This document shows positions 1 through 64,000 of a stretch of 64,000 bases of DNA, piece by piece (the stretch's first letter is position 1; each line of letters opens with the position of its first letter). Below the pieces are notes generated by a model. That model searched no databases. It saw only the letters and a program-made list of their open reading frames with translations, and had not been told where the DNA came from. A program made the position numbers and the translations under genes. The stretch lies in assembly GCA_024276495.1 (NCBI GenBank), contig JAJRXC010000002.1, positions 1 to 64,000 of the forward strand, written 5' to 3'. This stretch comes from Actinomycetes bacterium. GTDB lineage: Bacteria; Actinomycetota; Acidimicrobiia; Acidimicrobiales; Aldehydirespiratoraceae.

Positions 1-147
1 ATCGTCGAACAACACGTCCACCATGCCCTCCACCTCTGCGACGACGTGGCCCTGCTCGCCCACGGCGAGATCTCCTGGACCGGGCCGAGTGAGGGAGCGG
101 CCGACCTGGTGGTCAACCATCTCTTCGACTCGGAAGGCACGACATGA
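1..147 (+). CDS. ABC transporter ATP-binding protein, LivF-like, C-terminal end only
   Basis: Only the last 48 residues are present; the gene enters from the left edge. The visible part begins I-V-E-Q-H-V, which matches the (L/I)(V/L)EQ(N/H) H-loop region of LivF-type ATPases of branched-chain amino acid or organic acid importers. It continues with the usual 'D-D-V-A-L-L-A-H-G-E-I' beta strand and a G-P tail. Its stop overlaps the start of the thiolase gene by four bases (ATGA), so an importer and the thiolase/DUF35/TesB/P450 genes look co-transcribed. The family call rests on this short tail alone. Confidence 0.7.
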   Translation: MVEQHVHHALHLCDDVALLAHGEISWTGPSEGAADLVVNHLFDSEGTT

Positions 148-1319
148 GCGAACCGCTCGAGCGTCGGGCGATCATCAGCGGCGCCGCCCAGTCCGAGATC
201 GGCCGCCGCCTGTACCGCACCGGCATCGATCTCACGATCGAGGCGTCGCTGCGGGCGATCGACGACGCCGGACTCACCGTCGCCGACATCGACGGCATCT
301 CCACCTATCCGGGGTCCGGAGGACCGTTCGGCGGCTGTTCGGGTGCCGAGCTCCACGACGCGCTGCGCTTCTCGCTCAACTGGCGCGACGGGGCCCTGGA
401 GACGAGCGGCCAACTCGGCGCGGTTCACAAGGCCGTGCTGGCGGTGGCCGCCGGGCTCGCGAAACATGTGCTCGTCTTCCGCACCGTCGTCGAGGGAAGC
501 GGTGGCCCGATGCGGGTCGGGGGCGGTGGAGGCGGCGGCATGGGCGGGATGCCACCGGCGTTCCAGTACCTGATTCCCTACGGCGTCACCTCGGCCGCCA
601 ACTGGATCAGCTGCTACGCCCGGCGCCACATGCACGACTACGGCACGACCCGCGAACAACTGGGCGCCATCGCCATCAACGCCCGCACCAACGCCGCCTC
701 GAACCCGCAGGCGATCTACACCGACCCGATGACCATGGACGACTATCTCGACGTCCGCATGGTCAGCGACCCGTTCTGCCTCTACGACTGCGACGTGCCC
801 TGCGACGGGTCCACCGTCGTCATCGTCTCGCACCGCGATCACGCCCCCGACGTGCCCCGCGGCGCCGTGCACGTCAACGCGATGGGCACCGCCCTACGGG
901 GCCGGCCCTCGTGGGACCAGTTCGACGATCTGACGACGATGGCGATGCGCGATTCGGCCGCGTCGATGTGGGAACGCACCGAACTGACCGCGGCCGACGT
1001 CGACACCGCCCAGCTCTACGACGGCTTCTCGTGGCTCACGATGGCCTGGATCGAAGCCCTCGGCTTCTGCGAAAAGGGGGAGGGCGGCCCCTTCGTCGAG
1101 GGCGGCGCCCGAATCGCCCCCGACGGCGAGCTTCCCCTCAACACGTGGGGCGGCCAACTCTCCGGCGGACGCCTCCACGGGTTCGGGTTCCTCCACGAGG
1201 GCGTCATGCAGCTGCGCGGCACCGCCAACCTCCAGGTGCCCGACTGCGAGGTCGCTGCGGTGGGTGCGGGAGGCGGACCCGAATCGGGCTGCCTGCTGCT
1301 GACCAGGGGCGCGTCATGA
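144..1319 (+). CDS. Thiolase-fold SCP2/Ltp-type acyl-CoA lyase or thiolase
   Basis: This 391-residue protein has the non-decarboxylating thiolase fold of the SCPx/Ltp type. The N-terminal part (G-A-A-Q-S-E-I-G-R) and the Y-D-G-F-S segment near residue 290 are typical. The C-terminal G-G-Q-L-S-G-G-R-L-H-G stretch replaces the GHP motif of classic thiolases. No nucleophilic cysteine is seen in the usual N-domain position. That fits Ltp2-like retro-aldolases, which work with a DUF35 partner on branched beta-hydroxyacyl-CoAs, better than a standard thiolase. A glycine-rich loop lies near residues 128-136. The gene overlaps the DUF35 gene by four bases. A close paralogue sits at 56194-57384. Role as aldolase rather than thiolase is inference. 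Confidence 0.85.
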   Translation: MSEPLERRAIISGAAQSEIGRRLYRTGIDLTIEASLRAIDDAGLTVADIDGISTYPGSGGPFGGCSGAELHDALRFSLNWRDGALETSGQLGAVHKAVLAVAAGLAKHVLVFRTVVEGSGGPMRVGGGGGGGMGGMPPAFQYLIPYGVTSAANWISCYARRHMHDYGTTREQLGAIAINARTNAASNPQAIYTDPMTMDDYLDVRMVSDPFCLYDCDVPCDGSTVVIVSHRDHAPDVPRGAVHVNAMGTALRGRPSWDQFDDLTTMAMRDSAASMWERTELTAADVDTAQLYDGFSWLTMAWIEALGFCEKGEGGPFVEGGARIAPDGELPLNTWGGQLSGGRLHGFGFLHEGVMQLRGTANLQVPDCEVAAVGAGGGPESGCLLLTRGAS

Positions 1320-1753
1320 GCATCGACCCCGAGAATCCGCCACCCCGGTTCATCAGCCCCAGCCCGGAGAGCGAGTTCTACTGGCGGTCGGGAGCCGACG
1401 GAAAGCTGCGCATCCAACGCTGCGGCGGGTGCCGCCGCTGGATCCACCCGGCCGGGCCGGTCTGCCCCTACTGCCACTCCCGGGACCTCGCCCCCGAACC
1501 GGTGGCGGGTACCGGCACGATCGCGACGTTCACCGTCAATCGCAAGGAATGGATTCCCGGGTTCGAACCGCCCTACGTGTTCGCGCTGGTCGAGCTCGAC
1601 GAGGACCCAACGATCCGCATCAGCACCAACATCGTCGGCTGCGAGATCGACGAGGTGGCGATCGACCTGCGGGTCGAGGTCGAGTTCGAGCACAACGGCG
1701 ACTGGTTCGTGCCGCTGTTCCATCCGATGGTTCACGCGACGGGGGACGACTAG
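1316..1753 (+). CDS. DUF35 OB-fold protein with zinc ribbon, thiolase partner
   Basis: This 145-residue protein has an N-terminal rubredoxin-like zinc ribbon (C-G-G-C near residue 33 and C-P-Y-C near residue 50) followed by the OB-fold DUF35 domain (G-T-I-A-T-F-T, then P-P-Y-V-F-A-L-V). Proteins of this family bind acyl-CoA and form complexes with thiolase-fold enzymes; in steroid side-chain degradation a DUF35 domain is needed by the Ltp2 aldolase. The start ATG overlaps the thiolase stop (ATGA), and TesB follows directly after its TAG stop, so the three are one translational unit. A paralogous pair lies at 57381-57818. Confidence 0.9.
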   Translation: MSIDPENPPPRFISPSPESEFYWRSGADGKLRIQRCGGCRRWIHPAGPVCPYCHSRDLAPEPVAGTGTIATFTVNRKEWIPGFEPPYVFALVELDEDPTIRISTNIVGCEIDEVAIDLRVEVEFEHNGDWFVPLFHPMVHATGDD

Positions 1754-2572
1754 ATGGCCCTGATCGAGCTCGACGCGGTCCTCGGATCCCTGGTGGTCGA
1801 GCAGACCGGGGAGACCACATGGACCGCGCCGAACGTCGAGATGGACTACCGCCGGATCTTCGGCGGTCAACTGCTCGGCCAGGCGATCGCCCTCGGCGTG
1901 GCGACCACTGAGGGCAAGTCCGTGAAGTCGCTCTCGTGTCTGTTTCCCCGAGAAGGCTCGATGGACGAACCACTGGAGTTCGTGGTCGAGGAGACCCAGA
2001 CGGGCCGAGCCTTCGCGGCCCGGCGGATCACGGCCGCCCAGAACGGCAAGACGTTCTTCGTCGCCCAGCTCTCGATGCACGCCGACGAGGACGGCCACGA
2101 TCACCAGGACCCCGCGCCCGAGGTCGGCGGGCCGGAGGATGCGGCGCTGCAGGAACCGACGATGATCCCGTGGACCACCCGTATCGTCGCCGGGGTCGAC
2201 ATCGCCGATCATGGCGTCGGACCGGCCGACTACGCCCTGTGGACCCGTGTCGACGACCGACGTCTGCCCGACGACCTCGCCATCAATCAGGCGCTGCTGG
2301 CCTACGCGACCGACCTCAACGTGATCGGCACCGCGTTGCGTCCGATCGAGGGTGTCAGCGTGGCCGACACCCAGATCAGTCTCCACACCGCCGTGACGAG
2401 CCACTCGATCTGGTTCCACCGGCCGTTCCGCATCGACGAGTGGTGCCTCATCACCCAGCACTCCCCGACGATCTCCGGCGCTCGGGCCTTCGGTCACGGC
2501 ACCGTGTTCGATGCCGGGGGCGCGCTCGTCGCCAGTTTCGCCCAGGAGTCCATGATCCGACCGATCGGATAG
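1754..2572 (+). CDS. tesB: Acyl-CoA thioesterase II (TesB family)
   Basis: The 272-residue protein has the double hot-dog layout of TesB, which hydrolyses acyl-CoA to free acid and CoA in the cytosol. The N-terminal hot-dog has I-F-G-G-Q-L-L-G-Q-A, a hallmark of the family. The C-terminal hot-dog keeps candidate catalytic residues: Asp in A-Y-A-T-D-L-N and Gln in F-A-Q-E-S near the C terminus. The length is slightly below E. coli TesB (286). The ATG directly follows the stop of the DUF35 gene. It may release or recycle CoA when beta-oxidation intermediates build up. Confidence 0.9.
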   Translation: MALIELDAVLGSLVVEQTGETTWTAPNVEMDYRRIFGGQLLGQAIALGVATTEGKSVKSLSCLFPREGSMDEPLEFVVEETQTGRAFAARRITAAQNGKTFFVAQLSMHADEDGHDHQDPAPEVGGPEDAALQEPTMIPWTTRIVAGVDIADHGVGPADYALWTRVDDRRLPDDLAINQALLAYATDLNVIGTALRPIEGVSVADTQISLHTAVTSHSIWFHRPFRIDEWCLITQHSPTISGARAFGHGTVFDAGGALVASFAQESMIRPIG

Positions 2573-2580
2573 GAGCAACC

Positions 2581-3792
2581 GTGTCCGCCACCACCCATCC
2601 CGTCGACTTCGACCCCTTCAGCCGAGAGTGGTTCGACGATCCCTCCGAGATGTACGCCCAGCTGAGAGTGCACGCGCCGTGTTTCCACAGCGAGAAGTAC
2701 GACTTCTACGCGTTCAGCCGCTGGGACGACTGTGTGGCGGTCCATCGCGACACCGACAACTTCACATCGACCCACGGCCTCACCTACGAGATGTTGAGCG
2801 ACCCCGATTTCGATCTCGGCCCCAACCGGTCGATGATCATGATGGATCCGCCCGAGCACAACCGATACCGCAAGCTCGTGAGTCGGCGGTTCACCCCCAT
2901 GGCCATGGGCCGCTACGAGGGTCTGATCCGCACCCAGATCACGAAGTATCTCGACCCGTTGATGGACCGTGACGAGTTCGATCTCGTGCAGGACTTCTCC
3001 GGCCCGTTCCCCGTCGAGATCATCTGTGCGATCCTCGGCGTGCCCGAAGCCGACTGGCAGATGATCCGCCACCAGACCGACGCCATGTTGCATCGCGAGG
3101 AGGGTCAGTCGGGGAGCACCGAGGCCCAGGCCGCCGCCGCGATCAACCAGGCCGTCTACTTCCTCGACTTCGTGAAGGACAAGCGCGCTCACCCCGGCGA
3201 CGACATCACGTCGGCCCTCATCGAAGCCCGGGTCGAAACCGCTGACGACGAGTTGGTGTCGCTGACCGACGACGAGATCGCCGGCTTCTGCTCCCTGCTC
3301 GGCGCCGCCGGGAGCGAGACCGTCACCAAGGCGGTCGCCAACGCCGCCGTGCTCTTCCACCGCAACCCGGGGGAGTGGAAAAAGCTGCGGGACGACCCGT
3401 CGAAGATCACGGGCGCGGTCGAGGAGGTCCTGCGGTACTGGGCTCCCTCGCAGTACCAGGGCCGGCTGAGCGTGAACGAGACCGAATGGCACGGCGTCAC
3501 CGTGAAAGCGGGAAAGCCGGTCTTCATCGTCACCGGGGCGGCCAACCACGACGAGCGCGAGTTCGGGCCGACCGCCGACGTGTTCGACATCGACCGTGAA
3601 CAGAACCTCGCCTTGAGCCTCGGCCACGGCATCCACACCTGCCTCGGCGCCGCCCTCGCCCGCATGGAATGCGCGGTGGCCATCGACGAGATCCGCCGCC
3701 GCTGGCCCGACTACACCGTCGACGAGTCCCGCTGCGAACGGGTCCAGATGAGCAATGTCGCCGGCTACAGCTCAGTCCCCATCTCAGTTTGA
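2581..3792 (+). CDS. Cytochrome P450
   Basis: This is a soluble bacterial P450 of 403 residues, starting at GTG with AGGAG seven bases upstream. The I-helix A-G-S-E-T motif (proton relay), the E-V-L-R ExxR pair and the heme loop L-G-H-G-I-H-T-C-L-G with ligand Cys354 are all visible. It presumably hydroxylates an alicyclic or terpenoid/steroid-type substrate, with ferredoxin and reductase encoded elsewhere. It is the last gene of the ABC-thiolase-DUF35-TesB run and is separated from TesB by only eight bases. Substrate cannot be told from sequence. Confidence 0.95.
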   Translation: MSATTHPVDFDPFSREWFDDPSEMYAQLRVHAPCFHSEKYDFYAFSRWDDCVAVHRDTDNFTSTHGLTYEMLSDPDFDLGPNRSMIMMDPPEHNRYRKLVSRRFTPMAMGRYEGLIRTQITKYLDPLMDRDEFDLVQDFSGPFPVEIICAILGVPEADWQMIRHQTDAMLHREEGQSGSTEAQAAAAINQAVYFLDFVKDKRAHPGDDITSALIEARVETADDELVSLTDDEIAGFCSLLGAAGSETVTKAVANAAVLFHRNPGEWKKLRDDPSKITGAVEEVLRYWAPSQYQGRLSVNETEWHGVTVKAGKPVFIVTGAANHDEREFGPTADVFDIDREQNLALSLGHGIHTCLGAALARMECAVAIDEIRRRWPDYTVDESRCERVQMSNVAGYSSVPISV

Positions 3793-3813
3793 GGTCACCG
3801 GCACCCGGCACGC

Positions 3814-4773
3814 TCAGGGACAGGTGACCGCCACGTTCGTCTCTACCTCGCCACCGCGGTCGGTCCCGATCGGCCCCGCGTAGGTCACGGTGTTGCCGTC
3901 GATCACGAAACCCTCGGCCTCGCCGGAGAGGCTCACGATGTAGTCGCCGTCGGGAGTGATGACGAACACAGAACCGATCCAGTCGTCGGGCCCTCCGCTC
4001 ATGTCGATGGAGAGCTGCAGGCCATCACGTCCGAGCCGATCGATCATGATGCCGATGTCGGCGGACGAGACCGCGCAGTCGACGCTCTGGGAACCGCTGA
4101 GCGGAAACGTGAAGGTCTCGCCATCGACCACGGCCATCGGATCAGCGCCTTCGCCCGATTCCCCGCAGTCGACCGCAACCCGCGCGCTCACCTCCTCGGC
4201 ATCGAGGACGTCGAAGTTCTCGATGCGATCGGCGACCCCCTCGAAGCTCAGGGCACCGTCGACGACTCCGAGCGTTCCCGGACCCCGGCCGAGGGAAACG
4301 CTGTACTGGGTGTTGAACTCACCGCGCGATCGGAAGGTGAACTGACCGCTCCAGCCTATGTCGTCGAGCCCGGCCTGGACGCTGAGGTCCTGCCCGTCGG
4401 GAGTCTGGAAGTTCACGCGGACCGCGTCGGGGCTGATCTCACACGTGTAGTTGAGCGAGCTCACCGCCTCGTAGACGAAGCGCTCGCCGTTCACCTCGGC
4501 GTACGCGGTCGCCGGGCCGGTGTCGAGGGTGATCCGATCACTGCTGGTAACGCCGCCATCACTGCCGGTGACGCCCCCGGTGGGACCGTCGTCAGCCGGC
4601 TCCGAGAGCTCCTCTCCGGGGCCGGCACCGCCGACCACGAAGGGACTCGTGCCCGCATCACCTCCGGCGCACGAAGCAGCCACCAGGAGGAACGCCAGTA
4701 CGACAAGGAGGACGCGTCGGGCGCGGAACTCGCGGGGAGATCGCGTCATCGAGCCGGCCTGTGGCTTGTTCAT
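3814..4773 (-). CDS. Secreted lipoprotein, LpqH-like, two domains
   Basis: The predicted 319-residue lipoprotein starts at the ATG at 4773, which has GGGGAG about seven bases upstream; an in-frame ATG at 4827 lacks support. A basic N terminus, a hydrophobic stretch and the lipobox-like L-V-A-A-S-C precede an acidic, Gly/Ser-rich linker. Two repeats of a beta-rich domain follow, each with a conserved cysteine pair; the protein ends in V-T-C-P. The downstream lipoprotein at 7952 ends the same way (A-T-C-P), so the two appear related; both recall mycobacterial LpqH in layout. It is divergent from the SARP regulator and shares an operator-like element with the 7952 gene. Function is unknown. Confidence 0.75.
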   Translation of the reverse strand: MNKPQAGSMTRSPREFRARRVLLVVLAFLLVAASCAGGDAGTSPFVVGGAGPGEELSEPADDGPTGGVTGSDGGVTSSDRITLDTGPATAYAEVNGERFVYEAVSSLNYTCEISPDAVRVNFQTPDGQDLSVQAGLDDIGWSGQFTFRSRGEFNTQYSVSLGRGPGTLGVVDGALSFEGVADRIENFDVLDAEEVSARVAVDCGESGEGADPMAVVDGETFTFPLSGSQSVDCAVSSADIGIMIDRLGRDGLQLSIDMSGGPDDWIGSVFVITPDGDYIVSLSGEAEGFVIDGNTVTYAGPIGTDRGGEVETNVAVTCP

Positions 4774-4807
4774 GTCAATCTCCCCGGTTCGAGCGTCCAC
4801 CGTCGAC

Positions 4808-4841
4808 ACTGTGGGTGCCATGGGCAAAGCAGGAGCAAAGG
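4808..4841 (-). promoter_or_regulatory. Candidate SARP operator plus -10 for the 3814-4773 lipoprotein gene
   Basis: Read on the minus strand, CCTTTGCTCCTGCTTTGC (4841 to 4824) contains two CTTTGC units spaced 11 bases apart. Ten bases later comes CACAGT (4813-4808), a possible -10. The same element in the same orientation and spacing precedes the lipoprotein gene at 7952. SARP (BTAD) regulators are known to bind short direct repeats phased by 11 bases that overlap the -35 region. The assignment to the neighbouring SARP gene is inference from position and geometry. Confidence 0.6.
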
Positions 4842-4922
4842 GTCGCGGGAAAGCAGCCGGGTGGCCGCACTACTCTGAGCGTGATTGGGGGGCGAAGTCG
4901 TGATCATTCGACCAGGCAACCG

Positions 4923-7862
4923 GTGATCTCTCGGCGGGTCTGCGTGTTGGGCGAACCGAGACTGTGCTCGGAGGTTGGCGAAGTGATCGTCGGCGGCCGG
5001 CCCGGCCGAGCTCTGGTCGCCCTGCTCGCCGACGAGGGCAGCCTTTCGCTGGACCAGCTGATCGAGTTGGTCTGGCCGGAGGGCCCACCCCGAACCGCCC
5101 GGGCCGCGCTGCACGTCCACCTCGGATCCCTTCGCAAGCTGCTGGCCGCGGCACCGCCAGGTCTGGCCGTCGAGCGACATGGCGAGCGTTATCGTCTCTC
5201 CCGCTCCGGTTGGGACCTCGATGTCGAGCTCGTCGCCGAGCACTCTGCGAAAGCCGAGGAGTTGCTGGCGGTCAACGCCCCCGAAGCGGCGGCCGATCAC
5301 TTCCGGCTGGCCCTCGAACTGTGGACCGGCGAGCCGTTCACCGTCGGGGGCATCGAGGTGTCCGCGACCGCAACCTACCGACTCCATCTCGTGCGCCTCG
5401 ACCTCGAGGAACAACTCGTCGAGGCCTACCTGGCGGCCTCCGACCCCGACCGGGCCGAGATGCTCGCCGTGCGGTTGGTCGAGGCCGAGCCCTACCGCGA
5501 ACATCGTTGGGCTCAACTGATGCGGGCACTCGCCCTCCACGGACGAGCCGTCGACGCGTTGGCGACCTATGAGCGGGTTCGACGCATGCTCGAGCGTGAT
5601 CTCGGTGTCTCTCCGGGAGCCGAGCTGAACCGACTCGAACGGTCAGTCCTCACCCACACCGTGTCGGCTGCGAACCCCACGCCGCAGCACCCGTTCGACT
5701 TGGACGAGATCCCCGCTCCGCTCGGAGACCTGATCGGCCGCGCGCCGCTTCTCGCTCAGATCGAGACGGCTCTGGCCCGCGGCGAACCGGTGCTGATCTG
5801 CGGGGCGCCGGGCGCGGGGAAGACTCGACTCGCGATCGAGGTCGCCCGCCGGGCCTCGGCCGCAACCAAACCGGTCGGCTGGGTCGACCTGCGAAACGCG
5901 GCGTTCGACCATCGGGCGTTCGGCGATGGCGTCACCCGGTGGGCCCGTGAGCACGTCAGCGGCACGATCATCTTGGACAACGCCGAGGAGACCATCGACG
6001 AGGTCGCCGAGCTCGTCGACTTGATCCGACGCGTCGCCCCTTCGGCGCACGTGGCAGTGACCAGTCGGGTCCCGCTCCCCGGCATCTCAGCCGTGATCAC
6101 CGTCCGTCCATTGCCCGTCCCGTATGTCGACGCCCCCGAGGAGATCGAGGGATCCGATTCCGTGCGACTTCTCCGCGAGCTCCTCGCGGTGACCGCCCCC
6201 GACGTCGAGCTCGACACCGGGGCGGCCGCGGAGCTCTGTCGCCGCGCCGGCGGGCTGCCGCTCGCGATCCGCCTGGCCGCCGACCTCGCCCGCTCCGTGC
6301 CGATCTCCGGGATCCCGGCCGCGGCACAGACCCGGCTCGGACCCGAGCTCGAAGGGGCGGTCGATGCGCTGCTCGAACATCTCGGACCCGGCACCGGCGA
6401 GGCCTTCGCCGCAGCGTCGGTTGTCGCCGGCCGGCTCGATGCCGACATGGTCGCCGCGCTCGTGGGCGGCCAGGCCCCCCACGACAAGATCTCCCGGCTG
6501 GTCGACCACGGGCTCCTCCAGTTCACCGCCGGCGACGACGCGCACTATTCGGTGCCGGAACCGCTGCGCGAGGTCGGTGTGTCGATGCTCACCGAGAAAA
6601 CCCGCAGTGCTGTGCTCGACCGGTTGTGCGACGAATGTTGGACGCGTGTGCAGGGGCTCACCCTGCCCACGGCGACAACCGTCACCGGTCAACGGCTCGA
6701 AGACCATCTCGAACGACAACTGCCGTGGTACCGCCAGTCCCTCGATCATCTCGTCTTGATCGGCGACGATCGCCGAGCCCTCGATCTCGTGGCGGCGATC
6801 GATCTCCAGCTCTACTCGCTCGGCTGGTGGCAGGAGAACCTCGAGTTTCAGGACACGGCGTTGTCCATTCCCGGCCCGGCGAGCGGCGCGCGGGCCCATG
6901 TCCACGCGATCCGGGGGCGGCCCGGACAGTTCCACCAGTTCGACGAGGACCACAACCGGGTCGCGCTGGCGATGGCCACCGAGACCAATGACATCGCATC
7001 GCGGGCCCGGGCTCGGTACCACCTCGGCGTTCGGAGCTGGTGGGCCGGCCGCCACGACGACGCCCTGGAGCAGCTGGCCCGCGCCCGAGCCGATGCCGAG
7101 GAGTCGGGCGATCTTTTTCTCATCGGAGAGTGCGTGCGATTCACGGGCATGGCGCTGGTCACCGCGGGGGAGACAGAACGGGGGCTCGCCACCCAAGTCG
7201 AGTTGATCCACATGGTCGAACGGATGCCGGAGCTGGCGCTGATCCTGCCGCATCTGTACATGCATCTCGGCCATTCTCGCCGTCATGTCGGCGACACCTC
7301 CGCGGCGCTCGCCGATCTCGGCCGTGCCCGCGACGGGTTCGAGGAGCTCGGAAACCGGGCGTCGCTCATCCACGTCTGCGCCGGGTTGGCCGAAGTCCAC
7401 ACCGATCTCGGCCGCTACGACCAGGCCCTGGAAGCGGCCGCACAATCGCTCGACGTCTCCACCGGTGGCCCGATCGGCGTGTACGACCCCTGGACCCTGT
7501 GCACCACCGCCCGGGTCCATGTCGCCGTCGGAGACGCCGATCTCGCCCGCCGCACTGCGGCGAGGGCGATCGACTCGCTCTCTCGGACCTTCCCCGGCGA
7601 GACCCACCGCGTCGCGGTCGAGCTGTCGTCGATCGCCCACGGCCTGGGCGAGTTCGGCGCGGCGTTGCGGCTCGCCGGGCTGGCCGACGCGACTCCCGAC
7701 CGACGGGAGCTCCCGTTCCGGTCCCCCGGCGAGCGACAGCGGTTGTGCGAGTCTCGAGACGCGGCCCATGATGAGCTGGGCGACGAAGGCGCCGTTGTGT
7801 ACGCCCAGGGCGCCACATCCAGCCTGGCCGAAGCAGCCGCACTGCTCATTCATCCTCGCTGA
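4923..7862 (+). CDS. SARP/AfsR-type transcriptional regulator (wHTH-BTAD-NB-ARC-TPR)
   Basis: With the GTG at 4923 the protein is 979 residues; this start puts R-V-C-V-L-G at the N terminus, as in other SARPs, and a GTG at 4881 is the alternative. Residues 1-90 form the OmpR-like winged helix, and about 95-245 the bacterial transcriptional activation domain (R-A-E-M-L-A-V-R-L-V...R-D-L-G-V-S-P-G). An NB-ARC-type ATPase follows with Walker A G-A-P-G-A-G-K-T near residue 294 and a Walker B-like I-I-L-D-N-A. The C-terminal 400 residues are TPR-like helical repeats. It probably activates nearby genes: both flanking lipoprotein genes carry the same 11-bp-phased repeat. Confidence 0.9.
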   Translation: MISRRVCVLGEPRLCSEVGEVIVGGRPGRALVALLADEGSLSLDQLIELVWPEGPPRTARAALHVHLGSLRKLLAAAPPGLAVERHGERYRLSRSGWDLDVELVAEHSAKAEELLAVNAPEAAADHFRLALELWTGEPFTVGGIEVSATATYRLHLVRLDLEEQLVEAYLAASDPDRAEMLAVRLVEAEPYREHRWAQLMRALALHGRAVDALATYERVRRMLERDLGVSPGAELNRLERSVLTHTVSAANPTPQHPFDLDEIPAPLGDLIGRAPLLAQIETALARGEPVLICGAPGAGKTRLAIEVARRASAATKPVGWVDLRNAAFDHRAFGDGVTRWAREHVSGTIILDNAEETIDEVAELVDLIRRVAPSAHVAVTSRVPLPGISAVITVRPLPVPYVDAPEEIEGSDSVRLLRELLAVTAPDVELDTGAAAELCRRAGGLPLAIRLAADLARSVPISGIPAAAQTRLGPELEGAVDALLEHLGPGTGEAFAAASVVAGRLDADMVAALVGGQAPHDKISRLVDHGLLQFTAGDDAHYSVPEPLREVGVSMLTEKTRSAVLDRLCDECWTRVQGLTLPTATTVTGQRLEDHLERQLPWYRQSLDHLVLIGDDRRALDLVAAIDLQLYSLGWWQENLEFQDTALSIPGPASGARAHVHAIRGRPGQFHQFDEDHNRVALAMATETNDIASRARARYHLGVRSWWAGRHDDALEQLARARADAEESGDLFLIGECVRFTGMALVTAGETERGLATQVELIHMVERMPELALILPHLYMHLGHSRRHVGDTSAALADLGRARDGFEELGNRASLIHVCAGLAEVHTDLGRYDQALEAAAQSLDVSTGGPIGVYDPWTLCTTARVHVAVGDADLARRTAARAIDSLSRTFPGETHRVAVELSSIAHGLGEFGAALRLAGLADATPDRRELPFRSPGERQRLCESRDAAHDELGDEGAVVYAQGATSSLAEAAALLIHPR

Positions 7863-7889
7863 GCTGCCTCGATCGTCGCGTCCCGCCGA

Positions 7890-7923
7890 CCTTTGCTCCT
7901 GCTTTGGTGACGTTCCCTACCCT
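7890..7923 (+). promoter_or_regulatory. Candidate SARP operator plus -10 for the 7952 lipoprotein gene
   Basis: CCTTTGCTCCTGCTTTGG (7890-7907) differs at one base from the minus-strand element at 4841-4824. Its CTTTG units are 11 bases apart, and TACCCT (7918-7923), a possible -10, follows after ten bases. The ATG of the lipoprotein gene lies 28 bases further on. Identical geometry at two lipoprotein promoters on either side of the SARP gene supports a shared operator. Confidence 0.6.
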
Positions 7924-7951
7924 TCGGCGGATCGACAAGGAAGGTCACAGC

Positions 7952-8488
7952 ATGAAAGCCCTGACAGCCCTCCTGGGCTTCATTGCCCTGATAGCCGCAG
8001 CGTGCGGAAGTAGTTCACCCGACCCCGGATCTGCCCCAGCAGCGGACACCGCACCTTCTGGGATCAACGTGGACGAACTGGTCGAGGATCCGGAGGGTTT
8101 CGTCGAGGATCTCACCGACTCGTTGGAGGAGCAACAAAGCAGCCAGGGCGGAGGATCGGCCACCCTCGTCGTCGGCGACCAGACCTGGACCTTCGGTCCC
8201 GTCCTGTGTGCGTTCGGCCCGGACGAGATCGGTCAGGAAGGCGCTGAGTTCGTCTTGTCAGCTATCCAGGACGGAATGCAGATGTACGTTTCGATCGACG
8301 ACTTCGGCGAGTTCATCACCCTCGACGACGTCACGGACTTCGAGAATCCCTCGGTCGGAATCGGCTCCTCCGGTGGTATGGCGATCGAGATCGATGGCAA
8401 GTCCGTACGGGCCGAGGGAGAGTTCTTCGACAACGTCGCCGGCGGGTTCGACACGATCACGGGCACGTTCGAAGCGACGTGCCCGTGA
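7952..8488 (+). CDS. Secreted lipoprotein, LpqH-like, single domain
   Basis: This 178-residue lipoprotein starts at the ATG at 7952, preceded by AAGGAAGG. The signal peptide ends in the lipobox I-A-A-A-C at residues 16-20. An acidic linker (residues 30-65) leads to one beta-rich domain with two cysteines, V-L-C-A-F and the C-terminal A-T-C-P, which resembles the repeat of the lipoprotein at 3814-4773. It probably sits on the outer face of the membrane; no enzyme motif is visible. An upstream element is shared with the other lipoprotein gene, so both may answer to the SARP regulator between them. Confidence 0.8.
   Translation: MKALTALLGFIALIAAACGSSSPDPGSAPAADTAPSGINVDELVEDPEGFVEDLTDSLEEQQSSQGGGSATLVVGDQTWTFGPVLCAFGPDEIGQEGAEFVLSAIQDGMQMYVSIDDFGEFITLDDVTDFENPSVGIGSSGGMAIEIDGKSVRAEGEFFDNVAGGFDTITGTFEATCP
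8461..8484 (+). terminator. Hairpin at the 3' end of the lipoprotein gene
   Basis: GGGCACGT (8461-8468) and ACGTGCCC (8477-8484) form a perfect eight-base stem with an eight-base loop, just before the TGA at 8486-8488. A moderately T-rich stretch follows (8492-8506). It could end transcription between the lipoprotein gene and the secreted protein gene. It lies within codons, so it may also be chance in GC-rich DNA. Confidence 0.4.
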
Positions 8489-8589
8489 GCACTGTGTTGT
8501 GTCATTCGGCCCTGTCGAGCGGACACGCACACTGATACTCTCGGCTTTGGTTGGTTCAACGGTGGACCACCCGGACCGAAAAGGGCCTC

Positions 8590-9078
8590 ATGCGAAACAT
8601 CGGGATTCGACGACTGGCACGACTGCTGCTCACCTTGAGCATCGTCGGAGCTTCCCTGGCAGCTGCCGCCCCAGCCTCGGCCGCGCGGCCGGTGGGGGTC
8701 GACTTCACCATCGCCGAAACCATTCCGGTCAGCGCGCCGGGGATCATGGTGTCGAGCAACATCCCCGACTGCTCGACCGCTTCGGTGCAGACGACATCCG
8801 TCAACAGCCGCACGATCGGCGCGGTGACACTCTTTGCCGGAACGAAGGTGATCGACTGTGGGAGCGGCGACTCGATCACCTTGAACTTCCGCGCCATCGT
8901 CATCGGATGCGCCACAACCGACTTCGGTGGCTGGCGGGCCGTGTCGGGCACCGGCGTGTTCGACGGGGTCAGAGGTCGGGGTCTATTGATCGGCACCTAC
9001 CAGGGTGGCGACGGCACCGCCTGCACGGCGACCGGCATCGACGACCGGTACATCGGACGTCTACACCTCGCGCACTGA
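8590..9078 (+). CDS. Small secreted protein of unknown function
   Basis: This 162-residue protein starts at the ATG at 8590, with AAGGG close upstream. A twin-basic N terminus (R-R-L-A-R), a hydrophobic core and A-P-A-S-A-A give a clear signal peptide cleaved near residue 33. The mature part is beta-rich with about five cysteines, probably paired in disulfides, and a G-T-Y-Q-G-G-D-G-T segment near the C terminus. No lipobox and no known catalytic motif was recognised. It is exported to the cell surface or medium. It follows the SARP-linked lipoprotein gene but has its own upstream region, 101 bases long. Confidence 0.75.
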   Translation: MRNIGIRRLARLLLTLSIVGASLAAAAPASAARPVGVDFTIAETIPVSAPGIMVSSNIPDCSTASVQTTSVNSRTIGAVTLFAGTKVIDCGSGDSITLNFRAIVIGCATTDFGGWRAVSGTGVFDGVRGRGLLIGTYQGGDGTACTATGIDDRYIGRLHLAH

Positions 9079-9103
9079 TCGTCCGGCGTGATCACCCGGC
9101 GGG

Positions 9104-9958
9104 TCAGCCGTTGGACTTCTTCATGTCGCTGAGGTTCATCAGCACCGGATAGCCGTTGACCGAGAGCGCGTTGCCATGGCCCACGGTGTGCATGTCGAAC
9201 CCCGACTGCAACGCCGTGTAGAACCCCTGGATGTCGACGGTCTGGTTGACGATCCGCTTGGCCTGGGTGAGGGCGAACGGGTGCATCTCGGCGATCTCCC
9301 GAGCCAGCTCCATCGTCTGATCCATCAGCTCGTCGAGCGGCACCACCCGGTTGACCATGCCCAGCCGCTCGGCCTCCTCGGCTGAGAACTTCCGGGCCGT
9401 GAACAGCATCTCCTTGGCCTTGCGGGGCCCCAGCTCCCACGTGTGGCCGTGGTACTCGACACCACCGATGCCCATGCGCAACACCGGATCGGAGAACTTG
9501 GCGTTGTCGGCCGCGATGATGAGATCGCAGGGCCAGCACAGCATCAGCCCACCGGCGATGCACTGGCCCTGCACCGCGGCGATTGTCGGCTTGGGGATGT
9601 CACGCCACTTGCGGCTGTAGCCGAGATAGTGGACCCTTTCCCACTCGTAGATCGCCTGAAGGCCCCGTTCGTTCCAGTCGAGCTGGGCCGACTGCTCCGC
9701 CTTCTCGGGGTCGGCGGTGTCGCCGATCGCGTCGTCGGAGCCGCTCATGTCGTGACCCGACGAGAAGTGTTTGCCCTCGGCCCGCAAGACGATGACCCGC
9801 ACCTCCATGTCCTCGGCCGCGGTGGTGAAGCAGGCGTCCATCTCGTCGAGCGTCTGCTGGTTCACGGCGTTGGCCTTGTCGGCCCGGTCGATCGTGATGA
9901 TCGCCACCCGTCCGTCGACCTCGTACCTCGTGTGTCCGAGGTTGCCCATGTCGATCAT
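9104..9958 (-). CDS. Crotonase-superfamily protein (enoyl-CoA hydratase-like) without the catalytic Glu pair
   Basis: The 284-residue protein shows the crotonase fold: N-terminal V-A-I-I-T-I-D-R, the oxyanion segment H-F-S-S-G-H-D-M and the Q-G-Q-C-I-A-G-G turn. The two glutamates of true hydratases are replaced (G-G-L-M-L and D-P-V-L-R), so it is likely another crotonase-type enzyme such as an isomerase, hydrolase or lyase acting on an acyl-CoA. The ATG at 9958 overlaps the aldolase stop by four bases. It closes the three-gene run dehydrogenase-aldolase-crotonase. Confidence 0.85.
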   Translation of the reverse strand: MIDMGNLGHTRYEVDGRVAIITIDRADKANAVNQQTLDEMDACFTTAAEDMEVRVIVLRAEGKHFSSGHDMSGSDDAIGDTADPEKAEQSAQLDWNERGLQAIYEWERVHYLGYSRKWRDIPKPTIAAVQGQCIAGGLMLCWPCDLIIAADNAKFSDPVLRMGIGGVEYHGHTWELGPRKAKEMLFTARKFSAEEAERLGMVNRVVPLDELMDQTMELAREIAEMHPFALTQAKRIVNQTVDIQGFYTALQSGFDMHTVGHGNALSVNGYPVLMNLSDMKKSNG

Positions 9959-10623
9959 GTCGTCTCTCCCCCCGGCGGCGTCCACATGCCGCGGATGATT
10001 GCGTAGATGTTGGTGAAGTTCTCGATGATGTCCTCGGGTAGCGGGACCACGCCCCCGAGCTGTTCCGCGCCGGCCGCGATGCGAGCCGTGTGCTCGACGA
10101 CGGCAGCGGTGTGCAGCGCGTCCTCGGGAGACTTGCCCACACACAACAGACCGTGGTTGGCCATCAGCACCGCACTCCGGGCCCCGAGATGGCACACGAC
10201 CTCGTCGGCCAACTCCTCTGAACCGGTCGTCGCGTAGTCGGCCACCGGGATGTCGCCGCCGATGTAGACGATGACCTCCTCGATGCACGCCGGGATCGGC
10301 CGACGGGCGACCGCGAACATCGAGGCATGGGCCGGGTGGCAGTGCACAACGCCACCGACCTCGGCGAAGCGCTCGTAGCAGCGGAGATGCATCGCCTTCT
10401 CGCTCGTCGGCGACGCCGATCCCTCCACGACCTCGCCGGCGAGGTCGACGACGGCCAGCCCGTCGACGGTGATGTCGGGATAGGGAACCGACGACGGGGT
10501 CATGGCGATCGAACCGTCCGCTCGACGGCCCGACACGTTGCCGGCGGTGCCGACGACCAGACCGGTCTCGTACATCTCCATCGCCGTGTCGACGACCGCC
10601 TGACCGACGCTTCGGTTCGTCAC
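9955..10623 (-). CDS. Class II aldolase/adducin family protein
   Basis: This 222-residue protein belongs to the zinc-dependent class II aldolase family (fuculose/ribulose-phosphate aldolase type). The metal ligands are visible as H-C-H in V-V-H-C-H-P-A-H and the later M-A-N-H-G. The glycine-rich T-A-G-N-V-S-G-R phosphate-binding loop sits near residue 25. The GTG start at 10623 has GGAGG nine bases upstream and overlaps the dehydrogenase stop. With the adjacent sugar kinase and 2-hydroxyacid dehydrogenase, cleavage of a phosphorylated sugar or sugar acid is the likely role. Confidence 0.9.
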   Translation of the reverse strand: MTNRSVGQAVVDTAMEMYETGLVVGTAGNVSGRRADGSIAMTPSSVPYPDITVDGLAVVDLAGEVVEGSASPTSEKAMHLRCYERFAEVGGVVHCHPAHASMFAVARRPIPACIEEVIVYIGGDIPVADYATTGSEELADEVVCHLGARSAVLMANHGLLCVGKSPEDALHTAAVVEHTARIAAGAEQLGGVVPLPEDIIENFTNIYAIIRGMWTPPGGETT

Positions 10624-11591
10624 GAGAAGACCTCCGGGTTCTTGCAGTGCACCGGTCGCTCGCCGCGCAGGATGGCCGACACGTCGGCCACGATCATCTC
10701 GGTCTGGCGGAGCTCGACGTCGTAGGTCGCGCCACCGATGTGCGGCGTCAGCACGACGTTGTCGAGGCCGAGCAGTGGATGTCCTTCCGGCAACTTCTCG
10801 CCGTCGACGTGGTCGAGGGCCGCGCCGCCGAGATGACCCGACTCCAAGGCGGCCACCAACGCATCGATGTCGTGCAAACCGGCCCGGGCCGAGTTGAGGT
10901 ACAACGCCCCCGGTCTCATGAGCGAGAACTTCGACGCGTTCATCATCCCGAACGAGTCCGGGGTGACCGCGGCGTGCATCGAGACGACGTCGGCTTCGGC
11001 CAACAAGTCGTCGAGCTCGTGGGTGGCGTCGACGGCGAACGGATCGGAAGTGACGACCTTCATCCCGAGCCCCTCGAGGCGCCATTTCGTGGCCCGCCCG
11101 ACCGCGCCGAAACCGACGAGACCGGCAGTTCGACCCGCCACCTGCCATGACCGGTACCGCTGATAGGGAAGTGTCTCGCCGTGGACGGTGCCGGCGAGCA
11201 TGTCGCGATGGCCGGGGACCACGTGGCGACTCAGCGCCATGAGCATCGCCACCGTCATCTCGGCGACCGCGTCGGCGTTTCGCCCCGGCGTGTGGACGAC
11301 CGGAATCCCCGCGGCCGTCGCCGCGCCGACATCGACATTGGTCGGGTCGCCCCGGGTCGAGCCGATGACGGCCAGCGGAAGCTCCAGCACCGGGCCCGAA
11401 CAGAAGTCGGCCTCGCAGATCACGATCGACGCGCCGAGCTCGGTAAGGCGCTCGGCGAGGTCCTCCGGACCGTGGAGCTTGATCGGCCGATGCTCGATCC
11501 ACGGGTCGAAAACGACCTCGGCGATCTCCCGCAACTCGTCGAGCGCCGGCCCCCGAAGCGGGGCCGTGACGAGCGCAATGGGGCGAGACAT
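10620..11591 (-). CDS. D-isomer-specific 2-hydroxyacid dehydrogenase
   Basis: The 323-residue protein has the flanking substrate domain and central NAD domain (G-L-V-G-F-G-A-V-G-R) of the PGDH/formate dehydrogenase family. The catalytic Arg (N-S-A-R-A-G), the Glu region (D-G-E-K-L-P) and the His (T-P-H-I-G-G) are present. It probably interconverts a 2-oxoacid and a D-2-hydroxyacid. No ribosome binding site is seen before the ATG at 11591; TAACGT about seven bases upstream suggests a leaderless message. It is divergent from the kinase gene by 40 bases and overlaps the aldolase gene by four. Confidence 0.9.
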   Translation of the reverse strand: MSRPIALVTAPLRGPALDELREIAEVVFDPWIEHRPIKLHGPEDLAERLTELGASIVICEADFCSGPVLELPLAVIGSTRGDPTNVDVGAATAAGIPVVHTPGRNADAVAEMTVAMLMALSRHVVPGHRDMLAGTVHGETLPYQRYRSWQVAGRTAGLVGFGAVGRATKWRLEGLGMKVVTSDPFAVDATHELDDLLAEADVVSMHAAVTPDSFGMMNASKFSLMRPGALYLNSARAGLHDIDALVAALESGHLGGAALDHVDGEKLPEGHPLLGLDNVVLTPHIGGATYDVELRQTEMIVADVSAILRGERPVHCKNPEVFS

Positions 11592-11631
11592 GACGCAGAC
11601 GTTAGTTTTGCGCCACGGAAAGGGGGAATCG

Positions 11632-12969
11632 ATGGATGCGCTCACCGTCGGCATCGACATCGGGACGACGTCGGTCAAGGCGGTCGCCGCCGCGGCCGAC
11701 GGAACCATCGTCGCCTCGGCCCGCGTCCCCCACACCGTCCACGCGCCCGACGCCGACACCTTCCAACACGACGCCGGCGCCGCGTGGATCGACGGCGTGC
11801 TGCGCGCCTGGGACCAGGTCGGCGAACATCTCGACATCGCCGCCGTGACCGTCTCCGCGATGGTCCCCTCGCTGTGCGGCGTCGACGACCGAGGGCGGCC
11901 GGTGACCCCCGGACTGCTCTACGGCGACGCGCGAGGGCGTGGCCGCGCCGGACACGAGGCGGTCACCGGGGAGGTGGTCGGTTTCGCCGCGGCGTTGCTC
12001 GACCGGCCCGGCGTCGCCTCGTTGTGGCCGGCCCAGGCCGTCGCCAACCACGCGCTCTGCGGGGTCGGGGCGATCGACACCACCACCGCGATGACGATGG
12101 CCCCATTGTTCGACGGGACCGGCTGGGACGACGACCGGCTCGCCCCGCTGGGCCTGCGCGCCTCCCTCCTGCCCGAGTTCACCGCGGGAAGCGCACCCAT
12201 CGGCCGACGCGGCTCGACCCTCGTCTCCGGGGGAACCGTCGACGCGCTGGCCGAGCAGACCGTCGCCGACGCCCGGGCCCCCGGCGACGTGCTGGTCATC
12301 TGCGGAACGACGCTGATCCCATGGGCCCTGACCGACGACTGGTTCGAGATCGACGGGCTGTGGACGATCCCCTACTCGGTTCCGGAGGTCATCGCCATCG
12401 GGGGCGCCTCCAATGCCGGCGGGCTGTTCATCGACCACGTCCGTCGACTGACCGGCGACCCCGACCAACACGACGTGCGCGACGTCGGCCCCGATGACCG
12501 GCCGCTCTGGCTCCCGTACATCCGGGGGGAACGCACACCGTTTCACGATCCCGGGCTGCGAGCGCGGCTGCTCGACGTCGGAGTGGGCCACGGTCCGACC
12601 CAGGTCCTCGCCGCGGCCTACGAGGCGGCCGGATTCGTCGTCCGCCACCACCTGGACCTCGCCCGGCCCGAGCTGGACCGGGCCGGCACGCCGCCGACCC
12701 GCATCGTCGCCACCGGCGGCGGCACCCGATCCCCGGCCTGGATGCAGGCGCTGGCCGACTGCACGGCGCTCCCCGTCGACGTCTCCGCGCACCCCGAGGG
12801 CGCCGCGCTCGGCGCCGCCTACCACAGCCGCCTGACCGCCGGACTCGAATCCGACAACACGTCGGCCCGCGGCTGGAGCCGGATCAGCCACCGGATCGAT
12901 CCCCGCCCGGCGCACGTCGAGGCGGCCGACCACCGTTACACCCGTTTCCGAGAGGCCACCGCCCGATGA
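11632..12969 (+). CDS. FGGY-family carbohydrate kinase
   Basis: The 445-residue protein starts at ATG with AAAGGGGG upstream. The N terminus G-I-D-I-G-T-T-S-V-K is the first phosphate loop of the ASKHA fold, and A-T-G-G-G-T-R-S-P near residue 365 is the adenosine loop of FGGY kinases. A-L-T-D-D-W and the W-L-P-Y-I-R-G-E-R-T-P-F segment are family-typical. It phosphorylates a sugar or polyol. Together with the divergent aldolase and dehydrogenase it makes a small sugar (acid) catabolic module. The LLM oxidoreductase gene overlaps its stop by four bases. Confidence 0.9.
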   Translation: MDALTVGIDIGTTSVKAVAAAADGTIVASARVPHTVHAPDADTFQHDAGAAWIDGVLRAWDQVGEHLDIAAVTVSAMVPSLCGVDDRGRPVTPGLLYGDARGRGRAGHEAVTGEVVGFAAALLDRPGVASLWPAQAVANHALCGVGAIDTTTAMTMAPLFDGTGWDDDRLAPLGLRASLLPEFTAGSAPIGRRGSTLVSGGTVDALAEQTVADARAPGDVLVICGTTLIPWALTDDWFEIDGLWTIPYSVPEVIAIGGASNAGGLFIDHVRRLTGDPDQHDVRDVGPDDRPLWLPYIRGERTPFHDPGLRARLLDVGVGHGPTQVLAAAYEAAGFVVRHHLDLARPELDRAGTPPTRIVATGGGTRSPAWMQALADCTALPVDVSAHPEGAALGAAYHSRLTAGLESDNTSARGWSRISHRIDPRPAHVEAADHRYTRFREATAR

Positions 12970-13883
12970 AGTTCTCCCTCACCTACCCACTGATCACCCA
13001 CCCCTCCAACCCCGAGCTGCTGACCAAGGACGCCCTGGTCCGGTTCGCCCGGACCGCCGAGCGGGCCGGCTTCGACGGGATCGGCTTCACCGATCATCCG
13101 GCCCCGACCGATCGGTGGCTCAAGGCCGGCGGCCACGACGCCCTCGATCCGTTCGCCGCGCTCGCTTTCGTCGCCGCGGTCACCGACCGACTCCGCCTGA
13201 TCCCCAACGTGGTGGTGCTCCCCTACCGCAACCCGTTCCTGATCGCGAAGGCGGTGGCGACGATCGATGCCCTGTCGGGCGGCCGCTTCACCCTCGCGGT
13301 CGGAACCGGCTACCTGAAGGGCGAGTACAAGGCGCTCGGCGTGGACTTCGGCGACCGCAACCGCATCTTCGACGAGACGCTCCAGGTGCTGCGGCGCATC
13401 TGGACCGAGGAGGACTTCGCCTTCGAGGGCCACGATTTCCTTGCCCATGGCCAGACCGCCAACCCCCGGCCCGGCCACATCCCCATCTGGATCGGCGGCA
13501 ACAGCAAGTTGTCGCGGCGACGGGTCGCGGCGAAAGCCGACGGCTGGGTTCCGTTCCCCGCCCCCCGCGGGCTCGCGGGAACCGCCAAGACGCCCCCGTT
13601 GGAGACCGTCGACGATCTCGCGGCGATGCTCGATCATCTCTGGCAACACGTCGACGAGGCCGGTCGCGACCGGGCCGAGATCGACGTGAGCTTCGGCACG
13701 CCGGCGGGGGGATCACCGGGCACCGACCGCTTCGATCCCGACGCCCACCGCGATGGGCTCGCCGAGCTCGCCGCGCTGGGCGTCACCTGGAGCGCGGTCA
13801 CCGTGCCCGGCGACTCCCTCGCCCACGCCCTCGAGACGCTCGAACGCTACGGCGAGTCGGTGATCGCACCGTCGCGGGCCTGA
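12966..13883 (+). CDS. LLM-class flavin-dependent oxidoreductase, probably F420-dependent
   Basis: This 305-residue TIM-barrel protein matches the luciferase-like family: A-E-R-A-G-F-D-G-I-G-F-T-D-H-P near residue 35, L-I-P-N-V-V-V-L-P-Y-R-N-P near 80, and the G-V-G-T-G-Y-L-K-like loop (A-V-G-T-G-Y-L-K-G-E). P-I-W-I-G-G-N-S marks the cofactor pocket. Actinobacterial members of this subgroup commonly use F420, but the cofactor cannot be proven here. It overlaps the kinase gene by four bases, so it is probably in the same operon. Confidence 0.9.
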   Translation: MKFSLTYPLITHPSNPELLTKDALVRFARTAERAGFDGIGFTDHPAPTDRWLKAGGHDALDPFAALAFVAAVTDRLRLIPNVVVLPYRNPFLIAKAVATIDALSGGRFTLAVGTGYLKGEYKALGVDFGDRNRIFDETLQVLRRIWTEEDFAFEGHDFLAHGQTANPRPGHIPIWIGGNSKLSRRRVAAKADGWVPFPAPRGLAGTAKTPPLETVDDLAAMLDHLWQHVDEAGRDRAEIDVSFGTPAGGSPGTDRFDPDAHRDGLAELAALGVTWSAVTVPGDSLAHALETLERYGESVIAPSRA

Positions 13884-13897
13884 CCCGGCCCGGTCGT

Positions 13898-14312
13898 CTA
13901 GCGCGACTCGTCGCGCAGGTGCCTGACGAGATCGGTGGTCGTCACGATCCCGACGAGCTCACCACGATCATCGACGACGATCACCGAGTGCGCCTCGCCG
14001 TCGGACAGCAACGCCGCGGCGTCGTGCACCGTGGCGGTCTGTGGCAGCGATCGGATGTCGGAGCTCATGGCGTCGTCGACGGTGTACTGGTCGTCGAGCA
14101 GTCGGCATCGCGCCGGTCGCCTCCGCGGCGTAGACAAGGCGCAGGAAGTCCGACGACGAGATCATCCCGACCGGCGTGCGGCCCCCGACGACCGGAAGAT
14201 GATGAAACGGCGTCGCCCGGAGGAAGTCGTAGGCCTCCGAGAGGCGCATCCCCCGATGGATGGCGGTGATGTCACGGCTCATCACCGAGGAGATGAGGGT
14301 TCGTTTCCTCAT
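13898..14312 (-). pseudogene. Two-CBS-domain protein interrupted by a frameshift
   Basis: The reading frame from the ATG at 14312 encodes one CBS domain (V-M-S-R-D-I-T-A... G-M-I-S-S-S-D-F-L-R) and a second frame encodes the other (A-M-S-S-D-I-R-S-L-P... G-I-V-T-T-T-D-L). The two join sensibly (G-A-M | R-L-L-D-D-Q-Y) if one base of the CC at 14104-14105 is removed. The span is 415 bases, and 414 would give a normal 137-residue protein. CBS pairs bind adenine nucleotides and gate partner proteins. The start overlaps the preceding lipoprotein stop. Either a true disruption or a single-base error. Confidence 0.8.
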
Positions 14313-15037
14313 CCGAACTGCTCCGGGGAGACCCCACAGCGTTCGAAGATCGCGAACAGCTCGTCGATCTGGTCCGGCGACGGGTCGGCGTCGACGAAGA
14401 CCAGGGCGAAGAGCACATCGGCGCTGAGGTTGTCGACGATGCACGTGGCCTCCTCCCCGCTCAGCGCCTGGTCAGCGGTGAGGCTGTCGATCAGCTGTCG
14501 ACGGCCGTCGTCGGTTGCCATCAGCTCGGCGAACTCCTCGGGGGACTGACCGAGGGGACCGGCCGCGTCGGCACCGGCGGGTCGGGGCGACGACGACTCG
14601 TCGCCGATTCCACAGAACTCGGCGTCGTACGCATCGAGCCGGTCGGCGGCGGCGCGGAGCTCGTCGGAGAACAACGCCGCGGGAGAGACCGTTCGAAAGT
14701 CCCAGTCGCTTTCGACGAGGGCGTCGATGAGCTCGTCGAGACCGGCCGCGCTCAGCTCGAGATCGGCGCGGATCTCGTCGGGAGCGACGGCGATGGCGTC
14801 GTCGAGCGCCGACCGGGACCGGAGAAACGACGCCTCCAGCTCCTCCGGCGTGGCCGTGTCGGCAACTTCCTGCTGCTCGCGCTGATCGGCCGAGATCTCG
14901 CAGTACTCGGATCGAGCGGTCGATCCGCTCTCCTCGGCGCTGCCGTCGCCGGCGCACGCCGAGGCCAGCAGGGCAAACGCCATCAGAATCCAGAGGGCGC
15001 CCAGCCGGGGGCGGCGAACGCGGGCCTCGTCGATCAT
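14309..15037 (-). CDS. Secreted lipoprotein of unknown function
   Basis: The ATG at 15037 gives a 242-residue protein. An arginine-rich start, a hydrophobic stretch and the lipobox L-A-S-A-C near residue 28 identify a lipoprotein. The mature part is acidic and mostly helical, with D/E-rich segments and paired cysteines (S-E-Y-C, D-A-E-F-C, E-A-T-C, F-E-R-C). The end has the short D-P-S-P-D-Q-I-D-E-L-F motif. No known domain was recognised. The CBS gene follows with a four-base overlap, so the two were translated together. Confidence 0.7.
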   Translation of the reverse strand: MIDEARVRRPRLGALWILMAFALLASACAGDGSAEESGSTARSEYCEISADQREQQEVADTATPEELEASFLRSRSALDDAIAVAPDEIRADLELSAAGLDELIDALVESDWDFRTVSPAALFSDELRAAADRLDAYDAEFCGIGDESSSPRPAGADAAGPLGQSPEEFAELMATDDGRRQLIDSLTADQALSGEEATCIVDNLSADVLFALVFVDADPSPDQIDELFAIFERCGVSPEQFG

Positions 15038-15087
15038 GATCGCGACGCTACCGGCCCCGACCGTTCCCAACGCATCCGGCGCCCGGG

Positions 15088-17202
15088 TCAGTCGTCGCGG
15101 GGCAGGCCCAACAGCCGTTCGCCGATGACGTTGCGCTGCACCTCACTCGTGCCTCCGGCGATCGTGAGGCTCCGATTCCACAGAAACGAATCGACCCATG
15201 TCCCGGCCGCGCCGGTCGCGGCCGCCGCGTCGGGGCCGAACAGCTCCAGCCCCGCCTCCTGCACATCCTGGTCGTGGATCACACCGAGCAACTTGACGAC
15301 GCTCGCCTCGGGCCCGGCGTCGGCGCCGACCAGCGCGCGCATGGTCAGGCGCGTCCGGAGGGCCGAAAGGGCTGCCTCGCGGGCGACCAGCTCGCCCACG
15401 CGGGCCTGCTCGTGCAGCGAGGACGAGTCGTCGAGCAGCCCGACGAGCGCCGACACGCCGGCCCCGATCGACGCCCCCGCGCCCATCGACACCCGCTCGT
15501 TGGCCAATGTCGTGCGGCCGACCCGCCAGCCGTCGTCGACCGCGCCGATGACACATTCGTCGGGCACGAACACGTCGTCGAAGAACACCTCGTTGAACCA
15601 GGCGTTGCCGTTGATCTCCCGCAGCGGACGGACATCGATGCCGGGGCTGGTCATGTCGACGAAGAAACAGGTGATGCCGTCGTGATCCGGTTTCTCCGGC
15701 GACGTGCGGGCCAGGCAGATTCCCCAGTCGGCGGTGTGGGCCATGGAAGTCCACACCTTCTGGCCGGTGAGACGCCAGCCGGCACCGTCGCGGACCGCCC
15801 GCATCCGCAGCGACGCGAGGTCCGAGCCGGCCTCCGGTTCGGAGAAGAGCTGGCACCACATGATCTCCTGACGCAGCGAGGGCCCGACCCAGCGGGCCTG
15901 TTGCTCCTCGGTGCCGTGGGCGATGAGGGTCGGCAGCGCCCACGCCGCGACCTGCAGATGCGGCCGACGCATTCCCGCAGCCCGAAACTCCTGATCGATG
16001 ACGATCTGCTCGACCGGTGACGCCCCTCGACCCCACGGTGTCGGCCAGTGGGGGGCGAGATAGCCGTCGTCGGCGATCCGCCGGTTCCACTCGTGCCTCG
16101 GTCGGGTCTTCAGGTCGTCGATCCAGGCGGTCACCGCCGGCCGGATCGTCTCCGCCTCGTCGGGGAGCTCCACCGGAAGTGTCCTGACCACCCCGGATCG
16201 GACCAGTGCACACACCTCGGTGCGGGCCACCGAGGCGGGCGGCAACATCGCCCGGGTGGCGATGGCCCGACGGAGGTAGAGGTGGGCGTCGTGTTCCCAG
16301 GTGAAGCCGATGCCGCCGAGCACCTGGATGCAGTCCTTGGCGACGCCGACGACGATCTCGGGCACGATCGCCGCGGCACACGAGATCGCGAGGTGAGCTT
16401 CGTTCGGGTCGCCGCCGCGTGCCGCGTCCCATGTGACCGCACGGGCCAGCTCCCGTTTCGCGAACATGTCGGCGCAACGATGCTTCACTCCCTGGAACCG
16501 GCCGATCGGCCGGCCGAACTGCTCGCGGTTCTTCGCGTGCTCCGACGCGGTCTCGACACACCACGACGCGATTCCGACGGCTTCGCAGCACGACAGCAAG
16601 GTGGCGAGATCGCGGACCCGGGTCGTCGAGACACCCAACGCCACACCTTCGGCCCCGGCGGTCGACACGGTCACGACCGGGCGAACGAGATCGACACCGG
16701 TCGCGTCGCCGATCTCCACGGCGTCGCCGGAGAACAGGGTCCACTCCCCTCCGACCGACGCGATGAAGAAGTCGATGTCCGCGCCGCCGAGCACATTGTG
16801 GTGCGCGTCGGGCACCGGGTCGCGCGCCGCCGCGTACGCGACCGCCGCGGTCGCCCCTTCGGCAATGGCCCGAACGGCCGCGTCGCGAGCCGGCGACGGG
16901 TCGGCTTCGACCAACACGGCGACGGCCAACCCGGTGGGAAGGAGCGGCCCGGGCACACCGGCGCGGCCGGTCTCCTCGAGCACGATCGCGAGATCGGCGA
17001 ACGTGAACCCCTGACCGCCGAGCTCCTCGGGGGCGTGCAGGACCGGCCACCCCATCTCGACCATTCGGTCCCAGTGGGGAGGCCGGGGTGGAGGGTCGCC
17101 GTCGATTCCCACGCGGCGGCCGTCGTCGCCGACCACCGACGCCGCCCAGCTCCGCACCGTCTCGGCCAGCGCCTCGTGGTCCTTCGAGAGCCCGATCGAC
17201 AT
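15088..17202 (-). CDS. Fused double acyl-CoA dehydrogenase, FadE34-like
   Basis: At 704 residues this protein carries two acyl-CoA dehydrogenase units in one chain, like mycobacterial FadE34 (about 710), which oxidises steroid side-chain acyl-CoAs. The first half has E-Q-F-G-R-P-I-G-R-F-Q-G-V-K-H and G-G-I-G-F-T-W-E-H-D near residues 235-310. The second has Q-L-F-S-E-P-E-A-G-S-D-L-A-S (FAD/acyl binding), G-Q-K-V-W-T-S and the C-terminal G-G-T-S-E-V-Q-R-N-V-I-G-E-R. The fusion mimics the alpha2-beta2 arrangement of sterol dehydrogenases. Its ATG overlaps the synthetase stop (TGATG), so FadD-like and FadE-like proteins are made together. Sterol specificity is inference. Confidence 0.9.
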   Translation of the reverse strand: MSIGLSKDHEALAETVRSWAASVVGDDGRRVGIDGDPPPRPPHWDRMVEMGWPVLHAPEELGGQGFTFADLAIVLEETGRAGVPGPLLPTGLAVAVLVEADPSPARDAAVRAIAEGATAAVAYAAARDPVPDAHHNVLGGADIDFFIASVGGEWTLFSGDAVEIGDATGVDLVRPVVTVSTAGAEGVALGVSTTRVRDLATLLSCCEAVGIASWCVETASEHAKNREQFGRPIGRFQGVKHRCADMFAKRELARAVTWDAARGGDPNEAHLAISCAAAIVPEIVVGVAKDCIQVLGGIGFTWEHDAHLYLRRAIATRAMLPPASVARTEVCALVRSGVVRTLPVELPDEAETIRPAVTAWIDDLKTRPRHEWNRRIADDGYLAPHWPTPWGRGASPVEQIVIDQEFRAAGMRRPHLQVAAWALPTLIAHGTEEQQARWVGPSLRQEIMWCQLFSEPEAGSDLASLRMRAVRDGAGWRLTGQKVWTSMAHTADWGICLARTSPEKPDHDGITCFFVDMTSPGIDVRPLREINGNAWFNEVFFDDVFVPDECVIGAVDDGWRVGRTTLANERVSMGAGASIGAGVSALVGLLDDSSSLHEQARVGELVAREAALSALRTRLTMRALVGADAGPEASVVKLLGVIHDQDVQEAGLELFGPDAAAATGAAGTWVDSFLWNRSLTIAGGTSEVQRNVIGERLLGLPRDD

Positions 17203-18803
17203 CAGGTCGCTCCCACCGCGGCCCGCGCCACGTCCTTGGCCCAGCCGTAATCACCCTTCCCCGTCACCTTGCGGTGCACCTCGTCCACCACGACGAGTGC
17301 TCGCGGCACCTTGTAGCCGGCGATGACCTCGCGGCAATGGCCGGCCAGCTCCTCCACGGTGGGCGGCACCGCCCCGTCGACGAGCGACACGACCGCCGCC
17401 ACCCGCGAGCCGAAGCGTTCGTCGGGAACGCCGACGACCAGGGCATCGAAGATCGCCGGGTGCCCCTTGACCGCGGCCTCGACCTCCTCGGGGAACACCT
17501 TCTCCCCTCCGGTGTTGATCACCATCGACCCGCGCCCGAACACCGAGATCATCCCGTCGGCCTCGATGGTGGCGAGATCGCCGGGCACGGACCAGCGCAC
17601 GCCGTTGATCGTCGGGAAGGTCGCCGCCGTCTTGGCCTCGTCGTTCCAGTAGCCGAGAGGGATCCAGCCGCGGCGGGCGAGCCTCCCCACGACACCCGCG
17701 CCCGGTTCGACGGGCCGGCCGGTGTCGTCGATGACCGTCGTCTGCTCGTCGGCGATCAACCGGAGCGGCCCGGTGCCGTCGGCGGCCCGGGCGATGCGGC
17801 CCTGGCCACCGGTCTCCGACGCCCCGAACCGGTCGATCAGCTTCGTGGCCGGCAAGTACTCCTCGAGCTCGGCCCGGACCGCCGGTGACAAGATCGCGCC
17901 CGAGGAGGATATGAGCCGGAGCCCGGATAGGTCGTAGCGCTCGTGGTTGCGCCGAAGCTCGGCGGCGAGGGGCCGGGCAACGGCGTCGCCGATGATCATC
18001 AGGAACTCGGCTCTCTCGTCGGAGGCGAGGCGCAGCGCCGAGGCGGCGTCGAGGGACGGGTCGACGGTGAGCAGACAGGTCCCGCCGGTGAGCAGCGCGG
18101 TCAAGGCGATCCACTGGGCCCCGCCGTGGATGAGGGGGCACAGCGGGAGACGACGGGTGATGCCGGTTCCCTGGCGGACGAACGCACCGATGTCGTCGGG
18201 CGAGTCGAGCTTCGCCAGGCCCCGGCGAGGCGCGCCGGTGCCGCCCAGGGCGCCGAAGAACACGTCCTCGTGACGCCAGACCACCCCCTTGGGCAAACCG
18301 GTCGTGCCCCCGGTGTAGAGGAGGTAGTGGTCGTCGGACGACCGCGGGCCGATGTCGACGGGGGTGACCGGCGCAGATCCGATCGCGGCGTCGTAGTCGT
18401 CGCCGATCGTGATCAGCGCTCGACCGGCCGCGGCCTCCTCGGCGATCTCCCGCACCCCGACCTGGGTGAACACCACGACGACGTCGGCGTCGTCGAACAC
18501 GTAGCGAAGCTCGTCGGCGGTGTACCGGAAGTTCCCGTTGATCGGCACGGCCCGCAACTTGAAGATCCCCAGGGTGATCTCCATGAACTCGATGCAGTTC
18601 ATCGCATGCACCGCGACATGGTCGCCGGGCCCCACGCCCAGGTCGGCCAGGAGATGGGCGACCTAATTGGCCCGGGCATCGAGCGCGGCGTAGGTCCTGC
18701 GTCTCGTGGGAGTGTCGGCGCCGCCCGCCACGACGGCATCCTGATCGGGCAGGGCCTCGGCGGCGCCTTCGAAGAGATCGGCGAGGTTGAACGTGCGGCT
18801 CAT
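17202..18803 (-). pseudogene. FadD19-like acyl-CoA synthetase interrupted by an in-frame TAG
   Basis: From the ATG at 18803 the frame runs through 534 codons to 17202, with a single amber codon at 18665-18663 after L-D-A-R-A-N. The rest is intact: Y-T-G-G-T-T-G-L-P-K-G-V, D-R-F-G-A-S-E-T-G-G, I-N-T-G-G-E-K-V-F-P-E-E-V-E and a C-terminal G-K-G-D-Y lysine region. It resembles FadD19, the sterol side-chain CoA ligase, which reads Arg at the TAG position. A re-start at the ATG at 18635 would lack the N-terminal 56 residues. Explanations are recent inactivation, amber suppression or a base error. Confidence 0.85.
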
Positions 18804-18858
18804 CGTGGAGCCGATGTTGGCCTCGGGGCGACGACGGCGCCAACCGAGCTCGCCGCCG

Positions 18859-19554
18859 TCATCGACCGAGCAATGTCCGGAACTCGGCGTTCTCGATCTT
18901 CTCCGCAGCCTCGATGGCCGGCGATCGCCACGCCCGCACCGTACGCTTCGCCGCGGCGATCGCCTCGGGATCGTTGGTCGCGATCGTCGTGGCCCGCTCG
19001 ACAGCCCGCTCGAGGAGCCGATCGTCGTCGACGCGCTCGAAGGCAAGACCCCAACGCAGCGCCGTGTCGGCGTCGATCCACTCCGATGACAGCAGCATCC
19101 ACGACGCCCGCTGGTGCCCGACCTGCTGCGGCAGGAGCCAGGATGAACCGATCTCCGGGGCGACGCCGAGCTTCGTGAACGGAGTCCGGAATCGGGCCGA
19201 TGCCCCGACGAGGACCAGGTCTGCGTGCAAGCACATCGTGACGCCGACACCGACGGCCAAGCCGTTGACCGCGATGACGAGCGGTTTCGGGAAATCCCTG
19301 ATCGTGCGATTGAGCCCGATCGTGTGGGTCGACGACTCCTCCCCTCGGACCATCGCGGCGAGATGGTCGAGGTCGACGCCGGCACAGAACGCGCGGCCGG
19401 CTCCGGTCAGCACGACGGCACCGACCGAGCCGTCCGCCTCGGCCTCGATCAGCGCGGTCGTGGCGCGGTCGGCGAGCGCGGCATCGATGGCGTTGAGCTT
19501 GCCGGGTCGGTCGAAGCCGAGGACCCGAACCGGACCGTGATCGGCGACATCCAC
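18859..19554 (-). CDS. Crotonase-superfamily enoyl-CoA isomerase-like protein
   Basis: With the GTG at 19554 (V-D-V-A-D-H-G-P) this is a 231-residue crotonase. The oxyanion segment is A-F-C-A-G-V-D-L and the turn is A-V-N-G-L-A-V-G-V-G. The hydratase glutamates are missing, but L-G-V-A-P-E-I-G-S-S-W-L-L-P supplies a glutamate where delta3,delta2-enoyl-CoA isomerases have theirs. It lies 55 bases upstream of the FadD19-like gene on the same strand, probably in one lipid-degradation operon. A GTG ten codons further upstream is an alternative start. Confidence 0.85.
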   Translation of the reverse strand: MDVADHGPVRVLGFDRPGKLNAIDAALADRATTALIEAEADGSVGAVVLTGAGRAFCAGVDLDHLAAMVRGEESSTHTIGLNRTIRDFPKPLVIAVNGLAVGVGVTMCLHADLVLVGASARFRTPFTKLGVAPEIGSSWLLPQQVGHQRASWMLLSSEWIDADTALRWGLAFERVDDDRLLERAVERATTIATNDPEAIAAAKRTVRAWRSPAIEAAEKIENAEFRTLLGR

Positions 19555-19585
19555 CGTTGCACGGTAGGGGCATCGCACCGCCACG

Positions 19586-20653
19586 TCAGTTCTGAGACCC
19601 GAGCGGACCCTCCGCTTCGGGGTCGACACCGAAGTAGACCTGCAGATCCGCGGCATCGGCGGGGACCTCGAATCCGAACGAGTCGGGGTCGATCGGTTTC
19701 GTGAGCAACCCGGCAGGGGCGGGTTCGGTGCCGGAGATCGGCCCCACGCCGACCAACCAGGGGCTGTCGAGCCCGCTCGACAGGATGTACGGACCGCTCG
19801 CGGCCAGGGCGGTGACGACGTCGAAGGTCGGGCAGGACCACTCGGCGTCGAGTGGCTCGGTACCGGCCGACACGACGGCCCAGCAGAAGCCGCCCTCGGT
19901 GCCGGCCACGAACAGCTCCGCCTCCTCGCCCCAGGGCGCCGTCGTGGCGCCGATCGGGACGGGGCTGCTCGTACGGGTCTCCTGAACGGCGGCGAGTGCG
20001 TCCCGACCCGGCAACCGGACATAGCCGGGGCTCGCGATCACGGCGAGGGCGTCGGCGATGGCGCGCCCCAGATCGTCTCGCCGGTCGGCGACGACACGGT
20101 CATCGACACGCGGCGCGTTCTCGAGCGATCCATCGTCCGCGACCCGCACCACCGAGTAGGCGTGGCGGACCTCATAGGCCCGAGACGCGCCGTCGGAGAT
20201 CGCGTCGTTGGCCGCGAGGAAAAGGAAGACCTCGTCGCCGCGAGCCAGCCATGGACTCCCCTCGACTCCGGTCGAGATGCCCGTGGGGAGGTCAGCCGAC
20301 CCGTCCTCGAACAGGATCTCCGTTCGCGGCTCCCCCGCGAACTGCTCGACGATCTCCACCCGGAAGGCACGGGCGGTCCCGGTCGACGGGAATCGGCCGG
20401 CCTCGATCCCGGTGATCGTCCCCCGCACCAGAATGTCGGCATCGGCAACCATCTGATCGAACCGCTCGTACCGATCGATCCACGCCACCTCCGTCCACAC
20501 ATCCGGGCCGTTCGGCCCCGACGGTTCGAGCCCCGCCCCGAGCGTCGGCGCGAGGGGTTCCAGATCCCCGGCTGCCGGCGCGTCGTCGGCGCCACACCCC
20601 GCGGTGATCACGGCCAACGCCGCGATCACCATCAGTGTGCGGACATACACCAT
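19586..20653 (-). CDS. Secreted lipoprotein of unknown function
   Basis: The ATG at 20653 has GGAAGAA upstream and gives 355 residues; an ATG at 20677 is possible. The signal ends in the lipobox V-I-T-A-G-C near residue 20. The middle holds an OB/beta-type segment (I-L-V-R-G-T-I-T-G-I-E-A, R-V-E-I-V-E-Q-F-A-G) resembling the extracellular domains often seen in actinobacterial lipoproteins with transglycosylase-free architecture. Two cysteines (G-F-C-W, W-S-C-P) may pair. No enzyme motif was recognised. It is divergent from the amidohydrolase gene. Confidence 0.7.
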   Translation of the reverse strand: MVYVRTLMVIAALAVITAGCGADDAPAAGDLEPLAPTLGAGLEPSGPNGPDVWTEVAWIDRYERFDQMVADADILVRGTITGIEAGRFPSTGTARAFRVEIVEQFAGEPRTEILFEDGSADLPTGISTGVEGSPWLARGDEVFLFLAANDAISDGASRAYEVRHAYSVVRVADDGSLENAPRVDDRVVADRRDDLGRAIADALAVIASPGYVRLPGRDALAAVQETRTSSPVPIGATTAPWGEEAELFVAGTEGGFCWAVVSAGTEPLDAEWSCPTFDVVTALAASGPYILSSGLDSPWLVGVGPISGTEPAPAGLLTKPIDPDSFGFEVPADAADLQVYFGVDPEAEGPLGSQN

Positions 20654-20775
20654 CTCGGGTTCTTCCGACGTCGTCACCGAACTTGTGCGGCCCCATCACC
20701 TGCGCCGCGGAATCCCCCCACCGTATGTCCAACCGGACGTCGACGCGCCGCGACCGCTCGCGCCCGAGTGGTCGT

Positions 20776-20805
20776 TTAACACCGCCGTCAGCTTCGGCGT
20801 ACGAT
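20776..20805 (+). promoter_or_regulatory. Promoter candidate for a leaderless amidohydrolase mRNA
   Basis: TTAACA (20776-20781) and TACGAT (20800-20805) are spaced by 18 bases and resemble a housekeeping -35/-10 pair. The ATG of the amidohydrolase gene begins seven bases after the -10, and no ribosome binding site is present. Transcription starting at the A of the ATG would give a leaderless message, which is common in actinobacteria. Confidence 0.45.
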
Positions 20806-20811
20806 TCGGCC

Positions 20812-22011
20812 ATGACCGAGCTTCCCTTCCTCTCGTTCGACGCCGACAACCACTACTACGAGGCCGAGGACGCCTTCATCCGCCACATCGACCCCAAGAT
20901 GAAGAAGCGCTGCATGCAATGGGCCGAGATCGACGGGAAACGTCGTTTCCTCGTCGGTGGCCGGATCAACAAGTTCATCCCCAACCCGACCTTCGACCCC
21001 ATCGCCGCGCCGGGCAGCCTCGAGGACTACTTCCGGGGCAAGAACGAGGCGGGCGACATGGACCTCGCCAAGATGTTCGGCGAGCTCGACCCGATCTCGG
21101 CGCACCCCGGCTATCGCGACCGCGACGCCCGACTCGAGCTGATGGACACGCAGGGCCTGCGAACGGTGCTGTTGTTCCCGACGATGGGTGTCGGCATGCA
21201 AGAGGCCCTCAAACACGACATCCCCGCGTTGCACGCCGCGTTCACCGCGTTCAACTCCTGGCTCGACGAGGACTGGGGGTTCGACCGGGGCGACGGTCGG
21301 ATCTACGCGGTGCCGTTCCTCGTGCTGGCCGACCCCGAGCTCGCCGTCGCCGAGCTCGACCGCGTCCTCGCGATGGGCGCCCGGATGGTCGTCACCGTGC
21401 CCGGCCCGATCCCGACCGAGCACGGCTACCAGTCGCCGGGAATGCCCGACTACGACCCGATCTGGGCCCGGCTCCAGGAGGCCGGGGTGCCCTACGCGAT
21501 CCACGCCGGACTCGGGGGAACCTCGCAGTACGGCAAGATCTGGGAGGCGCCCTCCGGACAGTTCGAGGGGTTCAGGCACTCCCCGTTCCCGATGGTCGCG
21601 TTCGCCGATCGCACCATCGCCGACACGTTCGCCGCGATGATCTGTCACGGCGTGCTCGACCGCTTCCCCGACCTGCGCCTCGTGACGATCGAGAACGGGG
21701 CCATGTGGGTGCCCGACCTGCTGCGCAACCTCCGCGCCGGCTACGGCAAGATGCCGTTCGCCTTCACCCGGCATCCGGTGGAGGCGTTCAAGGAGAACAT
21801 CTGGGTCTCGCCGTTCTTCGAGGACGACATGGACATGCTGAAAGACGTGATCGGCATCGATCGTCTGCTGTTCGGCAGCGACTTCCCCCACGCGGAAGGA
21901 CTGCCCTCCCCGAACGACTACGTGAAGGACATCGCGAACTTCTCCGACGACGAGATCCGCCGCATCATGCGCGACAACGCCGACGAGCTGTTGGCCTTCT
22001 CCGCTCGCTGA
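20812..22011 (+). CDS. Amidohydrolase family 2 protein (ACMSD-like TIM barrel)
   Basis: The 399-residue protein has the amidohydrolase-2 fold. The N-terminal F-D-A-D-N-H-Y-Y-E replaces the usual metal motif D-x-H, and later metal-site regions are I-H-A-G-L-G-G near residue 235, I-C-H-G-V-L-D-R-F-P and F-G-S-D-F-P-H-A near residue 360. Family members decarboxylate or hydrolyse aromatic and ring-opened acids. The next gene, an acyl-CoA synthetase, starts four bases after the stop, so the product acid may be activated to its CoA thioester. A second member lies at 40379. Confidence 0.85.
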   Translation: MTELPFLSFDADNHYYEAEDAFIRHIDPKMKKRCMQWAEIDGKRRFLVGGRINKFIPNPTFDPIAAPGSLEDYFRGKNEAGDMDLAKMFGELDPISAHPGYRDRDARLELMDTQGLRTVLLFPTMGVGMQEALKHDIPALHAAFTAFNSWLDEDWGFDRGDGRIYAVPFLVLADPELAVAELDRVLAMGARMVVTVPGPIPTEHGYQSPGMPDYDPIWARLQEAGVPYAIHAGLGGTSQYGKIWEAPSGQFEGFRHSPFPMVAFADRTIADTFAAMICHGVLDRFPDLRLVTIENGAMWVPDLLRNLRAGYGKMPFAFTRHPVEAFKENIWVSPFFEDDMDMLKDVIGIDRLLFGSDFPHAEGLPSPNDYVKDIANFSDDEIRRIMRDNADELLAFSAR

Positions 22012-22015
22012 GACC

Positions 22016-23533
22016 GTGTACCCCGGGGCCCACGACCCCGACCGGGCCGCGGTGATCATGGCTGGGTCGGGCGAGACCGTCACCTACGGCGAGCTCGAGG
22101 CCCGCTCGTGCCGGCTGGCGCAGGTGTGGCACGAGGCGGGGCTGCGCCGCGGCGACCATGTCGCGATCCTCCTCGAGAACCATCCCCGCTACTTCGAGGT
22201 GGTGTGGGCGGCGTTGCGGTCGGGCCTCTACTACACGCCGATCAACTGTCACCTGACCGCCGACGAGGTCGCCTACGTCGTCGAGGACTGCGGTGCCCGG
22301 TCCGTCGTCACCTCGCGGGCGCAGATCGACGCCGCCCATTCGTTCCGTGTCGAGCTGCCGCTGATGATGGACGGTGCCGGCCCCGGCTGGCTCGACTACG
22401 AGTCGCGGCTCGATGCGCAGCCGCCCGGACCGCGGCGCGACGAGCCGTGCGGGCAGGGCATGTTCTACTCGTCGGGCACCACCGGCCGGCCCAAGGGAAT
22501 CGTGTTTCCCCTCCCCGGTCGGGCGGTGACCGACGACGACCCGATGGTGCGTCCCGATGGTCCGCTCGGCCTGCATCCCGACTGTGTCTATCTGTTGCCC
22601 GCCCCGCTGTACCACACGTCACCGGTGGTGACCGGCACGCTGTGTCATCGCCACGGCGGCACGGTCGTGGTGATGGAGAAGTGGGAGGCGGCCGCCTGTC
22701 TCGACACGATCGAGCGCTACCGCGTCGATGTCGCCCAGTTCGTGCCGACCATGTTCGTGCGCCTCCTGACGCTGCCCGAGGACGTGCGGGACGCGGCCGA
22801 CGTGTCGTCGCTGCGCCGGGTGAGCCACGCCGCCGCACCCTGCCCCGTCGCCGTGAAACGAAAGATGATCGACTGGTGGGGGCCGATCATCTGGGAGTTC
22901 TACGCGGGCTCCGAGAACGTCGGTTCCACGATGATCAGCTCCGAGGAATGGCTCGAGCATCCGGGCTCGGTCGGCCTCCCCCGGTTCTGCACGGTGCACA
23001 TCTGCGACGACGGGTTCGACCTCCTGCCCGTCGGCGAGATCGGCACCGTGTGGTTCGACACGCCCGGCGCGTCGATGGCGTACCACGGCGATCCCGACAA
23101 GACGGCCGAGGGCCGGAGCCCCCAGGGCTGGTACACGATGGGCGACGTCGGCTACCTCGATGACGACGGCTATCTGTACCTGACCGACCGAAAGTCGTTC
23201 ACGATCATCTCGGGTGGCGTCAACATCTATCCCCGCGAGGCAGAGGACATCCTGATCGGTCACGACGCGGTGCTCGACGTCGCGGTGATCGGGGTGCCCG
23301 ACGACGACCTCGGCGAGGCCGCGAAAGCCATCGTGCAACTCGTCGAACCGGCGGCGGCGAGCGACCGGCTGGCGGCCGAGCTGCTCACCTGGTGTCGCGA
23401 CCGCCTGGCCCGCTACAAGTGCCCGCGCACCCTCGACTTCGTCGACGAGCTCCCCCGCCACGACACCGGCAAGCTCTACAAGCGCCTGCTACGCGACCGC
23501 TACTGGGGCGAGCGCGACAGCCGGATCGTGTGA
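22016..23533 (+). CDS. AMP-forming acyl-CoA synthetase
   Basis: This 505-residue ANL-superfamily ligase starts at GTG. The P-loop Y-S-S-G-T-T-G-R-P-K-G is near residue 158, Y-A-G-S-E-N-V-G is the A5 motif, and the hinge and C-terminal domain show D-R-K-S-F-T-I-I-S-G-G-V-N-I-Y-P and the catalytic lysine in T-G-K-L-Y-K-R. It makes acyl-CoA from an acid, ATP and CoA in the cytosol. It probably forms an operon with the amidohydrolase gene. A close relative is at 58727. Substrate is not evident. Confidence 0.92.
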   Translation: MYPGAHDPDRAAVIMAGSGETVTYGELEARSCRLAQVWHEAGLRRGDHVAILLENHPRYFEVVWAALRSGLYYTPINCHLTADEVAYVVEDCGARSVVTSRAQIDAAHSFRVELPLMMDGAGPGWLDYESRLDAQPPGPRRDEPCGQGMFYSSGTTGRPKGIVFPLPGRAVTDDDPMVRPDGPLGLHPDCVYLLPAPLYHTSPVVTGTLCHRHGGTVVVMEKWEAAACLDTIERYRVDVAQFVPTMFVRLLTLPEDVRDAADVSSLRRVSHAAAPCPVAVKRKMIDWWGPIIWEFYAGSENVGSTMISSEEWLEHPGSVGLPRFCTVHICDDGFDLLPVGEIGTVWFDTPGASMAYHGDPDKTAEGRSPQGWYTMGDVGYLDDDGYLYLTDRKSFTIISGGVNIYPREAEDILIGHDAVLDVAVIGVPDDDLGEAAKAIVQLVEPAAASDRLAAELLTWCRDRLARYKCPRTLDFVDELPRHDTGKLYKRLLRDRYWGERDSRIV

Positions 23534-23561
23534 TCGGCGACCGCGGCCCGGACGCCGGCGC

Positions 23562-24758
23562 TCAGGTCGCGGCTCGGGCTCGCTTGTCGCGCGTGTTGAT
23601 CCGTCGGGCCAGGGGATCCGCAGCCCGGGCCAGAAGGGGACCACAGATGGCGAGGGTGAGGACGTAGGCGGCGGCGAGGGGGCCGAGGTCGGCTTCGATC
23701 CCGTCGGCCACGGCGATGCCGGCGATGACGATGGAGAACTCGCCCCGGGCGACGAGCGTGGCCCCCGCCCGGAGCCGGCCCGGCCAGTCGATTCCGGCTT
23801 GGCGGGCGCTCCACCAGCCGGTGGCGAGCTTGGTGGCCGCGGTCACGACGGCCAGGGCCAACGCGACGGCCAGGGTCGGCGGAAGGTCGGCCGGGTTGAT
23901 CTGCAGGCCGAAGAAGGCGAAGAACATGGCGGCGAACAGGTCGCGCAGGGGCCCGAGGACGTTGCGGGCCGCCCGCTCCGCCGGCCCGTTGAGCGCGATG
24001 CCGACCAGGAACGCACCGACCGCGGCCGACGCCTGGAGCCGCTCGGCGATCCCCGCGACGAGCAACGCCAACCCGAGCAGGCTGAGCAGGAGGTTCTCGT
24101 CGGACCGGTTGAACACGATGGCGCTGATCCGGTTTCCGAACTTGATGGCCAACCCCAACGCGACGACGACCGCGGTGACCGCGACCGCGATCTCGACACC
24201 GATGTCGAAGGCATCGCCGCCGATCAGCAGCCCGGCCATCAAGGGCAGGTACAGGGCCATGACGAGATCCTCGGTGACGAGCACCGCGAGCACGACCGGG
24301 GTTTCGCGGTTGCCCGTGTTGCCCAGATCGGTGAGGACCCGGGCGATGATCCCCGACGACGAGATGTAGGTGATGCCGCCGAGCAGGAGCGCCGCGCGGA
24401 TGTCCCAACCCAGGATCAACCCGAGCACGAGACCGGGCGTGAAGTTGAGCACGAGATCCACCGCGCCGGCCGGGGAGTGGTGGCGAAGCGCCGCGGTCAG
24501 TTCGTCGCCGGTGTACTCCAGGCCGAGCAGGAGGAGCAACAAGATGACGCCGATCTGGGCACCGGTCTCGATGAAGTCCTGCGCGGTGACCAACTCGACG
24601 ACACCACCATTGCCGACCGCCAATCCCGCCAGGAGATACAACGGGATCGACGAGATCCCGAACCGGGCGGCGAGGCGACCGAGCAGCGCAAGCGCGACGA
24701 GGATCGCGCCCAGCTCCGTGAGCAGGGTCGCGGCCCCCGTCGGGGCGGCGAGGATCAC
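23562..24758 (-). CDS. khtU: K+/H+ antiporter membrane subunit KhtU (CPA2 family)
   Basis: The 398-residue protein has about 12 hydrophobic segments and the CPA2 signatures: I-P-L-Y-L-L-A-G-L-A-V-G near residue 45, L-L-L-F-L-like L-L-L-L-L-L-G-L-E-Y near 80, I-S-S-S-G-I-I-A-R near 140 and A-R-G-E-F-S-I-V near residue 345. The GTG start at 24758 overlaps the stop of the KhtT gene (GTGA). In Bacillus the KhtT/KhtU pair exports K+ in exchange for protons and is controlled through the RCK subunit. It lies in the cell membrane. Convergent with the synthetase gene. Confidence 0.9.
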   Translation of the reverse strand: MILAAPTGAATLLTELGAILVALALLGRLAARFGISSIPLYLLAGLAVGNGGVVELVTAQDFIETGAQIGVILLLLLLGLEYTGDELTAALRHHSPAGAVDLVLNFTPGLVLGLILGWDIRAALLLGGITYISSSGIIARVLTDLGNTGNRETPVVLAVLVTEDLVMALYLPLMAGLLIGGDAFDIGVEIAVAVTAVVVALGLAIKFGNRISAIVFNRSDENLLLSLLGLALLVAGIAERLQASAAVGAFLVGIALNGPAERAARNVLGPLRDLFAAMFFAFFGLQINPADLPPTLAVALALAVVTAATKLATGWWSARQAGIDWPGRLRAGATLVARGEFSIVIAGIAVADGIEADLGPLAAAYVLTLAICGPLLARAADPLARRINTRDKRARAAT

Positions 24759-25246
24759 GTAGCCGGCGCGGAGAGGAGCCGGGCGGCAGCGTCTATCCCG
24801 GCCGCCGTACCGACCACCACTGCCGTGTCGTCGGCGAACAGATCCGCGTCGGGCCCCGGAGCGGGGATCGGCTGGTCGCCGCGGACGAGGGCGACGATGG
24901 TGACACCGGTGCGGGTTCGCAGCGCGGTGTCGGCAATCGTCTTTCCGGCATAGGCGCTCTGAGGGGAGATCGGGAGCCAGTCGATGGCCAATCCGGCGAT
25001 CTCCTGACGGAGATCGTGAAGGCGTTCGGTGACGCTCGTGCCGCCGAGCAGATCGGCCAGGACATGAGCCTCGTCGGGGGTCATCGACGTGCACTCGCTG
25101 ACCCGATCGGGATCGTCCGCGTCGTAGAGGACGATCTCGCGGCGGCCCGCGTGGTGGGAGATGACCCCGATCCGTTCGCCGCTCTGACAGACGAAATCGT
25201 GGAGGGTGCCGACGCCGGGAAGTCTGGTTTCGTTGATGTCGGTCAT
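24755..25246 (-). CDS. khtT: KhtT, RCK_C regulatory subunit of the K+/H+ antiporter
   Basis: The 163-residue protein has an N-terminal segment characteristic of KhtT (L-P-G-V-G, G-R-R-E-I, D-D-P-D-R) and a C-terminal RCK_C/TrkA-C domain from about residue 75 (W-L-P-I-S, G-K-T-I-A-D, G-V-T-I-V-A-L-V-R, L-F-A-D-D-T-A-V-V-V-G). In Bacillus subtilis this subunit binds c-di-AMP and regulates KhtU. It is upstream of and overlaps the antiporter gene, and divergent from the TlpA-type gene by 241 bases. Confidence 0.92.
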   Translation of the reverse strand: MTDINETRLPGVGTLHDFVCQSGERIGVISHHAGRREIVLYDADDPDRVSECTSMTPDEAHVLADLLGGTSVTERLHDLRQEIAGLAIDWLPISPQSAYAGKTIADTALRTRTGVTIVALVRGDQPIPAPGPDADLFADDTAVVVGTAAGIDAAARLLSAPAT

Positions 25247-25487
25247 TGATCCGGTCTTCTCGGGGTCGGGCCTCGGGACTCGCCACCGCGATTGTAGGTG
25301 GCGCGGCGCCCCCGGTCCCGGCCGAGGACGGCGGGGCCGACCCGACCCCGTTTGGCCGGAACAACGAAATATAGTCGCCCCGTGATGGGGACTCGGGGGA
25401 GATCGGCTCACGACGACCGGCATGGTCGCGCCGCTCGACCCCTCCATCGCCGTACCTCGTCCACGCCCCGCGACAGCCAGGAGCACC
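25247..25487. other. Divergent intergenic region, khtT / TlpA-like gene
   Basis: These 241 bases separate khtT from the thioredoxin-like gene. TATAGT at 25370-25375 is a possible -10 for the rightward gene, without a convincing -35 at 17 bases. AGGAG at 25479-25483 is the ribosome binding site of that gene. I looked for a c-di-AMP riboswitch in front of khtT and saw no recognisable conserved core. Confidence 0.5.
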
Positions 25488-26051
25488 ATGTCAGGCCAGC
25501 CATCCAAACGTTCGAGACGGGAAGCGGCGAAGCGCGCCGCACAGCGCCGTCAACGCATGAAGTGGGGTGGGTTCATCACCGCGCTCGTGTTGGGTGTGGG
25601 CGTCTTCGCCCTCTTCGGCGGGGGTGGAGACGGTGCCGCCGCGATGGCGCCCGACTTCGAGCTCAGCGGCCCCGATGGCGACACGGTCAGGCTCAGCGAT
25701 TTCCGCGGCCAGCCGGTCGCCGTCACCTTCATGCACACGTGGTGAGCGGCTTGTAACGCCAATGCCCCCGAGTTTCGGAAGGCCTACGACAAGTACCAGG
25801 ACCAGGGTTTCGAGGTCCTCTCCATCAGCATTCAGGAAGACAACGCCGAAGTCGTCGATTTCATCGACCGCTACGGCCTGACCTATCCGTTCATGATCGA
25901 CCGAACCGGCGCGGTCACCGCCGAGTACGAAGTGAGCGGCACGCCCACGACCTACTTCATCGCGCCCGACGGGACCATCGTCGACGAGCTCTCCGGTGTC
26001 GTCAGCGAACGATGGCTGGAGGAGAACATCGACGACTACATCAGCAGCTGA
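25488..26051 (+). CDS. TlpA-type thioredoxin-fold protein with UGA at the first redox cysteine (candidate selenoprotein)
   Basis: Read through one in-frame TGA (25743-25745), this gene encodes 187 residues. It has a basic N terminus, one membrane anchor (about residues 26-44), then an extracytoplasmic TlpA/AhpC-TSA domain. The strand V-A-V-T-F-M-H-T-W leads straight into [UGA]-A-A-C-N-A-N-A-P-E-F, so the UGA sits exactly at the first Cys of the CxxC motif (residue 86, partner Cys89). Downstream L-S-I-S-I-Q-E-D, the cis-Pro loop S-G-T-P-T-T-Y-F-I and the C-terminal helix are intact and in frame. A hairpin resembling a bacterial SECIS follows the UGA. Without read-through the product is an 85-residue fragment. 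Role: thiol or selenol-disulfide exchange outside the membrane. The ATG has AGGAG upstream; its end overlaps the kinase gene by 11 bases. Confidence 0.8.
25764..25783 (+). promoter_or_regulatory. SECIS-like hairpin downstream of the in-frame UGA
   Basis: Bases 25764-25766 (GCC) pair with 25781-25783 (GGC), and CCGA (25768-25771) pairs with TCGG (25775-25778) across a small internal loop. The apical loop is GTT. The stem starts 18 bases after the UGA and the loop lies 26 bases after it. A guanine at the first loop position and this distance fit the bacterial SECIS rules, which place the loop roughly 16-37 bases downstream. The stem is short, so chance is not excluded. Confidence 0.5.
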
Positions 26052-27462
26052 CCTCGGGCCGTTCGTCGGTGAGGAGCTGATCGGTCTCGGCGACGGCGTC
26101 GGGATGTGCCCGCGGCAGCGTGACCCGAAACCGGCATCCGGCTCCCGGTGAGGTGTCGAGCACGAGCGTGCCGTCGTGGGCGACGACCAGCGACTTCGCG
26201 ATCGCGAGCCCGAGCCCGGAGCCGCCGGTGCGGCGGGTCCGGGCCGAGTCTCCTCGATAGAACCGGTCGAAGACCCTGCTCGCGCGATCGGGCGGCAGGC
26301 CGGGGCCCGTGTCGGCCACCGTCACCACGACCTCAGGACCGGCGGTGTGTCCCTCGATGCGGATCGCGGCGTCGTTCCCCGTGTGGGTGAGCGCATTGGT
26401 CACCAGCGCACCGACCACCTGCTGGGGTCGGGCCCGGTCACCGATGGCCCACAGCGGGTCTGCGATGTCGGTGGTGATCTCCCGTGCGGGCTGGACGGCC
26501 CGGGCATCGAGGGCGCAATCGTGCAGGATCGCGGCGAGATCGACGACCTCCCGAGCGAGCGGACGATGCTGATCGAGGTCGGCGAGGAGAAGGAGGTCCT
26601 CGACGAAGTCGCGCATGCGCGCCGACTCTCTCGTCAGTCGGCGCATGACGTCGTCGAGCGCCTCGGGATCACGGAACTCGCCCTGGGCGTACAGGTCGAG
26701 ATAGGCGAGAATGGAGGTGAGCGGGGTGCGCAGCTCATGGGACGCGTCGGCGACGAACTGGCGAAGTCGGTCCTCGGTCTCGTCGCGGCTGTCCAACATG
26801 ACGTTGAACGCGGCGGCGAGGCGACCCGCCTCGGTCCGGGGATCGCTCACCTCCACTCGATGGGAGCGCTCCCCCGCGGCGACTGCGTCGGCCGCGGCGG
26901 TCAGCCGCGACACGGGGCGCAGCCCCAGTCGGTGAACCCACCAGAACGTGGCGGCCAACACGACGAACAAGGCGATGCCGGCGAGAACGAGCGTCGTCTG
27001 CAGACGACCGACGGCGCCGTCCACCTCCGCGAGCGTCGCGGCGATCACGGACCACTCCCCGTCCGCCTCGGTGATGGAGATGACCCGGAATCGCCCACCG
27101 CCGTCGGCCTGGTCGACATCGAAGGGGGTGCCCCGGTTCAGTTTCTCGATCAGCGACGGAGACATGGTGAACGAGGGAACGCCATCGAGAAGTGCCCCTC
27201 GGAGGATCGTCGTCATCCGGCCCGACTCGGTGACCAGCCCCAGGTACAGCTCCGAGAACGGATTCTCGGATCCGTCGGGGTCTCCGCCGGGCACGACGGG
27301 AAGAGGGGCTCTCGCGGCCGCGAACGGTCGAAGCCGCTCGAGCTCCTGATCGACCTGATCGACGAGGAACCCCCGCTGCGCCGCGACGAGGGCCAGCGCG
27401 GTCGCGGTGAACGTGGCAGTGAGGATCGCGAAGGCCACGAGCAGCCGGTTTCGGAGGCTCAC
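26041..27462 (-). CDS. Two-component sensor histidine kinase
   Basis: The 473-residue membrane kinase has two transmembrane segments (about 7-29 and 157-178) around an extracytoplasmic sensor domain of roughly 125 residues, a HAMP linker, the dimerisation/phosphoacceptor helix A-S-H-E-L-R-T-P-L with His242, and the ATP-binding domain (V-T-N-A-L-T-H-T-G, A-D-T-G-P-G-L, G-G-S-G-L-G-L-A-I). It is an OmpR-partner kinase of the MprB/TcrY style. The GTG start overlaps the response regulator stop (GTGA). With the CotH gene it forms one operon whose likely target boxes lie upstream at 29501-29562. Confidence 0.95.
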   Translation of the reverse strand: MSLRNRLLVAFAILTATFTATALALVAAQRGFLVDQVDQELERLRPFAAARAPLPVVPGGDPDGSENPFSELYLGLVTESGRMTTILRGALLDGVPSFTMSPSLIEKLNRGTPFDVDQADGGGRFRVISITEADGEWSVIAATLAEVDGAVGRLQTTLVLAGIALFVVLAATFWWVHRLGLRPVSRLTAAADAVAAGERSHRVEVSDPRTEAGRLAAAFNVMLDSRDETEDRLRQFVADASHELRTPLTSILAYLDLYAQGEFRDPEALDDVMRRLTRESARMRDFVEDLLLLADLDQHRPLAREVVDLAAILHDCALDARAVQPAREITTDIADPLWAIGDRARPQQVVGALVTNALTHTGNDAAIRIEGHTAGPEVVVTVADTGPGLPPDRASRVFDRFYRGDSARTRRTGGSGLGLAIAKSLVVAHDGTLVLDTSPGAGCRFRVTLPRAHPDAVAETDQLLTDERPEVSC

Positions 27463-28148
27463 GGGTCGGCCCGCAGACAGAATCCGACACCACGCACGGT
27501 GTGGATCAGCTTCGGCTCCACATCGTCGATCTTGCGCCGGAGGTAGCTGATGAACGTGTCGACGACCGCCCAGTCACCATCGAAGTCGTAGGGCCAGACC
27601 TGGTCGAGGATCTGCACCCGGGTGAGGACGTGACCGGCGTTGACGAGGAGATAGTGCAACAACCGGAACTCGGTCGGCGAGAGATGGATCGAACGGCCGT
27701 CCCGGGTGACCCGATGGGCGTCAACGTCGAGGGTCAGGTCGGCACAACGCAGCCGCCGGGTCCGCGACGAGGCACCGCCGGGGGACAATCGCAGCCGGAC
27801 CCGCGCGACGAGCTCGGCCACCGCGAAGGGCTTGACCAGATAGTCGTCACCGCCCGTGGTGAGCCCACGGATGCGGTCATCGGCGCTGTCCCGGGCGGTG
27901 AGGAAGACAACCGGCACCTCGGATCCGTCGGCGCGGAGCCGGTCGAGGACCTCGAACCCGTCGACATCGGGAAGCATCACGTCGAGCACGACGACATCGG
28001 GCTCGAACGCGGCGACCCGGTCGAGCGCCTGGCGTCCGCCGTCCGCCGAGCAGGTGTCGAACCCGGCCCGTCGGAGCGCCGAGTCGACGACGAAGCGGAT
28101 GCTCTCCTCGTCGTCGACGATGAGGACCCGGGGCCGGGCTGGGGTCAT
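27459..28148 (-). CDS. OmpR-family response regulator
   Basis: The 229-residue protein has a receiver domain (V-D-D-E-E at residues 11-15, phospho-acceptor Asp56 in V-V-L-D-V-M-L-P, Lys106 in Y-L-V-K-P-F) and a C-terminal winged helix of the OmpR/PhoB type (H-L-S-P-T-E-F-R-L-L... R-K-I-D-D... T-V-R-G-V-G-F). It overlaps the CotH gene before it and the kinase gene after it, each by four bases. Two inverted copies of an 11-base-phased repeat upstream of the operon fit the binding mode of this family, which suggests autoregulation and control of the divergent DUF4956/VTC genes. Confidence 0.95.
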   Translation of the reverse strand: MTPARPRVLIVDDEESIRFVVDSALRRAGFDTCSADGGRQALDRVAAFEPDVVVLDVMLPDVDGFEVLDRLRADGSEVPVVFLTARDSADDRIRGLTTGGDDYLVKPFAVAELVARVRLRLSPGGASSRTRRLRCADLTLDVDAHRVTRDGRSIHLSPTEFRLLHYLLVNAGHVLTRVQILDQVWPYDFDGDWAVVDTFISYLRRKIDDVEPKLIHTVRGVGFCLRADP

Positions 28149-29478
28149 CGCGAAGAGACGAAGTGGGCCGCGACCCGCTCCGCTTCCTCTCGCACGACGG
28201 CCGGATCGACGAGATCGGCTGCGTCACGCTCGAGCACCGCGACGCGGCGGGCCAGGATCTCGGCGGCCACACCGCTCGCGTAGAGGGAGCGGGTCAGCGC
28301 GTCGACCTGCCCGGCCGTGATCTGGTCGAAGTCGGGGTTGGCGAGGAACCGGTCCACGAGCACATTGCTCCCGAACTCGGGAAGACCGGCCACCTCCGCC
28401 GCCGGCCCCCCGTCGGCGAGGAAACCGAGCCCGGCCAACGAGAAGTTGTTGTCCCAGGGCACCACGGTCCACCACTGCCGCGCCGGGTCGTAGTGCAGGT
28501 AGGCGTTGTTGCCGGGACCGTTGATGTCGTCGAAGTTCTGCAGCAGATCCTGCATGGCCAGGTAGACCGCGAACCCGACGACATCGAAACGCTCCGCCAT
28601 TCCCGCTGCGAAGGCCGCGTCGCCGGAGTTGTTGATGAAGTCGAGGAACTCCACGAGCGGCGTCAGATCGACATCGGCCTTGCCGGCCTTCTGGTCGAAC
28701 GACACGTCGTAGGCGTCGAAGTCGTCACCTCGGTACTCCCAGTTCCCGGCGCTCCTGGCCTTGTAGAGCCCGCCGCCGGCTCCGAAGGCCCGCACCATCC
28801 ATCCCTCGTCGGGGTTCTCCATCCCCAGCCGCAGACGCGCCGGACCCCCGTCGACACGAAACGGACCGGGACCGCGGCCTGCGACGCCAGGCCGGCCGCG
28901 TCGAGAAGGTCGACCGCCACGGCTTCGTTGAGCGATGTCTGGGAGGTGTTCGACCGGATCACCAGATCGTAGAGCCCCTCGTGGTTCTGGTCATCGACGA
29001 ACTTGTCGAGCCGGATCAGCCAGGGCAGGTCTTCGGGCCGGTCCGCCGAGGCGTCCCGCCCCGGGATCGCGGCCGGTCGCCCCTCTTCCGGTGGGGCCAG
29101 GCCCGACAGCGACGAGTTGCCCTTCAGCCGTACCCCGGCCCGTTCGTAGCTCACCCCGTCGAGGACGACGGTCGCCTCGATCCATTCCTTCTCACCGACC
29201 GCCGAGAACACGGCGATCATCGCGAGATAGTCGTCCCGGTCGAACGTGATGCTCACCTCGTGGACGTAGGAGTCGTCGAAGAAGGGCAGCTCCCGGGTGA
29301 TCTCGGGCTGCGTCGTCGCGGGACCGCCTTCGACCCCGGTGTCGATCCCCGTGTCGGTCGCCGCGGCGGGGCCGGGCGCGTCGCCTCCGGTGTCGTCGCC
29401 GCCGCTCGCGCTGCACGAGGCGGCGACGACGAAGAGTCCGGCGAGAACGACGAAGAGCCGACGACGTGGACATGACAT
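28145..29478 (-). pseudogene. CotH-kinase-family lipoprotein, frameshifted at a five-G run
   Basis: The first frame from the ATG at 29478 encodes a lipoprotein signal (F-V-V-A-A-S-C near residue 22) and the start of a CotH domain (R-L-K-G-N-S-S, L-I-R-L-D-K-F, N-E-A-V-A-V-D-L-L). The rest (E-N-P-D-E-G-W, P-W-D-N-N-F-S, Y-L-A-M-Q-D) is in another frame. Adding one G to the GGGGG run (28845-28849 on the plus strand as CCCCC) joins them as V-S-T-G-G-P-A-R-L-R-L-G-M-E-N-P and makes 1335 bases, 444 residues. CotH proteins are atypical secreted protein kinases. Followed by response regulator and kinase with overlapping ends. Homopolymer undercall or real frameshift. Confidence 0.85.
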
Positions 29479-29500
29479 CCGACGATCGTGAACCGAGATC

Positions 29501-29518
29501 TTGTGAACTCTCTGTGAG
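29501..29518 (-). promoter_or_regulatory. Response-regulator box 1 (CotH-proximal)
   Basis: TTGTGAACTCTCTGTGAG contains two TGTGA units whose starts are 11 bases apart (29502 and 29513), the spacing favoured by tandem OmpR-family dimers. It lies 22 bases before the CotH ATG. The same 18-base sequence with one change occurs inverted at 29545-29562. Confidence 0.6.
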
Positions 29519-29544
29519 CGGCTCGTGCCGGGGCGCGACCCGTC

Positions 29545-29562
29545 CTCACAGAGACTTCACAA
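29545..29562 (+). promoter_or_regulatory. Response-regulator box 2 (DUF4956-proximal)
   Basis: CTCACAGAGACTTCACAA is the reverse complement of box 1 with one mismatch and keeps the 11-base phasing. It is 26 bases from box 1 and 49 bases upstream of the DUF4956 start. The mirrored arrangement suggests one regulator acting on both divergent operons. Confidence 0.6.
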
Positions 29563-29611
29563 ACTCCACTCGTAGAACCGGCTCGTCAACCATTCCCTCA
29601 GGGAGAACTTC

Positions 29612-30220
29612 GTGCCCCGGTCCGCGCTCTTCGCCATCGATCTCGTCGCCATCACGGTCCTGACGTTCGGCCTCTACTTCCCCCGCCACCGCCGCAAGGA
29701 CATGCTCGTCGCCTACCTCGGGGTGAACATCGGCGTGATGGCCGTCGCCCAGGCGCTGTCGTCGACGACGGTGGGTGCGGGACTCGGTCTCGGCCTGTTC
29801 GGTGTCTTGTCCATCATCCGGTTGCGGTCCGCCGAGCTCGACCAGGAGGAGATCGCCTACTACTTCGCCGCCCTCGCCCTCGGCCTGCTCGCCGGCTTCG
29901 AGGTGAACCCGGCCTGGCTGGCGCCCTCGATGATCGCTGCCATGCTGATCGCCCTGTTCGTCGGCGACCACCCCCGATTGTTCGGGCGCTACCGGGTGCA
30001 GGTCGTCATGCTCGACGCGGCCTACACGAACGAGGTCGAGCTGCGGGATCGACTGGCGGACCTGCTCGGCGCCACGGTGCATCGTGTCCGCGTCCGTCGG
30101 GTCGACCTCGTGCGCGAGACGACGAGTGACGAGGTCCGCTACCAGATGGATGGTCGGCGAACCGGGCCCGCGCCCACTCCTCGACCCACGCTCGCGCCCG
30201 ACTCGGGGGACCCGGCGTGA
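29612..30220 (+). CDS. DUF4956-family membrane protein
   Basis: The 202-residue protein (GTG start) has four hydrophobic segments in the first 120 residues and the DUF4956 pattern F-G-V-L-S-I-I-R-L-R-S after the third, followed by a soluble C-terminal domain of about 70 residues. A proline-rich tail ends the protein. DUF4956 genes are often found with VTC-domain and CotH genes, as here. Function of the family is not established; a link to surface phosphorylation or polyphosphate-type chemistry is inferred from neighbours. The VTC gene overlaps its stop (GTGA). Confidence 0.85.
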   Translation: MPRSALFAIDLVAITVLTFGLYFPRHRRKDMLVAYLGVNIGVMAVAQALSSTTVGAGLGLGLFGVLSIIRLRSAELDQEEIAYYFAALALGLLAGFEVNPAWLAPSMIAAMLIALFVGDHPRLFGRYRVQVVMLDAAYTNEVELRDRLADLLGATVHRVRVRRVDLVRETTSDEVRYQMDGRRTGPAPTPRPTLAPDSGDPA

Positions 30221-31002
30221 TCGATGTCGAGATGCCGGCGGTCGGGCTCGATGAGCTCAACACCGTCGCCGCGCTGCAGCACCGGTGCGACCGCAAGTAC
30301 ATCCTGACGATCGACGACGCCCGTGATCTCGTTCTCGCGCTGAGGTCGCGGGCCCGGGTGCTCGAGATCGACGGTGTCCGGTCGTTTCGCTACGAATCGG
30401 TCTACTTCGACACACCCGGGCTCGATCTCTATCTGGCGGCGGCCCGCAGTCGACCGCGCCGGCACAAGATCCGGACCCGGACCTATCTCGATTCGGGTGA
30501 CTGCGCGTTGGAGGTGAAGACCAGGGACGCCCGGGGTCGCACCGTCAAGCATCGCCGACCGCACCGGGCCGATCGGCGCCGAACCGTCACCGACCACGAG
30601 AGGGCGTTCCTCGCCGGAATCGTCGGCGGCGACGCGACGCCCGGATCGTTGTCGCCGGCCCTGGTCACCCGGTTCGAACGTTTCACGCTGCTGATCGCGA
30701 CGTCGTCGGGTCGCGTCACGATCGACACGGGCCTCCGGTGCGCGCTCCCCGACGGCGGAGCGGCTGTCGGGCCCGACTTCGTGCTCGTCGAGACGAAGTC
30801 GGATCGTGGCACCACGCTGATCGATCGACTCCTGTGGTCGTGGCACCATCGTCCCGCCAAGATCAGCAAGTACTGCGTCGGCCTGGCCGCGTTGACGCCG
30901 GGGCTCCCGGCGAACAAGTGGAGCCGCGTGCTTCGTCGCCATTTCCCCCCGATCGCCGTGTCCTTCTCGACCGGCGGGGATTCGTCGTGTAAAACTCCTT
31001 AA
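30217..31002 (+). CDS. VTC-domain (polyphosphate polymerase domain) protein
   Basis: The 261-residue protein matches the VTC catalytic tunnel domain of the CYTH-like superfamily. Seen are R-C-D-R-K-Y near residue 23, S-V-Y-F-D-T-P near 66, R-x-R-R-H-K-I-R-T-R-T-Y basic strand near 80, L-E-V-K-T near residue 98 and the late V-E-T-K-S. The E-x-K pairs and basic residues line a triphosphate/metal tunnel in yeast Vtc4, which makes polyphosphate from ATP. In bacteria with DUF4956 and CotH the product is unknown. GTG start; the stop TAA overlaps the first island operator site. Confidence 0.85.
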   Translation: MIDVEMPAVGLDELNTVAALQHRCDRKYILTIDDARDLVLALRSRARVLEIDGVRSFRYESVYFDTPGLDLYLAAARSRPRRHKIRTRTYLDSGDCALEVKTRDARGRTVKHRRPHRADRRRTVTDHERAFLAGIVGGDATPGSLSPALVTRFERFTLLIATSSGRVTIDTGLRCALPDGGAAVGPDFVLVETKSDRGTTLIDRLLWSWHHRPAKISKYCVGLAALTPGLPANKWSRVLRRHFPPIAVSFSTGGDSSCKTP

Positions 31003-31012
31003 ACCTTTAGAG
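30996..31012. promoter_or_regulatory. Island operator, copy A (before P450 31038)
   Basis: TCCTTAA-ACC-TTTAGAG matches the island palindrome CTCTAAA-N3-TTTAGAG with a perfect right half and a degenerate left half. It overlaps the VTC stop codon and lies 25 bases before the P450 start, in an AT-rich patch within GC-rich DNA. Confidence 0.5.
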
Positions 31013-31037
31013 GTATCAACGGTCGCCGGAGGCCACC

Positions 31038-32231
31038 ATGACGACGATCGACGAACTCCCGGAACTGGACCTGCTCGGCGACTCGTTCCTCACCGACCCG
31101 GCCGGGGCGCTGCGAGACGCCCGCGGCCGACACTGGGCCGCTCGAACCCACCGCGGCGTGGAGATCCTCTCCTACGACGGCGCGACCGAGGTCATGCGCA
31201 GCCCTGACTTCCAGACCGGCATCCCGAAGATGATGGAGGCGATGGGCATCGATCCCACGGAGATGGCCGGACCCGGCAACACCATGACGTTGTCCGAGGG
31301 CGAGCAACACACCCGGCTCCGGGGCGTGGTGTCGGCCTGGTTCACCCCGAAGCGGGTCGGCCGCATGCGAGCCGACGTGCGCGACCTGGTGACACGACTC
31401 GTCGCGCCGTTCACTGCCGCGGGCAGCGGCGACTTCGTCCACGACGTCGCGCAGGGCATCCCCGGTCCCGTCTTCTGCTGGATGATCGGCGCCCCGGCGG
31501 ACCGGGCCGAGAAGCTCTACGAGCTCTCACAGGTGATGCTGCGGGCCTTCGAAGGCGACATCGATCTCGCCGAGGCGATCCGTCAGTCCGGCGAGCAGAT
31601 GAGCGAGTTCGTCGACGAGCTGATGGCGATCAAGCGGACCTCCCCCGGCGACGACTTGATGACCATCATGTTGGAGGCGGCCGACGCCGGCGCCGTGACC
31701 CACGACGACGTGCACTCGATGGCCTACGAGCTGCTGACCGCGTCAACCGACAACACGGCGACCACCGCGAGCCTGATCGTGTACCGGATGGCCCTCCACC
31801 CCGACCAATGGGCCGTGGTACGAGCCGATCACGATCTCGTGCCCGCCGCCATCGAGGAGACGCTGAGAGTCGAACCCAGGGTCCACGAGCTCGCCCAGTT
31901 CGCGACGGCGGACACCACGATCCGGGATCTGGAGATACCGGCGGAGACGTTCGTGTGGGCCAATGTCCGATCCGCCAACCTCGACCCCGCGATCTTCCCC
32001 GATCCCGACCGGTTCGTTGTCGACCGGGCCGGGCGCCGGCCCCAGCTCAACTTCGGGCTGGGCCCCCACCACTGTCTCGGCGCCAACCTGGCCCGAATGG
32101 AGCTGGGGGCGATGCTCGAGGTCCTGAGCCGCCAGTGGTCGACGATCGAGCTCGACGGTGAACCCGACATCGACCGCACGGCCGGCAACACCGGCGTGTC
32201 GTCGCTCCCGATCACGGTCAGCGAGGCCTGA
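31038..32231 (+). CDS. Cytochrome P450
   Basis: This soluble P450 has 397 residues. The I-helix shows A-S-T-D-N-T, the ExxR pair is E-E-T-L-R, and the heme loop F-G-L-G-P-H-H-C-L-G places the ligand at Cys346. The ATG has GGAGG eight bases upstream. It stands as a single gene at the left end of the catabolic island with its own operator (copy A), and converges with the binding-protein gene of the importer. An oxidation early in substrate breakdown is plausible; redox partners are not in the window. Confidence 0.95.
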   Translation: MTTIDELPELDLLGDSFLTDPAGALRDARGRHWAARTHRGVEILSYDGATEVMRSPDFQTGIPKMMEAMGIDPTEMAGPGNTMTLSEGEQHTRLRGVVSAWFTPKRVGRMRADVRDLVTRLVAPFTAAGSGDFVHDVAQGIPGPVFCWMIGAPADRAEKLYELSQVMLRAFEGDIDLAEAIRQSGEQMSEFVDELMAIKRTSPGDDLMTIMLEAADAGAVTHDDVHSMAYELLTASTDNTATTASLIVYRMALHPDQWAVVRADHDLVPAAIEETLRVEPRVHELAQFATADTTIRDLEIPAETFVWANVRSANLDPAIFPDPDRFVVDRAGRRPQLNFGLGPHHCLGANLARMELGAMLEVLSRQWSTIELDGEPDIDRTAGNTGVSSLPITVSEA

Positions 32232-32234
32232 GCG

Positions 32235-33551
32235 TCACAGGCCGCGGTACCACCGACCCGCGTCGGTGGTGACGCCGTTCTCGGTGACGATCACCCGTTG
32301 GTCGAGGAGGCACACCCCGAGATCGACGCCGAGGAGTGACACACAGTCGCTCGTGTCGAGCGTCGTCGACATGAAGACATCGAAGTCCGTCGTGGTCTTC
32401 AGGAACTCCAGCAGGGAGCCCGGATCGGCCTCTCCCACCGCGGTGATGGCGTCGACCGTCGCGACCAGTTGGGCGAAGCCGTCGGACAGGTCGCCGAGGT
32501 CCTGACCGTCGCCGTACTTCTCGACCGCGGCCGCGAACTCGGCCGCGTCCTCCGTGTCGCCTCGCCAGTCGAAGGCGGCGGTCTCGATCAAGAAGAGCTG
32601 CTCGAGGTCGCTGTCGCTGAGGTTCGAGGTGTCACATCCCGCGTTGGCGAGCGGCACATCGACGGCCAGGCCGAGCATCGCGTCGACGATCCGGGCGCAG
32701 TCGTCCGTCGAGAACAAGGCGAACATGACGTCGGGGTTGCTCGCCGACGCGGCGGCGACCGCGGTCGTGAAGTCGGGAGCCCCGATCGATTCCGGGACGA
32801 GGTCGACTTCGAAGCCGATCCCGCGCAGCGGGTCGCCGATCAAGGCGTTGGCCGCGAGCTCACCGGCATCGACGTCGGCGTAGATGATCGAAACTCGGCT
32901 CGCGTCGGGGAACCGCTCACTGATGAACTCGACCATCGGAGGGAAGCTCGTCACCGACCCGCCGTAGAACGGGCGCGTCGTCGGGTCGATGTATTCGGTG
33001 AAGTCGATGGGTTGTCCGGTGTAAGGAATGCCCGCAGCAGAGGTGAGAGGCAGGCCGTTGGCCCCCCAGATCGGACTGAAGGCCATGACGGCGACCACAC
33101 CCTCGTCGACGAACTCCTGACCACAGGCCCGGCTGGTGCTGGGGTCACCTTCGTCGTTGCACGCGACGACCTCGACCGGCCGACCGAGGACACCGCCGCG
33201 TTCGGCGTTGAGGTAGGCCGCCGCGACCTGGGCTCCTTCACGAAATCCCGCCAGGTCGAGACCGGTGAGTCCCTCGCTCGTCGTGACACCGATCTTCACG
33301 GGGTCACCGGTCGGGGCCGGGACTGTGTCCTCCGGCGGGGGCGTCTCGTCGGGGGCACTGTCATCGGGGGCACTGTCATCGGGGGCGCTGTCGTCCGGGG
33401 CGCTGTCATCGGGGGCGCTGTCGTCGGTCGAGCCCGCGGTCCCGGACGAACCGTCCTCCGGCGTCGCGTCGACGGAGCCACCATCACTCGAGCACGCGGC
33501 GGCGATCAGGACGAAGGCCGTCAACAAGATGAGAAGCCGGGTACGAAGCAT
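32235..33551 (-). CDS. Liv-type ABC transporter substrate-binding lipoprotein
   Basis: The 438-residue protein starts at the ATG at 33551 with GAAGGGAA upstream. The signal ends at the lipobox L-I-A-A-A-C. A linker with five S-A-P-D-D repeats (about residues 42-67) tethers a type I periplasmic binding fold (V-K-I-G-V-T-T-S-E-G, A-V-M-A-F-S-P-I-W-G, R-V-S-I-I-Y-A-D). It should capture the island's substrate at the cell surface and pass it to the fused permease encoded just upstream on the same strand. Operator copy B lies before it. Ligand is unknown; Liv-type proteins bind amino acids, aromatic or organic acids. Confidence 0.9.
   Translation of the reverse strand: MLRTRLLILLTAFVLIAAACSSDGGSVDATPEDGSSGTAGSTDDSAPDDSAPDDSAPDDSAPDDSAPDETPPPEDTVPAPTGDPVKIGVTTSEGLTGLDLAGFREGAQVAAAYLNAERGGVLGRPVEVVACNDEGDPSTSRACGQEFVDEGVVAVMAFSPIWGANGLPLTSAAGIPYTGQPIDFTEYIDPTTRPFYGGSVTSFPPMVEFISERFPDASRVSIIYADVDAGELAANALIGDPLRGIGFEVDLVPESIGAPDFTTAVAAASASNPDVMFALFSTDDCARIVDAMLGLAVDVPLANAGCDTSNLSDSDLEQLFLIETAAFDWRGDTEDAAEFAAAVEKYGDGQDLGDLSDGFAQLVATVDAITAVGEADPGSLLEFLKTTTDFDVFMSTTLDTSDCVSLLGVDLGVCLLDQRVIVTENGVTTDAGRWYRGL
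33351..33425. repeat. Five tandem 15-bp units coding for S-A-P-D-D
   Basis: Five copies of a 15-base unit (GGGGGCRCTGTCRTC type on the plus strand) encode S-A-P-D-D repeats in the linker of the binding lipoprotein. Copies differ only at a few third positions. Such linkers space the binding domain from the membrane and can change in length by slippage. Confidence 0.85.
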
Positions 33552-33603
33552 GGAGTTCCCTTCGATGATCACGGTCGACGTCTCGACCCCAATGCGATGA
33601 ATG

Positions 33604-33620
33604 CTTTATATCATTTAACA
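33604..33620. promoter_or_regulatory. Island operator, copy B (before the binding-protein gene)
   Basis: CTTTATA-TCA-TTTAACA agrees with nine of the 14 specified positions of the island palindrome. It lies about 53 bases before the binding-protein ATG and overlaps the permease stop codon. It is the weakest of the seven copies. Confidence 0.35.
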
Positions 33621-35467
33621 GAAGCGGCGGCTATTGCGGGTCGCGGACGAACGGCCAGGCCGTCGGGCCGAGTGATCACGTTCAACACCAGGATCGCGCC
33701 CGTGAAGAGCTGGACCCAGGCCCCGGACCAGCCGAGCGTGTCCTCGGTGAACACGGGCACCAGGCCACCTTGGACCAGCAGACCGGCGAGGAGCGCACCC
33801 GAGACCGCGCCGATCCCCCCGAGGTACGCGACCGACAACAGCAACACCGACTGGAGCGGACCGAACCGGCTGAACGAGATCGACCCCAGCGCGTAGCCGA
33901 ACAATCCGCCCGCACCCGCGGCGACGACCGCGCTGACCGCAAACGCCTGCAACTTGGTGGCCATGACGTTCACGCCGCTGGCCGCCGCGGCCCGTTCACT
34001 GTTGCGAACCGCGAGCCAGCGGACCCCGATCGGGCTCCGACGCAGCAACACGACGCCGAACGCGACCAGCAAGGTCACCACGAGCGCCAGCACCACGAGT
34101 CGCTCGGGATAGCGGATCGGCGAGAGATCGAGACCGAACAGCGTCGGATCCGGGAGCGCGAGGCCCGTCAGCCCACCGGTGTAGTCGCCGTTGTTGAACA
34201 CCAACGCCTCCACCGCCACCGCGATGCCGAACGTGACGACGGCAAGGTTCTGGCCCCGGACCCGCACCGCCGGCGCGCCGAGGACCACACCGAGCGGAAG
34301 GACGATGAGAACCGCCGCGACGATGGTCAACGGAAAGGGAAGATCCCACCAGTCGGCCGCCTTGGCGGTGAAGAACGCACCGAGACCGGCGAAGGTCATC
34401 TGGGCCAGCGACACCTGCCCGATCAACCCGGTGATGAGAACGAGGGACAGACACAACATCGCGAACACCGCGCTCACCAACGCGGCGAACTGGATGTTGG
34501 GGTTTCCGAGAAGGGTCGTGCCCAACACGATCGCCACGAAGATCGCGGCGCTGACCAGAAAGCTGCGGGTGGACGTGGCCGGGACCGCCGGCAGCCGCTG
34601 GACGACGAGCTCGGCTCGCGACGGGACCGTCGACCCGGCAGCCACCAGCATCACGATGATCACGAGGAACGGGATCGCGTCCTTGAACCCCACGGTGTCG
34701 ATGTAGCGGGTCGACAAGGACTGCACGACTCCGATCGACAGCCCGGCGACCGCGGTGACCATCAACGACGAGAAGCGCCCGATGAGCGCCGCGGCCAGGG
34801 CGGGTACGATCCCCAGGATGAACACCGGCGCGCTCACCGTCGTCACCGGCGACACGAGAACACCGCCGATCGTGGCCAACGCGGCGGCGATTCCCCAGTT
34901 GACCGCGCCGATGACCGTCGGCGAGTGGCCACACAACACGAGGCCTTCGTGAGAGTCCGCCGAGGCCCGGGTGAGGATGCCCAACCAGGTGTGGCGGTAC
35001 CAGAGCCTCCACCCCGCGGCGAGCAGCATCGCGGTCAGCGCGAGCCACAGCCGGTCACGGGGAAAGGTGACATCGAACATCGTGATGCCGTCGTTGGGGA
35101 GAATCGCGGCGACCCGACGGGATCCGGTGCCCCAGATCAGGGAGCTCGCCCCCTGCAACACCGCCAGAAGGCCGAGCAGGGCAACCAGCCGGGCGAGCGC
35201 GGGGGCCTTCTCCAGATGGCGGAGAACGACGAGATAGACGATCACCCCCATCACCGCGGAGACGACCGTCGTGACGAACAGGGCCGGAATCGTCGGCATG
35301 TACGAGCGAATCGTGGTGTACGCGAGCGCGCCGACGAGCGTCATCGCGCCCTGGGCGAAGTTCACGACGCCACTCGCCCGATGCGAGACGACCAGGCCGA
35401 GCCCCAGAATCGCGTGGACGGCGCCGGCCCCGAGCCCGAGCGCCGCGAAGAGCACGATCTGATCCAC
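33611..35467 (-). CDS. Liv-type ABC permease, LivH-LivM fusion
   Basis: At 618 residues this protein joins both permeases of a branched-chain-type importer. The first half (about 1-290) has the LivH pattern (L-G-L-G-L-V-V-S-H-R-A-S-G-V-V-N-F-A-Q-G-A). The second (about 310-610) has the LivM pattern (G-L-I-G-Q-V-S-L-A-Q-M-T-F-A-G-L-G-A, R-G-Q-N-L-A-V-V-T-F). Many transmembrane helices are visible. GTG start with AGGGGGAA upstream. It is divergent from the fused ATPase across operator copy C and precedes the binding-protein gene. The three genes give a complete importer from three polypeptides. Confidence 0.95.
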   Translation of the reverse strand: MDQIVLFAALGLGAGAVHAILGLGLVVSHRASGVVNFAQGAMTLVGALAYTTIRSYMPTIPALFVTTVVSAVMGVIVYLVVLRHLEKAPALARLVALLGLLAVLQGASSLIWGTGSRRVAAILPNDGITMFDVTFPRDRLWLALTAMLLAAGWRLWYRHTWLGILTRASADSHEGLVLCGHSPTVIGAVNWGIAAALATIGGVLVSPVTTVSAPVFILGIVPALAAALIGRFSSLMVTAVAGLSIGVVQSLSTRYIDTVGFKDAIPFLVIIVMLVAAGSTVPSRAELVVQRLPAVPATSTRSFLVSAAIFVAIVLGTTLLGNPNIQFAALVSAVFAMLCLSLVLITGLIGQVSLAQMTFAGLGAFFTAKAADWWDLPFPLTIVAAVLIVLPLGVVLGAPAVRVRGQNLAVVTFGIAVAVEALVFNNGDYTGGLTGLALPDPTLFGLDLSPIRYPERLVVLALVVTLLVAFGVVLLRRSPIGVRWLAVRNSERAAAASGVNVMATKLQAFAVSAVVAAGAGGLFGYALGSISFSRFGPLQSVLLLSVAYLGGIGAVSGALLAGLLVQGGLVPVFTEDTLGWSGAWVQLFTGAILVLNVITRPDGLAVRPRPAIAAASVK

Positions 35468-35481
35468 CCATTCCCCCTAAT

Positions 35482-35498
35482 CGCTAAATAATTTAGAG
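35482..35498. promoter_or_regulatory. Island operator, copy C (between permease and ATPase genes)
   Basis: CGCTAAA-TAA-TTTAGAG matches 13 of the 14 specified palindrome positions. It sits in the 45-base gap between the divergent fused permease and fused ATPase genes, so one site could control both. Confidence 0.7.
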
Positions 35499-35512
35499 GT
35501 TAAGCTTACCCG

Positions 35513-37054
35513 ATGCATGCCGTCTCCTCCGATCCGATCGACCATGGTACGGGATCGCTCGTCGTCACGAATCTCGAAGTCGGCTTCGGTGGCAACATCG
35601 CGGTCGCCGGTGTCTCGTTTCGGGTCGACCCCGGCGAGATCGTCGCCCTGATCGGCCCCAACGGGGCCGGCAAGACCACGATCATCGATGCCATCACCGG
35701 CCTCGTCGACTCCACCGGATCAGTCGTCCACGCCGGCCGACGCCTCGATCGGCTGTCGACCTACCAGCGGGCGCGGCTCGGGGTCGTCCGCACCTTCCAG
35801 ACCCTCGATCTCTTCGACGACCTCACGGTTCGTCAGAACGTCGAGCTGGAGACCCGTGAGCGGCACTGGTGGCGCTGGCTTCCCGCCCTGTTCGCCGCCC
35901 ACGATCCGGTTCCCGCGGTGGAGCACGCGTTGGAGCTCGTCGGGCTGACCGCCGAGGCCGACCGCCTGCCCGACGAGTTGCCGCTCGGCCGGCGTCGCCT
36001 CGTCGACCTGGCTCGGGCGATGGCTCGCGACCCCCGGGTGCTGCTGCTCGACGAACCCACGTCCGGTCTGGGCCGAGAGGACGCCGACATGGTCGGCGCC
36101 ACGGTTCAGGCGATCGCCGACCGGGGCCCGGGCGTGCTGTTGATCGAGCACGATGTCGACCTGGTCTTTCGCGTCGCGGACCGCGTGATCGCGCTCGACT
36201 TCGGTGCCGTCATCGCCGCCGGGACCCCCGACGAGGTCCGGCACAACGAACGGGTCGCCGCGACCTATCTCGGATCGCGGGCCGGTTCGGGCGTCTCCAC
36301 CCCTCCGCGGCGCACGCTCGATCCGGCATCGAACGGCCGCGCCCTTCTCACGTTGCGTGACGTGAGTGCCGGCTACGACGCCGCCGACGTCGTTCGGGGA
36401 ATGGATCTCGACGTCCGCGCCGGCGAGGTCGCCGCCCTGGTCGGACCGAACGGTGCCGGGAAGTCGACCCTGCTCCGACGGATCATCGGGCTCGTCGAGG
36501 GCTCCCGCGGATCGATCCTCCTCGACGGTGAGCCGATCGATTCGCTGCCGGCCCACCGGCGGGCCAAGGCCGGCATCGCGCTGGTTCCCGAGGGGAGGGC
36601 GCTTTTTCCCCAACTCACCGTGCGCCAGAACCTTCGCCTGGGCGACGGTAGCCGCAACGACGATCTCGACCGGATCCTCGCGGTCTTCCCCGCCCTCGAG
36701 GGGCTCCTCGATCGCCGGGCGGGGCTCCTGTCCGGCGGTGAGCAACAGATGCTCGCGATCGGACGGGCCCTCGCGGCCGAACCGCGGGTGCTGTTGGTCG
36801 ACGAGATGAGCCAGGGTCTCGCCCCCACCGTCGTCGACGAGTTGTTTCGAAGCCTTCTGCAGCTGGCCGACGAGAAGAACCTCGCGGTGCTCGTCGTCGA
36901 GCAGTATGTCGAGCAGGCGCTGGCGTCGGTCCACCAGGTCCACGTGATGATCCGCGGCGAGATCGAGCGCAGTGGCGTGCCGTTCACCGAAGGACTCACG
37001 ACCGCCGACATCCTCGCGGTCTATCTCGGCGACGGCCCAGCCTCGGTTCTGTGA
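35513..37054 (+). CDS. Liv-type ABC ATPase, LivG-LivF fusion
   Basis: The 513-residue protein contains two ABC ATPase domains. Domain 1 has Walker A G-P-N-G-A-G-K-T-T near residue 45 and Walker B V-L-L-L-D-E-P-T-S-G; its signature is atypical (L-P-L-G-R-R-R in place of LSGGQ). Domain 2 (from about residue 280) has G-P-N-G-A-G-K-S-T, the signature L-S-G-G-E-Q-Q and V-L-L-V-D-E-M-S-Q-G-L. It powers import through the fused LivHM permease. The weak signature in one half suggests an asymmetric dimer with one stronger ATP site. A strong hairpin ends the unit. Confidence 0.95.
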   Translation: MHAVSSDPIDHGTGSLVVTNLEVGFGGNIAVAGVSFRVDPGEIVALIGPNGAGKTTIIDAITGLVDSTGSVVHAGRRLDRLSTYQRARLGVVRTFQTLDLFDDLTVRQNVELETRERHWWRWLPALFAAHDPVPAVEHALELVGLTAEADRLPDELPLGRRRLVDLARAMARDPRVLLLDEPTSGLGREDADMVGATVQAIADRGPGVLLIEHDVDLVFRVADRVIALDFGAVIAAGTPDEVRHNERVAATYLGSRAGSGVSTPPRRTLDPASNGRALLTLRDVSAGYDAADVVRGMDLDVRAGEVAALVGPNGAGKSTLLRRIIGLVEGSRGSILLDGEPIDSLPAHRRAKAGIALVPEGRALFPQLTVRQNLRLGDGSRNDDLDRILAVFPALEGLLDRRAGLLSGGEQQMLAIGRALAAEPRVLLVDEMSQGLAPTVVDELFRSLLQLADEKNLAVLVVEQYVEQALASVHQVHVMIRGEIERSGVPFTEGLTTADILAVYLGDGPASVL

Positions 37055-37095
37055 CATAGGCGGACCGTCAGGGAGTCCGCCGATGTCACAGAACC
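37045..37095. terminator. Long bidirectional hairpin between convergent genes
   Basis: Bases 37045-37065 and 37075-37095 form 21-base arms (GGTTCTGTGACAT...GGCGGAC and its complement) with one mismatch and a nine-base loop. The left arm overlaps the ATPase stop. It separates the ATPase gene from the convergent GntR gene and would work as a terminator in either direction, though no T run follows. Confidence 0.75.
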
Positions 37096-37120
37096 AGGGG
37101 AACCGGGGGAACCGGGGGGG

Positions 37121-37870
37121 TCACCAGAACTCGAGACGCTCCTCGGCGATGCCGAGCTCCTCGAGATAGGCGAGCTGGGTCTCGACGTGGCGTTGCCAGA
37201 ACCGGGCGGCGCGGGCGCTGTCACCGCCACGCAGGAGCTTCAGCAGCTTGCGCTGGACGACCACACCGGCGGCACCCCGCTCACGACGGGCCTTCTCCGA
37301 CATGCGCCCGACCACGGTGTCGATCGGCCGTTGCACGATCTCGGTGATCAACTGACCCAACGCCGCCAACGAGGTCGCGCCGCTCCGCTCGAGCAGCAGG
37401 AGATGGAACCGGGCGCCGTGTTTCGCGAACTCGCCCGGATCGTCGATCGTCGCCTCCAGCGTGTCGACCACGGATTCGAGCTCGTCGATGATCTCCGGTT
37501 CGATGTTGTCGGCCAACAGGCGAACCGCCCCCGGCTCGAGCACGATGCGGGCCCGGTAGGCGTCGGCGATCGTGGCCCCGCTCATCTGGAGATACATCCC
37601 GAGCTGGCGAGACATCGCTTCGAGACTCGGATGCTGCACGATCGTGCCGCCCTTGACCCCGCGCTGCACGCGGACCAGGCCTTCGGTCTCGAGGATTCTC
37701 AGGGCCTCGCGCATCGTCGGGGCCGACACGTCGAACTGGTCGGCCAGGTCCGGCTGGGGGGCGAGCCGCTGCTCGGCAACCAGTTCTCCGCGGGCGATCG
37801 CCCCACGGATCTGGTTGGCGACGAGCTCCGCGGCCTTCGGCGGACTGACGCGGGACATGGAAACGGTCAT
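37121..37870 (-). CDS. GntR-family regulator, FadR/FCD subfamily; probable island regulator
   Basis: This 249-residue protein has an N-terminal winged helix (residues 12-78: A-E-L-V-A-N-Q-I-R-G-A-I, A-P-T-M-R-E-A-L-R-I-L-E-T-E-G-L-V) and an all-helical FCD ligand domain (residues 95-235). FCD domains sense organic acids or acyl-CoAs. It is the only regulator in the 31-60.7 kb island and is divergent from the binding-protein/P450 unit across a perfect palindrome (copy D). It is therefore the best candidate to bind the seven island operators. The ATG at 37870 was chosen; one at 37858 is possible. Confidence 0.9.
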   Translation of the reverse strand: MTVSMSRVSPPKAAELVANQIRGAIARGELVAEQRLAPQPDLADQFDVSAPTMREALRILETEGLVRVQRGVKGGTIVQHPSLEAMSRQLGMYLQMSGATIADAYRARIVLEPGAVRLLADNIEPEIIDELESVVDTLEATIDDPGEFAKHGARFHLLLLERSGATSLAALGQLITEIVQRPIDTVVGRMSEKARRERGAAGVVVQRKLLKLLRGGDSARAARFWQRHVETQLAYLEELGIAEERLEFW

Positions 37871-37929
37871 CGGGAGGCCACCGTATCGGCGGCGACGGTG
37901 TCTGGTCCGGACCTGGTCATGACTCTTTC

Positions 37930-37946
37930 CTCTAAAGGTTTTAGAG
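37930..37946. promoter_or_regulatory. Island operator, copy D (perfect; GntR / binding protein)
   Basis: CTCTAAA-GGT-TTTAGAG is a perfect 7-3-7 palindrome. It lies between the GntR gene and the divergent cytoplasmic binding-protein gene, where it could serve autoregulation as well. Confidence 0.75.
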
Positions 37947-37981
37947 TATACCATCGGCGAGGCCCACGAAGAGAGTGAGAC

Positions 37982-39106
37982 ATGAGCCAACCGGTTCGCC
38001 AACCCTGGAAGATCGGCGTGTTGGTCGACATCCCCGACACCACGGGAATCACGAACGAGTTCGTCGAAGGAGTCTCGCTCGCGCTCGACCTCGCCCACGA
38101 GGACGGCCGCCTCGACCGTCCGGTGGAGGTGATCAGCCGGGTCGTCTGGGCCTCGCCGTGGACGTCGACGCACGAGCTCGTCGCCGCCTACCGCGAACTG
38201 GTCGCCGAAGGCGTGCTCGCGGTCGCCGGGCCCATGACCACCGACAACTCCCTCGCCCTGCTGCCCACGGTGGAAGAGCTCGGCGTACCCACCATCAGCA
38301 TCTGCGGGAGCGCCGACTTCGCCGGCGCGTTCGGGTTCTCGCTCCCCAACGGCGGACTGGCGGAGGAGTCGGTCATCATCTCGGCCTTCCTCGCCGGACG
38401 CGGCCACCGTCGCATCGCCGTGCTCCGTGAGCAACCCGGCATCATCGCCGACGAGTACGAGAAGTACCTCCGACTCGCCGCGCACGACGACGGACTCGAG
38501 ATCGTCGCCACCGAGGGCGTGTCCGCGCTCGCCGACCAGGCCGAGGTCAGCGCCGCGATCACGAAGCTCTCGAAGAGCGGGGCCGAGGTGATGGTCTACC
38601 TCGGATTCGGTTCGCTCTTCCGCCACCTCAACACCGCCCTCGACGACGCGAACTGGGACCCGGTGAAGATGACCAACACGGTGTTCGTCGGCGCCCAGTG
38701 CAGCCGGACCTTCGCCCACCTGCTCGAGGGCTGGTACGGCATCGAGCAGTACGACGAGCGCAACACGGTGTTCCGGGCCGGGCTCGAGGCCTGGGCCGAA
38801 CACGGCGAGCATGGCGCGACCGCCGCGAACTCGGTCGGGTCGTGCGCCTACGACATCGGCCGATGCCTGGCCATCGCCCTGGCCCGCATGCGCTACCCGG
38901 CGCCGGTCGAGGTCCGCGACGCGCTCGAGACGATCCGCCGACTCCCGGCGGCGACCGGCGCGGTGGGAACCGTCATCACGTTCGGTCACCGCGACCATCG
39001 GGGCTTCAAGGGCGCCGACTATCTCGTCATCCGGCGCGCCGAGAACGGCGCTGCCCACTGGGTCGGCACCGCGCCACCCGGCAACGGAGAGGAACATCCC
39101 AAATGA
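37982..39106 (+). CDS. Type I periplasmic-binding-fold protein without signal peptide
   Basis: The 374-residue protein has the LivK/AmiC-like fold (W-K-I-G-V-L-V-D-I-P near residue 10, A-V-A-G-P-M-T-T-D-N-S, R-I-A-V-L-R-E-Q, V-G-S-C-A-Y-D). It starts M-S-Q-P-V-R-Q-P-W-K directly at the first strand, so neither signal peptide nor lipobox is present and the protein should stay in the cytosol. It may act as an intracellular ligand sensor or binding partner. It overlaps the P450 gene by four bases and is divergent from the GntR gene. Confidence 0.85.
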   Translation: MSQPVRQPWKIGVLVDIPDTTGITNEFVEGVSLALDLAHEDGRLDRPVEVISRVVWASPWTSTHELVAAYRELVAEGVLAVAGPMTTDNSLALLPTVEELGVPTISICGSADFAGAFGFSLPNGGLAEESVIISAFLAGRGHRRIAVLREQPGIIADEYEKYLRLAAHDDGLEIVATEGVSALADQAEVSAAITKLSKSGAEVMVYLGFGSLFRHLNTALDDANWDPVKMTNTVFVGAQCSRTFAHLLEGWYGIEQYDERNTVFRAGLEAWAEHGEHGATAANSVGSCAYDIGRCLAIALARMRYPAPVEVRDALETIRRLPAATGAVGTVITFGHRDHRGFKGADYLVIRRAENGAAHWVGTAPPGNGEEHPK

Positions 39107-40314
39107 GTGATCTCGACGCCGTCCCCGCGGCGACCTACGACTTCCTGACCGACAAACGCGACGACCCGTGGGAAGCGGCGGCCGCCGACCGGGCCCGTTG
39201 CCCGGTGGCGCACCATCCGACTCTCGGCGTCTTCCAGGTCACCGGCTACGAACAACTCGAGACGGTCCTGAAGGACTGGGAGACCTACTCGAGCGTGGGA
39301 ACGGTCAACAACAAGATGGAGGAGATCCTCGCCTTCGTGGATCCACCCCGCCACACCCGCCAGCGGCGGCTGTTCTCCGCCGCGCTCGGCGCCCGCAGCG
39401 TGGCCGCGGCCCGTCCGTTCATCCAGGCGCGCGCCGATGAGCTGATCGACGCGTTCGCCGGCCGCAACGAGATCGAACTGGTCGAGGAGTTCGCCAATCC
39501 GCTCGTTCTCGCCGTGATCTGCCATCTCATCGGGGCACCGACCGAGGACATCCCGCGGTACCGGGAATGGACAAAGGCGGGAGAACGGCTCAGCTACGAC
39601 CCCCAGCGCGAGGACATCGAGACGATCCGGAGCTTTCGTGTCTACTCCCGCGAGCTCGTCGCCGACCGCCGCTCCAACCCGCGCCCCGACGATCTCGTGA
39701 GCTCGATGATCGAGACCGTCTGGGAGAACGAGGACGGCACGGTCGAACAGCTCACCGAGGCCGAGATCTGCAACATCCTCGAGTTCCTGCTCGTTGCGGC
39801 GAACAGCACCACAACCGACGCGATCGGCAATCTCGTGTGGGCGCTCGAATCGCACCCCGATCAGCGGGATCTGTTCCTCGCCGACATCGACGGTCACATC
39901 ACCGGCGCGGTGGAGGAAGTGCTGCGTTTCGACGGACCGATCCATGCGCTCCAGCGCACGGTGACCACCGACACCGAACTGGGAGGGGTGACGATTCCCG
40001 CGGGAGCGACGATGATGAACGTCTACGGCGCGGCCGGGCACGACCCGGCGGCCTACGACGATCCCGACGAGTTTCGCATCGATCGCGACTGGGACAAGGC
40101 GCCCCATCACTTCGGTTTCGGGTGGGCAACCCACTACTGCCTCGGCTCGCACCTCGCCCGTCAAGAGATCTCGGTCGCGGTGTCGACCCTGTACCGCCGC
40201 CTCTCCGGGCTGCGCGTCGTGGACGGGTTCCGACCGACCCAGGTGCCCGCGCCCTTCCTGCGAGGGTGGGAACGCATCCCGATGACGTTCGACGCGGTTG
40301 ACGCGGCCGACTGA
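39103..40314 (+). CDS. Cytochrome P450
   Basis: This P450 has 403 residues. The I-helix carries A-A-N-S-T-T (Asn-Ser in place of the more common acid), the ExxR pair is E-E-V-L-R and the heme loop F-G-W-A-T-H-Y-C-L-G puts the ligand at Cys346. The substitution in the I-helix acid-alcohol pair could alter proton delivery. ATG overlaps the stop of the binding-fold gene. Both are under operator copy D. Substrate unknown. Confidence 0.93.
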   Translation: MSDLDAVPAATYDFLTDKRDDPWEAAAADRARCPVAHHPTLGVFQVTGYEQLETVLKDWETYSSVGTVNNKMEEILAFVDPPRHTRQRRLFSAALGARSVAAARPFIQARADELIDAFAGRNEIELVEEFANPLVLAVICHLIGAPTEDIPRYREWTKAGERLSYDPQREDIETIRSFRVYSRELVADRRSNPRPDDLVSSMIETVWENEDGTVEQLTEAEICNILEFLLVAANSTTTDAIGNLVWALESHPDQRDLFLADIDGHITGAVEEVLRFDGPIHALQRTVTTDTELGGVTIPAGATMMNVYGAAGHDPAAYDDPDEFRIDRDWDKAPHHFGFGWATHYCLGSHLARQEISVAVSTLYRRLSGLRVVDGFRPTQVPAPFLRGWERIPMTFDAVDAAD

Positions 40315-40327
40315 TCTCTGTCTAATA

Positions 40328-40344
40328 TTCTAAAGGATTATAAG
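40328..40344. promoter_or_regulatory. Island operator, copy E (before the ten-gene operon)
   Basis: TTCTAAA-GGA-TTATAAG matches ten of 14 palindrome positions. It lies 34 bases before the amidohydrolase ATG, at the head of the longest transcription unit in the window (40379-50363). TCTAATATT just upstream may hold the -10. Confidence 0.5.
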
Positions 40345-40378
40345 GTTTACATTCCTCGAAGAGACGCAGAGGTAGACG

Positions 40379-41551
40379 ATGCCGCTTCAAGACCACATGC
40401 AGCTGATCTCGACCGACGACCATTTCGTCGAACCAGCCGACCTCTGGGTCGACCGACTCCCGACCCGCTACCGCGACGCCGCGCCCCAACTCCGCGAAGC
40501 CGACGTGGACTCGAGAGACACGCTCGATCGGCCGGTGAAGGGCTCCCGCCAGGCCTGGTTCTACGAGGGCCGGGTCCACACCGAGATCGCGTTGAACGCG
40601 GTGGCCGGCAAGAGCCCCGAGGAGTTCGGGATGGAGCCGATGCGCATGGACGACGTGCTGCCCGGCTGCTACGACCCGGTCGCCCGAATCGCCGACATGG
40701 ACCGCGACGGGATCGGTGCCGCCGTCTGCTTCCCGAGCTTCACCCGCCCCGCCGGCACCCAGTTCCTGCGAGGCAAGGACAAGGAGCTGAGCCTCCTGTG
40801 CGTGCAAGCGGTCAACGACTACATGATCGACGAATGGGCCGCGACCGCGCCCGACCGCTTCATCCCCCTCGCCGTGCTCCCACTGTGGGATGTCGATGCC
40901 TGTGTCGCCGAGATCGAACGCACCGCGGCCAAAGGGGTCAAGACGATCAGCTTTCCCGAGAACCCGGTGCCGCTGAAGTTGCCGTCATGGCACACCGGCC
41001 ATTGGGACCCGGTCTTCGCCGCCGCCGAGGCCGCGGAGCTGCCGCTCAGCATCCACTTCGGCTCGTCGGGCAAGATCCCGATGCCGTCGCCGGAGTCACC
41101 GGCACCGGTGTGGATCACCCTGATGGGCACCAGCTCGATGTCGACCACCGCCGACCTCATCTTCTCACCCGTGTTTCACAAGTTCCCCGGGCTCAAGGTG
41201 GCGCTCGCCGAGGGCGGCATCGGGTGGATGCCCTGGATCCTAGAACGCATGGACACCGTGTGGGAACGCCACAAGTACTACACGGGAATCGATCAGGACG
41301 CCCGCCCGTCCGACCTGTTCCGTGCGCACATCTACGGATGCTTCATCAGCGATGCCGCGGGCATCGCGGTGCGCCACGAGATCGGCATCGACAACCTCAC
41401 ATGGGAATGCGACTATCCGCACTCCGACTCGTTCTGGCCCGAATCCCGAGCCCGGTTCGCGGAAGTCGTCGCCGATGTCCCCGACGCCGACGTCCACAAG
41501 ATCTCCGAGCTCAACGCCCGCGCGCTGTTCAACTTCCCGAAAGCTTCATGA
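40379..41551 (+). CDS. Amidohydrolase family 2 protein
   Basis: The 390-residue protein has the amidohydrolase-2 barrel: the N-terminal S-T-D-D-H-F-V-E-P metal motif, I-H-F-G-S-S-G near residue 222, V-A-L-A-E-G-G-I-G-W-M near residue 277 and the late E-C-D-Y-P-H-S-D. Relatives decarboxylate or open rings of unsaturated acids. It opens the ten-gene operon; the acyl-CoA dehydrogenase gene overlaps its stop. It is distinct from the member at 20812. Confidence 0.88.
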   Translation: MPLQDHMQLISTDDHFVEPADLWVDRLPTRYRDAAPQLREADVDSRDTLDRPVKGSRQAWFYEGRVHTEIALNAVAGKSPEEFGMEPMRMDDVLPGCYDPVARIADMDRDGIGAAVCFPSFTRPAGTQFLRGKDKELSLLCVQAVNDYMIDEWAATAPDRFIPLAVLPLWDVDACVAEIERTAAKGVKTISFPENPVPLKLPSWHTGHWDPVFAAAEAAELPLSIHFGSSGKIPMPSPESPAPVWITLMGTSSMSTTADLIFSPVFHKFPGLKVALAEGGIGWMPWILERMDTVWERHKYYTGIDQDARPSDLFRAHIYGCFISDAAGIAVRHEIGIDNLTWECDYPHSDSFWPESRARFAEVVADVPDADVHKISELNARALFNFPKAS

Positions 41552-42822
41552 GCGAGGACGACCTCGCGCACGAAGTCCGAGACTGGCTCGCTGACACCTG
41601 GAGCCTCGACCTCTCCCTGCGCGAATGGTGGCGTCGGATGTTCGACGCCGGCCTCACCGCGCCGACCCACCCTCCCGGTTTCGGCGGACGGAGCAGCTCG
41701 GGCGCCGCCGCTCGGGTCGTGGCGACCGAGTTCGGCCGGGCCGGGGTCATCGGCCCGCCCCGAGGCCCCGGCCAGTCCCTCGGCGCCAAGGTGCTGTTCG
41801 CGCACGGTACGACCGCCCAACAACTCGAGCTGCTCCCCCCGCTCTACCGGGGAGAGGACATGTGGGTCCAGTTGTTCAGCGAGCCCGGTTCGGGATCCGA
41901 TCTCGCCAGCCTCGCCACCCGGGCCGTGCCCGACGGTGACGAGTACATCGTCAACGGCCAGAAGGTCTGGAGCTCCGGCGCCGACCGGGCCAACCGGGGC
42001 TTCCTGCTCACCCGCACGAACTGGGACGCCCCGAAACACCGCGGCATCTCCTACTTCATCATCGATCTCGACCAGCCCGGCGTCGACGTACGGCCGATGA
42101 GGTGCATGAACGGCGACGAGCACTTCTGCGAGGTGTTCTTCGACGACGCCCGGGTTCCGGCATCACGGCTCATCGGTGACGTCGACGAAGGCTGGCGGGT
42201 CGCCCAAGCGACGCTGGCAGCAGAACGCGGCGGCCTCGGTGGCGCGGCGATCCGCGGAATCCGCAACGTGCTCCCCGGCGAGAAGCACGGGCTGCTCGAC
42301 GTCGCCGTCGGCGAGATCCTGGGGATGCCACCGGAACCCCCGTTGGTGCGCCGCTTCTACAGCGAACCGCGGGAGCTGATCGAGATCGCCCGGCGTCGGG
42401 GGCTGACCGGCGACCCGGTCATCCGTCAGCAACTCGCGGCGTACCACACCGATGTGGAGTTGCTTCGACTCACCGTGCAACGGATGAAGGACAACGCCCG
42501 CGCCGGCCGGCCGCCAGGACCCGAGGCGTTGACCACGAAGATCGCCCTCGGCAACAACATCAAACGGTTCCGGGAGATCGCGCTCGAGCTCCTCGGCCCG
42601 GCCGGCCAACTCCTCGCCACCGGAGACGGTGCCGGCGACGAGCTCATCGAACTGTTCTTGTGGAGCTTCGCGGGCAACATCGGCGGAGGAACCGACGAGG
42701 TGCAACGCAACATCGCCGGCGAGAACGGCCTCGGGCTGCCGCGTGAGCCATCCAGCGACCGAGACGTGAGCTACCGCGACCTTCTCGTCGGCACCCAGCG
42801 CCGGGGAGAGGCGGCACCGTGA
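41548..42822 (+). CDS. Acyl-CoA dehydrogenase
   Basis: The 424-residue protein contains the ACAD middle domain (Q-L-F-S-E-P-G-S-G-S-D-L-A-S near residue 107, G-Q-K-V-W-S-S near 134) and the C-terminal G-G-G-T-D-E-V-Q-R-N-I-A-G-E signature. It resembles the steroid-type FadE subunits that pair in alpha2-beta2 complexes. The N-terminal helical domain is short. A similar gene at 50374 could be a partner or act on another intermediate. It overlaps the genes on both sides by four bases. Confidence 0.92.
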   Translation: MSEDDLAHEVRDWLADTWSLDLSLREWWRRMFDAGLTAPTHPPGFGGRSSSGAAARVVATEFGRAGVIGPPRGPGQSLGAKVLFAHGTTAQQLELLPPLYRGEDMWVQLFSEPGSGSDLASLATRAVPDGDEYIVNGQKVWSSGADRANRGFLLTRTNWDAPKHRGISYFIIDLDQPGVDVRPMRCMNGDEHFCEVFFDDARVPASRLIGDVDEGWRVAQATLAAERGGLGGAAIRGIRNVLPGEKHGLLDVAVGEILGMPPEPPLVRRFYSEPRELIEIARRRGLTGDPVIRQQLAAYHTDVELLRLTVQRMKDNARAGRPPGPEALTTKIALGNNIKRFREIALELLGPAGQLLATGDGAGDELIELFLWSFAGNIGGGTDEVQRNIAGENGLGLPREPSSDRDVSYRDLLVGTQRRGEAAP

Positions 42823-43580
42823 CCGTGCTCTGCGACCTCGTGGACGACGTGGCCGTCGTGTCGTTCAACCGACCCGAGCGCCACAACGCGATCAACGACG
42901 AGATGTCGCGGGCCTGGCGCGACGCCTTGTTGTGGGCCATCGAATCCGACGACGTCGCCTGCATCCTGCTCTGCGGCGAGGGGCCGTCGTTCTCCTCCGG
43001 ACGCGACACCACCGAGTTGGGCCGTCGCTCCGCCGGGCAGAGCGACCACAGCTTCGTCGAGAAGGCCCAGGCGCTCAGGATCGCCACTCTCGACGCAGCC
43101 AAGCCGATCGTCGCGGCCGTCCAGGGCCACACCGTCGGCGGGGCGTGCGAGATCGCCCTCAGCGCCGACATCCGCATCGCCGCCGACGATCTGCGGATGG
43201 CGACACCGGAGGTGCGCTACGGGCTCGTCGCCGACACCGGCGCGACCCAGCTGATCACGATGCTCGCCGGCCCCGCCCGGGCCAAGTGGATGCTGATGTC
43301 GGGTGAACCGATCGACGCGGCGACGGCCCTCGCCTGGGGTCTGGTCGATTGGGTCGTCGACCCGGCCGATCTCCGCTCCGTCGCGATGGACAGGTGCCGC
43401 CTTCTCGCCGCCGCGCCGCCCGACGCGTCGCGGACGGCCAAGTCGTTGGTCGACGGGGTCTGGCGCGACACCGTCCGCCGTGGCATGCGTGCGGAGCTCG
43501 CGGCCCAGACCGCCCTTTTCGCGGGGGCCGAGTACCAGGAGCTGAAGGCCGCACGAGCCGCGAAGGCGGGCGACCCGTGA
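42819..43580 (+). CDS. Enoyl-CoA hydratase with both catalytic glutamates
   Basis: The 253-residue crotonase (GTG start) has the oxyanion segment S-F-S-S-G-R-D-T and keeps both glutamates of real hydratases: G-G-A-C-E-I-A and A-T-P-E-V-R. Of the five crotonases in the window it is the only one with the complete hydratase pair. It should hydrate the enoyl-CoA made by the preceding dehydrogenase. GTGA overlaps on both sides tie it to the neighbours. Confidence 0.92.
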   Translation: MTVLCDLVDDVAVVSFNRPERHNAINDEMSRAWRDALLWAIESDDVACILLCGEGPSFSSGRDTTELGRRSAGQSDHSFVEKAQALRIATLDAAKPIVAAVQGHTVGGACEIALSADIRIAADDLRMATPEVRYGLVADTGATQLITMLAGPARAKWMLMSGEPIDAATALAWGLVDWVVDPADLRSVAMDRCRLLAAAPPDASRTAKSLVDGVWRDTVRRGMRAELAAQTALFAGAEYQELKAARAAKAGDP

Positions 43581-44440
43581 CCGGACTCGCCGAACCGCCC
43601 GCGCCGGGGCAGCCGATGCTCCCCGCCGGCACCTACGCCGACGACGTCGTGCTCGTCACCGGGGGTGGCACCGGAATCGGGCGGGCCATCGCGGTCGAGT
43701 TCGCCCGGCTCGGTGCGAGCATCGCGATCGCCAGCCGCGACGGCGACCACCGCCAACGGGGCGTCGCCGCGGTCGAAGCGGCCGGCGGTCGGGGCTTCGG
43801 GGTCGAGCTCGACGTTCGTGATCCCGACGCGGTCGCCGGCGCCTTCGAGTCCGTCGACGCGGCACTCGGTCCGGTCACCGTTCTCGTCAACAACGCGGCG
43901 GGCAACTTCGCCGCCCCGGCGGAGAAGATGTCGCCGCGGGCCTGGCGCTCGGTCACCGGAAGCGTGCTCGACGGCACGTTCTACTGCTCTTCGGAGCTCG
44001 CCCGCCGCGCCATCGGGGCCCGACGGCCCGCCTCGATCCTCAACATCGGGGCCACCTACGCCTGGACCGGCGGCCCCGGCACCGCCCATTCGGCCGCGGC
44101 GAAGGCCGGCGTCGCCAACCTCACGATGTCGCTCGCCGTGGAATGGGCACCCCACGGGATCCGGGTCAACGGCCTCGTCCCCGGCAGCTTTCCCCACGAC
44201 GATCATCCCGAGGCGCTTCGCCGGGGCCGCACCGACGAAGGCCTCGCCCGTCGCATCCCGGCCGGGCGGGTCGGGCGGCTCCACGAGCTCGGCTGGGCCG
44301 CCACCTACCTGTGCTCGCCCTACGCCGCGTACCTCACCGGTCACATGCTGGTGCTGGACGGGGCCAACTGGCTCCGTCGCGGCCTCACGATGCCGACGTT
44401 CACGCCCGTGCACGAACAGTTCCCCTCCCGAGAGAAGTAG
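43577..44440 (+). CDS. Short-chain dehydrogenase, 2,4-dienoyl-CoA-reductase-like
   Basis: The 287-residue SDR (GTG start) has the cofactor motif V-T-G-G-G-T-G-I-G near residue 28 and N-N-A-A-G-N-F near residue 105. In the active site the usual Tyr-x-x-x-Lys reads H-S-A-A-A-K, the pattern of peroxisomal 2,4-dienoyl-CoA reductases, whose mechanism does not need that tyrosine. E-W-A-P-H-G-I-R-V-N also fits that group. It would reduce a dienoyl-CoA from an unsaturated substrate. Confidence 0.88.
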   Translation: MTGLAEPPAPGQPMLPAGTYADDVVLVTGGGTGIGRAIAVEFARLGASIAIASRDGDHRQRGVAAVEAAGGRGFGVELDVRDPDAVAGAFESVDAALGPVTVLVNNAAGNFAAPAEKMSPRAWRSVTGSVLDGTFYCSSELARRAIGARRPASILNIGATYAWTGGPGTAHSAAAKAGVANLTMSLAVEWAPHGIRVNGLVPGSFPHDDHPEALRRGRTDEGLARRIPAGRVGRLHELGWAATYLCSPYAAYLTGHMLVLDGANWLRRGLTMPTFTPVHEQFPSREK

Positions 44441-44447
44441 CCACGCC

Positions 44448-45914
44448 GTGACCGACATCGAACGCACCCGCCGCGCCCTCTACATCGACGGTGTCTGGGT
44501 CGACACGGAACAGACCGCCTCCGTGACCAACCCGGCCACCGAGGACGAGCTCGGCGTCGCCCCGGTGGGGACCGCGGCGCACGCCGAAGCCGCCCTCGCC
44601 GCCGCCCGAGCCGCCGCCGACGACCGACGCTGGAGCGGGCTGACCCCGAAGGACCGCGTGCGTCTGCTGCGCCGCTTCACCGACGCGCTTCGAGACCGCG
44701 AAGAGGCACTCGTCGCGCTCGTCATCGACGAGTGCGGCGCACCGGGGCGGCTCGCCAAGATCCTCCACTACCGCACCGGCATGGACCATTTCGACTGGTA
44801 TGTCGACGCGGCCGATCGTGACCCGATCGAGCCGCGCCGGTTCGCACCTCTGCCCGGCGGCGGAACCGGCGCGGCGGTCGTCGTACGGGAACCCGCCGGC
44901 GTCGTCGCCGCGATCACGCCGTTCAACTTCCCGTTCTTCCTCAACGTCCAGAAGGTGGCCCCCGCCCTCGCCGCGGGGAACTGCGTCGTGTTGAAGCCGT
45001 CACCGCTCACACCGCTGCAGGCCCTGGTCCTGGCCGACGTCGCGGAGGAGGTCGAGCTGCCACCGGGCGTGCTCAACGTCGTGACCGGCGACATCGACGT
45101 CGGCCAGGTCCTCACGACCGACCCCCGCGTCGACCTGGTCTCGTTCACCGGTTCCGACCTGGTCGGCGCGGCCGTCATGGCCCAGGCCAGCCCCAACCTC
45201 ACCCGGGTGTTGTTGGAACTGGGCGGCAAGTCCGCGCTGATCGTGCGCGACGACGCCGATCTCGATGTCGCCGTGCCGACCGCGCTGATGAACTTCATCA
45301 CCCAGGCCGGACAGGGCTGCGCCTTGTGCACCCGCCACATCGTGCACGAGTCGATCCACGACACGTTCGTCGAACAGCTCGTGGCGTTCACCTCGATGGT
45401 GACGGTCGGCGATCCCCACGACCGCGGCACCGCGATGGGTCCGCTGATCAGCGCGGCCCAACGGGACCGGGTCGAGGGATTCGTGGCGACCGCCCGCGCC
45501 GAGGGCGCGACCCTCGCCGCCGGCGGCTCCCGACCATCGGGCCTCGACCGCGGCTTCTTCTTCGAGCCGACGGTGTTCACCGACGTCGCGAACTCCTCGA
45601 CGCTCGCCCGCAACGAGGTGTTCGGCCCGGTGGCCGCCGTCATCTCCTTCGCCGACGACGACGAAGCCGTCGCGATCGCGAACGACAGCCCCTACGGCCT
45701 GGCCGGCGCGATCGTCTCGCACGACGCCGACGCCGCGTTTCGGATGGCGCTGCGCATGCACACCGGCTACGTCACGATCAACGGCGGATCGGGGGCCATG
45801 GACCCGGCCCTCCCGTTCGGCGGCGTCGGCCGATCCGGCATCGGCCGCGAGCTCGGCATCGAGGGACTCGACTGCTACACGGAGACGAAGTCGATCGACA
45901 TGAGGATCGGATGA
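44448..45914 (+). CDS. Aldehyde dehydrogenase
   Basis: The 488-residue protein (GTG start, seven bases after the SDR stop) is a typical NAD(P)-dependent aldehyde dehydrogenase. Visible are I-T-P-F-N-F-P-F (cofactor site), L-E-L-G-G-K-S with Glu257 and G-Q-G-C-A with the catalytic Cys291, followed by E-V-F-G-P-V. It oxidises an aldehyde to an acid, perhaps one formed by P450 or alcohol oxidation in this pathway. The next SDR starts inside its stop codon (ATGATG). Confidence 0.94.
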   Translation: MTDIERTRRALYIDGVWVDTEQTASVTNPATEDELGVAPVGTAAHAEAALAAARAAADDRRWSGLTPKDRVRLLRRFTDALRDREEALVALVIDECGAPGRLAKILHYRTGMDHFDWYVDAADRDPIEPRRFAPLPGGGTGAAVVVREPAGVVAAITPFNFPFFLNVQKVAPALAAGNCVVLKPSPLTPLQALVLADVAEEVELPPGVLNVVTGDIDVGQVLTTDPRVDLVSFTGSDLVGAAVMAQASPNLTRVLLELGGKSALIVRDDADLDVAVPTALMNFITQAGQGCALCTRHIVHESIHDTFVEQLVAFTSMVTVGDPHDRGTAMGPLISAAQRDRVEGFVATARAEGATLAAGGSRPSGLDRGFFFEPTVFTDVANSSTLARNEVFGPVAAVISFADDDEAVAIANDSPYGLAGAIVSHDADAAFRMALRMHTGYVTINGGSGAMDPALPFGGVGRSGIGRELGIEGLDCYTETKSIDMRIG

Positions 45915-46735
45915 TGCACGAATCGGGATACGACGGATGTTCGACCCTCGTGGTCGGCGCGGCCTCGGGCATGGGTCGGGCCGCGACCGCGATGCTCCTG
46001 GCCCAGGGGGCCGAGGTTCGCACCGTCGACCTCGCGACCCACGACCTCGCCGTCGCCGATCACCTCTCGGTCGACCTCCGAGACGAGGGCGCCGCGGCCG
46101 GTGTGGCCGAGTGGGCCCCGGCGGATCTCGACGCGGTCTTCTTGTGTGCCGGACTTCCGCAGACCCACCCGGCGGCCGAGGTCGTCACGGTCAATTTCGT
46201 GACCGCCCGGGCCCTGGTCGACGCGCTCGCGCCGAAGACCCGGCGAGGCGGGTCGATCACCGCCATCGTGTCGATGACCTACGGCTGGGAACGAACCGCC
46301 GGCCTGGTCGGCGACCTGGTCGCGACCGTCGACGAGGCGGCCGCGAGGACGTGGCTCGACGACAACGTCGAGGCCCTCGGGGATCCCTACATCGCGTCGA
46401 AGCTCGCCCTCACCGCGTGGGCCCTCGGCAGGGCGGCCCCGCTGATGTCCGAACGAGGCGTACGACTGAACCTGCTCGGGCCGGGCAGCACCGAGACGCC
46501 GATGTACCGTCACTTCGAGCAGGCCGTCGGCGCGGAGACGCTGGCGATGACGACCGCAGTGGTCGGTCGCACCAGCACCGCCGACGAGCAGGCCGGCGCC
46601 TTGTTGTTCCTCGGCCATCCCGCCAACGCCTACATGGTCGGCACCCTGCTGTTGAACGACGGCGGCATGAGCGCCGCCATGGCGGCGGGCTCGTTCGCTC
46701 GAGCCCATCGGAAATCGATCGAGAACAGGAGCTGA
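45911..46735 (+). CDS. Short-chain dehydrogenase similar to 3-alpha-hydroxysteroid dehydrogenase
   Basis: The 274-residue SDR has V-V-G-A-A-S-G-M-G near residue 14, L-C-A-G-L-P-Q-T in place of NNAG, and the catalytic Y-I-A-S-K. Its layout, including D-L-R near residue 57 and G-P-G-S-T-E-T-P-M, resembles the Comamonas 3-alpha-HSD/carbonyl reductase, which also has the L-C-A-G-L segment. A hydroxyl/keto conversion on an alicyclic substrate is likely. Two tandem ATG codons overlap the aldehyde dehydrogenase stop. Confidence 0.88.
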   Translation: MMHESGYDGCSTLVVGAASGMGRAATAMLLAQGAEVRTVDLATHDLAVADHLSVDLRDEGAAAGVAEWAPADLDAVFLCAGLPQTHPAAEVVTVNFVTARALVDALAPKTRRGGSITAIVSMTYGWERTAGLVGDLVATVDEAAARTWLDDNVEALGDPYIASKLALTAWALGRAAPLMSERGVRLNLLGPGSTETPMYRHFEQAVGAETLAMTTAVVGRTSTADEQAGALLFLGHPANAYMVGTLLLNDGGMSAAMAAGSFARAHRKSIENRS

Positions 46736-46736
46736 C

Positions 46737-47624
46737 GTGGGGGGACTCAACACCGACCTGACCGGCCGGGTCGCGGTGGTCACCGGGTCGAGCAAGGGGC
46801 TCGGCGCGGAGACGGTGACGTTGTTGGCCACGATGGGCGCGATCCCGGTCGTGACCTACAACAGCGACGCCGACTCGGCCACTGCGGTCGCCGCCGCGAT
46901 CGGCGAGGCCGGTGGCACGGCCCACGTGCACCGGCTCGACATGGGCTCGGTGGACTCGATCCAGGAGTTCTTCGAGTGGCTGCGCGGCGACGACGGCCCC
47001 GGCGGGATCGACATCTTCGTCGCCAACGCGGCCGCCACCGCCTTCAAGGACCTGATCGATCAGAAGCCGCACAACGTCGATCGCACGTTCGCCATCTCGG
47101 TGACCGGGTTCCTCGAAGCGACCCGCCATTGCGTGCCGATCATGCAGGCCCGCGGCGGCGGCCGGCTCGTGGTCGTGTCGGGAGGCGACACCCGCACGTT
47201 CGGACCGACCCACGGGCTTCTCGCCGCCGCCAAGGCAGCGATGGAGGTGATGGTCCAGTACCTCCAGGTGGAGCTGGCCGGGACCGGCGTCACCTCGATC
47301 GGGGTCAACCCCGGCGTCTTCCACTCCGATGGACCCCGGCTGATGTTCGGCGAGTTGTACGACACGATCATGGGCCTGGTCGGCGCGACCAGTCCGGTCG
47401 GACGGGTCCCCGAGCCGGCCGAGGCCGCCCAGGTCATCGCCTTGGCCTGCACCGACGCGGCGGCGTTGATGACCGGATCGACCATCGTCGCCGACGGAGG
47501 CGACGTCTTCGCTAAGCCCGGAAAGCTCGTCGAAACGGCCTTCCGGCTCCAGCGCGAGACGGTCACCGAACTGATCGAACAGATGGGCCCGACCCCGTGG
47601 CCGACCCCCGAAGTTAACGACTGA
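46737..47624 (+). CDS. Short-chain dehydrogenase lacking the catalytic tyrosine
   Basis: The 295-residue SDR (GTG start one base after the preceding stop) has V-T-G-S-S-K-G-L-G near residue 16 and N-A-A-A-T near 98. The strand V-V-V-S-G-G-D is followed by L-L-A-A-A-K, so the YxxxK tyrosine is absent while the lysine stays. Insertions resemble FabL-type enoyl reductases, but their tyrosine is not found either. Activity as an enoyl-CoA reductase or a non-catalytic role are both open. Confidence 0.82.
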   Translation: MGGLNTDLTGRVAVVTGSSKGLGAETVTLLATMGAIPVVTYNSDADSATAVAAAIGEAGGTAHVHRLDMGSVDSIQEFFEWLRGDDGPGGIDIFVANAAATAFKDLIDQKPHNVDRTFAISVTGFLEATRHCVPIMQARGGGRLVVVSGGDTRTFGPTHGLLAAAKAAMEVMVQYLQVELAGTGVTSIGVNPGVFHSDGPRLMFGELYDTIMGLVGATSPVGRVPEPAEAAQVIALACTDAAALMTGSTIVADGGDVFAKPGKLVETAFRLQRETVTELIEQMGPTPWPTPEVND

Positions 47625-47634
47625 GGAGAACCAC

Positions 47635-48684
47635 ATGAACAACCCGACGAAACCGGAGCTCCGCCGCGACGCGCCGGTGCGCGACTTCGGCTGCTACGGC
47701 TTCCAGACAATAAACGGGTTCGTCAAGGCCAACCCCGACTTCGGCTTCGGCGGTCATCCACTCAACGGGATGCCGTTGCAGACCATTTGGATGTACGGCT
47801 CGTTCTACGGCGTCGACACCGGCAACTACTACGCGGCCCTGCGCCACATGAACCCGACTTCGGCCCTGGCGTTCCTCTTCTACAAGGCCGAGCCCGACGG
47901 TGACTTCCAGACCGTCCCCGGCGCGGGCCAGCGGGCCTACAAGGGCGGCGTGTTCAACACGACGATCGATGACCGCATCGGCATCTGGGATGTGATGACC
48001 GGGCCCGACAACCAGTTCTTCACGCTCAACACCGCGCCCGACGGGCACACGATCTACAAGGAGCGCGGCTACATCGACGTGCACGGTCACCAACGAGGCG
48101 ACCTCATGCAGTCGGTCGTCCTCGACGCCAAATCGCCGATGACGTACACCAGCCGGTGCATCGTCGCCGAGGGCACCGTGATGGGCGAGCCGGTGGAGGG
48201 ATTCTTCTTCGTCGACCAACACCATCTCGGCCAGGCCCAGGACTGGCTCGTCTCGGAGTTCTTCCACGGTGTCCAGGGCATCTGGGTGATCTTCTCGACC
48301 GAGTACGAGGACGGTTCGTGGGACATCGGCAACCTCTTCTGGGGCTACGGCGGGTTCGGCTCCGCCATGATCCAGAGCAGCAACGGCGACCGGATGGCGA
48401 CCACCACCATTCGAGCCGAGGTCGACGAGGACGAGGACTTCTACACCCACGAAGCCCGCTTCTATCTCGGCAACAACGAAGAAGAGATCTGGAAGTTCAA
48501 CTGCCGACACCCGGAGGGCCATCCGCGGATGCCGCTCATGAAGGTGCCCGGTAGCCCGAAGTGGAACGAAGGGGTCGTCACCAGGGTCGGCGACGATCGG
48601 CAGTGGAAACGAACCGAGGCGTGGATGGAGACATACCCGTCGACGATCAAGAACCTTGCCGCCGGCACCGCCCCCCGGCTCTGA
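47635..48684 (+). CDS. Uncharacterised protein, aromatic-rich, in the catabolic operon
   Basis: I do not recognise this 349-residue protein with certainty. The ATG has GAGGAGA upstream. It is rich in Trp, Tyr, Phe and Gly, with beta-strand patterns, no signal peptide and no nucleotide motif. Segments such as G-S-F-Y-G-V-D-T-G-N-Y-Y, W-D-V-M-T-G-P-D-N and I-W-K-F-N-C-R-H are striking. The pattern recalls lipocalin-like CrtC/AttH domains, but this is a weak impression. Its place among SDR, hydrolase and crotonase genes suggests it binds or converts a hydrophobic intermediate. Confidence 0.6.
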   Translation: MNNPTKPELRRDAPVRDFGCYGFQTINGFVKANPDFGFGGHPLNGMPLQTIWMYGSFYGVDTGNYYAALRHMNPTSALAFLFYKAEPDGDFQTVPGAGQRAYKGGVFNTTIDDRIGIWDVMTGPDNQFFTLNTAPDGHTIYKERGYIDVHGHQRGDLMQSVVLDAKSPMTYTSRCIVAEGTVMGEPVEGFFFVDQHHLGQAQDWLVSEFFHGVQGIWVIFSTEYEDGSWDIGNLFWGYGGFGSAMIQSSNGDRMATTTIRAEVDEDEDFYTHEARFYLGNNEEEIWKFNCRHPEGHPRMPLMKVPGSPKWNEGVVTRVGDDRQWKRTEAWMETYPSTIKNLAAGTAPRL

Positions 48685-49528
48685 GCATCACCTCGTCTCG
48701 CGCGCCGGCCACCGGATCGGGGTGACCCGGTGGCCGGGTGACGGCGAGCCGTTGCTGCTGACCCACGGTGCGGGACTGGGCGCCGACGTGTTCTCCCCGG
48801 CCGGGCCTCGGCTCGCCCGCCGCTGGGACGTGTACGCCGTCGATCTTCGGGGCCACGGACGCAGCGACGGCGACGGCGATCACGAGATCGCGCCCCACAC
48901 GCAGGACCTTCTGGCCGTCGTCGACGAGCTCGACCTCTCGAAGGCGCACGTCTTCGGCCACTCCTTCGGTGGTCTGATCGCCCTGCAGACGGCCGTCGAG
49001 GCACCGGATCGTTTCGCCGGCGTGCTCGCCTTCGAACCCGCGGTTCCCCATCCCGACGAGACGCCGACGGCGACCGCCGAACGGCTCGCCCAGAACACCA
49101 GGTGGATCCTGGCCCGCGACGCGTGGTGGCCCGACGCCGACGCGCTGCGCGCCCACTTCTCGACGGTGCGGGCCTATTCCGAGCTCGGCACCGAGTTCGT
49201 GGATGCCCTGATCACCCACGGAACCGTTCCCGAGAACGGCGGCGTGCGCCTCCGGTCCGGTCCGGAGGTCGAGGCGGAGTTGTTCCGGGTCGCGGTGACC
49301 CAGGCCGGTGGGGTCGGTCACCGCGACCGGCTGTCGAGTCTCGGCACCGCCGCGGTGCCGATCATGTTGGTCTGCGGCGACGGAAGCGGGTTCCGGCTCG
49401 ACGTGTACCGTCGGGTGGCGGCCCTGGCCGGCGTCGGGCTCGACATCATCCCGGGTGGCCACTTCGCACCCTTCCAGTCCGCCGACCGATTCGTCGCCCT
49501 GATCGAGGAGCATCTCCATGACCGATGA
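48656..49528 (+). CDS. Alpha/beta hydrolase
   Basis: The TTG at 48656 gives 290 residues and overlaps the previous gene by 29 bases; it is preferred because the fold begins at S-E-H-H-L-V-S, upstream of the alternative GTG at 48722. The H-G-A-G-L-G oxyanion region, the nucleophile elbow G-H-S-F-G-G near residue 102 and the late P-G-G-H-F-A-P histidine form the triad with an Asp near L-V-C-G-D. It may hydrolyse a C-C bond, ester or lactone formed during ring breakdown. Overlaps the crotonase gene by 11 bases. Confidence 0.88.
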   Translation: MPPAPPPGSEHHLVSRAGHRIGVTRWPGDGEPLLLTHGAGLGADVFSPAGPRLARRWDVYAVDLRGHGRSDGDGDHEIAPHTQDLLAVVDELDLSKAHVFGHSFGGLIALQTAVEAPDRFAGVLAFEPAVPHPDETPTATAERLAQNTRWILARDAWWPDADALRAHFSTVRAYSELGTEFVDALITHGTVPENGGVRLRSGPEVEAELFRVAVTQAGGVGHRDRLSSLGTAAVPIMLVCGDGSGFRLDVYRRVAALAGVGLDIIPGGHFAPFQSADRFVALIEEHLHDR

Positions 49529-50363
49529 GACGACGTCCTCGGGTCGTACCCGGGTGATCGACACGGGCACCGACACCGTCCGCGTCGAGGTGGTCGACCG
49601 GGTCGGCGTCATCACGTTGACCCGACCCGGTCGCCGAAACGCGCTCCATCCGGCGATGTACACACCGATGATCGAGGCGGTCGAGACGTTCGCCGACGAC
49701 CCCGATGTCGGCTGTGTCGTGGTCACCGGCGAGGGTTCCGCGTTCTGCGCCGGCGGCGATGTCGCCGGGGGCGGCGGTTCTCGTCGCGAGGGTCCTCGCC
49801 CGTCGGCCGCGGAGCAGGCGGCGGCGTTGACCGCCCGGTCCCGCATCTCGGTGGTGTTGCGCGACGCGCCGATCGTGTCGATCGCCGCGCTCAACGGCGC
49901 CGCGGTCGGCGCCGGTCTGTCGATCGCGTTGGCCTGCGATCTGCGAATCGCCACCGCGTCGGCGTCCCTCGTGACCGGCTGGGCCCGGCTCGGCTTCTCC
50001 GGCGACTTCGGGGGACCCTGGCTCCTGGCGGACCTGCTCGGCCGCGGTCGAGCCCTCGACCTCATCGCCGGCAACGCCCGACTCGACGCGGCCGAGGCGG
50101 CCTCGATGGGGCTCGTGCACCGGGTCGTTCCCGACGACGAGTTCGAGGCGGCCTGGCGATCCTGGGCCCACACCTTCGCCCATGGTCCGCAGCCCGCCAT
50201 CGCCCTGATCAAGCAGAACGTCGCCAACACCGGGCGTCTCGGTCTGGCCGAGGCCGTCGCGGTCGAGGCCGCCAACATGATCGAGTGCGCGGCATCGGCC
50301 GATCACCGCGAAGGGGTCAGGGCCTGGATGGAGAAGCGGTCGCCGCGGTTCGGGGCGCGCTGA
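49518..50363 (+). CDS. Crotonase-superfamily protein, PaaG-like isomerase type
   Basis: The 281-residue crotonase has A-F-C-A-G-G-D-V as oxyanion segment. The hydratase glutamates are replaced (G-A-G-L-S-I, T-G-W-A-R), but G-F-S-G-D-F-G-G-P-W-L-L places an Asp where PaaG-type ring-oxepin and enoyl-CoA isomerases have theirs. An isomerisation of a double bond in an acyl-CoA is the likely role. It is the last gene of the operon that starts at 40379, and converges with an acyl-CoA dehydrogenase gene. Confidence 0.88.
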   Translation: MTDETTSSGRTRVIDTGTDTVRVEVVDRVGVITLTRPGRRNALHPAMYTPMIEAVETFADDPDVGCVVVTGEGSAFCAGGDVAGGGGSRREGPRPSAAEQAAALTARSRISVVLRDAPIVSIAALNGAAVGAGLSIALACDLRIATASASLVTGWARLGFSGDFGGPWLLADLLGRGRALDLIAGNARLDAAEAASMGLVHRVVPDDEFEAAWRSWAHTFAHGPQPAIALIKQNVANTGRLGLAEAVAVEAANMIECAASADHREGVRAWMEKRSPRFGAR

Positions 50364-50364
50364 C

Positions 50365-50390
50365 GCGACCGGTTCAGCGCCGGAGGTCGC
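50365..50390. terminator. Weak hairpin between convergent genes
   Basis: GCGACC (50365-50370) and GGTCGC (50385-50390) can pair across a GC-rich loop in the ten-base gap and flanks between the crotonase and acyl-CoA dehydrogenase stops. Short stem and no T run make this a weak candidate. Confidence 0.3.
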
Positions 50391-51651
50391 GAAACGCCAC
50401 GTCGTCGTCGACCGGCGGCTCCCGGGGCAAGCCGAGGGCCCGCTCTCCGATGATGTTGCGTTGGATCTCGTTGGTGCCCCCACCGATCGACGGCACGTGG
50501 CTCGACAGGGCGACCTGCTGGATGCGGCCGTCCTGGGTGGTGCCGGGACCGACGAGCATGCCCTCGGCGCCGAGAAGGGCCATCGACAGGTCGCGGGACC
50601 GGTGGGCCAGCATCGCCAGGGCCAGCTTCCCGATCGACGCTTCCGGACCGACCCGACCCTGCTTCGCGTTGTCGCGCACCCGCTGGTTGGTGAGGCGGTA
50701 GACCTCGCTGTGGATGTGGTAGTCGGCGAGTTGCCGACGCAGGACCGGGTGGCGGGCGAGCCCCCGGTCGCGGGCGAGCTCGATGATCGTACGGGAGCCG
50801 AGCAACACCTCGCCGCGTCGACGCGACGGCTTCGGCCGCGAACGTCTCGCGGCGAGAAGCTCGCCGACGGGCCGGTCGAGGTTGCCGCCGAGGGGTCCCG
50901 CGGGCATGGTCGGGAGCCCACGATTGCGGCGCGCGGTGACCGCGGCGCGTTCGTGGGAGAGCGTCGTCTTGGCGACCGTCCATCCCTCGTCGATTCCGCC
51001 GATCACGTCGGCGACCCGGGCCCGGGCGCCGTCGAGGAACACCTCGCAGAACTCGGCCGCCCCGTTCATCTGAACGAGCGGTCGGACGTCGATGCCGGGC
51101 TGGTCCATCTCGATCATCATCCACGACAGGCCGCGGTGTTTCGCCACATCGGGGTTCGTCCGCGCCAGCAGCATGCCATGGTCGGAGCCGTGGGCGAACG
51201 AGCTCCACACCTTCTGGCCGGTGATCACGAACTCGTCTCCGTCCCGGACGGCGCGGGTGGTGAGGCCGGCCAGATCCGAACCGGCCCCCGGTTCGCTGAA
51301 CAGCTGGCACCACGCCTGCGCGCCGGCCGCGACGGGCCGGACGAAGCGGCGCTGTTGGGCGTCGGTGCCGTGGGTGAGCACCGTGGGCGCTCCCATGTTC
51401 GGCCCGTTGCCGTCGGGCAGCCCGATCACCCCGGCCGCCGCGAGGGCGGCCGCGATCGTGTGGGCCTCGCGGCGGGTGGCCCCGCACCCTCCCAGTCCCT
51501 GGGGCCAGGTCGGGAACGCGAAGCCGGCATCGGCGAGCGCGTCCCACCACCGCCGCAGCGACATGGTCTCGTCCCAGGTGGCGCGCACCCAGTCGGCGAC
51601 CGTCGTCTCGAGCTCGGGCCGGGGTGGCTCGGGCGGCGGCCGTCGATTCAC
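50374..51651 (-). CDS. Acyl-CoA dehydrogenase
   Basis: The 425-residue protein (GTG start overlapping the CoA transferase stop) shows Q-L-F-S-E-P-G-A-G-S-D-L-A-G near residue 100, G-Q-K-V-W-S-S and the C-terminal G-G-G-T-N-E-I-Q-R-N-I-I-G-E-R. It resembles the dehydrogenase at 41548, and the two could be pathway paralogues or form a heteromer as sterol FadE pairs do. It shares a message with the CaiB/BaiF transferase under operator copy F. Confidence 0.92.
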   Translation of the reverse strand: MNRRPPPEPPRPELETTVADWVRATWDETMSLRRWWDALADAGFAFPTWPQGLGGCGATRREAHTIAAALAAAGVIGLPDGNGPNMGAPTVLTHGTDAQQRRFVRPVAAGAQAWCQLFSEPGAGSDLAGLTTRAVRDGDEFVITGQKVWSSFAHGSDHGMLLARTNPDVAKHRGLSWMMIEMDQPGIDVRPLVQMNGAAEFCEVFLDGARARVADVIGGIDEGWTVAKTTLSHERAAVTARRNRGLPTMPAGPLGGNLDRPVGELLAARRSRPKPSRRRGEVLLGSRTIIELARDRGLARHPVLRRQLADYHIHSEVYRLTNQRVRDNAKQGRVGPEASIGKLALAMLAHRSRDLSMALLGAEGMLVGPGTTQDGRIQQVALSSHVPSIGGGTNEIQRNIIGERALGLPREPPVDDDVAFRDLRR

Positions 51652-52877
51652 GTGATCGCGCCGTCGATCTTCAGCTGGATCAGCGCCTCGTCGTCGCGTC
51701 CGAGAGAACGCACGATCTCGTCGGTGTGCTCGGCGAACTGCGGCCCGCGCTGCACGACGAAGGGCGTCTCGTCGAACTGCACCGGGCTCGACGCGAGCTC
51801 GCGTTCGTTTCCGTCGTCGTCGAGCACCGTCAGGATGTAGCCGTTGGCCCGAACCTGCGGGTCGGCCGCCAGCTCGAGGGGCGACTGGACCTTGGCCCAT
51901 TGGCCGTCGAGGGTCCGCAGCTGCTCGGCCCAGTGGTCGAACGGGCGGGCCGCGATGGCATCGGCGATGAGCGCGCCGGCCTCACTCGCGTTGGCCATCA
52001 GCTTCTCCGCGGTGTCGAACCGCTCGTCGTCGATCAGGTCGTCGCGGCCGATGTGGCGGCACACGTCGGCCCAGTAGCGGCCGGGCTGGAGCATCGTGAG
52101 GTTGATGAAACGATCGTCGGCGGTGCGAAACGTGCCGATGAGCGGGTTGAAGACCATGTGCGGCCGTCCGTCGACCCGTTCCACGTGGGGATCCTTCCCC
52201 GTGAGCAGGGCGTTCCCGACGGAGAGGGCGGAGGCCCAGGTGGCGGTCGACAGCAGCGACACGTCGACGACGGTCGCCTCACCGGTTCGCTCCCGCTGGA
52301 GCAGGGCCGCGGCGATTCCGCCGGCGAGGATGGCACCACCCATCGAGTCGCCGTAGGCACCGGCCGGCATGGGCGAGATCAGGGGTGCGCCACGCAACGT
52401 CGCGCCGTGGGCTCCCCCGCCGCGGCACCAGAACACGCTGAGGTCGTAGCCGCCGTCGCCCGCTTCGGGTCCCCGCGGTCCGTGGGCCGAGCCCCGGGCG
52501 TAGACGATGTCGGGGTTGACGGCCCGGATGTCGTCGACCCCGAGACCGAGCTTGGTGACCGCACCGGGCAGGAAGTTGGTGATGAAGACGTCGGCGGGTT
52601 CGACCAGTTCGTCGAGCAGGCTTCTGCCGGTCGGCGTCTCGAGGGCGATTCCGATGCTGCGCTTGCCCCGGTTCGGGTGCTCCATGAGCGGCTGGAACGA
52701 TCCGGCCGCGGCGCCGCCGGTGCCGAGGGTGATCCCCCGTTGGGCGTCGCCGGTGACTGCGTGCTCGACCTTGATGACGTCGGCCCCCCAGTCGGCGAGG
52801 ACCGCACCGGCCGCGGGCACGAACGTGTACTGGGCGACTTCGACGATCTTGATTCCCGCCAGGGGCTGGTTGGACAC
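51648..52877 (-). CDS. CaiB/BaiF family (class III) CoA transferase or acyl-CoA racemase
   Basis: The 409-residue protein (GTG start) has the family's N-terminal L-A-D-W-G-A-D-V-I-K-V-E, N-R-G-K-R-S near residue 71 and the catalytic-type Asp in G-G-Y-D near residue 144. Such enzymes move CoA between acids, or racemise 2-methylacyl-CoA as in bile acid and sterol side-chain degradation. With the following dehydrogenase it could prepare a branched acyl-CoA for oxidation. Start lies 14 bases from operator copy F. Confidence 0.93.
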   Translation of the reverse strand: MSNQPLAGIKIVEVAQYTFVPAAGAVLADWGADVIKVEHAVTGDAQRGITLGTGGAAAGSFQPLMEHPNRGKRSIGIALETPTGRSLLDELVEPADVFITNFLPGAVTKLGLGVDDIRAVNPDIVYARGSAHGPRGPEAGDGGYDLSVFWCRGGGAHGATLRGAPLISPMPAGAYGDSMGGAILAGGIAAALLQRERTGEATVVDVSLLSTATWASALSVGNALLTGKDPHVERVDGRPHMVFNPLIGTFRTADDRFINLTMLQPGRYWADVCRHIGRDDLIDDERFDTAEKLMANASEAGALIADAIAARPFDHWAEQLRTLDGQWAKVQSPLELAADPQVRANGYILTVLDDDGNERELASSPVQFDETPFVVQRGPQFAEHTDEIVRSLGRDDEALIQLKIDGAIT

Positions 52878-52890
52878 TCCGCTCTCTTTC

Positions 52891-52907
52891 CTCTAAAGCA
52901 TTTAGAG
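52891..52907. promoter_or_regulatory. Island operator, copy F (perfect; CaiB / MaoC genes)
   Basis: CTCTAAA-GCA-TTTAGAG is a perfect palindrome in the 100-base gap between the divergent CaiB/BaiF and MaoC-type genes. Confidence 0.75.
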
Positions 52908-52977
52908 ACTAACGTTTTCGAAGGAGGATCGGCAACGGTCGCCCCGCACCCGCCGGGGCCCCGGAGTCGAACACAGC

Positions 52978-54288
52978 ATGGCTGACGACACCCCGGACGC
53001 GCTCAAGGTCGACGAACGACTGGAAAAGGAGTTCGAGAAGGCACTCGAGTACCGCCTGACCGACGACGACATCGAGTTGGCCCGACTCCGGCTCGGCATC
53101 GACACCCCGAACCGCTCTCGGGAGCTCTTCAGCGAGGCCACTCCCGACGCGATCCGCAACTGGGCGATGGGAGTGGGCGACGACAACCCCCTCTACATCG
53201 ACGAGGACTACGGCCGTGGCACCCGCTGGGGATCCCAGATCGGCCACGGCACGATGATCGGCCACATCAAGTCACCGATGCTCGGCGACCCGATGCCTGC
53301 CGACGTGAAGGCCAGGACCAAGGGGATCTTCCGCGGCGTGCACGTGTTCGTCTCCGGCGGCACCTGGCAGTGGTACCGGCCCCTGTATCCCGGCGATCGC
53401 CTCTTCAGCTTCAAGGGCGACGAGAGCCAGGAGGTGAAGGAGTCGGAGTTCGCCGGCCGCTCGCTCATCCGGGTGCGTCGCGACGTGGTGATGAACCAGC
53501 GGGCCGAGGTGCTCGGCGTCTATCGGATCCTCACCGTGAGCACCGAACGCAAGAAGGCCCGCTCGACGGGCAAGTACGCGGCGATCGAACCGGCGAGCTA
53601 CACCGACGACGACTACGAGCGCATCGACGCCGTCTACGCCCAGGAGGCCCCCCGGGGGGCCGACGCCCGCTACTGGGAGGACGTGAACATCGGCGACGAG
53701 CTCGACCCGATGGTGAAGGGCCCCCTCACGGTCACCGAGATGATCGCCTTCCACGCCGGCGGCTACGGCTTCACCCCCTACGGTCTGCGGGCGTCACGCC
53801 TCGGGTACAAGAACCGGCAGCGGATCAAGGCGTTCTACATCAAGAACGAGCAGGGCGTCTACGACGTCGCCCAGCGCCTCCACTGGGACTCCGAGTGGGC
53901 CAAGGCGATCGGGAACCCGATGGCCTACGACTACGGCGTCCTGCGCCAGGCGTGGTTCTACCATCACGTCGCCGACTGGGCCGGCGACGACGCGTGCATC
54001 ATCGCGCTCGAGGATTCCATCCGGAAGTTCAACTACATGGGCGACGTGCAGTTCCTGTCCGGGAAGGTGAAGGACAAGCGGATCGAGGACGGCCACCACG
54101 TCGTCGAGCTCGAGCTCCACATGGTGAACCAGCGCGACACCGAGACCGCGTTCGGATCCGCGACCGTCTCGCTGCCGTCGAGAGAGACCGGGTTGCCGGT
54201 CTTTCCCGCGGTGCCGGTCGACCTCCAGCGCACCGCGGCCGCGATGTACGCCCGCCACATCGAGCTCGCCCGGGAGGCGCGGAGATGA
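52978..54288 (+). CDS. FAS1-like/MaoC double hot-dog dehydratase
   Basis: The 436-residue protein has two hot-dog halves: an N-terminal FAS1-like dehydratase domain (N-W-A-M-G-V-G-D-D-N-P-L-Y near residue 61) and a C-terminal MaoC-like half (I-A-F-H-A-G-G-Y-G near residue 256). Such fusions hydrate bulky enoyl-CoAs, as do the ChsH1-ChsH2 steroid enzymes. It lacks a fused DUF35 domain; separate DUF35 proteins are encoded elsewhere in the window. The P450 gene overlaps its stop by four bases. Confidence 0.85.
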   Translation: MADDTPDALKVDERLEKEFEKALEYRLTDDDIELARLRLGIDTPNRSRELFSEATPDAIRNWAMGVGDDNPLYIDEDYGRGTRWGSQIGHGTMIGHIKSPMLGDPMPADVKARTKGIFRGVHVFVSGGTWQWYRPLYPGDRLFSFKGDESQEVKESEFAGRSLIRVRRDVVMNQRAEVLGVYRILTVSTERKKARSTGKYAAIEPASYTDDDYERIDAVYAQEAPRGADARYWEDVNIGDELDPMVKGPLTVTEMIAFHAGGYGFTPYGLRASRLGYKNRQRIKAFYIKNEQGVYDVAQRLHWDSEWAKAIGNPMAYDYGVLRQAWFYHHVADWAGDDACIIALEDSIRKFNYMGDVQFLSGKVKDKRIEDGHHVVELELHMVNQRDTETAFGSATVSLPSRETGLPVFPAVPVDLQRTAAAMYARHIELAREARR

Positions 54289-55463
54289 CCGAGGAACGTG
54301 GCCCCCGCCACGAGTTCTGTCAACGGACCTCCCCGGAGCTCGCGGCCGACCCGTGGGGTCACTGGGACGTGTTGCGGGCCGACTACGACCACTTCCTGAG
54401 CCTCGAGGACCACGCCGACCCGACATGGACGTTCACCCGCCACGACCCCATCTACGACGCGCTGCGCGACTACGAGCTGTTCTCCAACGTCGCCGTCGAG
54501 ACGTGCACCCCGGTCGGCGCCCATCGTTGGATCCCCGAGGAGATGGATCCCCCCGAGCACACGGCGTATCGCCAGCTCATCGTGTCGTCGTTCTCACCGC
54601 GGGCGGCGGAGGCGTGGACCGACCGGATCCGGGCTCGCTGTTGTGAGCTGATCGACTCGTTCGTCGCCGACGGCGAGGTGGAGGTCTACGGCCAGTTCGC
54701 CCGCCAGTACCCCACCCGGATCTTCATGGAGATGATGGGATTGCCGGTCGACCGGGCCGACGAGCTCCTCTCGTGGGCCGACGACCTGCTCGCCGAGGGA
54801 ATCGGTGGAGAAGCCCGCAAGACCGCCGGTCTCAACATCTACGGCATGCTCATCGAGACGTTCGAGGCCCGCAAGGCCGAGCCCCGCGACGACCTGATGA
54901 CGCTGCTGGTCCAGGGCCAGGTCGACGGACGACGCCTCACCGACCCCGAGCTCGCCGAGTACGGCATGCTGCTCTACATGGGCGGCCTCGACACCGTCGC
55001 CTCGATCCTCGCCTGCATGTTCCGACACTTCGCCGAGCACCCTGAGGATCGCCGCGCCATCATCGCCGATCCGGAACTGGTCGACTCGGCGGTGGAGGAG
55101 ATCCTGCGGGCCTACGCGGTGATCAACACCGGGCGGGTCGTCACCCGCGACGCCGAGTTCCACGGTTGCCCCGTTCGTGCCGGTGACCGGGTCCTGTTGT
55201 CGACCGCCGCCGCCAACCGGGATCCCGATGTCTTTCCCGATCCCACCACGATCGACATCCGACGCTCCCCCAACCGCCACCTCGCCTTCGGCGCCGGCCC
55301 GCATCGCTGTCTCGGCTCCCACCTCGCCCGACTCGAGCTCGCCATCGCGTTGGAGGAATGGCACCGCCGGATCCCCGACTACCATGTCGTCGATCCCGAC
55401 CGGATCGTCACCAAGGGCGGCAGCGTCGTCGGCATCAAACACCTCGGGCTGGCCTGGGGCTGA
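54285..55463 (+). CDS. Cytochrome P450
   Basis: This P450 has 392 residues, with the I-helix G-G-L-D-T, the ExxR pair E-E-I-L-R and the heme loop F-G-A-G-P-H-R-C-L-G with ligand Cys342. It resembles CYP families that act on terpenes and related alicycles, but the substrate is open. ATG overlaps the MaoC-type stop (ATGA), so hydration and oxidation genes are under the same control from operator copy F. Confidence 0.95.
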   Translation: MTEERGPRHEFCQRTSPELAADPWGHWDVLRADYDHFLSLEDHADPTWTFTRHDPIYDALRDYELFSNVAVETCTPVGAHRWIPEEMDPPEHTAYRQLIVSSFSPRAAEAWTDRIRARCCELIDSFVADGEVEVYGQFARQYPTRIFMEMMGLPVDRADELLSWADDLLAEGIGGEARKTAGLNIYGMLIETFEARKAEPRDDLMTLLVQGQVDGRRLTDPELAEYGMLLYMGGLDTVASILACMFRHFAEHPEDRRAIIADPELVDSAVEEILRAYAVINTGRVVTRDAEFHGCPVRAGDRVLLSTAAANRDPDVFPDPTTIDIRRSPNRHLAFGAGPHRCLGSHLARLELAIALEEWHRRIPDYHVVDPDRIVTKGGSVVGIKHLGLAWG

Positions 55464-55502
55464 CCGACCCGAACCGAAACGATTCCCACCGAACGGGCGC
55501 GA

Positions 55503-56207
55503 ATGACCGAAGCGAGCTCACCAACGGTCCTGCACTTCCCGGTCGATGGGATCTGCATCGCCAAGCGGCCGCCGCGCCATCACCCCTTGGCCCTCGACCT
55601 CATGGGGCTGGCCGAACCGAACGGTGCGACGTCGACTGCGAGCCGGCTTCGTTGGATGGTCGGTGGGGTCGACGCGACGCGCTTCCACGGCTGGGGTCGA
55701 ACGATCCACGCGCCCGGCCGGGGCGAGGTCGTCTCCGTCGGCGACGGCATCCGCGACCGGACCACGACCGGGGCGGTGCGCACCGTCGCGATATGGGCAT
55801 ACGCCACCTTCCTCTTTCGTCCTTCGCGAAATGACGAGGGCGAACCCGACATCTCTCCCAACGTCGGCAACCACGTCATGGTCGAGTTGGAGGCGGGGAA
55901 CGTCGCCTTCTACGCCCATCTCCGGAACGGCTCACGGCGCGTCGAGGTCGGCGACCGGGTCGAAGCCGGGGAGGTGCTCGGGCAGCTGGGGAACTCCGGG
56001 AACACCACCGCACCGCACGTCCACGTCCATGTGCTCGACCAGGTCCACGATCTACTGACCGCCCAGCTCGTGCCGTTCGTGTTCGCCGAGTACGAACGAT
56101 GGGACGGGGCGACCTGGACGACCGAGGTGGAGACGATTCCCGAACCCGGCCACGTCGTGAGATCGCTCGCTGCCGCCGGTGATGAGCCGCGGCTCAGCGC
56201 AGGCTGA
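55503..56207 (+). CDS. M23-family metallopeptidase-like protein
   Basis: The 234-residue protein has the LytM/M23 beta fold: H-P-L-A-L-D-L (zinc His and Asp one residue further apart than usual), G-N-H-V-M-V, F-Y-A-H-L and the closing G-N-S-G-N-T-T-A-P-H-V-H-V-H. No signal peptide is visible, so it may act in the cytosol or use a non-classical route. It follows the P450 gene by 39 bases and converges with the thiolase gene, overlapping it by 14 bases. A role in the catabolic pathway is not obvious; it may be a passenger. Confidence 0.8.
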   Translation: MTEASSPTVLHFPVDGICIAKRPPRHHPLALDLMGLAEPNGATSTASRLRWMVGGVDATRFHGWGRTIHAPGRGEVVSVGDGIRDRTTTGAVRTVAIWAYATFLFRPSRNDEGEPDISPNVGNHVMVELEAGNVAFYAHLRNGSRRVEVGDRVEAGEVLGQLGNSGNTTAPHVHVHVLDQVHDLLTAQLVPFVFAEYERWDGATWTTEVETIPEPGHVVRSLAAAGDEPRLSAG

Positions 56208-57384
56208 CGAGCACACACCCGGCGACAGGGCCACCACCGGCCGCGGCGACCGCCACTTCCAGGTCGGCCGCCACCTGCCGGTCGCCGCCCTCCCGCCAGA
56301 GTTGCACGCAGGCTTCGTGGAGGAACCCGAGCCCGTGGAGTCGGCCGGCCGAGAGCTGCCCGCCCTGGGTGTTGAGCGGTCGTTCGCCGTCGATGGCGAT
56401 ACGCCGGCCACCCTCGACATAGCGCCCGGCCTCGCCGTGGCCGCAAAACCCGAGCGCCTCGATCCACTGGAGGGTGAGATAGGAGAAACCGTCGTAGAGC
56501 TCCATGAGATCGACGTCGTCGGGGGTCAACCCGGTCTGCGCCCACATCGTCGCGGCCGCGTCGTGGGCGGCCATCGTGGTGAGGTCGATCCGCTGGTCCC
56601 ACGTGTGGCGCTCGGCCAGCCCGGCCCCGAACGCCTCGACGGTGATCGGGGAGCGGGGAAGCCCTCCCGTGGCGTCGCGGCGGGAGACGATGACGGCGAC
56701 GGCGCCGTCGCAGGGCACGTCGCAGTCGTAGAGGCACAGGGGCGTGGAGATCATGCGAGCCGAGAGGTAGTCGTCGAGCGACATGGGGTCGCGATAGATC
56801 GCGGCCGGGTTGCGCGCCGCGTTGGCCCGGCCGGTGAGCGCGATCTGGGCCAGCTGCTCGCGGGTGAGGCCGTGCTCGTGCATGGCCCGCGACGCGAGCA
56901 TGGCGACCCAGGTGCTGGCCGACGGCGCCCCGTAGGGCAGCAGCCACTCCATCATCCCCGAGGCCCGGCGCGGGCCCTTGCCGAGCACGCTGGCCCGATC
57001 GCCGCCGCCGCGCTGCTGGGCCGTCGACTCCCAGACCGACCGGAAGCAGACCACATGGTTCGCGACCCCGGCGGCGACCGCGAGACAGGCGTCCATCACC
57101 GGACCGAGCTGGCCGGCGACCTCCACCGACCCCATCAGCCAGCGGGTGTCGAGCCCGAGGGCGTCGTGAAGTTCGAGGGCACCGGCGCCGGAGAATCCCG
57201 GCATCGCGCTGAGCGAACCCGGGTAGGTCGTGACCCCGTCGATGTCGTCGGGAGTGAGCCCGGCGTCGGCGATGGCCCGCAGGCAGGCCTCGACGGTGAG
57301 GTCGAGACCGGAACGGCCGAGGCGACGACCGACCTCGGACTGGCCGATGCCGGTGATGACCGCCCTGCCCCCGAGCGGGTTCAC
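56194..57384 (-). CDS. Thiolase-fold SCP2/Ltp-type acyl-CoA lyase or thiolase (second copy)
   Basis: The 396-residue protein (GTG start) parallels the thiolase at 144-1319: G-I-G-Q-S-E-V-G-R-R-L, Y-D-C-D-V-P-C-D-G-A, E-L-Y-D-G-F-S-Y and G-G-Q-L-S-A-G-R-L-H-G. The classic nucleophilic cysteine is again not seen, so a retro-aldolase or unusual thiolase activity with the DUF35 partner is likely. It overlaps the DUF35 gene by four bases and is the last gene of the crotonase-DUF35-thiolase unit. Confidence 0.88.
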   Translation of the reverse strand: MNPLGGRAVITGIGQSEVGRRLGRSGLDLTVEACLRAIADAGLTPDDIDGVTTYPGSLSAMPGFSGAGALELHDALGLDTRWLMGSVEVAGQLGPVMDACLAVAAGVANHVVCFRSVWESTAQQRGGGDRASVLGKGPRRASGMMEWLLPYGAPSASTWVAMLASRAMHEHGLTREQLAQIALTGRANAARNPAAIYRDPMSLDDYLSARMISTPLCLYDCDVPCDGAVAVIVSRRDATGGLPRSPITVEAFGAGLAERHTWDQRIDLTTMAAHDAAATMWAQTGLTPDDVDLMELYDGFSYLTLQWIEALGFCGHGEAGRYVEGGRRIAIDGERPLNTQGGQLSAGRLHGLGFLHEACVQLWREGGDRQVAADLEVAVAAAGGGPVAGCVLVSLR

Positions 57385-57818
57385 GCCTCGTCCCCCGACT
57401 CCGCGGCCGGACGGAACACCGGGATCCACACGTCGTCCCACTGCTCGAACTCGACGACGACCTCCATGCCGATGTGCACCTCGTCGACGGGACAACCCGT
57501 CACATTGGTGGTGAGACGGACATCGGGCTGCTCGACGAGCTCGACGATGGCGACGACATAGGGCGGGTCGAACCCCGGGAGCCACTGCTGGACGTTGATG
57601 CTGAACGCCGCGACCGTCGCCGTGCCCGACACCGGTTCGGGCCCGACGTCGGTGCTGCGGCACCGGAAGCAGACCGGAGCGGGCGGATGGAAGAAGCGGC
57701 CACATGTCCGGCAGCGGTGGATGCGCAGCTCCCCGTGGGCGCCCCCGGTCCAGAACGCCTCGGAGTCGGGGCCCGGCGCGGGCAGGGGGCGGCCGGCGGG
57801 GCGGGTGTCGGTGGTCAT
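57381..57818 (-). CDS. DUF35 OB-fold zinc-ribbon protein (second copy)
   Basis: The 145-residue protein has the zinc ribbon C-R-T-C (near residue 36) and C-F-R-C, then the OB-fold (G-T-A-T-V-A-A-F-S, P-P-Y-V-V-A-I-V). It is the same length as the DUF35 protein at 1316-1753 and pairs with its own thiolase. It probably forms the acyl-CoA-binding half of the lyase complex. Ten bases separate it from the crotonase gene upstream. Confidence 0.9.
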   Translation of the reverse strand: MTTDTRPAGRPLPAPGPDSEAFWTGGAHGELRIHRCRTCGRFFHPPAPVCFRCRSTDVGPEPVSGTATVAAFSINVQQWLPGFDPPYVVAIVELVEQPDVRLTTNVTGCPVDEVHIGMEVVVEFEQWDDVWIPVFRPAAESGDEA

Positions 57819-57828
57819 CGACGCGTGC

Positions 57829-58623
57829 TCATCGCAGGTGCGGGGGGCGCTTCTCGGGCCGCGGCGGGCGTTCGCCGGGTCTCGGGTTGCCGATGTGGGT
57901 GTAGGCCATGCCGTTCTGCAGGGCCATGGTGCGGGTCATGTCGAGCGATTCCCAGATCGCCCGGACCGTTCCCTGCACGGCTTCGGGGCGACGGGCGGCG
58001 ATCTGGGCGGCGATGTCGTGGGCCCGGGCCCGGAGATCGTCGACCGCGACGACCTCGGTGACGAGACCGATCTCCTTCGCGGTGGCCGCGGTGATGCGTT
58101 CATCGGTACCCATCAGCGCCCAGCGCATGACCTCACCGAGCGGGACTCCCCGCTTCACCATGCCGATCGGCTCGAGGGCCGAGACGATGCCGCCGTTGGC
58201 GTGGGGATCGAAGAAGGTGGCGTCGTCGCTGCAGATCACGATGTCGGCCTCGTTGACGAAGTACATGCCCCCGCCCGCGCACATCCCGTTGACCGCCACG
58301 ATGACCGGCTTCCACACGAGATTGTGGCGGGGACCGAGGCTGGTGCCGGGGTCCTCGTGGTTCCAGATGTTGCGGTCGGCCCACCAGACCCCCGCGGAGA
58401 TGTCGAGTCCGGTGCTGAAGGCCCGCTCGCCGTTGGCCTGCACGACGACGGCGTGGATGTCGTCGGTGTCGCGCACGATGCCCCAGATCCGGTCCATCTC
58501 CGCCGCCATGGTCTCGTTGAACGCGTTCATCCGTTCGGGTCGGTTCAGCGTGATCGTGGCGACCTGGTCGTCGCCCACACCGAACTCGACAGTGGAGGAC
58601 TCGGTGTCGTCACTCGTCGTCAT
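57829..58623 (-). CDS. Crotonase-superfamily protein without hydratase glutamates
   Basis: The 264-residue crotonase has A-F-S-T-G-L-D-I as oxyanion segment and N-G-M-C-A-G-G-G-M. The glutamate positions read M and H (G-G-G-M-Y-F, D-P-H-A-N-G-G), so it is not an ordinary hydratase. A late glutamate in A-L-E-P-I-G could serve an isomerase or hydrolase role. A proline/arginine-rich tail ends the protein. It heads the crotonase-DUF35-thiolase unit, under operator copy G. Confidence 0.87.
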   Translation of the reverse strand: MTTSDDTESSTVEFGVGDDQVATITLNRPERMNAFNETMAAEMDRIWGIVRDTDDIHAVVVQANGERAFSTGLDISAGVWWADRNIWNHEDPGTSLGPRHNLVWKPVIVAVNGMCAGGGMYFVNEADIVICSDDATFFDPHANGGIVSALEPIGMVKRGVPLGEVMRWALMGTDERITAATAKEIGLVTEVVAVDDLRARAHDIAAQIAARRPEAVQGTVRAIWESLDMTRTMALQNGMAYTHIGNPRPGERPPRPEKRPPHLR

Positions 58624-58681
58624 GGCTGCGGTACTCCTCGGGTCGTCTCCATCTTTGATCGAACGCCGGCCAACACTATAG

Positions 58682-58698
58682 TTCTTAATGATTTAGAG
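58682..58698. promoter_or_regulatory. Island operator, copy G (crotonase / synthetase genes)
   Basis: TTCTTAA-TGA-TTTAGAG matches 12 of 14 palindrome positions with a perfect right half. It lies in the 103-base gap between the divergent crotonase and acyl-CoA synthetase genes, close to the synthetase GTG. Confidence 0.65.
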
Positions 58699-58726
58699 GA
58701 CTAGAATGGAAAGGTGAGGAGCACCA

Positions 58727-60286
58727 GTGGACGACATTTGGGATCGCCGACTCGGGATCTGGTACCTCGCCGAAGACCATCCTGACGCACCGGCGATCGC
58801 CGAGTCACCCGACGGCGCCTGGACCTACGGCGAGCTGGCCGGGAGCGCCCACCAACTCGTCCACGGCCTACGGGGCATCGGGACACCGAAGGACGCGATC
58901 GTCGCCGTACTCGCCGGAAACGGTGTCCTCCCGGTGCAGGTGTCGCTGGCCTGTTCGGAGGCCGGCTGGAACCTGCTGCTCCTCAACACCTATCTGACCC
59001 CGGCCGAGCTCACGACGATTCTCGAACACGCCGGCGCCTCGGTGCTGATCACCGACGAAGCCCATGGCGCGGTCCTCGACGCCGACGGCGGCACGACGAT
59101 CCGCAGCCTGGCGACCACGATCGTGCGAGGCGGCGCCACTGCGGCGACGAGCCTCGAGGAGTTGTGCGACGGATGTCCGACGTCGGTGCCCGACTCGCTC
59201 GCGGCCGGCGGCATGATCGCCTACAGCTCCGGCACGACCGGCGCGCCGAAGGGCATCGTACGAAAAGGCAGCGGCACGGACCCGGCGGTGGCGGCCCACC
59301 GCGCCGCGCTGTTCGGCCGCGCCTTCGACTTCCGGCCTCTCGACGGACCCCATCTGGTGTCGACCGCGATGTACCACGGAGGATCGCACAGCTACTACAT
59401 GGGCGCGCTCAACGTCGGCCACGCCCTGGCGATCATGCCCCGCTTCGATGCCGAGGAGACGCTCGCCGTGATCGAACGGACCGGGGTGCGCTCGGCCTAC
59501 ATGGTGCCCACCCAGTTCCACCGGCTCCTCCGGCTTCCCGACGACGTCCGGGCGAGGTACGACGTGTCGAGCCTGCACTCCGTCGTGCATTCCGCGGCAC
59601 CCTGCCCCCGGGTCGTGAAACAGGCGATGCTCGACTGGTGGGGTCCCGTCATCTGGGAGACCTACGGCGGCATGGAAGGAGCCGCGACGATCGCCAAACC
59701 CCACCGCTGGCTGGAGAAACCCGGCACCGTCGGCCGGGCCGTGCGCGGCGTACGGCTGGCGATCCTCGACGACGACGGCCGCGAGCTCGGACCCAACGAG
59801 ACCGGCCACATCTACTTCGGCACCGCGGCCGGGTTCTCGTATCACGACGACGAAGCCCAGACCCGGGCCGCGCACAACGGCGACCTCTTCACGATCGGCG
59901 ACATCGGCCACATCGACGACGACGGCTACCTGTTCCTGCAGGACCGGGCCAAGGACATGATCATCAGCGGAGGCGTCAACATCTTCCCCGCCGAGATCGA
60001 AGGAGTGCTCCTCGAGCACACCGACGTCGGCGACGCCGCGGTCATCGGCATCCCCGATGACGACTGGGGAGAACAGGTCCTCGCCGTGGTCGAACCCCGA
60101 ACCGGGGTGGCACCCACCGCCGAGCTGGCCGACGACCTCCTGGCCCACTGCGCCGACCGGCTCGCCGCCTACAAACGACCGAAACGTGTCGAGTTCCGGG
60201 CCGAGCTTCCCCGAACCGATGCCGGGAAGCTCTACAAACGCAAGCTCCGCGACGAGTACTGGCGCGACGAGGACCGCGCCCTTTGA
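58727..60286 (+). CDS. AMP-forming acyl-CoA synthetase
   Basis: The 519-residue ANL ligase (GTG start with AGGAG upstream) shows Y-S-S-G-T-T-G-A-P-K-G near residue 165, Y-G-G-M-E-G-A, D-R-A-K-D-M-I-I-S-G-G-V-N-I-F-P and A-G-K-L-Y-K-R. It resembles the ligase at 22016. It is the only CoA ligase inside the island, so it is the likely entry enzyme that activates the imported or P450-made acid. The SRPBCC gene follows after 28 bases. Confidence 0.93.
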   Translation: MDDIWDRRLGIWYLAEDHPDAPAIAESPDGAWTYGELAGSAHQLVHGLRGIGTPKDAIVAVLAGNGVLPVQVSLACSEAGWNLLLLNTYLTPAELTTILEHAGASVLITDEAHGAVLDADGGTTIRSLATTIVRGGATAATSLEELCDGCPTSVPDSLAAGGMIAYSSGTTGAPKGIVRKGSGTDPAVAAHRAALFGRAFDFRPLDGPHLVSTAMYHGGSHSYYMGALNVGHALAIMPRFDAEETLAVIERTGVRSAYMVPTQFHRLLRLPDDVRARYDVSSLHSVVHSAAPCPRVVKQAMLDWWGPVIWETYGGMEGAATIAKPHRWLEKPGTVGRAVRGVRLAILDDDGRELGPNETGHIYFGTAAGFSYHDDEAQTRAAHNGDLFTIGDIGHIDDDGYLFLQDRAKDMIISGGVNIFPAEIEGVLLEHTDVGDAAVIGIPDDDWGEQVLAVVEPRTGVAPTAELADDLLAHCADRLAAYKRPKRVEFRAELPRTDAGKLYKRKLRDEYWRDEDRAL

Positions 60287-60314
60287 GCATCGCGACGACG
60301 AGAGGACGCGAACG

Positions 60315-60749
60315 ATGGCGACCGCGAGGAAGGACATCACGATCAAGGCCGACACCGAAGCGGTGATGGCGGTGATCGCCGACATCGCCGCGTACCCGGA
60401 TTGGTCGAGCGTGCACAAGGCAGCGACGATCGAATCGACCGACGGCGACGGTCGACCGCAACGGGTCCGCATGACCGTGGCCGTCGTCGGGATCAGCGAC
60501 GAACAGGTTCTCGACTACACGTGGGACGGCCACCGCTCCGTGCGGTGGACGCTGGTCGAGGGCGGCCAGCAGCGCCGTCAGTCCGGCCACTACGAGCTGA
60601 CCGCCGACGGGCCGATCACCAGGGTCCACTACGAGGTGCGCGTCGACCCGAAGATCCCGATGCCGGGCTTCGTGGTGAAGCAGGGCATGCGCAAGGTCGT
60701 CGATGCCGCCACCGTGGGGCTCAAGCGTCGGGTCGAACGGGGCCGGTGA
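60315..60749 (+). CDS. SRPBCC (START-like) family protein
   Basis: The 144-residue protein has the helix-grip fold of polyketide cyclase/dehydrase-like SRPBCC proteins: D-I-T-I-K-A-D-T-E-A-V-M-A-V-I-A-D at the start, Y-P-D-W-S near residue 27, and a long C-terminal helix. These proteins bind hydrophobic ligands; a few are cyclases. It may carry an intermediate of the pathway. It is convergent with the FHA-cyclase gene. Confidence 0.85.
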   Translation: MATARKDITIKADTEAVMAVIADIAAYPDWSSVHKAATIESTDGDGRPQRVRMTVAVVGISDEQVLDYTWDGHRSVRWTLVEGGQQRRQSGHYELTADGPITRVHYEVRVDPKIPMPGFVVKQGMRKVVDAATVGLKRRVERGR

Positions 60750-60757
60750 CCCACCCG

Positions 60758-61690
60758 TCACTCTCGCCAGAGCACATCGTGGATGACGTGGGGGCCGTCG
60801 AGGCCCTTCAACTCGACCTCCGACGGCGGCCCGAACTCGTACTCGCGGTCTCCCGAGGCGATCTCCCGCACGGTCGCGCTGACGAGGATCTGCCCACCCA
60901 CCGCGAGGTTGGCGATCCGGGCCGCCTTGTTGACATGGCGGCCGAACATGTCGCCGGACTGGTCGGTGATGACCTCCCCGGTGTGGAGGCCCATGCGAAC
61001 CCGCACGCCGTCGTCGGGATTCTCCCGGGCGTGCCGGGCGAGCCGCTCCTGCACGACCGTGGCGAACCGGAGGGCCCGGCGCACACTGGCGAAGGTGAGC
61101 ATGAACCCGTCGCCTTGGGCCTTGATCTCCCGGCCGCCGGCCTTGGCCAGCTCGCTCCGAAAGACCTCGTTGTGCATCTCGAGCAACGCGAACCAGGCGG
61201 CGTCGCCGATCCGGCTGACCCGTTCGGTCGACCCCTCGATGTCGGAGAACAGGATCGTCACGGTGCCCGACTCGACGCGGGGTCTCCACTCGTCGGCCGT
61301 CACCATGTCGACGACGCGGTCGATCGATGTGCGCCGGAGCTCGTCGGAGATCGACGTCGCCTGCGGGCGGGCGGTCTGGGGAACCGCCGGAAGCTCGACC
61401 AGGTGAATCGACGTGTCGCCGATCGTCACCACCGCACCGGCACCGAGCACGACCGGCGCGGTGATCCTGGCGCCATCGAGAAACGTCCCGTTGGTCGAAC
61501 CCAGGTCGGTGCACAGCACCCGACCCTCGTGGAGTCCGACCTCGAGGTGCCGTCGCGACACCTGTGGATCCGCCAACAGCAACCCCTCGCAATCTCTCCC
61601 CAACACGAGATCGCCTCTGATGACGAGATGAATCGGTTGACGATCCGGCTGTGCCACCAGCACAACGGGAAAGCTGTTCACATGCGGCAT
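60758..61690 (-). CDS. FHA-domain class III adenylate/guanylate cyclase
   Basis: The 310-residue protein has an N-terminal FHA domain (G-R-D, S-R-R-H-L, G-S-T-N-G-T-F near residue 64), which binds phosphothreonine, and a C-terminal cyclase homology domain from about residue 135. The latter has F-S-D-I-E-G-S-T (metal Asp), Q-G-D-G-F-M and G-R-H-V-N-K-A-A-R. It should make cAMP or cGMP in response to a Ser/Thr kinase signal. Actinobacteria have many such hybrids. It stands alone, divergent from bshA. Confidence 0.93.
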   Translation of the reverse strand: MPHVNSFPVVLVAQPDRQPIHLVIRGDLVLGRDCEGLLLADPQVSRRHLEVGLHEGRVLCTDLGSTNGTFLDGARITAPVVLGAGAVVTIGDTSIHLVELPAVPQTARPQATSISDELRRTSIDRVVDMVTADEWRPRVESGTVTILFSDIEGSTERVSRIGDAAWFALLEMHNEVFRSELAKAGGREIKAQGDGFMLTFASVRRALRFATVVQERLARHARENPDDGVRVRMGLHTGEVITDQSGDMFGRHVNKAARIANLAVGGQILVSATVREIASGDREYEFGPPSEVELKGLDGPHVIHDVLWRE

Positions 61691-61819
61691 CGCACCCTTG
61701 CTATCACAACGTGGTCACCGAGCATCACGGCGTGAACACCACCCCGAGCGCGGCTCGGGGCCTGACTTGTGCGGCGATTCCGGCTACCGTCCGGACCCGA
61801 GACGGAAGCAAAGGGATCA

Positions 61820-62965
61820 ATGCGCATCGGCGTCCTGTGCCACGATGGCATCGGCGGAAGCACCAGGGTCGCGACCGACCTCGCCGTCGGTCTCGCGGCC
61901 GGCGGGCACGATGTGCACCTCTTCGCCTACAGCCCACCGTTCGGCCGCTGCACGGAGGAATCGGGCGTCACCGTCCACACGGTTCGGCCGTCGCGGCCCG
62001 GCGTGGACGATCGGTCGAGCCTCTACACCGAGTGGCTGACAGAGGAGATCCAGGCCCTCGTCGCGAGGATCATCGACGTCATCACCCGACAGGGCCTCGA
62101 CGTCGTGCACTTCCACTACGCGGTCCCGTATGCGACCGTCGTCGCCGAGCTCCGACGCCGGCTCGGCGACGACTGCCCGGCCACGGTCGGGACCCTGCAC
62201 GGCACCGACGTGACCGCCCATGACCGGCTTCCGAAGCCGTCGCAGGACCGGCTCGTGGCGGCACTCTCCGACATCGACGCGCTGACCACGGTCTCGTCAC
62301 ACCACGCCGAGCTGTCCGACACGACGTTCGGTCTCCCCGTCACGCCGACCGTGATCCCCAACTTCGTCGACCTGGCCCGTTTCTCGCCCCGAACCGACCG
62401 CCGACCCGAACATCGCTTTGACACCACGGTGCCGACCATCGTGCACGTGTCCAACTTCCGGCCCGTGAAGCGGGTGCAAGATGTCGTCGAGATCTTCGCC
62501 GGCGTGTGTCGGCTGGTCGACGCGGAGCTCTGGCTCGTGGGCGACGGCGAGGCGATGAGCGATGCCCGGCGTTGCGTCGCAGCGAACGGGCTCGACGGGT
62601 GTGTGCGTTTCTGGGGTGTCCAACCCGACGTCACCGAGATCCTCCCCCACGCCGATCTGATGCTCATAACGAGCCAGTACGAGAGCTTCTCGTTGGCCGC
62701 GCTCGAGGCGATGGCCTGCGGGGTGCCCGTGCTGGCAACCGATGTCGGCGGCCTTCCCGAGGTGCTGGCCTCCAGCGGCGCCGGGATGTTGTTCCCGGTC
62801 GGAGCCTGCGACGCCGCGATCGAGCTGGCCGGGGGCCTGCTCTCGGCGCCGGAACGACACCGCTCGATGGCGGCGGCCGCACGCGAACACGCCATGGGCT
62901 TCAGCGCGGAACGGGTGATCACCCAGTACGAGGATCTCTATCGTGAGCTGGCGGGCACGGCCTGA
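61820..62965 (+). CDS. bshA: BshA, N-acetyl-alpha-D-glucosaminyl L-malate synthase
   Basis: The 381-residue GT4 glycosyltransferase resembles Bacillus BshA closely: G-G-S-x-x-x-A-T-D-L near residue 14, V-V-H-F-H-Y-A-V-P-Y near 95, T-L-H-G-T-D-V-T, V-H-V-S-N-F-R-P-V-K-R-V-Q-D-V-V and the E-S-F-S-L-A-A-L-E-A-M-A-C-G UDP-sugar site. It joins GlcNAc from UDP-GlcNAc to L-malate, the first step to bacillithiol. Length fits BshA (about 375-380), not the longer mycothiol enzyme MshA. AAAGGGAT precedes the ATG. bshB1 follows at once. Confidence 0.9.
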   Translation: MRIGVLCHDGIGGSTRVATDLAVGLAAGGHDVHLFAYSPPFGRCTEESGVTVHTVRPSRPGVDDRSSLYTEWLTEEIQALVARIIDVITRQGLDVVHFHYAVPYATVVAELRRRLGDDCPATVGTLHGTDVTAHDRLPKPSQDRLVAALSDIDALTTVSSHHAELSDTTFGLPVTPTVIPNFVDLARFSPRTDRRPEHRFDTTVPTIVHVSNFRPVKRVQDVVEIFAGVCRLVDAELWLVGDGEAMSDARRCVAANGLDGCVRFWGVQPDVTEILPHADLMLITSQYESFSLAALEAMACGVPVLATDVGGLPEVLASSGAGMLFPVGACDAAIELAGGLLSAPERHRSMAAAAREHAMGFSAERVITQYEDLYRELAGTA

Positions 62966-62969
62966 AGTG

Positions 62970-63692
62970 ATGATCGACGCCCTCGACGTCCTGGCGTTCG
63001 CCCCGCATCCCGACGACGCCGAGATCGGCTGCGGGGGATCCCTGGCCCGGGCCGTGAAGGCCGGGCTTCGCGTCGGCATCGCCGATCTGACCGCGGCAGA
63101 GAAGTCTACTCGGGGAGATCCGCGGCGTCGACAGGAGGAGGCCGTGGCCGCGGCCGGGATCCTCGGCCTGACCGAACGGTTCGGCCTCGGCCTGCCCGAC
63201 ACCCGAGTCGGATCCGAGATCGGGCATCGAGACCTCGTCATCGAGGCGATCCGCCGCACCCGGCCCCGCGTCGTGTGGGCGCCGTACGGCCACGACCGCC
63301 ACCCGGACCACGCGGCCACCGCGAAACTGGTCGCGGACGCCGTCTTTCTCGCCGGTGTGGCCAAGGTCGCGACGGGACCACCCCATCGACCCTCACGCCT
63401 GTACCACTACATGATCCACCATCCCTTCCCGCCGACGTTCATCAGCGACATCTCGGCCGTGTGGGAACAAAAGGCCGCCGCGATCGAAGCGTTCGAGAGC
63501 CAGTTCGGGCCCGACCCGGACGAGCCGGCCGGCGCCGTGCGCCGTCCGGGGTTCCTGCGCCACGTCGAAGCCCGGGCGATCCACTACGGCGCCATGATCG
63601 GGGTGACCCACGGGGAACCGTTCCACTGCGAAGGACCGGTGGCGATGCCGCCGTTCGCCGACCCCGCACCGACGGGTTACTCGTCGTACTGA
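62970..63692 (+). CDS. bshB1: BshB1, GlcNAc-malate deacetylase
   Basis: The 240-residue LmbE/PIG-L protein has the zinc motif H-P-D-D-A-E-I-G near residue 13 and H-P-D-H near residue 112. A-L-D-V-L-A-F, D-L-T-A-A-E, L-P-D-T, D-R-H-P-D-H and the E-S-Q-F segment agree with Bacillus BshB1. It removes the acetyl group from GlcNAc-malate, the second step to bacillithiol. ATG at 62970 chosen; a GTG is one codon upstream. BshC is not in the window. Confidence 0.9.
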   Translation: MIDALDVLAFAPHPDDAEIGCGGSLARAVKAGLRVGIADLTAAEKSTRGDPRRRQEEAVAAAGILGLTERFGLGLPDTRVGSEIGHRDLVIEAIRRTRPRVVWAPYGHDRHPDHAATAKLVADAVFLAGVAKVATGPPHRPSRLYHYMIHHPFPPTFISDISAVWEQKAAAIEAFESQFGPDPDEPAGAVRRPGFLRHVEARAIHYGAMIGVTHGEPFHCEGPVAMPPFADPAPTGYSSY

Positions 63693-64000
63693 CCGCGAGA
63701 CGACGAACCCGCCAGGTAGCGAAAGATCAAGCTGTCGAGCTCTCCGGGCACCGCATCGGCGCGGGGCCGGTCCATCGTGGCGAGGATCGGCACCGGTGTG
63801 GCGCCGAAGACCCGCCGGAGAACCTCGTTCATCACCAGCAGGTAGAGCGTCGAGCTCTTCCCGGCCACGAAGCCGCTGACCATGTCGTCGAGGAACAACG
63901 GGAAACTGACATCGAGACTCCACCGCCCCGCCTCGGCCAGCTCACCCAGTCCCAAACGCTCGGTACCGAGGTGAAACGAGTGCTCGTTCCCGCACTTGCA
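63677..64000 (-). CDS. Unknown protein, C-terminal part (partial)
   Basis: The gene runs off the right edge; the last 107 residues are visible. The visible part starts C-K-C-G-N-E-H-S-F, half of a possible zinc ribbon, followed by F-L-D-D-M-V-S-G-F-V-A-G-K-S-S and L-L-V-M-N-E-V-L. I do not recognise the family. It converges with bshB1, overlapping its end by 16 bases. Confidence 0.55.
   Translation of the reverse strand, partial: CKCGNEHSFHLGTERLGLGELAEAGRWSLDVSFPLFLDDMVSGFVAGKSSTLYLLVMNEVLRRVFGATPVPILATMDRPRADAVPGELDSLIFRYLAGSSSRGQYDE

Follow-up and report, generated by a model that had tools for sequence, protein, structure and literature searches.

Thioredoxin-fold proteins with selenocysteine (Sec) in the active site are a known kind of bacterial selenoprotein. 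The available text of a 2026 review lists predicted UxxC selenoproteins under PF00578, PF08534 and cd02966, named in its Table 1 as 'Prx-like thiol:disulfide oxidoreductase', 'Redoxin family protein' and 'Thiol-disulfide isomerase-like protein', as well as a UGC form of TlpA (PMC13188914). An earlier review likewise gives UxxC for PF00578 and for a redoxin family protein (PMC9312934). Sec within a TlpA/ResA-like domain has been described as UGC in two forms, the NCBIfam entry NF041054 ('ResA-like WAxxUGC motif-containing protein') and the 'UGC-containing TlpA disulfide reductase family protein' named in the same 2026 text (PMC13188914). Searches of one open-access library for selenoproteins combined with Acidimicrobi, and for TlpA, selenocysteine and CcdA together, found no paper.

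The window analysed here is a stretch of DNA of 64,000 nucleotides. It holds a forward frame with a single inner TGA between HTW and AAC (HTW-U-AAC), and comparison with related genes indicates that this UGA very probably encodes Sec in a TlpA/ResA-like protein (Table). An earlier reading, made from the sequence alone, had proposed the same; the frame, the position of the TGA, its HTW/AAC context and the hairpin coordinates are all as it described, and its Sec interpretation is now supported by Sec machinery in the genome and by four relatives with UGA at the same site. When Sec is replaced by Cys, the translation matches AhpC-TSA (PF00578; residues 53-165; 100 bits against a cut-off of 26) and Redoxin (PF08534; 85.9 bits against 26.6), and both matches span the TGA.

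Table. Coordinates of the predicted selenoprotein gene and associated features in the window.
Feature	Position	Strand	Remarks
Predicted Sec-containing TlpA/ResA-like gene	25488..26051	+	187 aa, Sec86 predicted; second TGA, 26049-26051, taken as normal stop
AGGAG, ribosome-binding-site-like motif	25479..25483	+	5' of the ATG; spotted by eye
Hydrophobic stretch, residues 26-43	25563..25616	+	Preceded by a basic N-terminus; a likely membrane anchor, judged from sequence
UGA codon, probable selenocysteine	25743..25745	+	Takes the first Cys position of CxxC (UAAC)
Frozen codons, +4 to +14 after the UGA	25755..25787	+	8/8 invariant residues with a single codon in five genes
bSECIS-like hairpin	25764..25783	+	Loop GUU in the window, AGUUN in relatives; within the synonymously frozen stretch

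A profile of the five UGA-containing genes described below found ResA chains as its best solved relatives (E 2.2e-29), followed by other TlpA-like proteins, among them TlpA (1jfu; 3e-10), with the Sec column aligned to the first Cys of ResA. Columns 86, 89 and T152-P153 are invariant in the five genes; the conserved Thr-Pro is presumably the cis-Pro loop. The protein thus resembles the Cys oxidoreductases ResA and TlpA in its profile match, its likely membrane anchor and the Thr-Pro before the C-terminal part, and differs from them in the predicted Sec for the first Cys and in FMHT[W/Y] where ResA has FWGTW. The NCBIfam ResA model (NF002854) gave 115.2 bits against a cut-off of 170, so the protein was not filed as ResA proper. 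NF041054 (WAxxUGC_long) gave 52.8 against 300 bits; although that entry and the UGC TlpA forms likewise carry Sec in a TlpA/ResA-like domain, their motif is UGC, whereas that of the window protein is of the UxxC kind (UAAC). The window protein shares both its Pfam domains and UxxC with the TlpA/Prx-like selenoproteins that the available review text lists, a likeness at the level of domain and motif; its branch is distinguished by FMHT[W/Y]UxAC and, at some loci, by a CcdA-like gene and a Cys TlpA paralogue nearby (PMC13188914). Because UxxC members of the fold are already listed in that text, we regard the window gene as a new branch within a known selenoprotein kind. An AlphaFold model from the five-row alignment (mean pLDDT 45.2) was too poor to use.

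With a threshold of E 1e-15, searches of 51 genomes of the family gave 35 matches, 4 with one inner TGA and 31 without. The inner-TGA matches (the window gene, one gene in genome G028 and two in G022) are the top four of the 35. A fifth such gene, 70% identical to the window gene, was found in G271, which belongs to another family of the same order; together the four homologues from three other genomes are 56-70% identical to the window gene. The sequence-only reading had proposed aligning homologues, and had named a lack of UGA relatives together with loss of the hairpin as evidence against Sec. In the alignment the TGAs of all five close genes (four genomes) share one column, Cys occupies both active-site positions in 25/25 more distant relatives read, and the hairpin region is conserved. 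The 25 come from 27 loci (L024-L050). One of the others, L046, is itself a Sec gene and entered the tree from its alignment; L036, listed without an inner stop, was excluded from the Cys count because its match lay off the assumed offset. Five more of the 31 stop-free matches had no locus of their own and stand outside the 25; they include Cys TlpA genes of G022 and of contig C40 of the window's genome, and three of the five (two from G022, one from C40) were read in the paralogue control given below and have CxxC.

In a tree of 30 rows the five Sec genes fall on one side of a branch with support 96/97, a placement that carries a long-branch warning. No Cys form within the Sec branch was found among the relatives read; the wider family is Cys. 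A further scan of contigs added one distant locus at 34% identity. Searches at E 1e-30 covered 395 genomes from the class and 397 from the order, both samples of larger groups, and scored at most 8 candidates in the genomes listed; among the matches listed, the gene was found only in the window's genome and G271. In 39 genomes of G271's family it was found in G271 only. Matches were obtained in 981 of 72,556 plasmid records, all below 60% identity and none reaching 80% query coverage.

The sequence-only reading had made its case depend on Sec machinery in the genome, and all four components were found there. SelA (E 1.5e-96) and SelB (275.3 bits, above cut-off) adjoin on contig C79, SelD scores 368.6 bits, and a tRNA-Sec over the Rfam gathering score has the anticodon TCA according to ARAGORN. 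SelB and SelD were searched for in the window's genome; tRNA-Sec scores above cut-off in all four carrier genomes, each of which also has SelA. SelA is present in 51 of the 52 genomes examined, i.e., in 50/51 of the family (the window's included) and in G271. Since Sec-TlpA was found in three genomes of the family, other selenoproteins, SelD perhaps, probably maintain the machinery. In the selD gene of the window's genome (L019, G000:C48:14587-15504), one TGA lies early in the frame, at locus position 1531 (G-[TGA]-G-C-K), and the gene product looks like a Sec-type SelD.

The loop G of the hairpin behind the UGA lies 26 bases past the codon. Bacterial SECIS rules, including a free-energy limit of -7.5 kcal/mol, are given in the available review text (PMC13188914). 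The window hairpin satisfies loop, stem and spacing (26) and, at -7.4 kcal/mol, falls just short of the published limit; the four relatives satisfy the published rule, with -12.4 to -12.7 kcal/mol, spacing 25 and loop AGUUN. The 58 nt from the UGA fold at -12.6 kcal/mol with a z of 0.36, which is not above chance. When a simple version of the published rules was run with a limit of -7.4, a hairpin of the same class followed 784 of the 1338 TGA trinucleotides on both strands of the window, and for the window gene the scan chose a different hairpin. Such a scan has therefore no discriminating power here, and the hairpin was dropped as stand-alone evidence. The SECIS argument put forward earlier is thus weak as far as the single hairpin goes, and it is the comparison with the relatives that carries it.

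Codon usage behind the UGA revealed a local constraint. In the 15 codons after the UGA, one codon is used in all five genes at 8 of 10 invariant residues, against 11 of 68 elsewhere (permutation p 6e-5), and mean pairwise codon identity at invariant residues is 0.88 there vs 0.50 elsewhere; the 15 codons before the UGA, which are part of the 68, have 2 of 10 frozen. The freeze is strongest in the hairpin region, at codons +4 to +14. Five Cys TlpA paralogues from the same four genomes served as the control set and gave 1/12 frozen after CxxC against 12/79 elsewhere (p 0.77). Conservation of the TGA in five genes and the synonymous freeze behind it, with this negative control, are well above chance. 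The codon spanned by the loop AGUU is Leu (TTG or TTA) in each of the four relatives and Phe (TTT) in the window gene; the 33 training frames of the window have 2 TTA and 131 TTG among 1287 Leu codons, counts that describe the window's genome and not the relatives. The frozen stretch sits at the place expected of a bSECIS. This argues against decoding of the UGA as Cys or Trp through leaky readthrough or a variant code, as do the presence of tRNA-Sec, SelA, SelB and SelD and the use of TGA to terminate the window gene where its relatives end; such decoding, for which it can be said that Sec and Cys look alike in an alignment, appears very improbable.

UGA is normally a stop codon, and the gene itself ends with TGA, so a true stop at 25743 would follow from the standard code and leave a short membrane peptide, perhaps accompanied by a C-terminal piece with a start of its own. 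Nevertheless, the AhpC-TSA match continues through the TGA, the TGA occupies the column of the catalytic Cys, the synonymous freeze behind the UGA is absent from the Cys paralogues, and the Sec machinery is present. There is thus very little chance that translation simply ends here, and Sec insertion remains by far the preferred reading. Selection also continues past the TGA: compared with the window gene, the relatives gave dN of 0.17-0.30, dS of 0.79-1.12 and ratios of about 0.21-0.27, which places the downstream part under purifying selection. An error of sequencing or assembly, or a recent nonsense mutation that left a pseudogene, would require one base change from a Cys codon (TGA in place of TGC or TGT) in a draft assembly of 111 contigs, but it is highly unlikely given this continued selection and the four further genes with the same TGA in three other genomes, one of which (G028) is a single-contig assembly.

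When codon usage was scanned across the window for in-frame TGAs flanked on either side by coding-like sequence, four were returned, and the TGA at 25743 had the top score. Two lower-scoring candidates on the reverse strand were rejected: 6089 lies inside a forward frame (4761-7862) with a Pfam match, and 35722 inside another (35513-37054) with a Pfam match, its own read-through frame having none. The second-best score belongs to a reverse-strand TGA at 8260 (in 8018-8587, reverse); no Pfam match was found for its read-through frame or for two forward frames tested there. The sequence-only reading had cautioned that three other interruptions occur within 15 kb. One was identified, a frame change at about 28.7-28.8 kb in a CotH-kinase-like gene, but it is not an in-frame TGA. 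This gene (28145-29478, reverse) looks split into two frames overlapping at about 28663-28822; the part at lower coordinates aligns to the CotH model from position 86 onward, and the other part has no Pfam match. The split looks like a frameshift, real or assembly-made. Near it, a DUF4956 gene is followed directly by a VTC-domain gene (29612-31002, forward).

Gene neighbourhoods differ among the five loci. A CcdA/DsbD-like membrane gene lies directly upstream on the same strand at three of them (G028 and both G022 loci), with a divergent Cys TlpA gene beyond it. The G028 copy, the one scanned, matches DsbD_TM with 25.9 bits, below the Pfam cut-off of 27.1, and shares 79% identity with the G022 copies. 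Genome G022 has two Sec-TlpA genes (L023, L046; L054, L055), each by its own CcdA-like and Cys TlpA gene. Cytochrome oxidase genes (COX2 and COX3 by Pfam) flank the G028 locus, and one G022 locus is flanked by relatives of the G028 neighbours, a COX3-type gene and a long gene, putatively COX1. In G271 a divergent Cys TlpA gene is adjacent, and no CcdA-like gene was found in the 13 kb of sequence covered at the locus. On one side of the window gene are genes for an antiporter and a TrkA-C protein, on the other those of a two-component system (response regulator by sequence), and neither a CcdA-like nor a COX gene is beside it; Cys TlpA, COX-like genes and a CcdA-like gene occur together on contig C40 of the same genome.

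Based on these comparisons, the product would be a TlpA/ResA-type thiol-disulfide reductase with a thioredoxin fold, anchored in the membrane and facing outward, in which the N-terminal active-site Cys is replaced by Sec ([W/Y]-U-x-x-C). SelB and tRNA-Sec would insert Sec at the UGA, directed by an RNA element in the next 14 codons; the selenol would attack disulfides of extracytoplasmic partners, and Cys89 would resolve the Se-S intermediate. The CcdA/DsbD-like gene directly upstream at three of the five loci suggests that such a membrane protein supplies the electrons, and the cytochrome c oxidase genes beside two of these loci suggest that the likeliest substrates are thiols in the assembly of the oxidase (CuA) or of cytochrome c, although both assignments are tentative. 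Oxidase assembly is named as the likeliest role because Bradyrhizobium TlpA reduces ScoI and COX II, according to a review (PMC6696091). It is possible, though rather doubtful at present, that a CcdA/DsbD-like transmembrane thiol relay serving the assembly of cytochrome c oxidase has the Sec-only TlpA branch as its outward arm, with a Cys TlpA paralogue alongside.

A gene caller unaware of Sec would end this gene at the UGA and lose a redox enzyme. With five genes, a measurable freeze and matched Cys controls, the Sec-TlpA branch is a clean test case for bacterial SECIS elements that look weak. If the gene context holds, selenium would be tied to a thiol relay in the membrane, close to cytochrome oxidase, and if the relay reading is true, selenium would be used in oxidase maturation.
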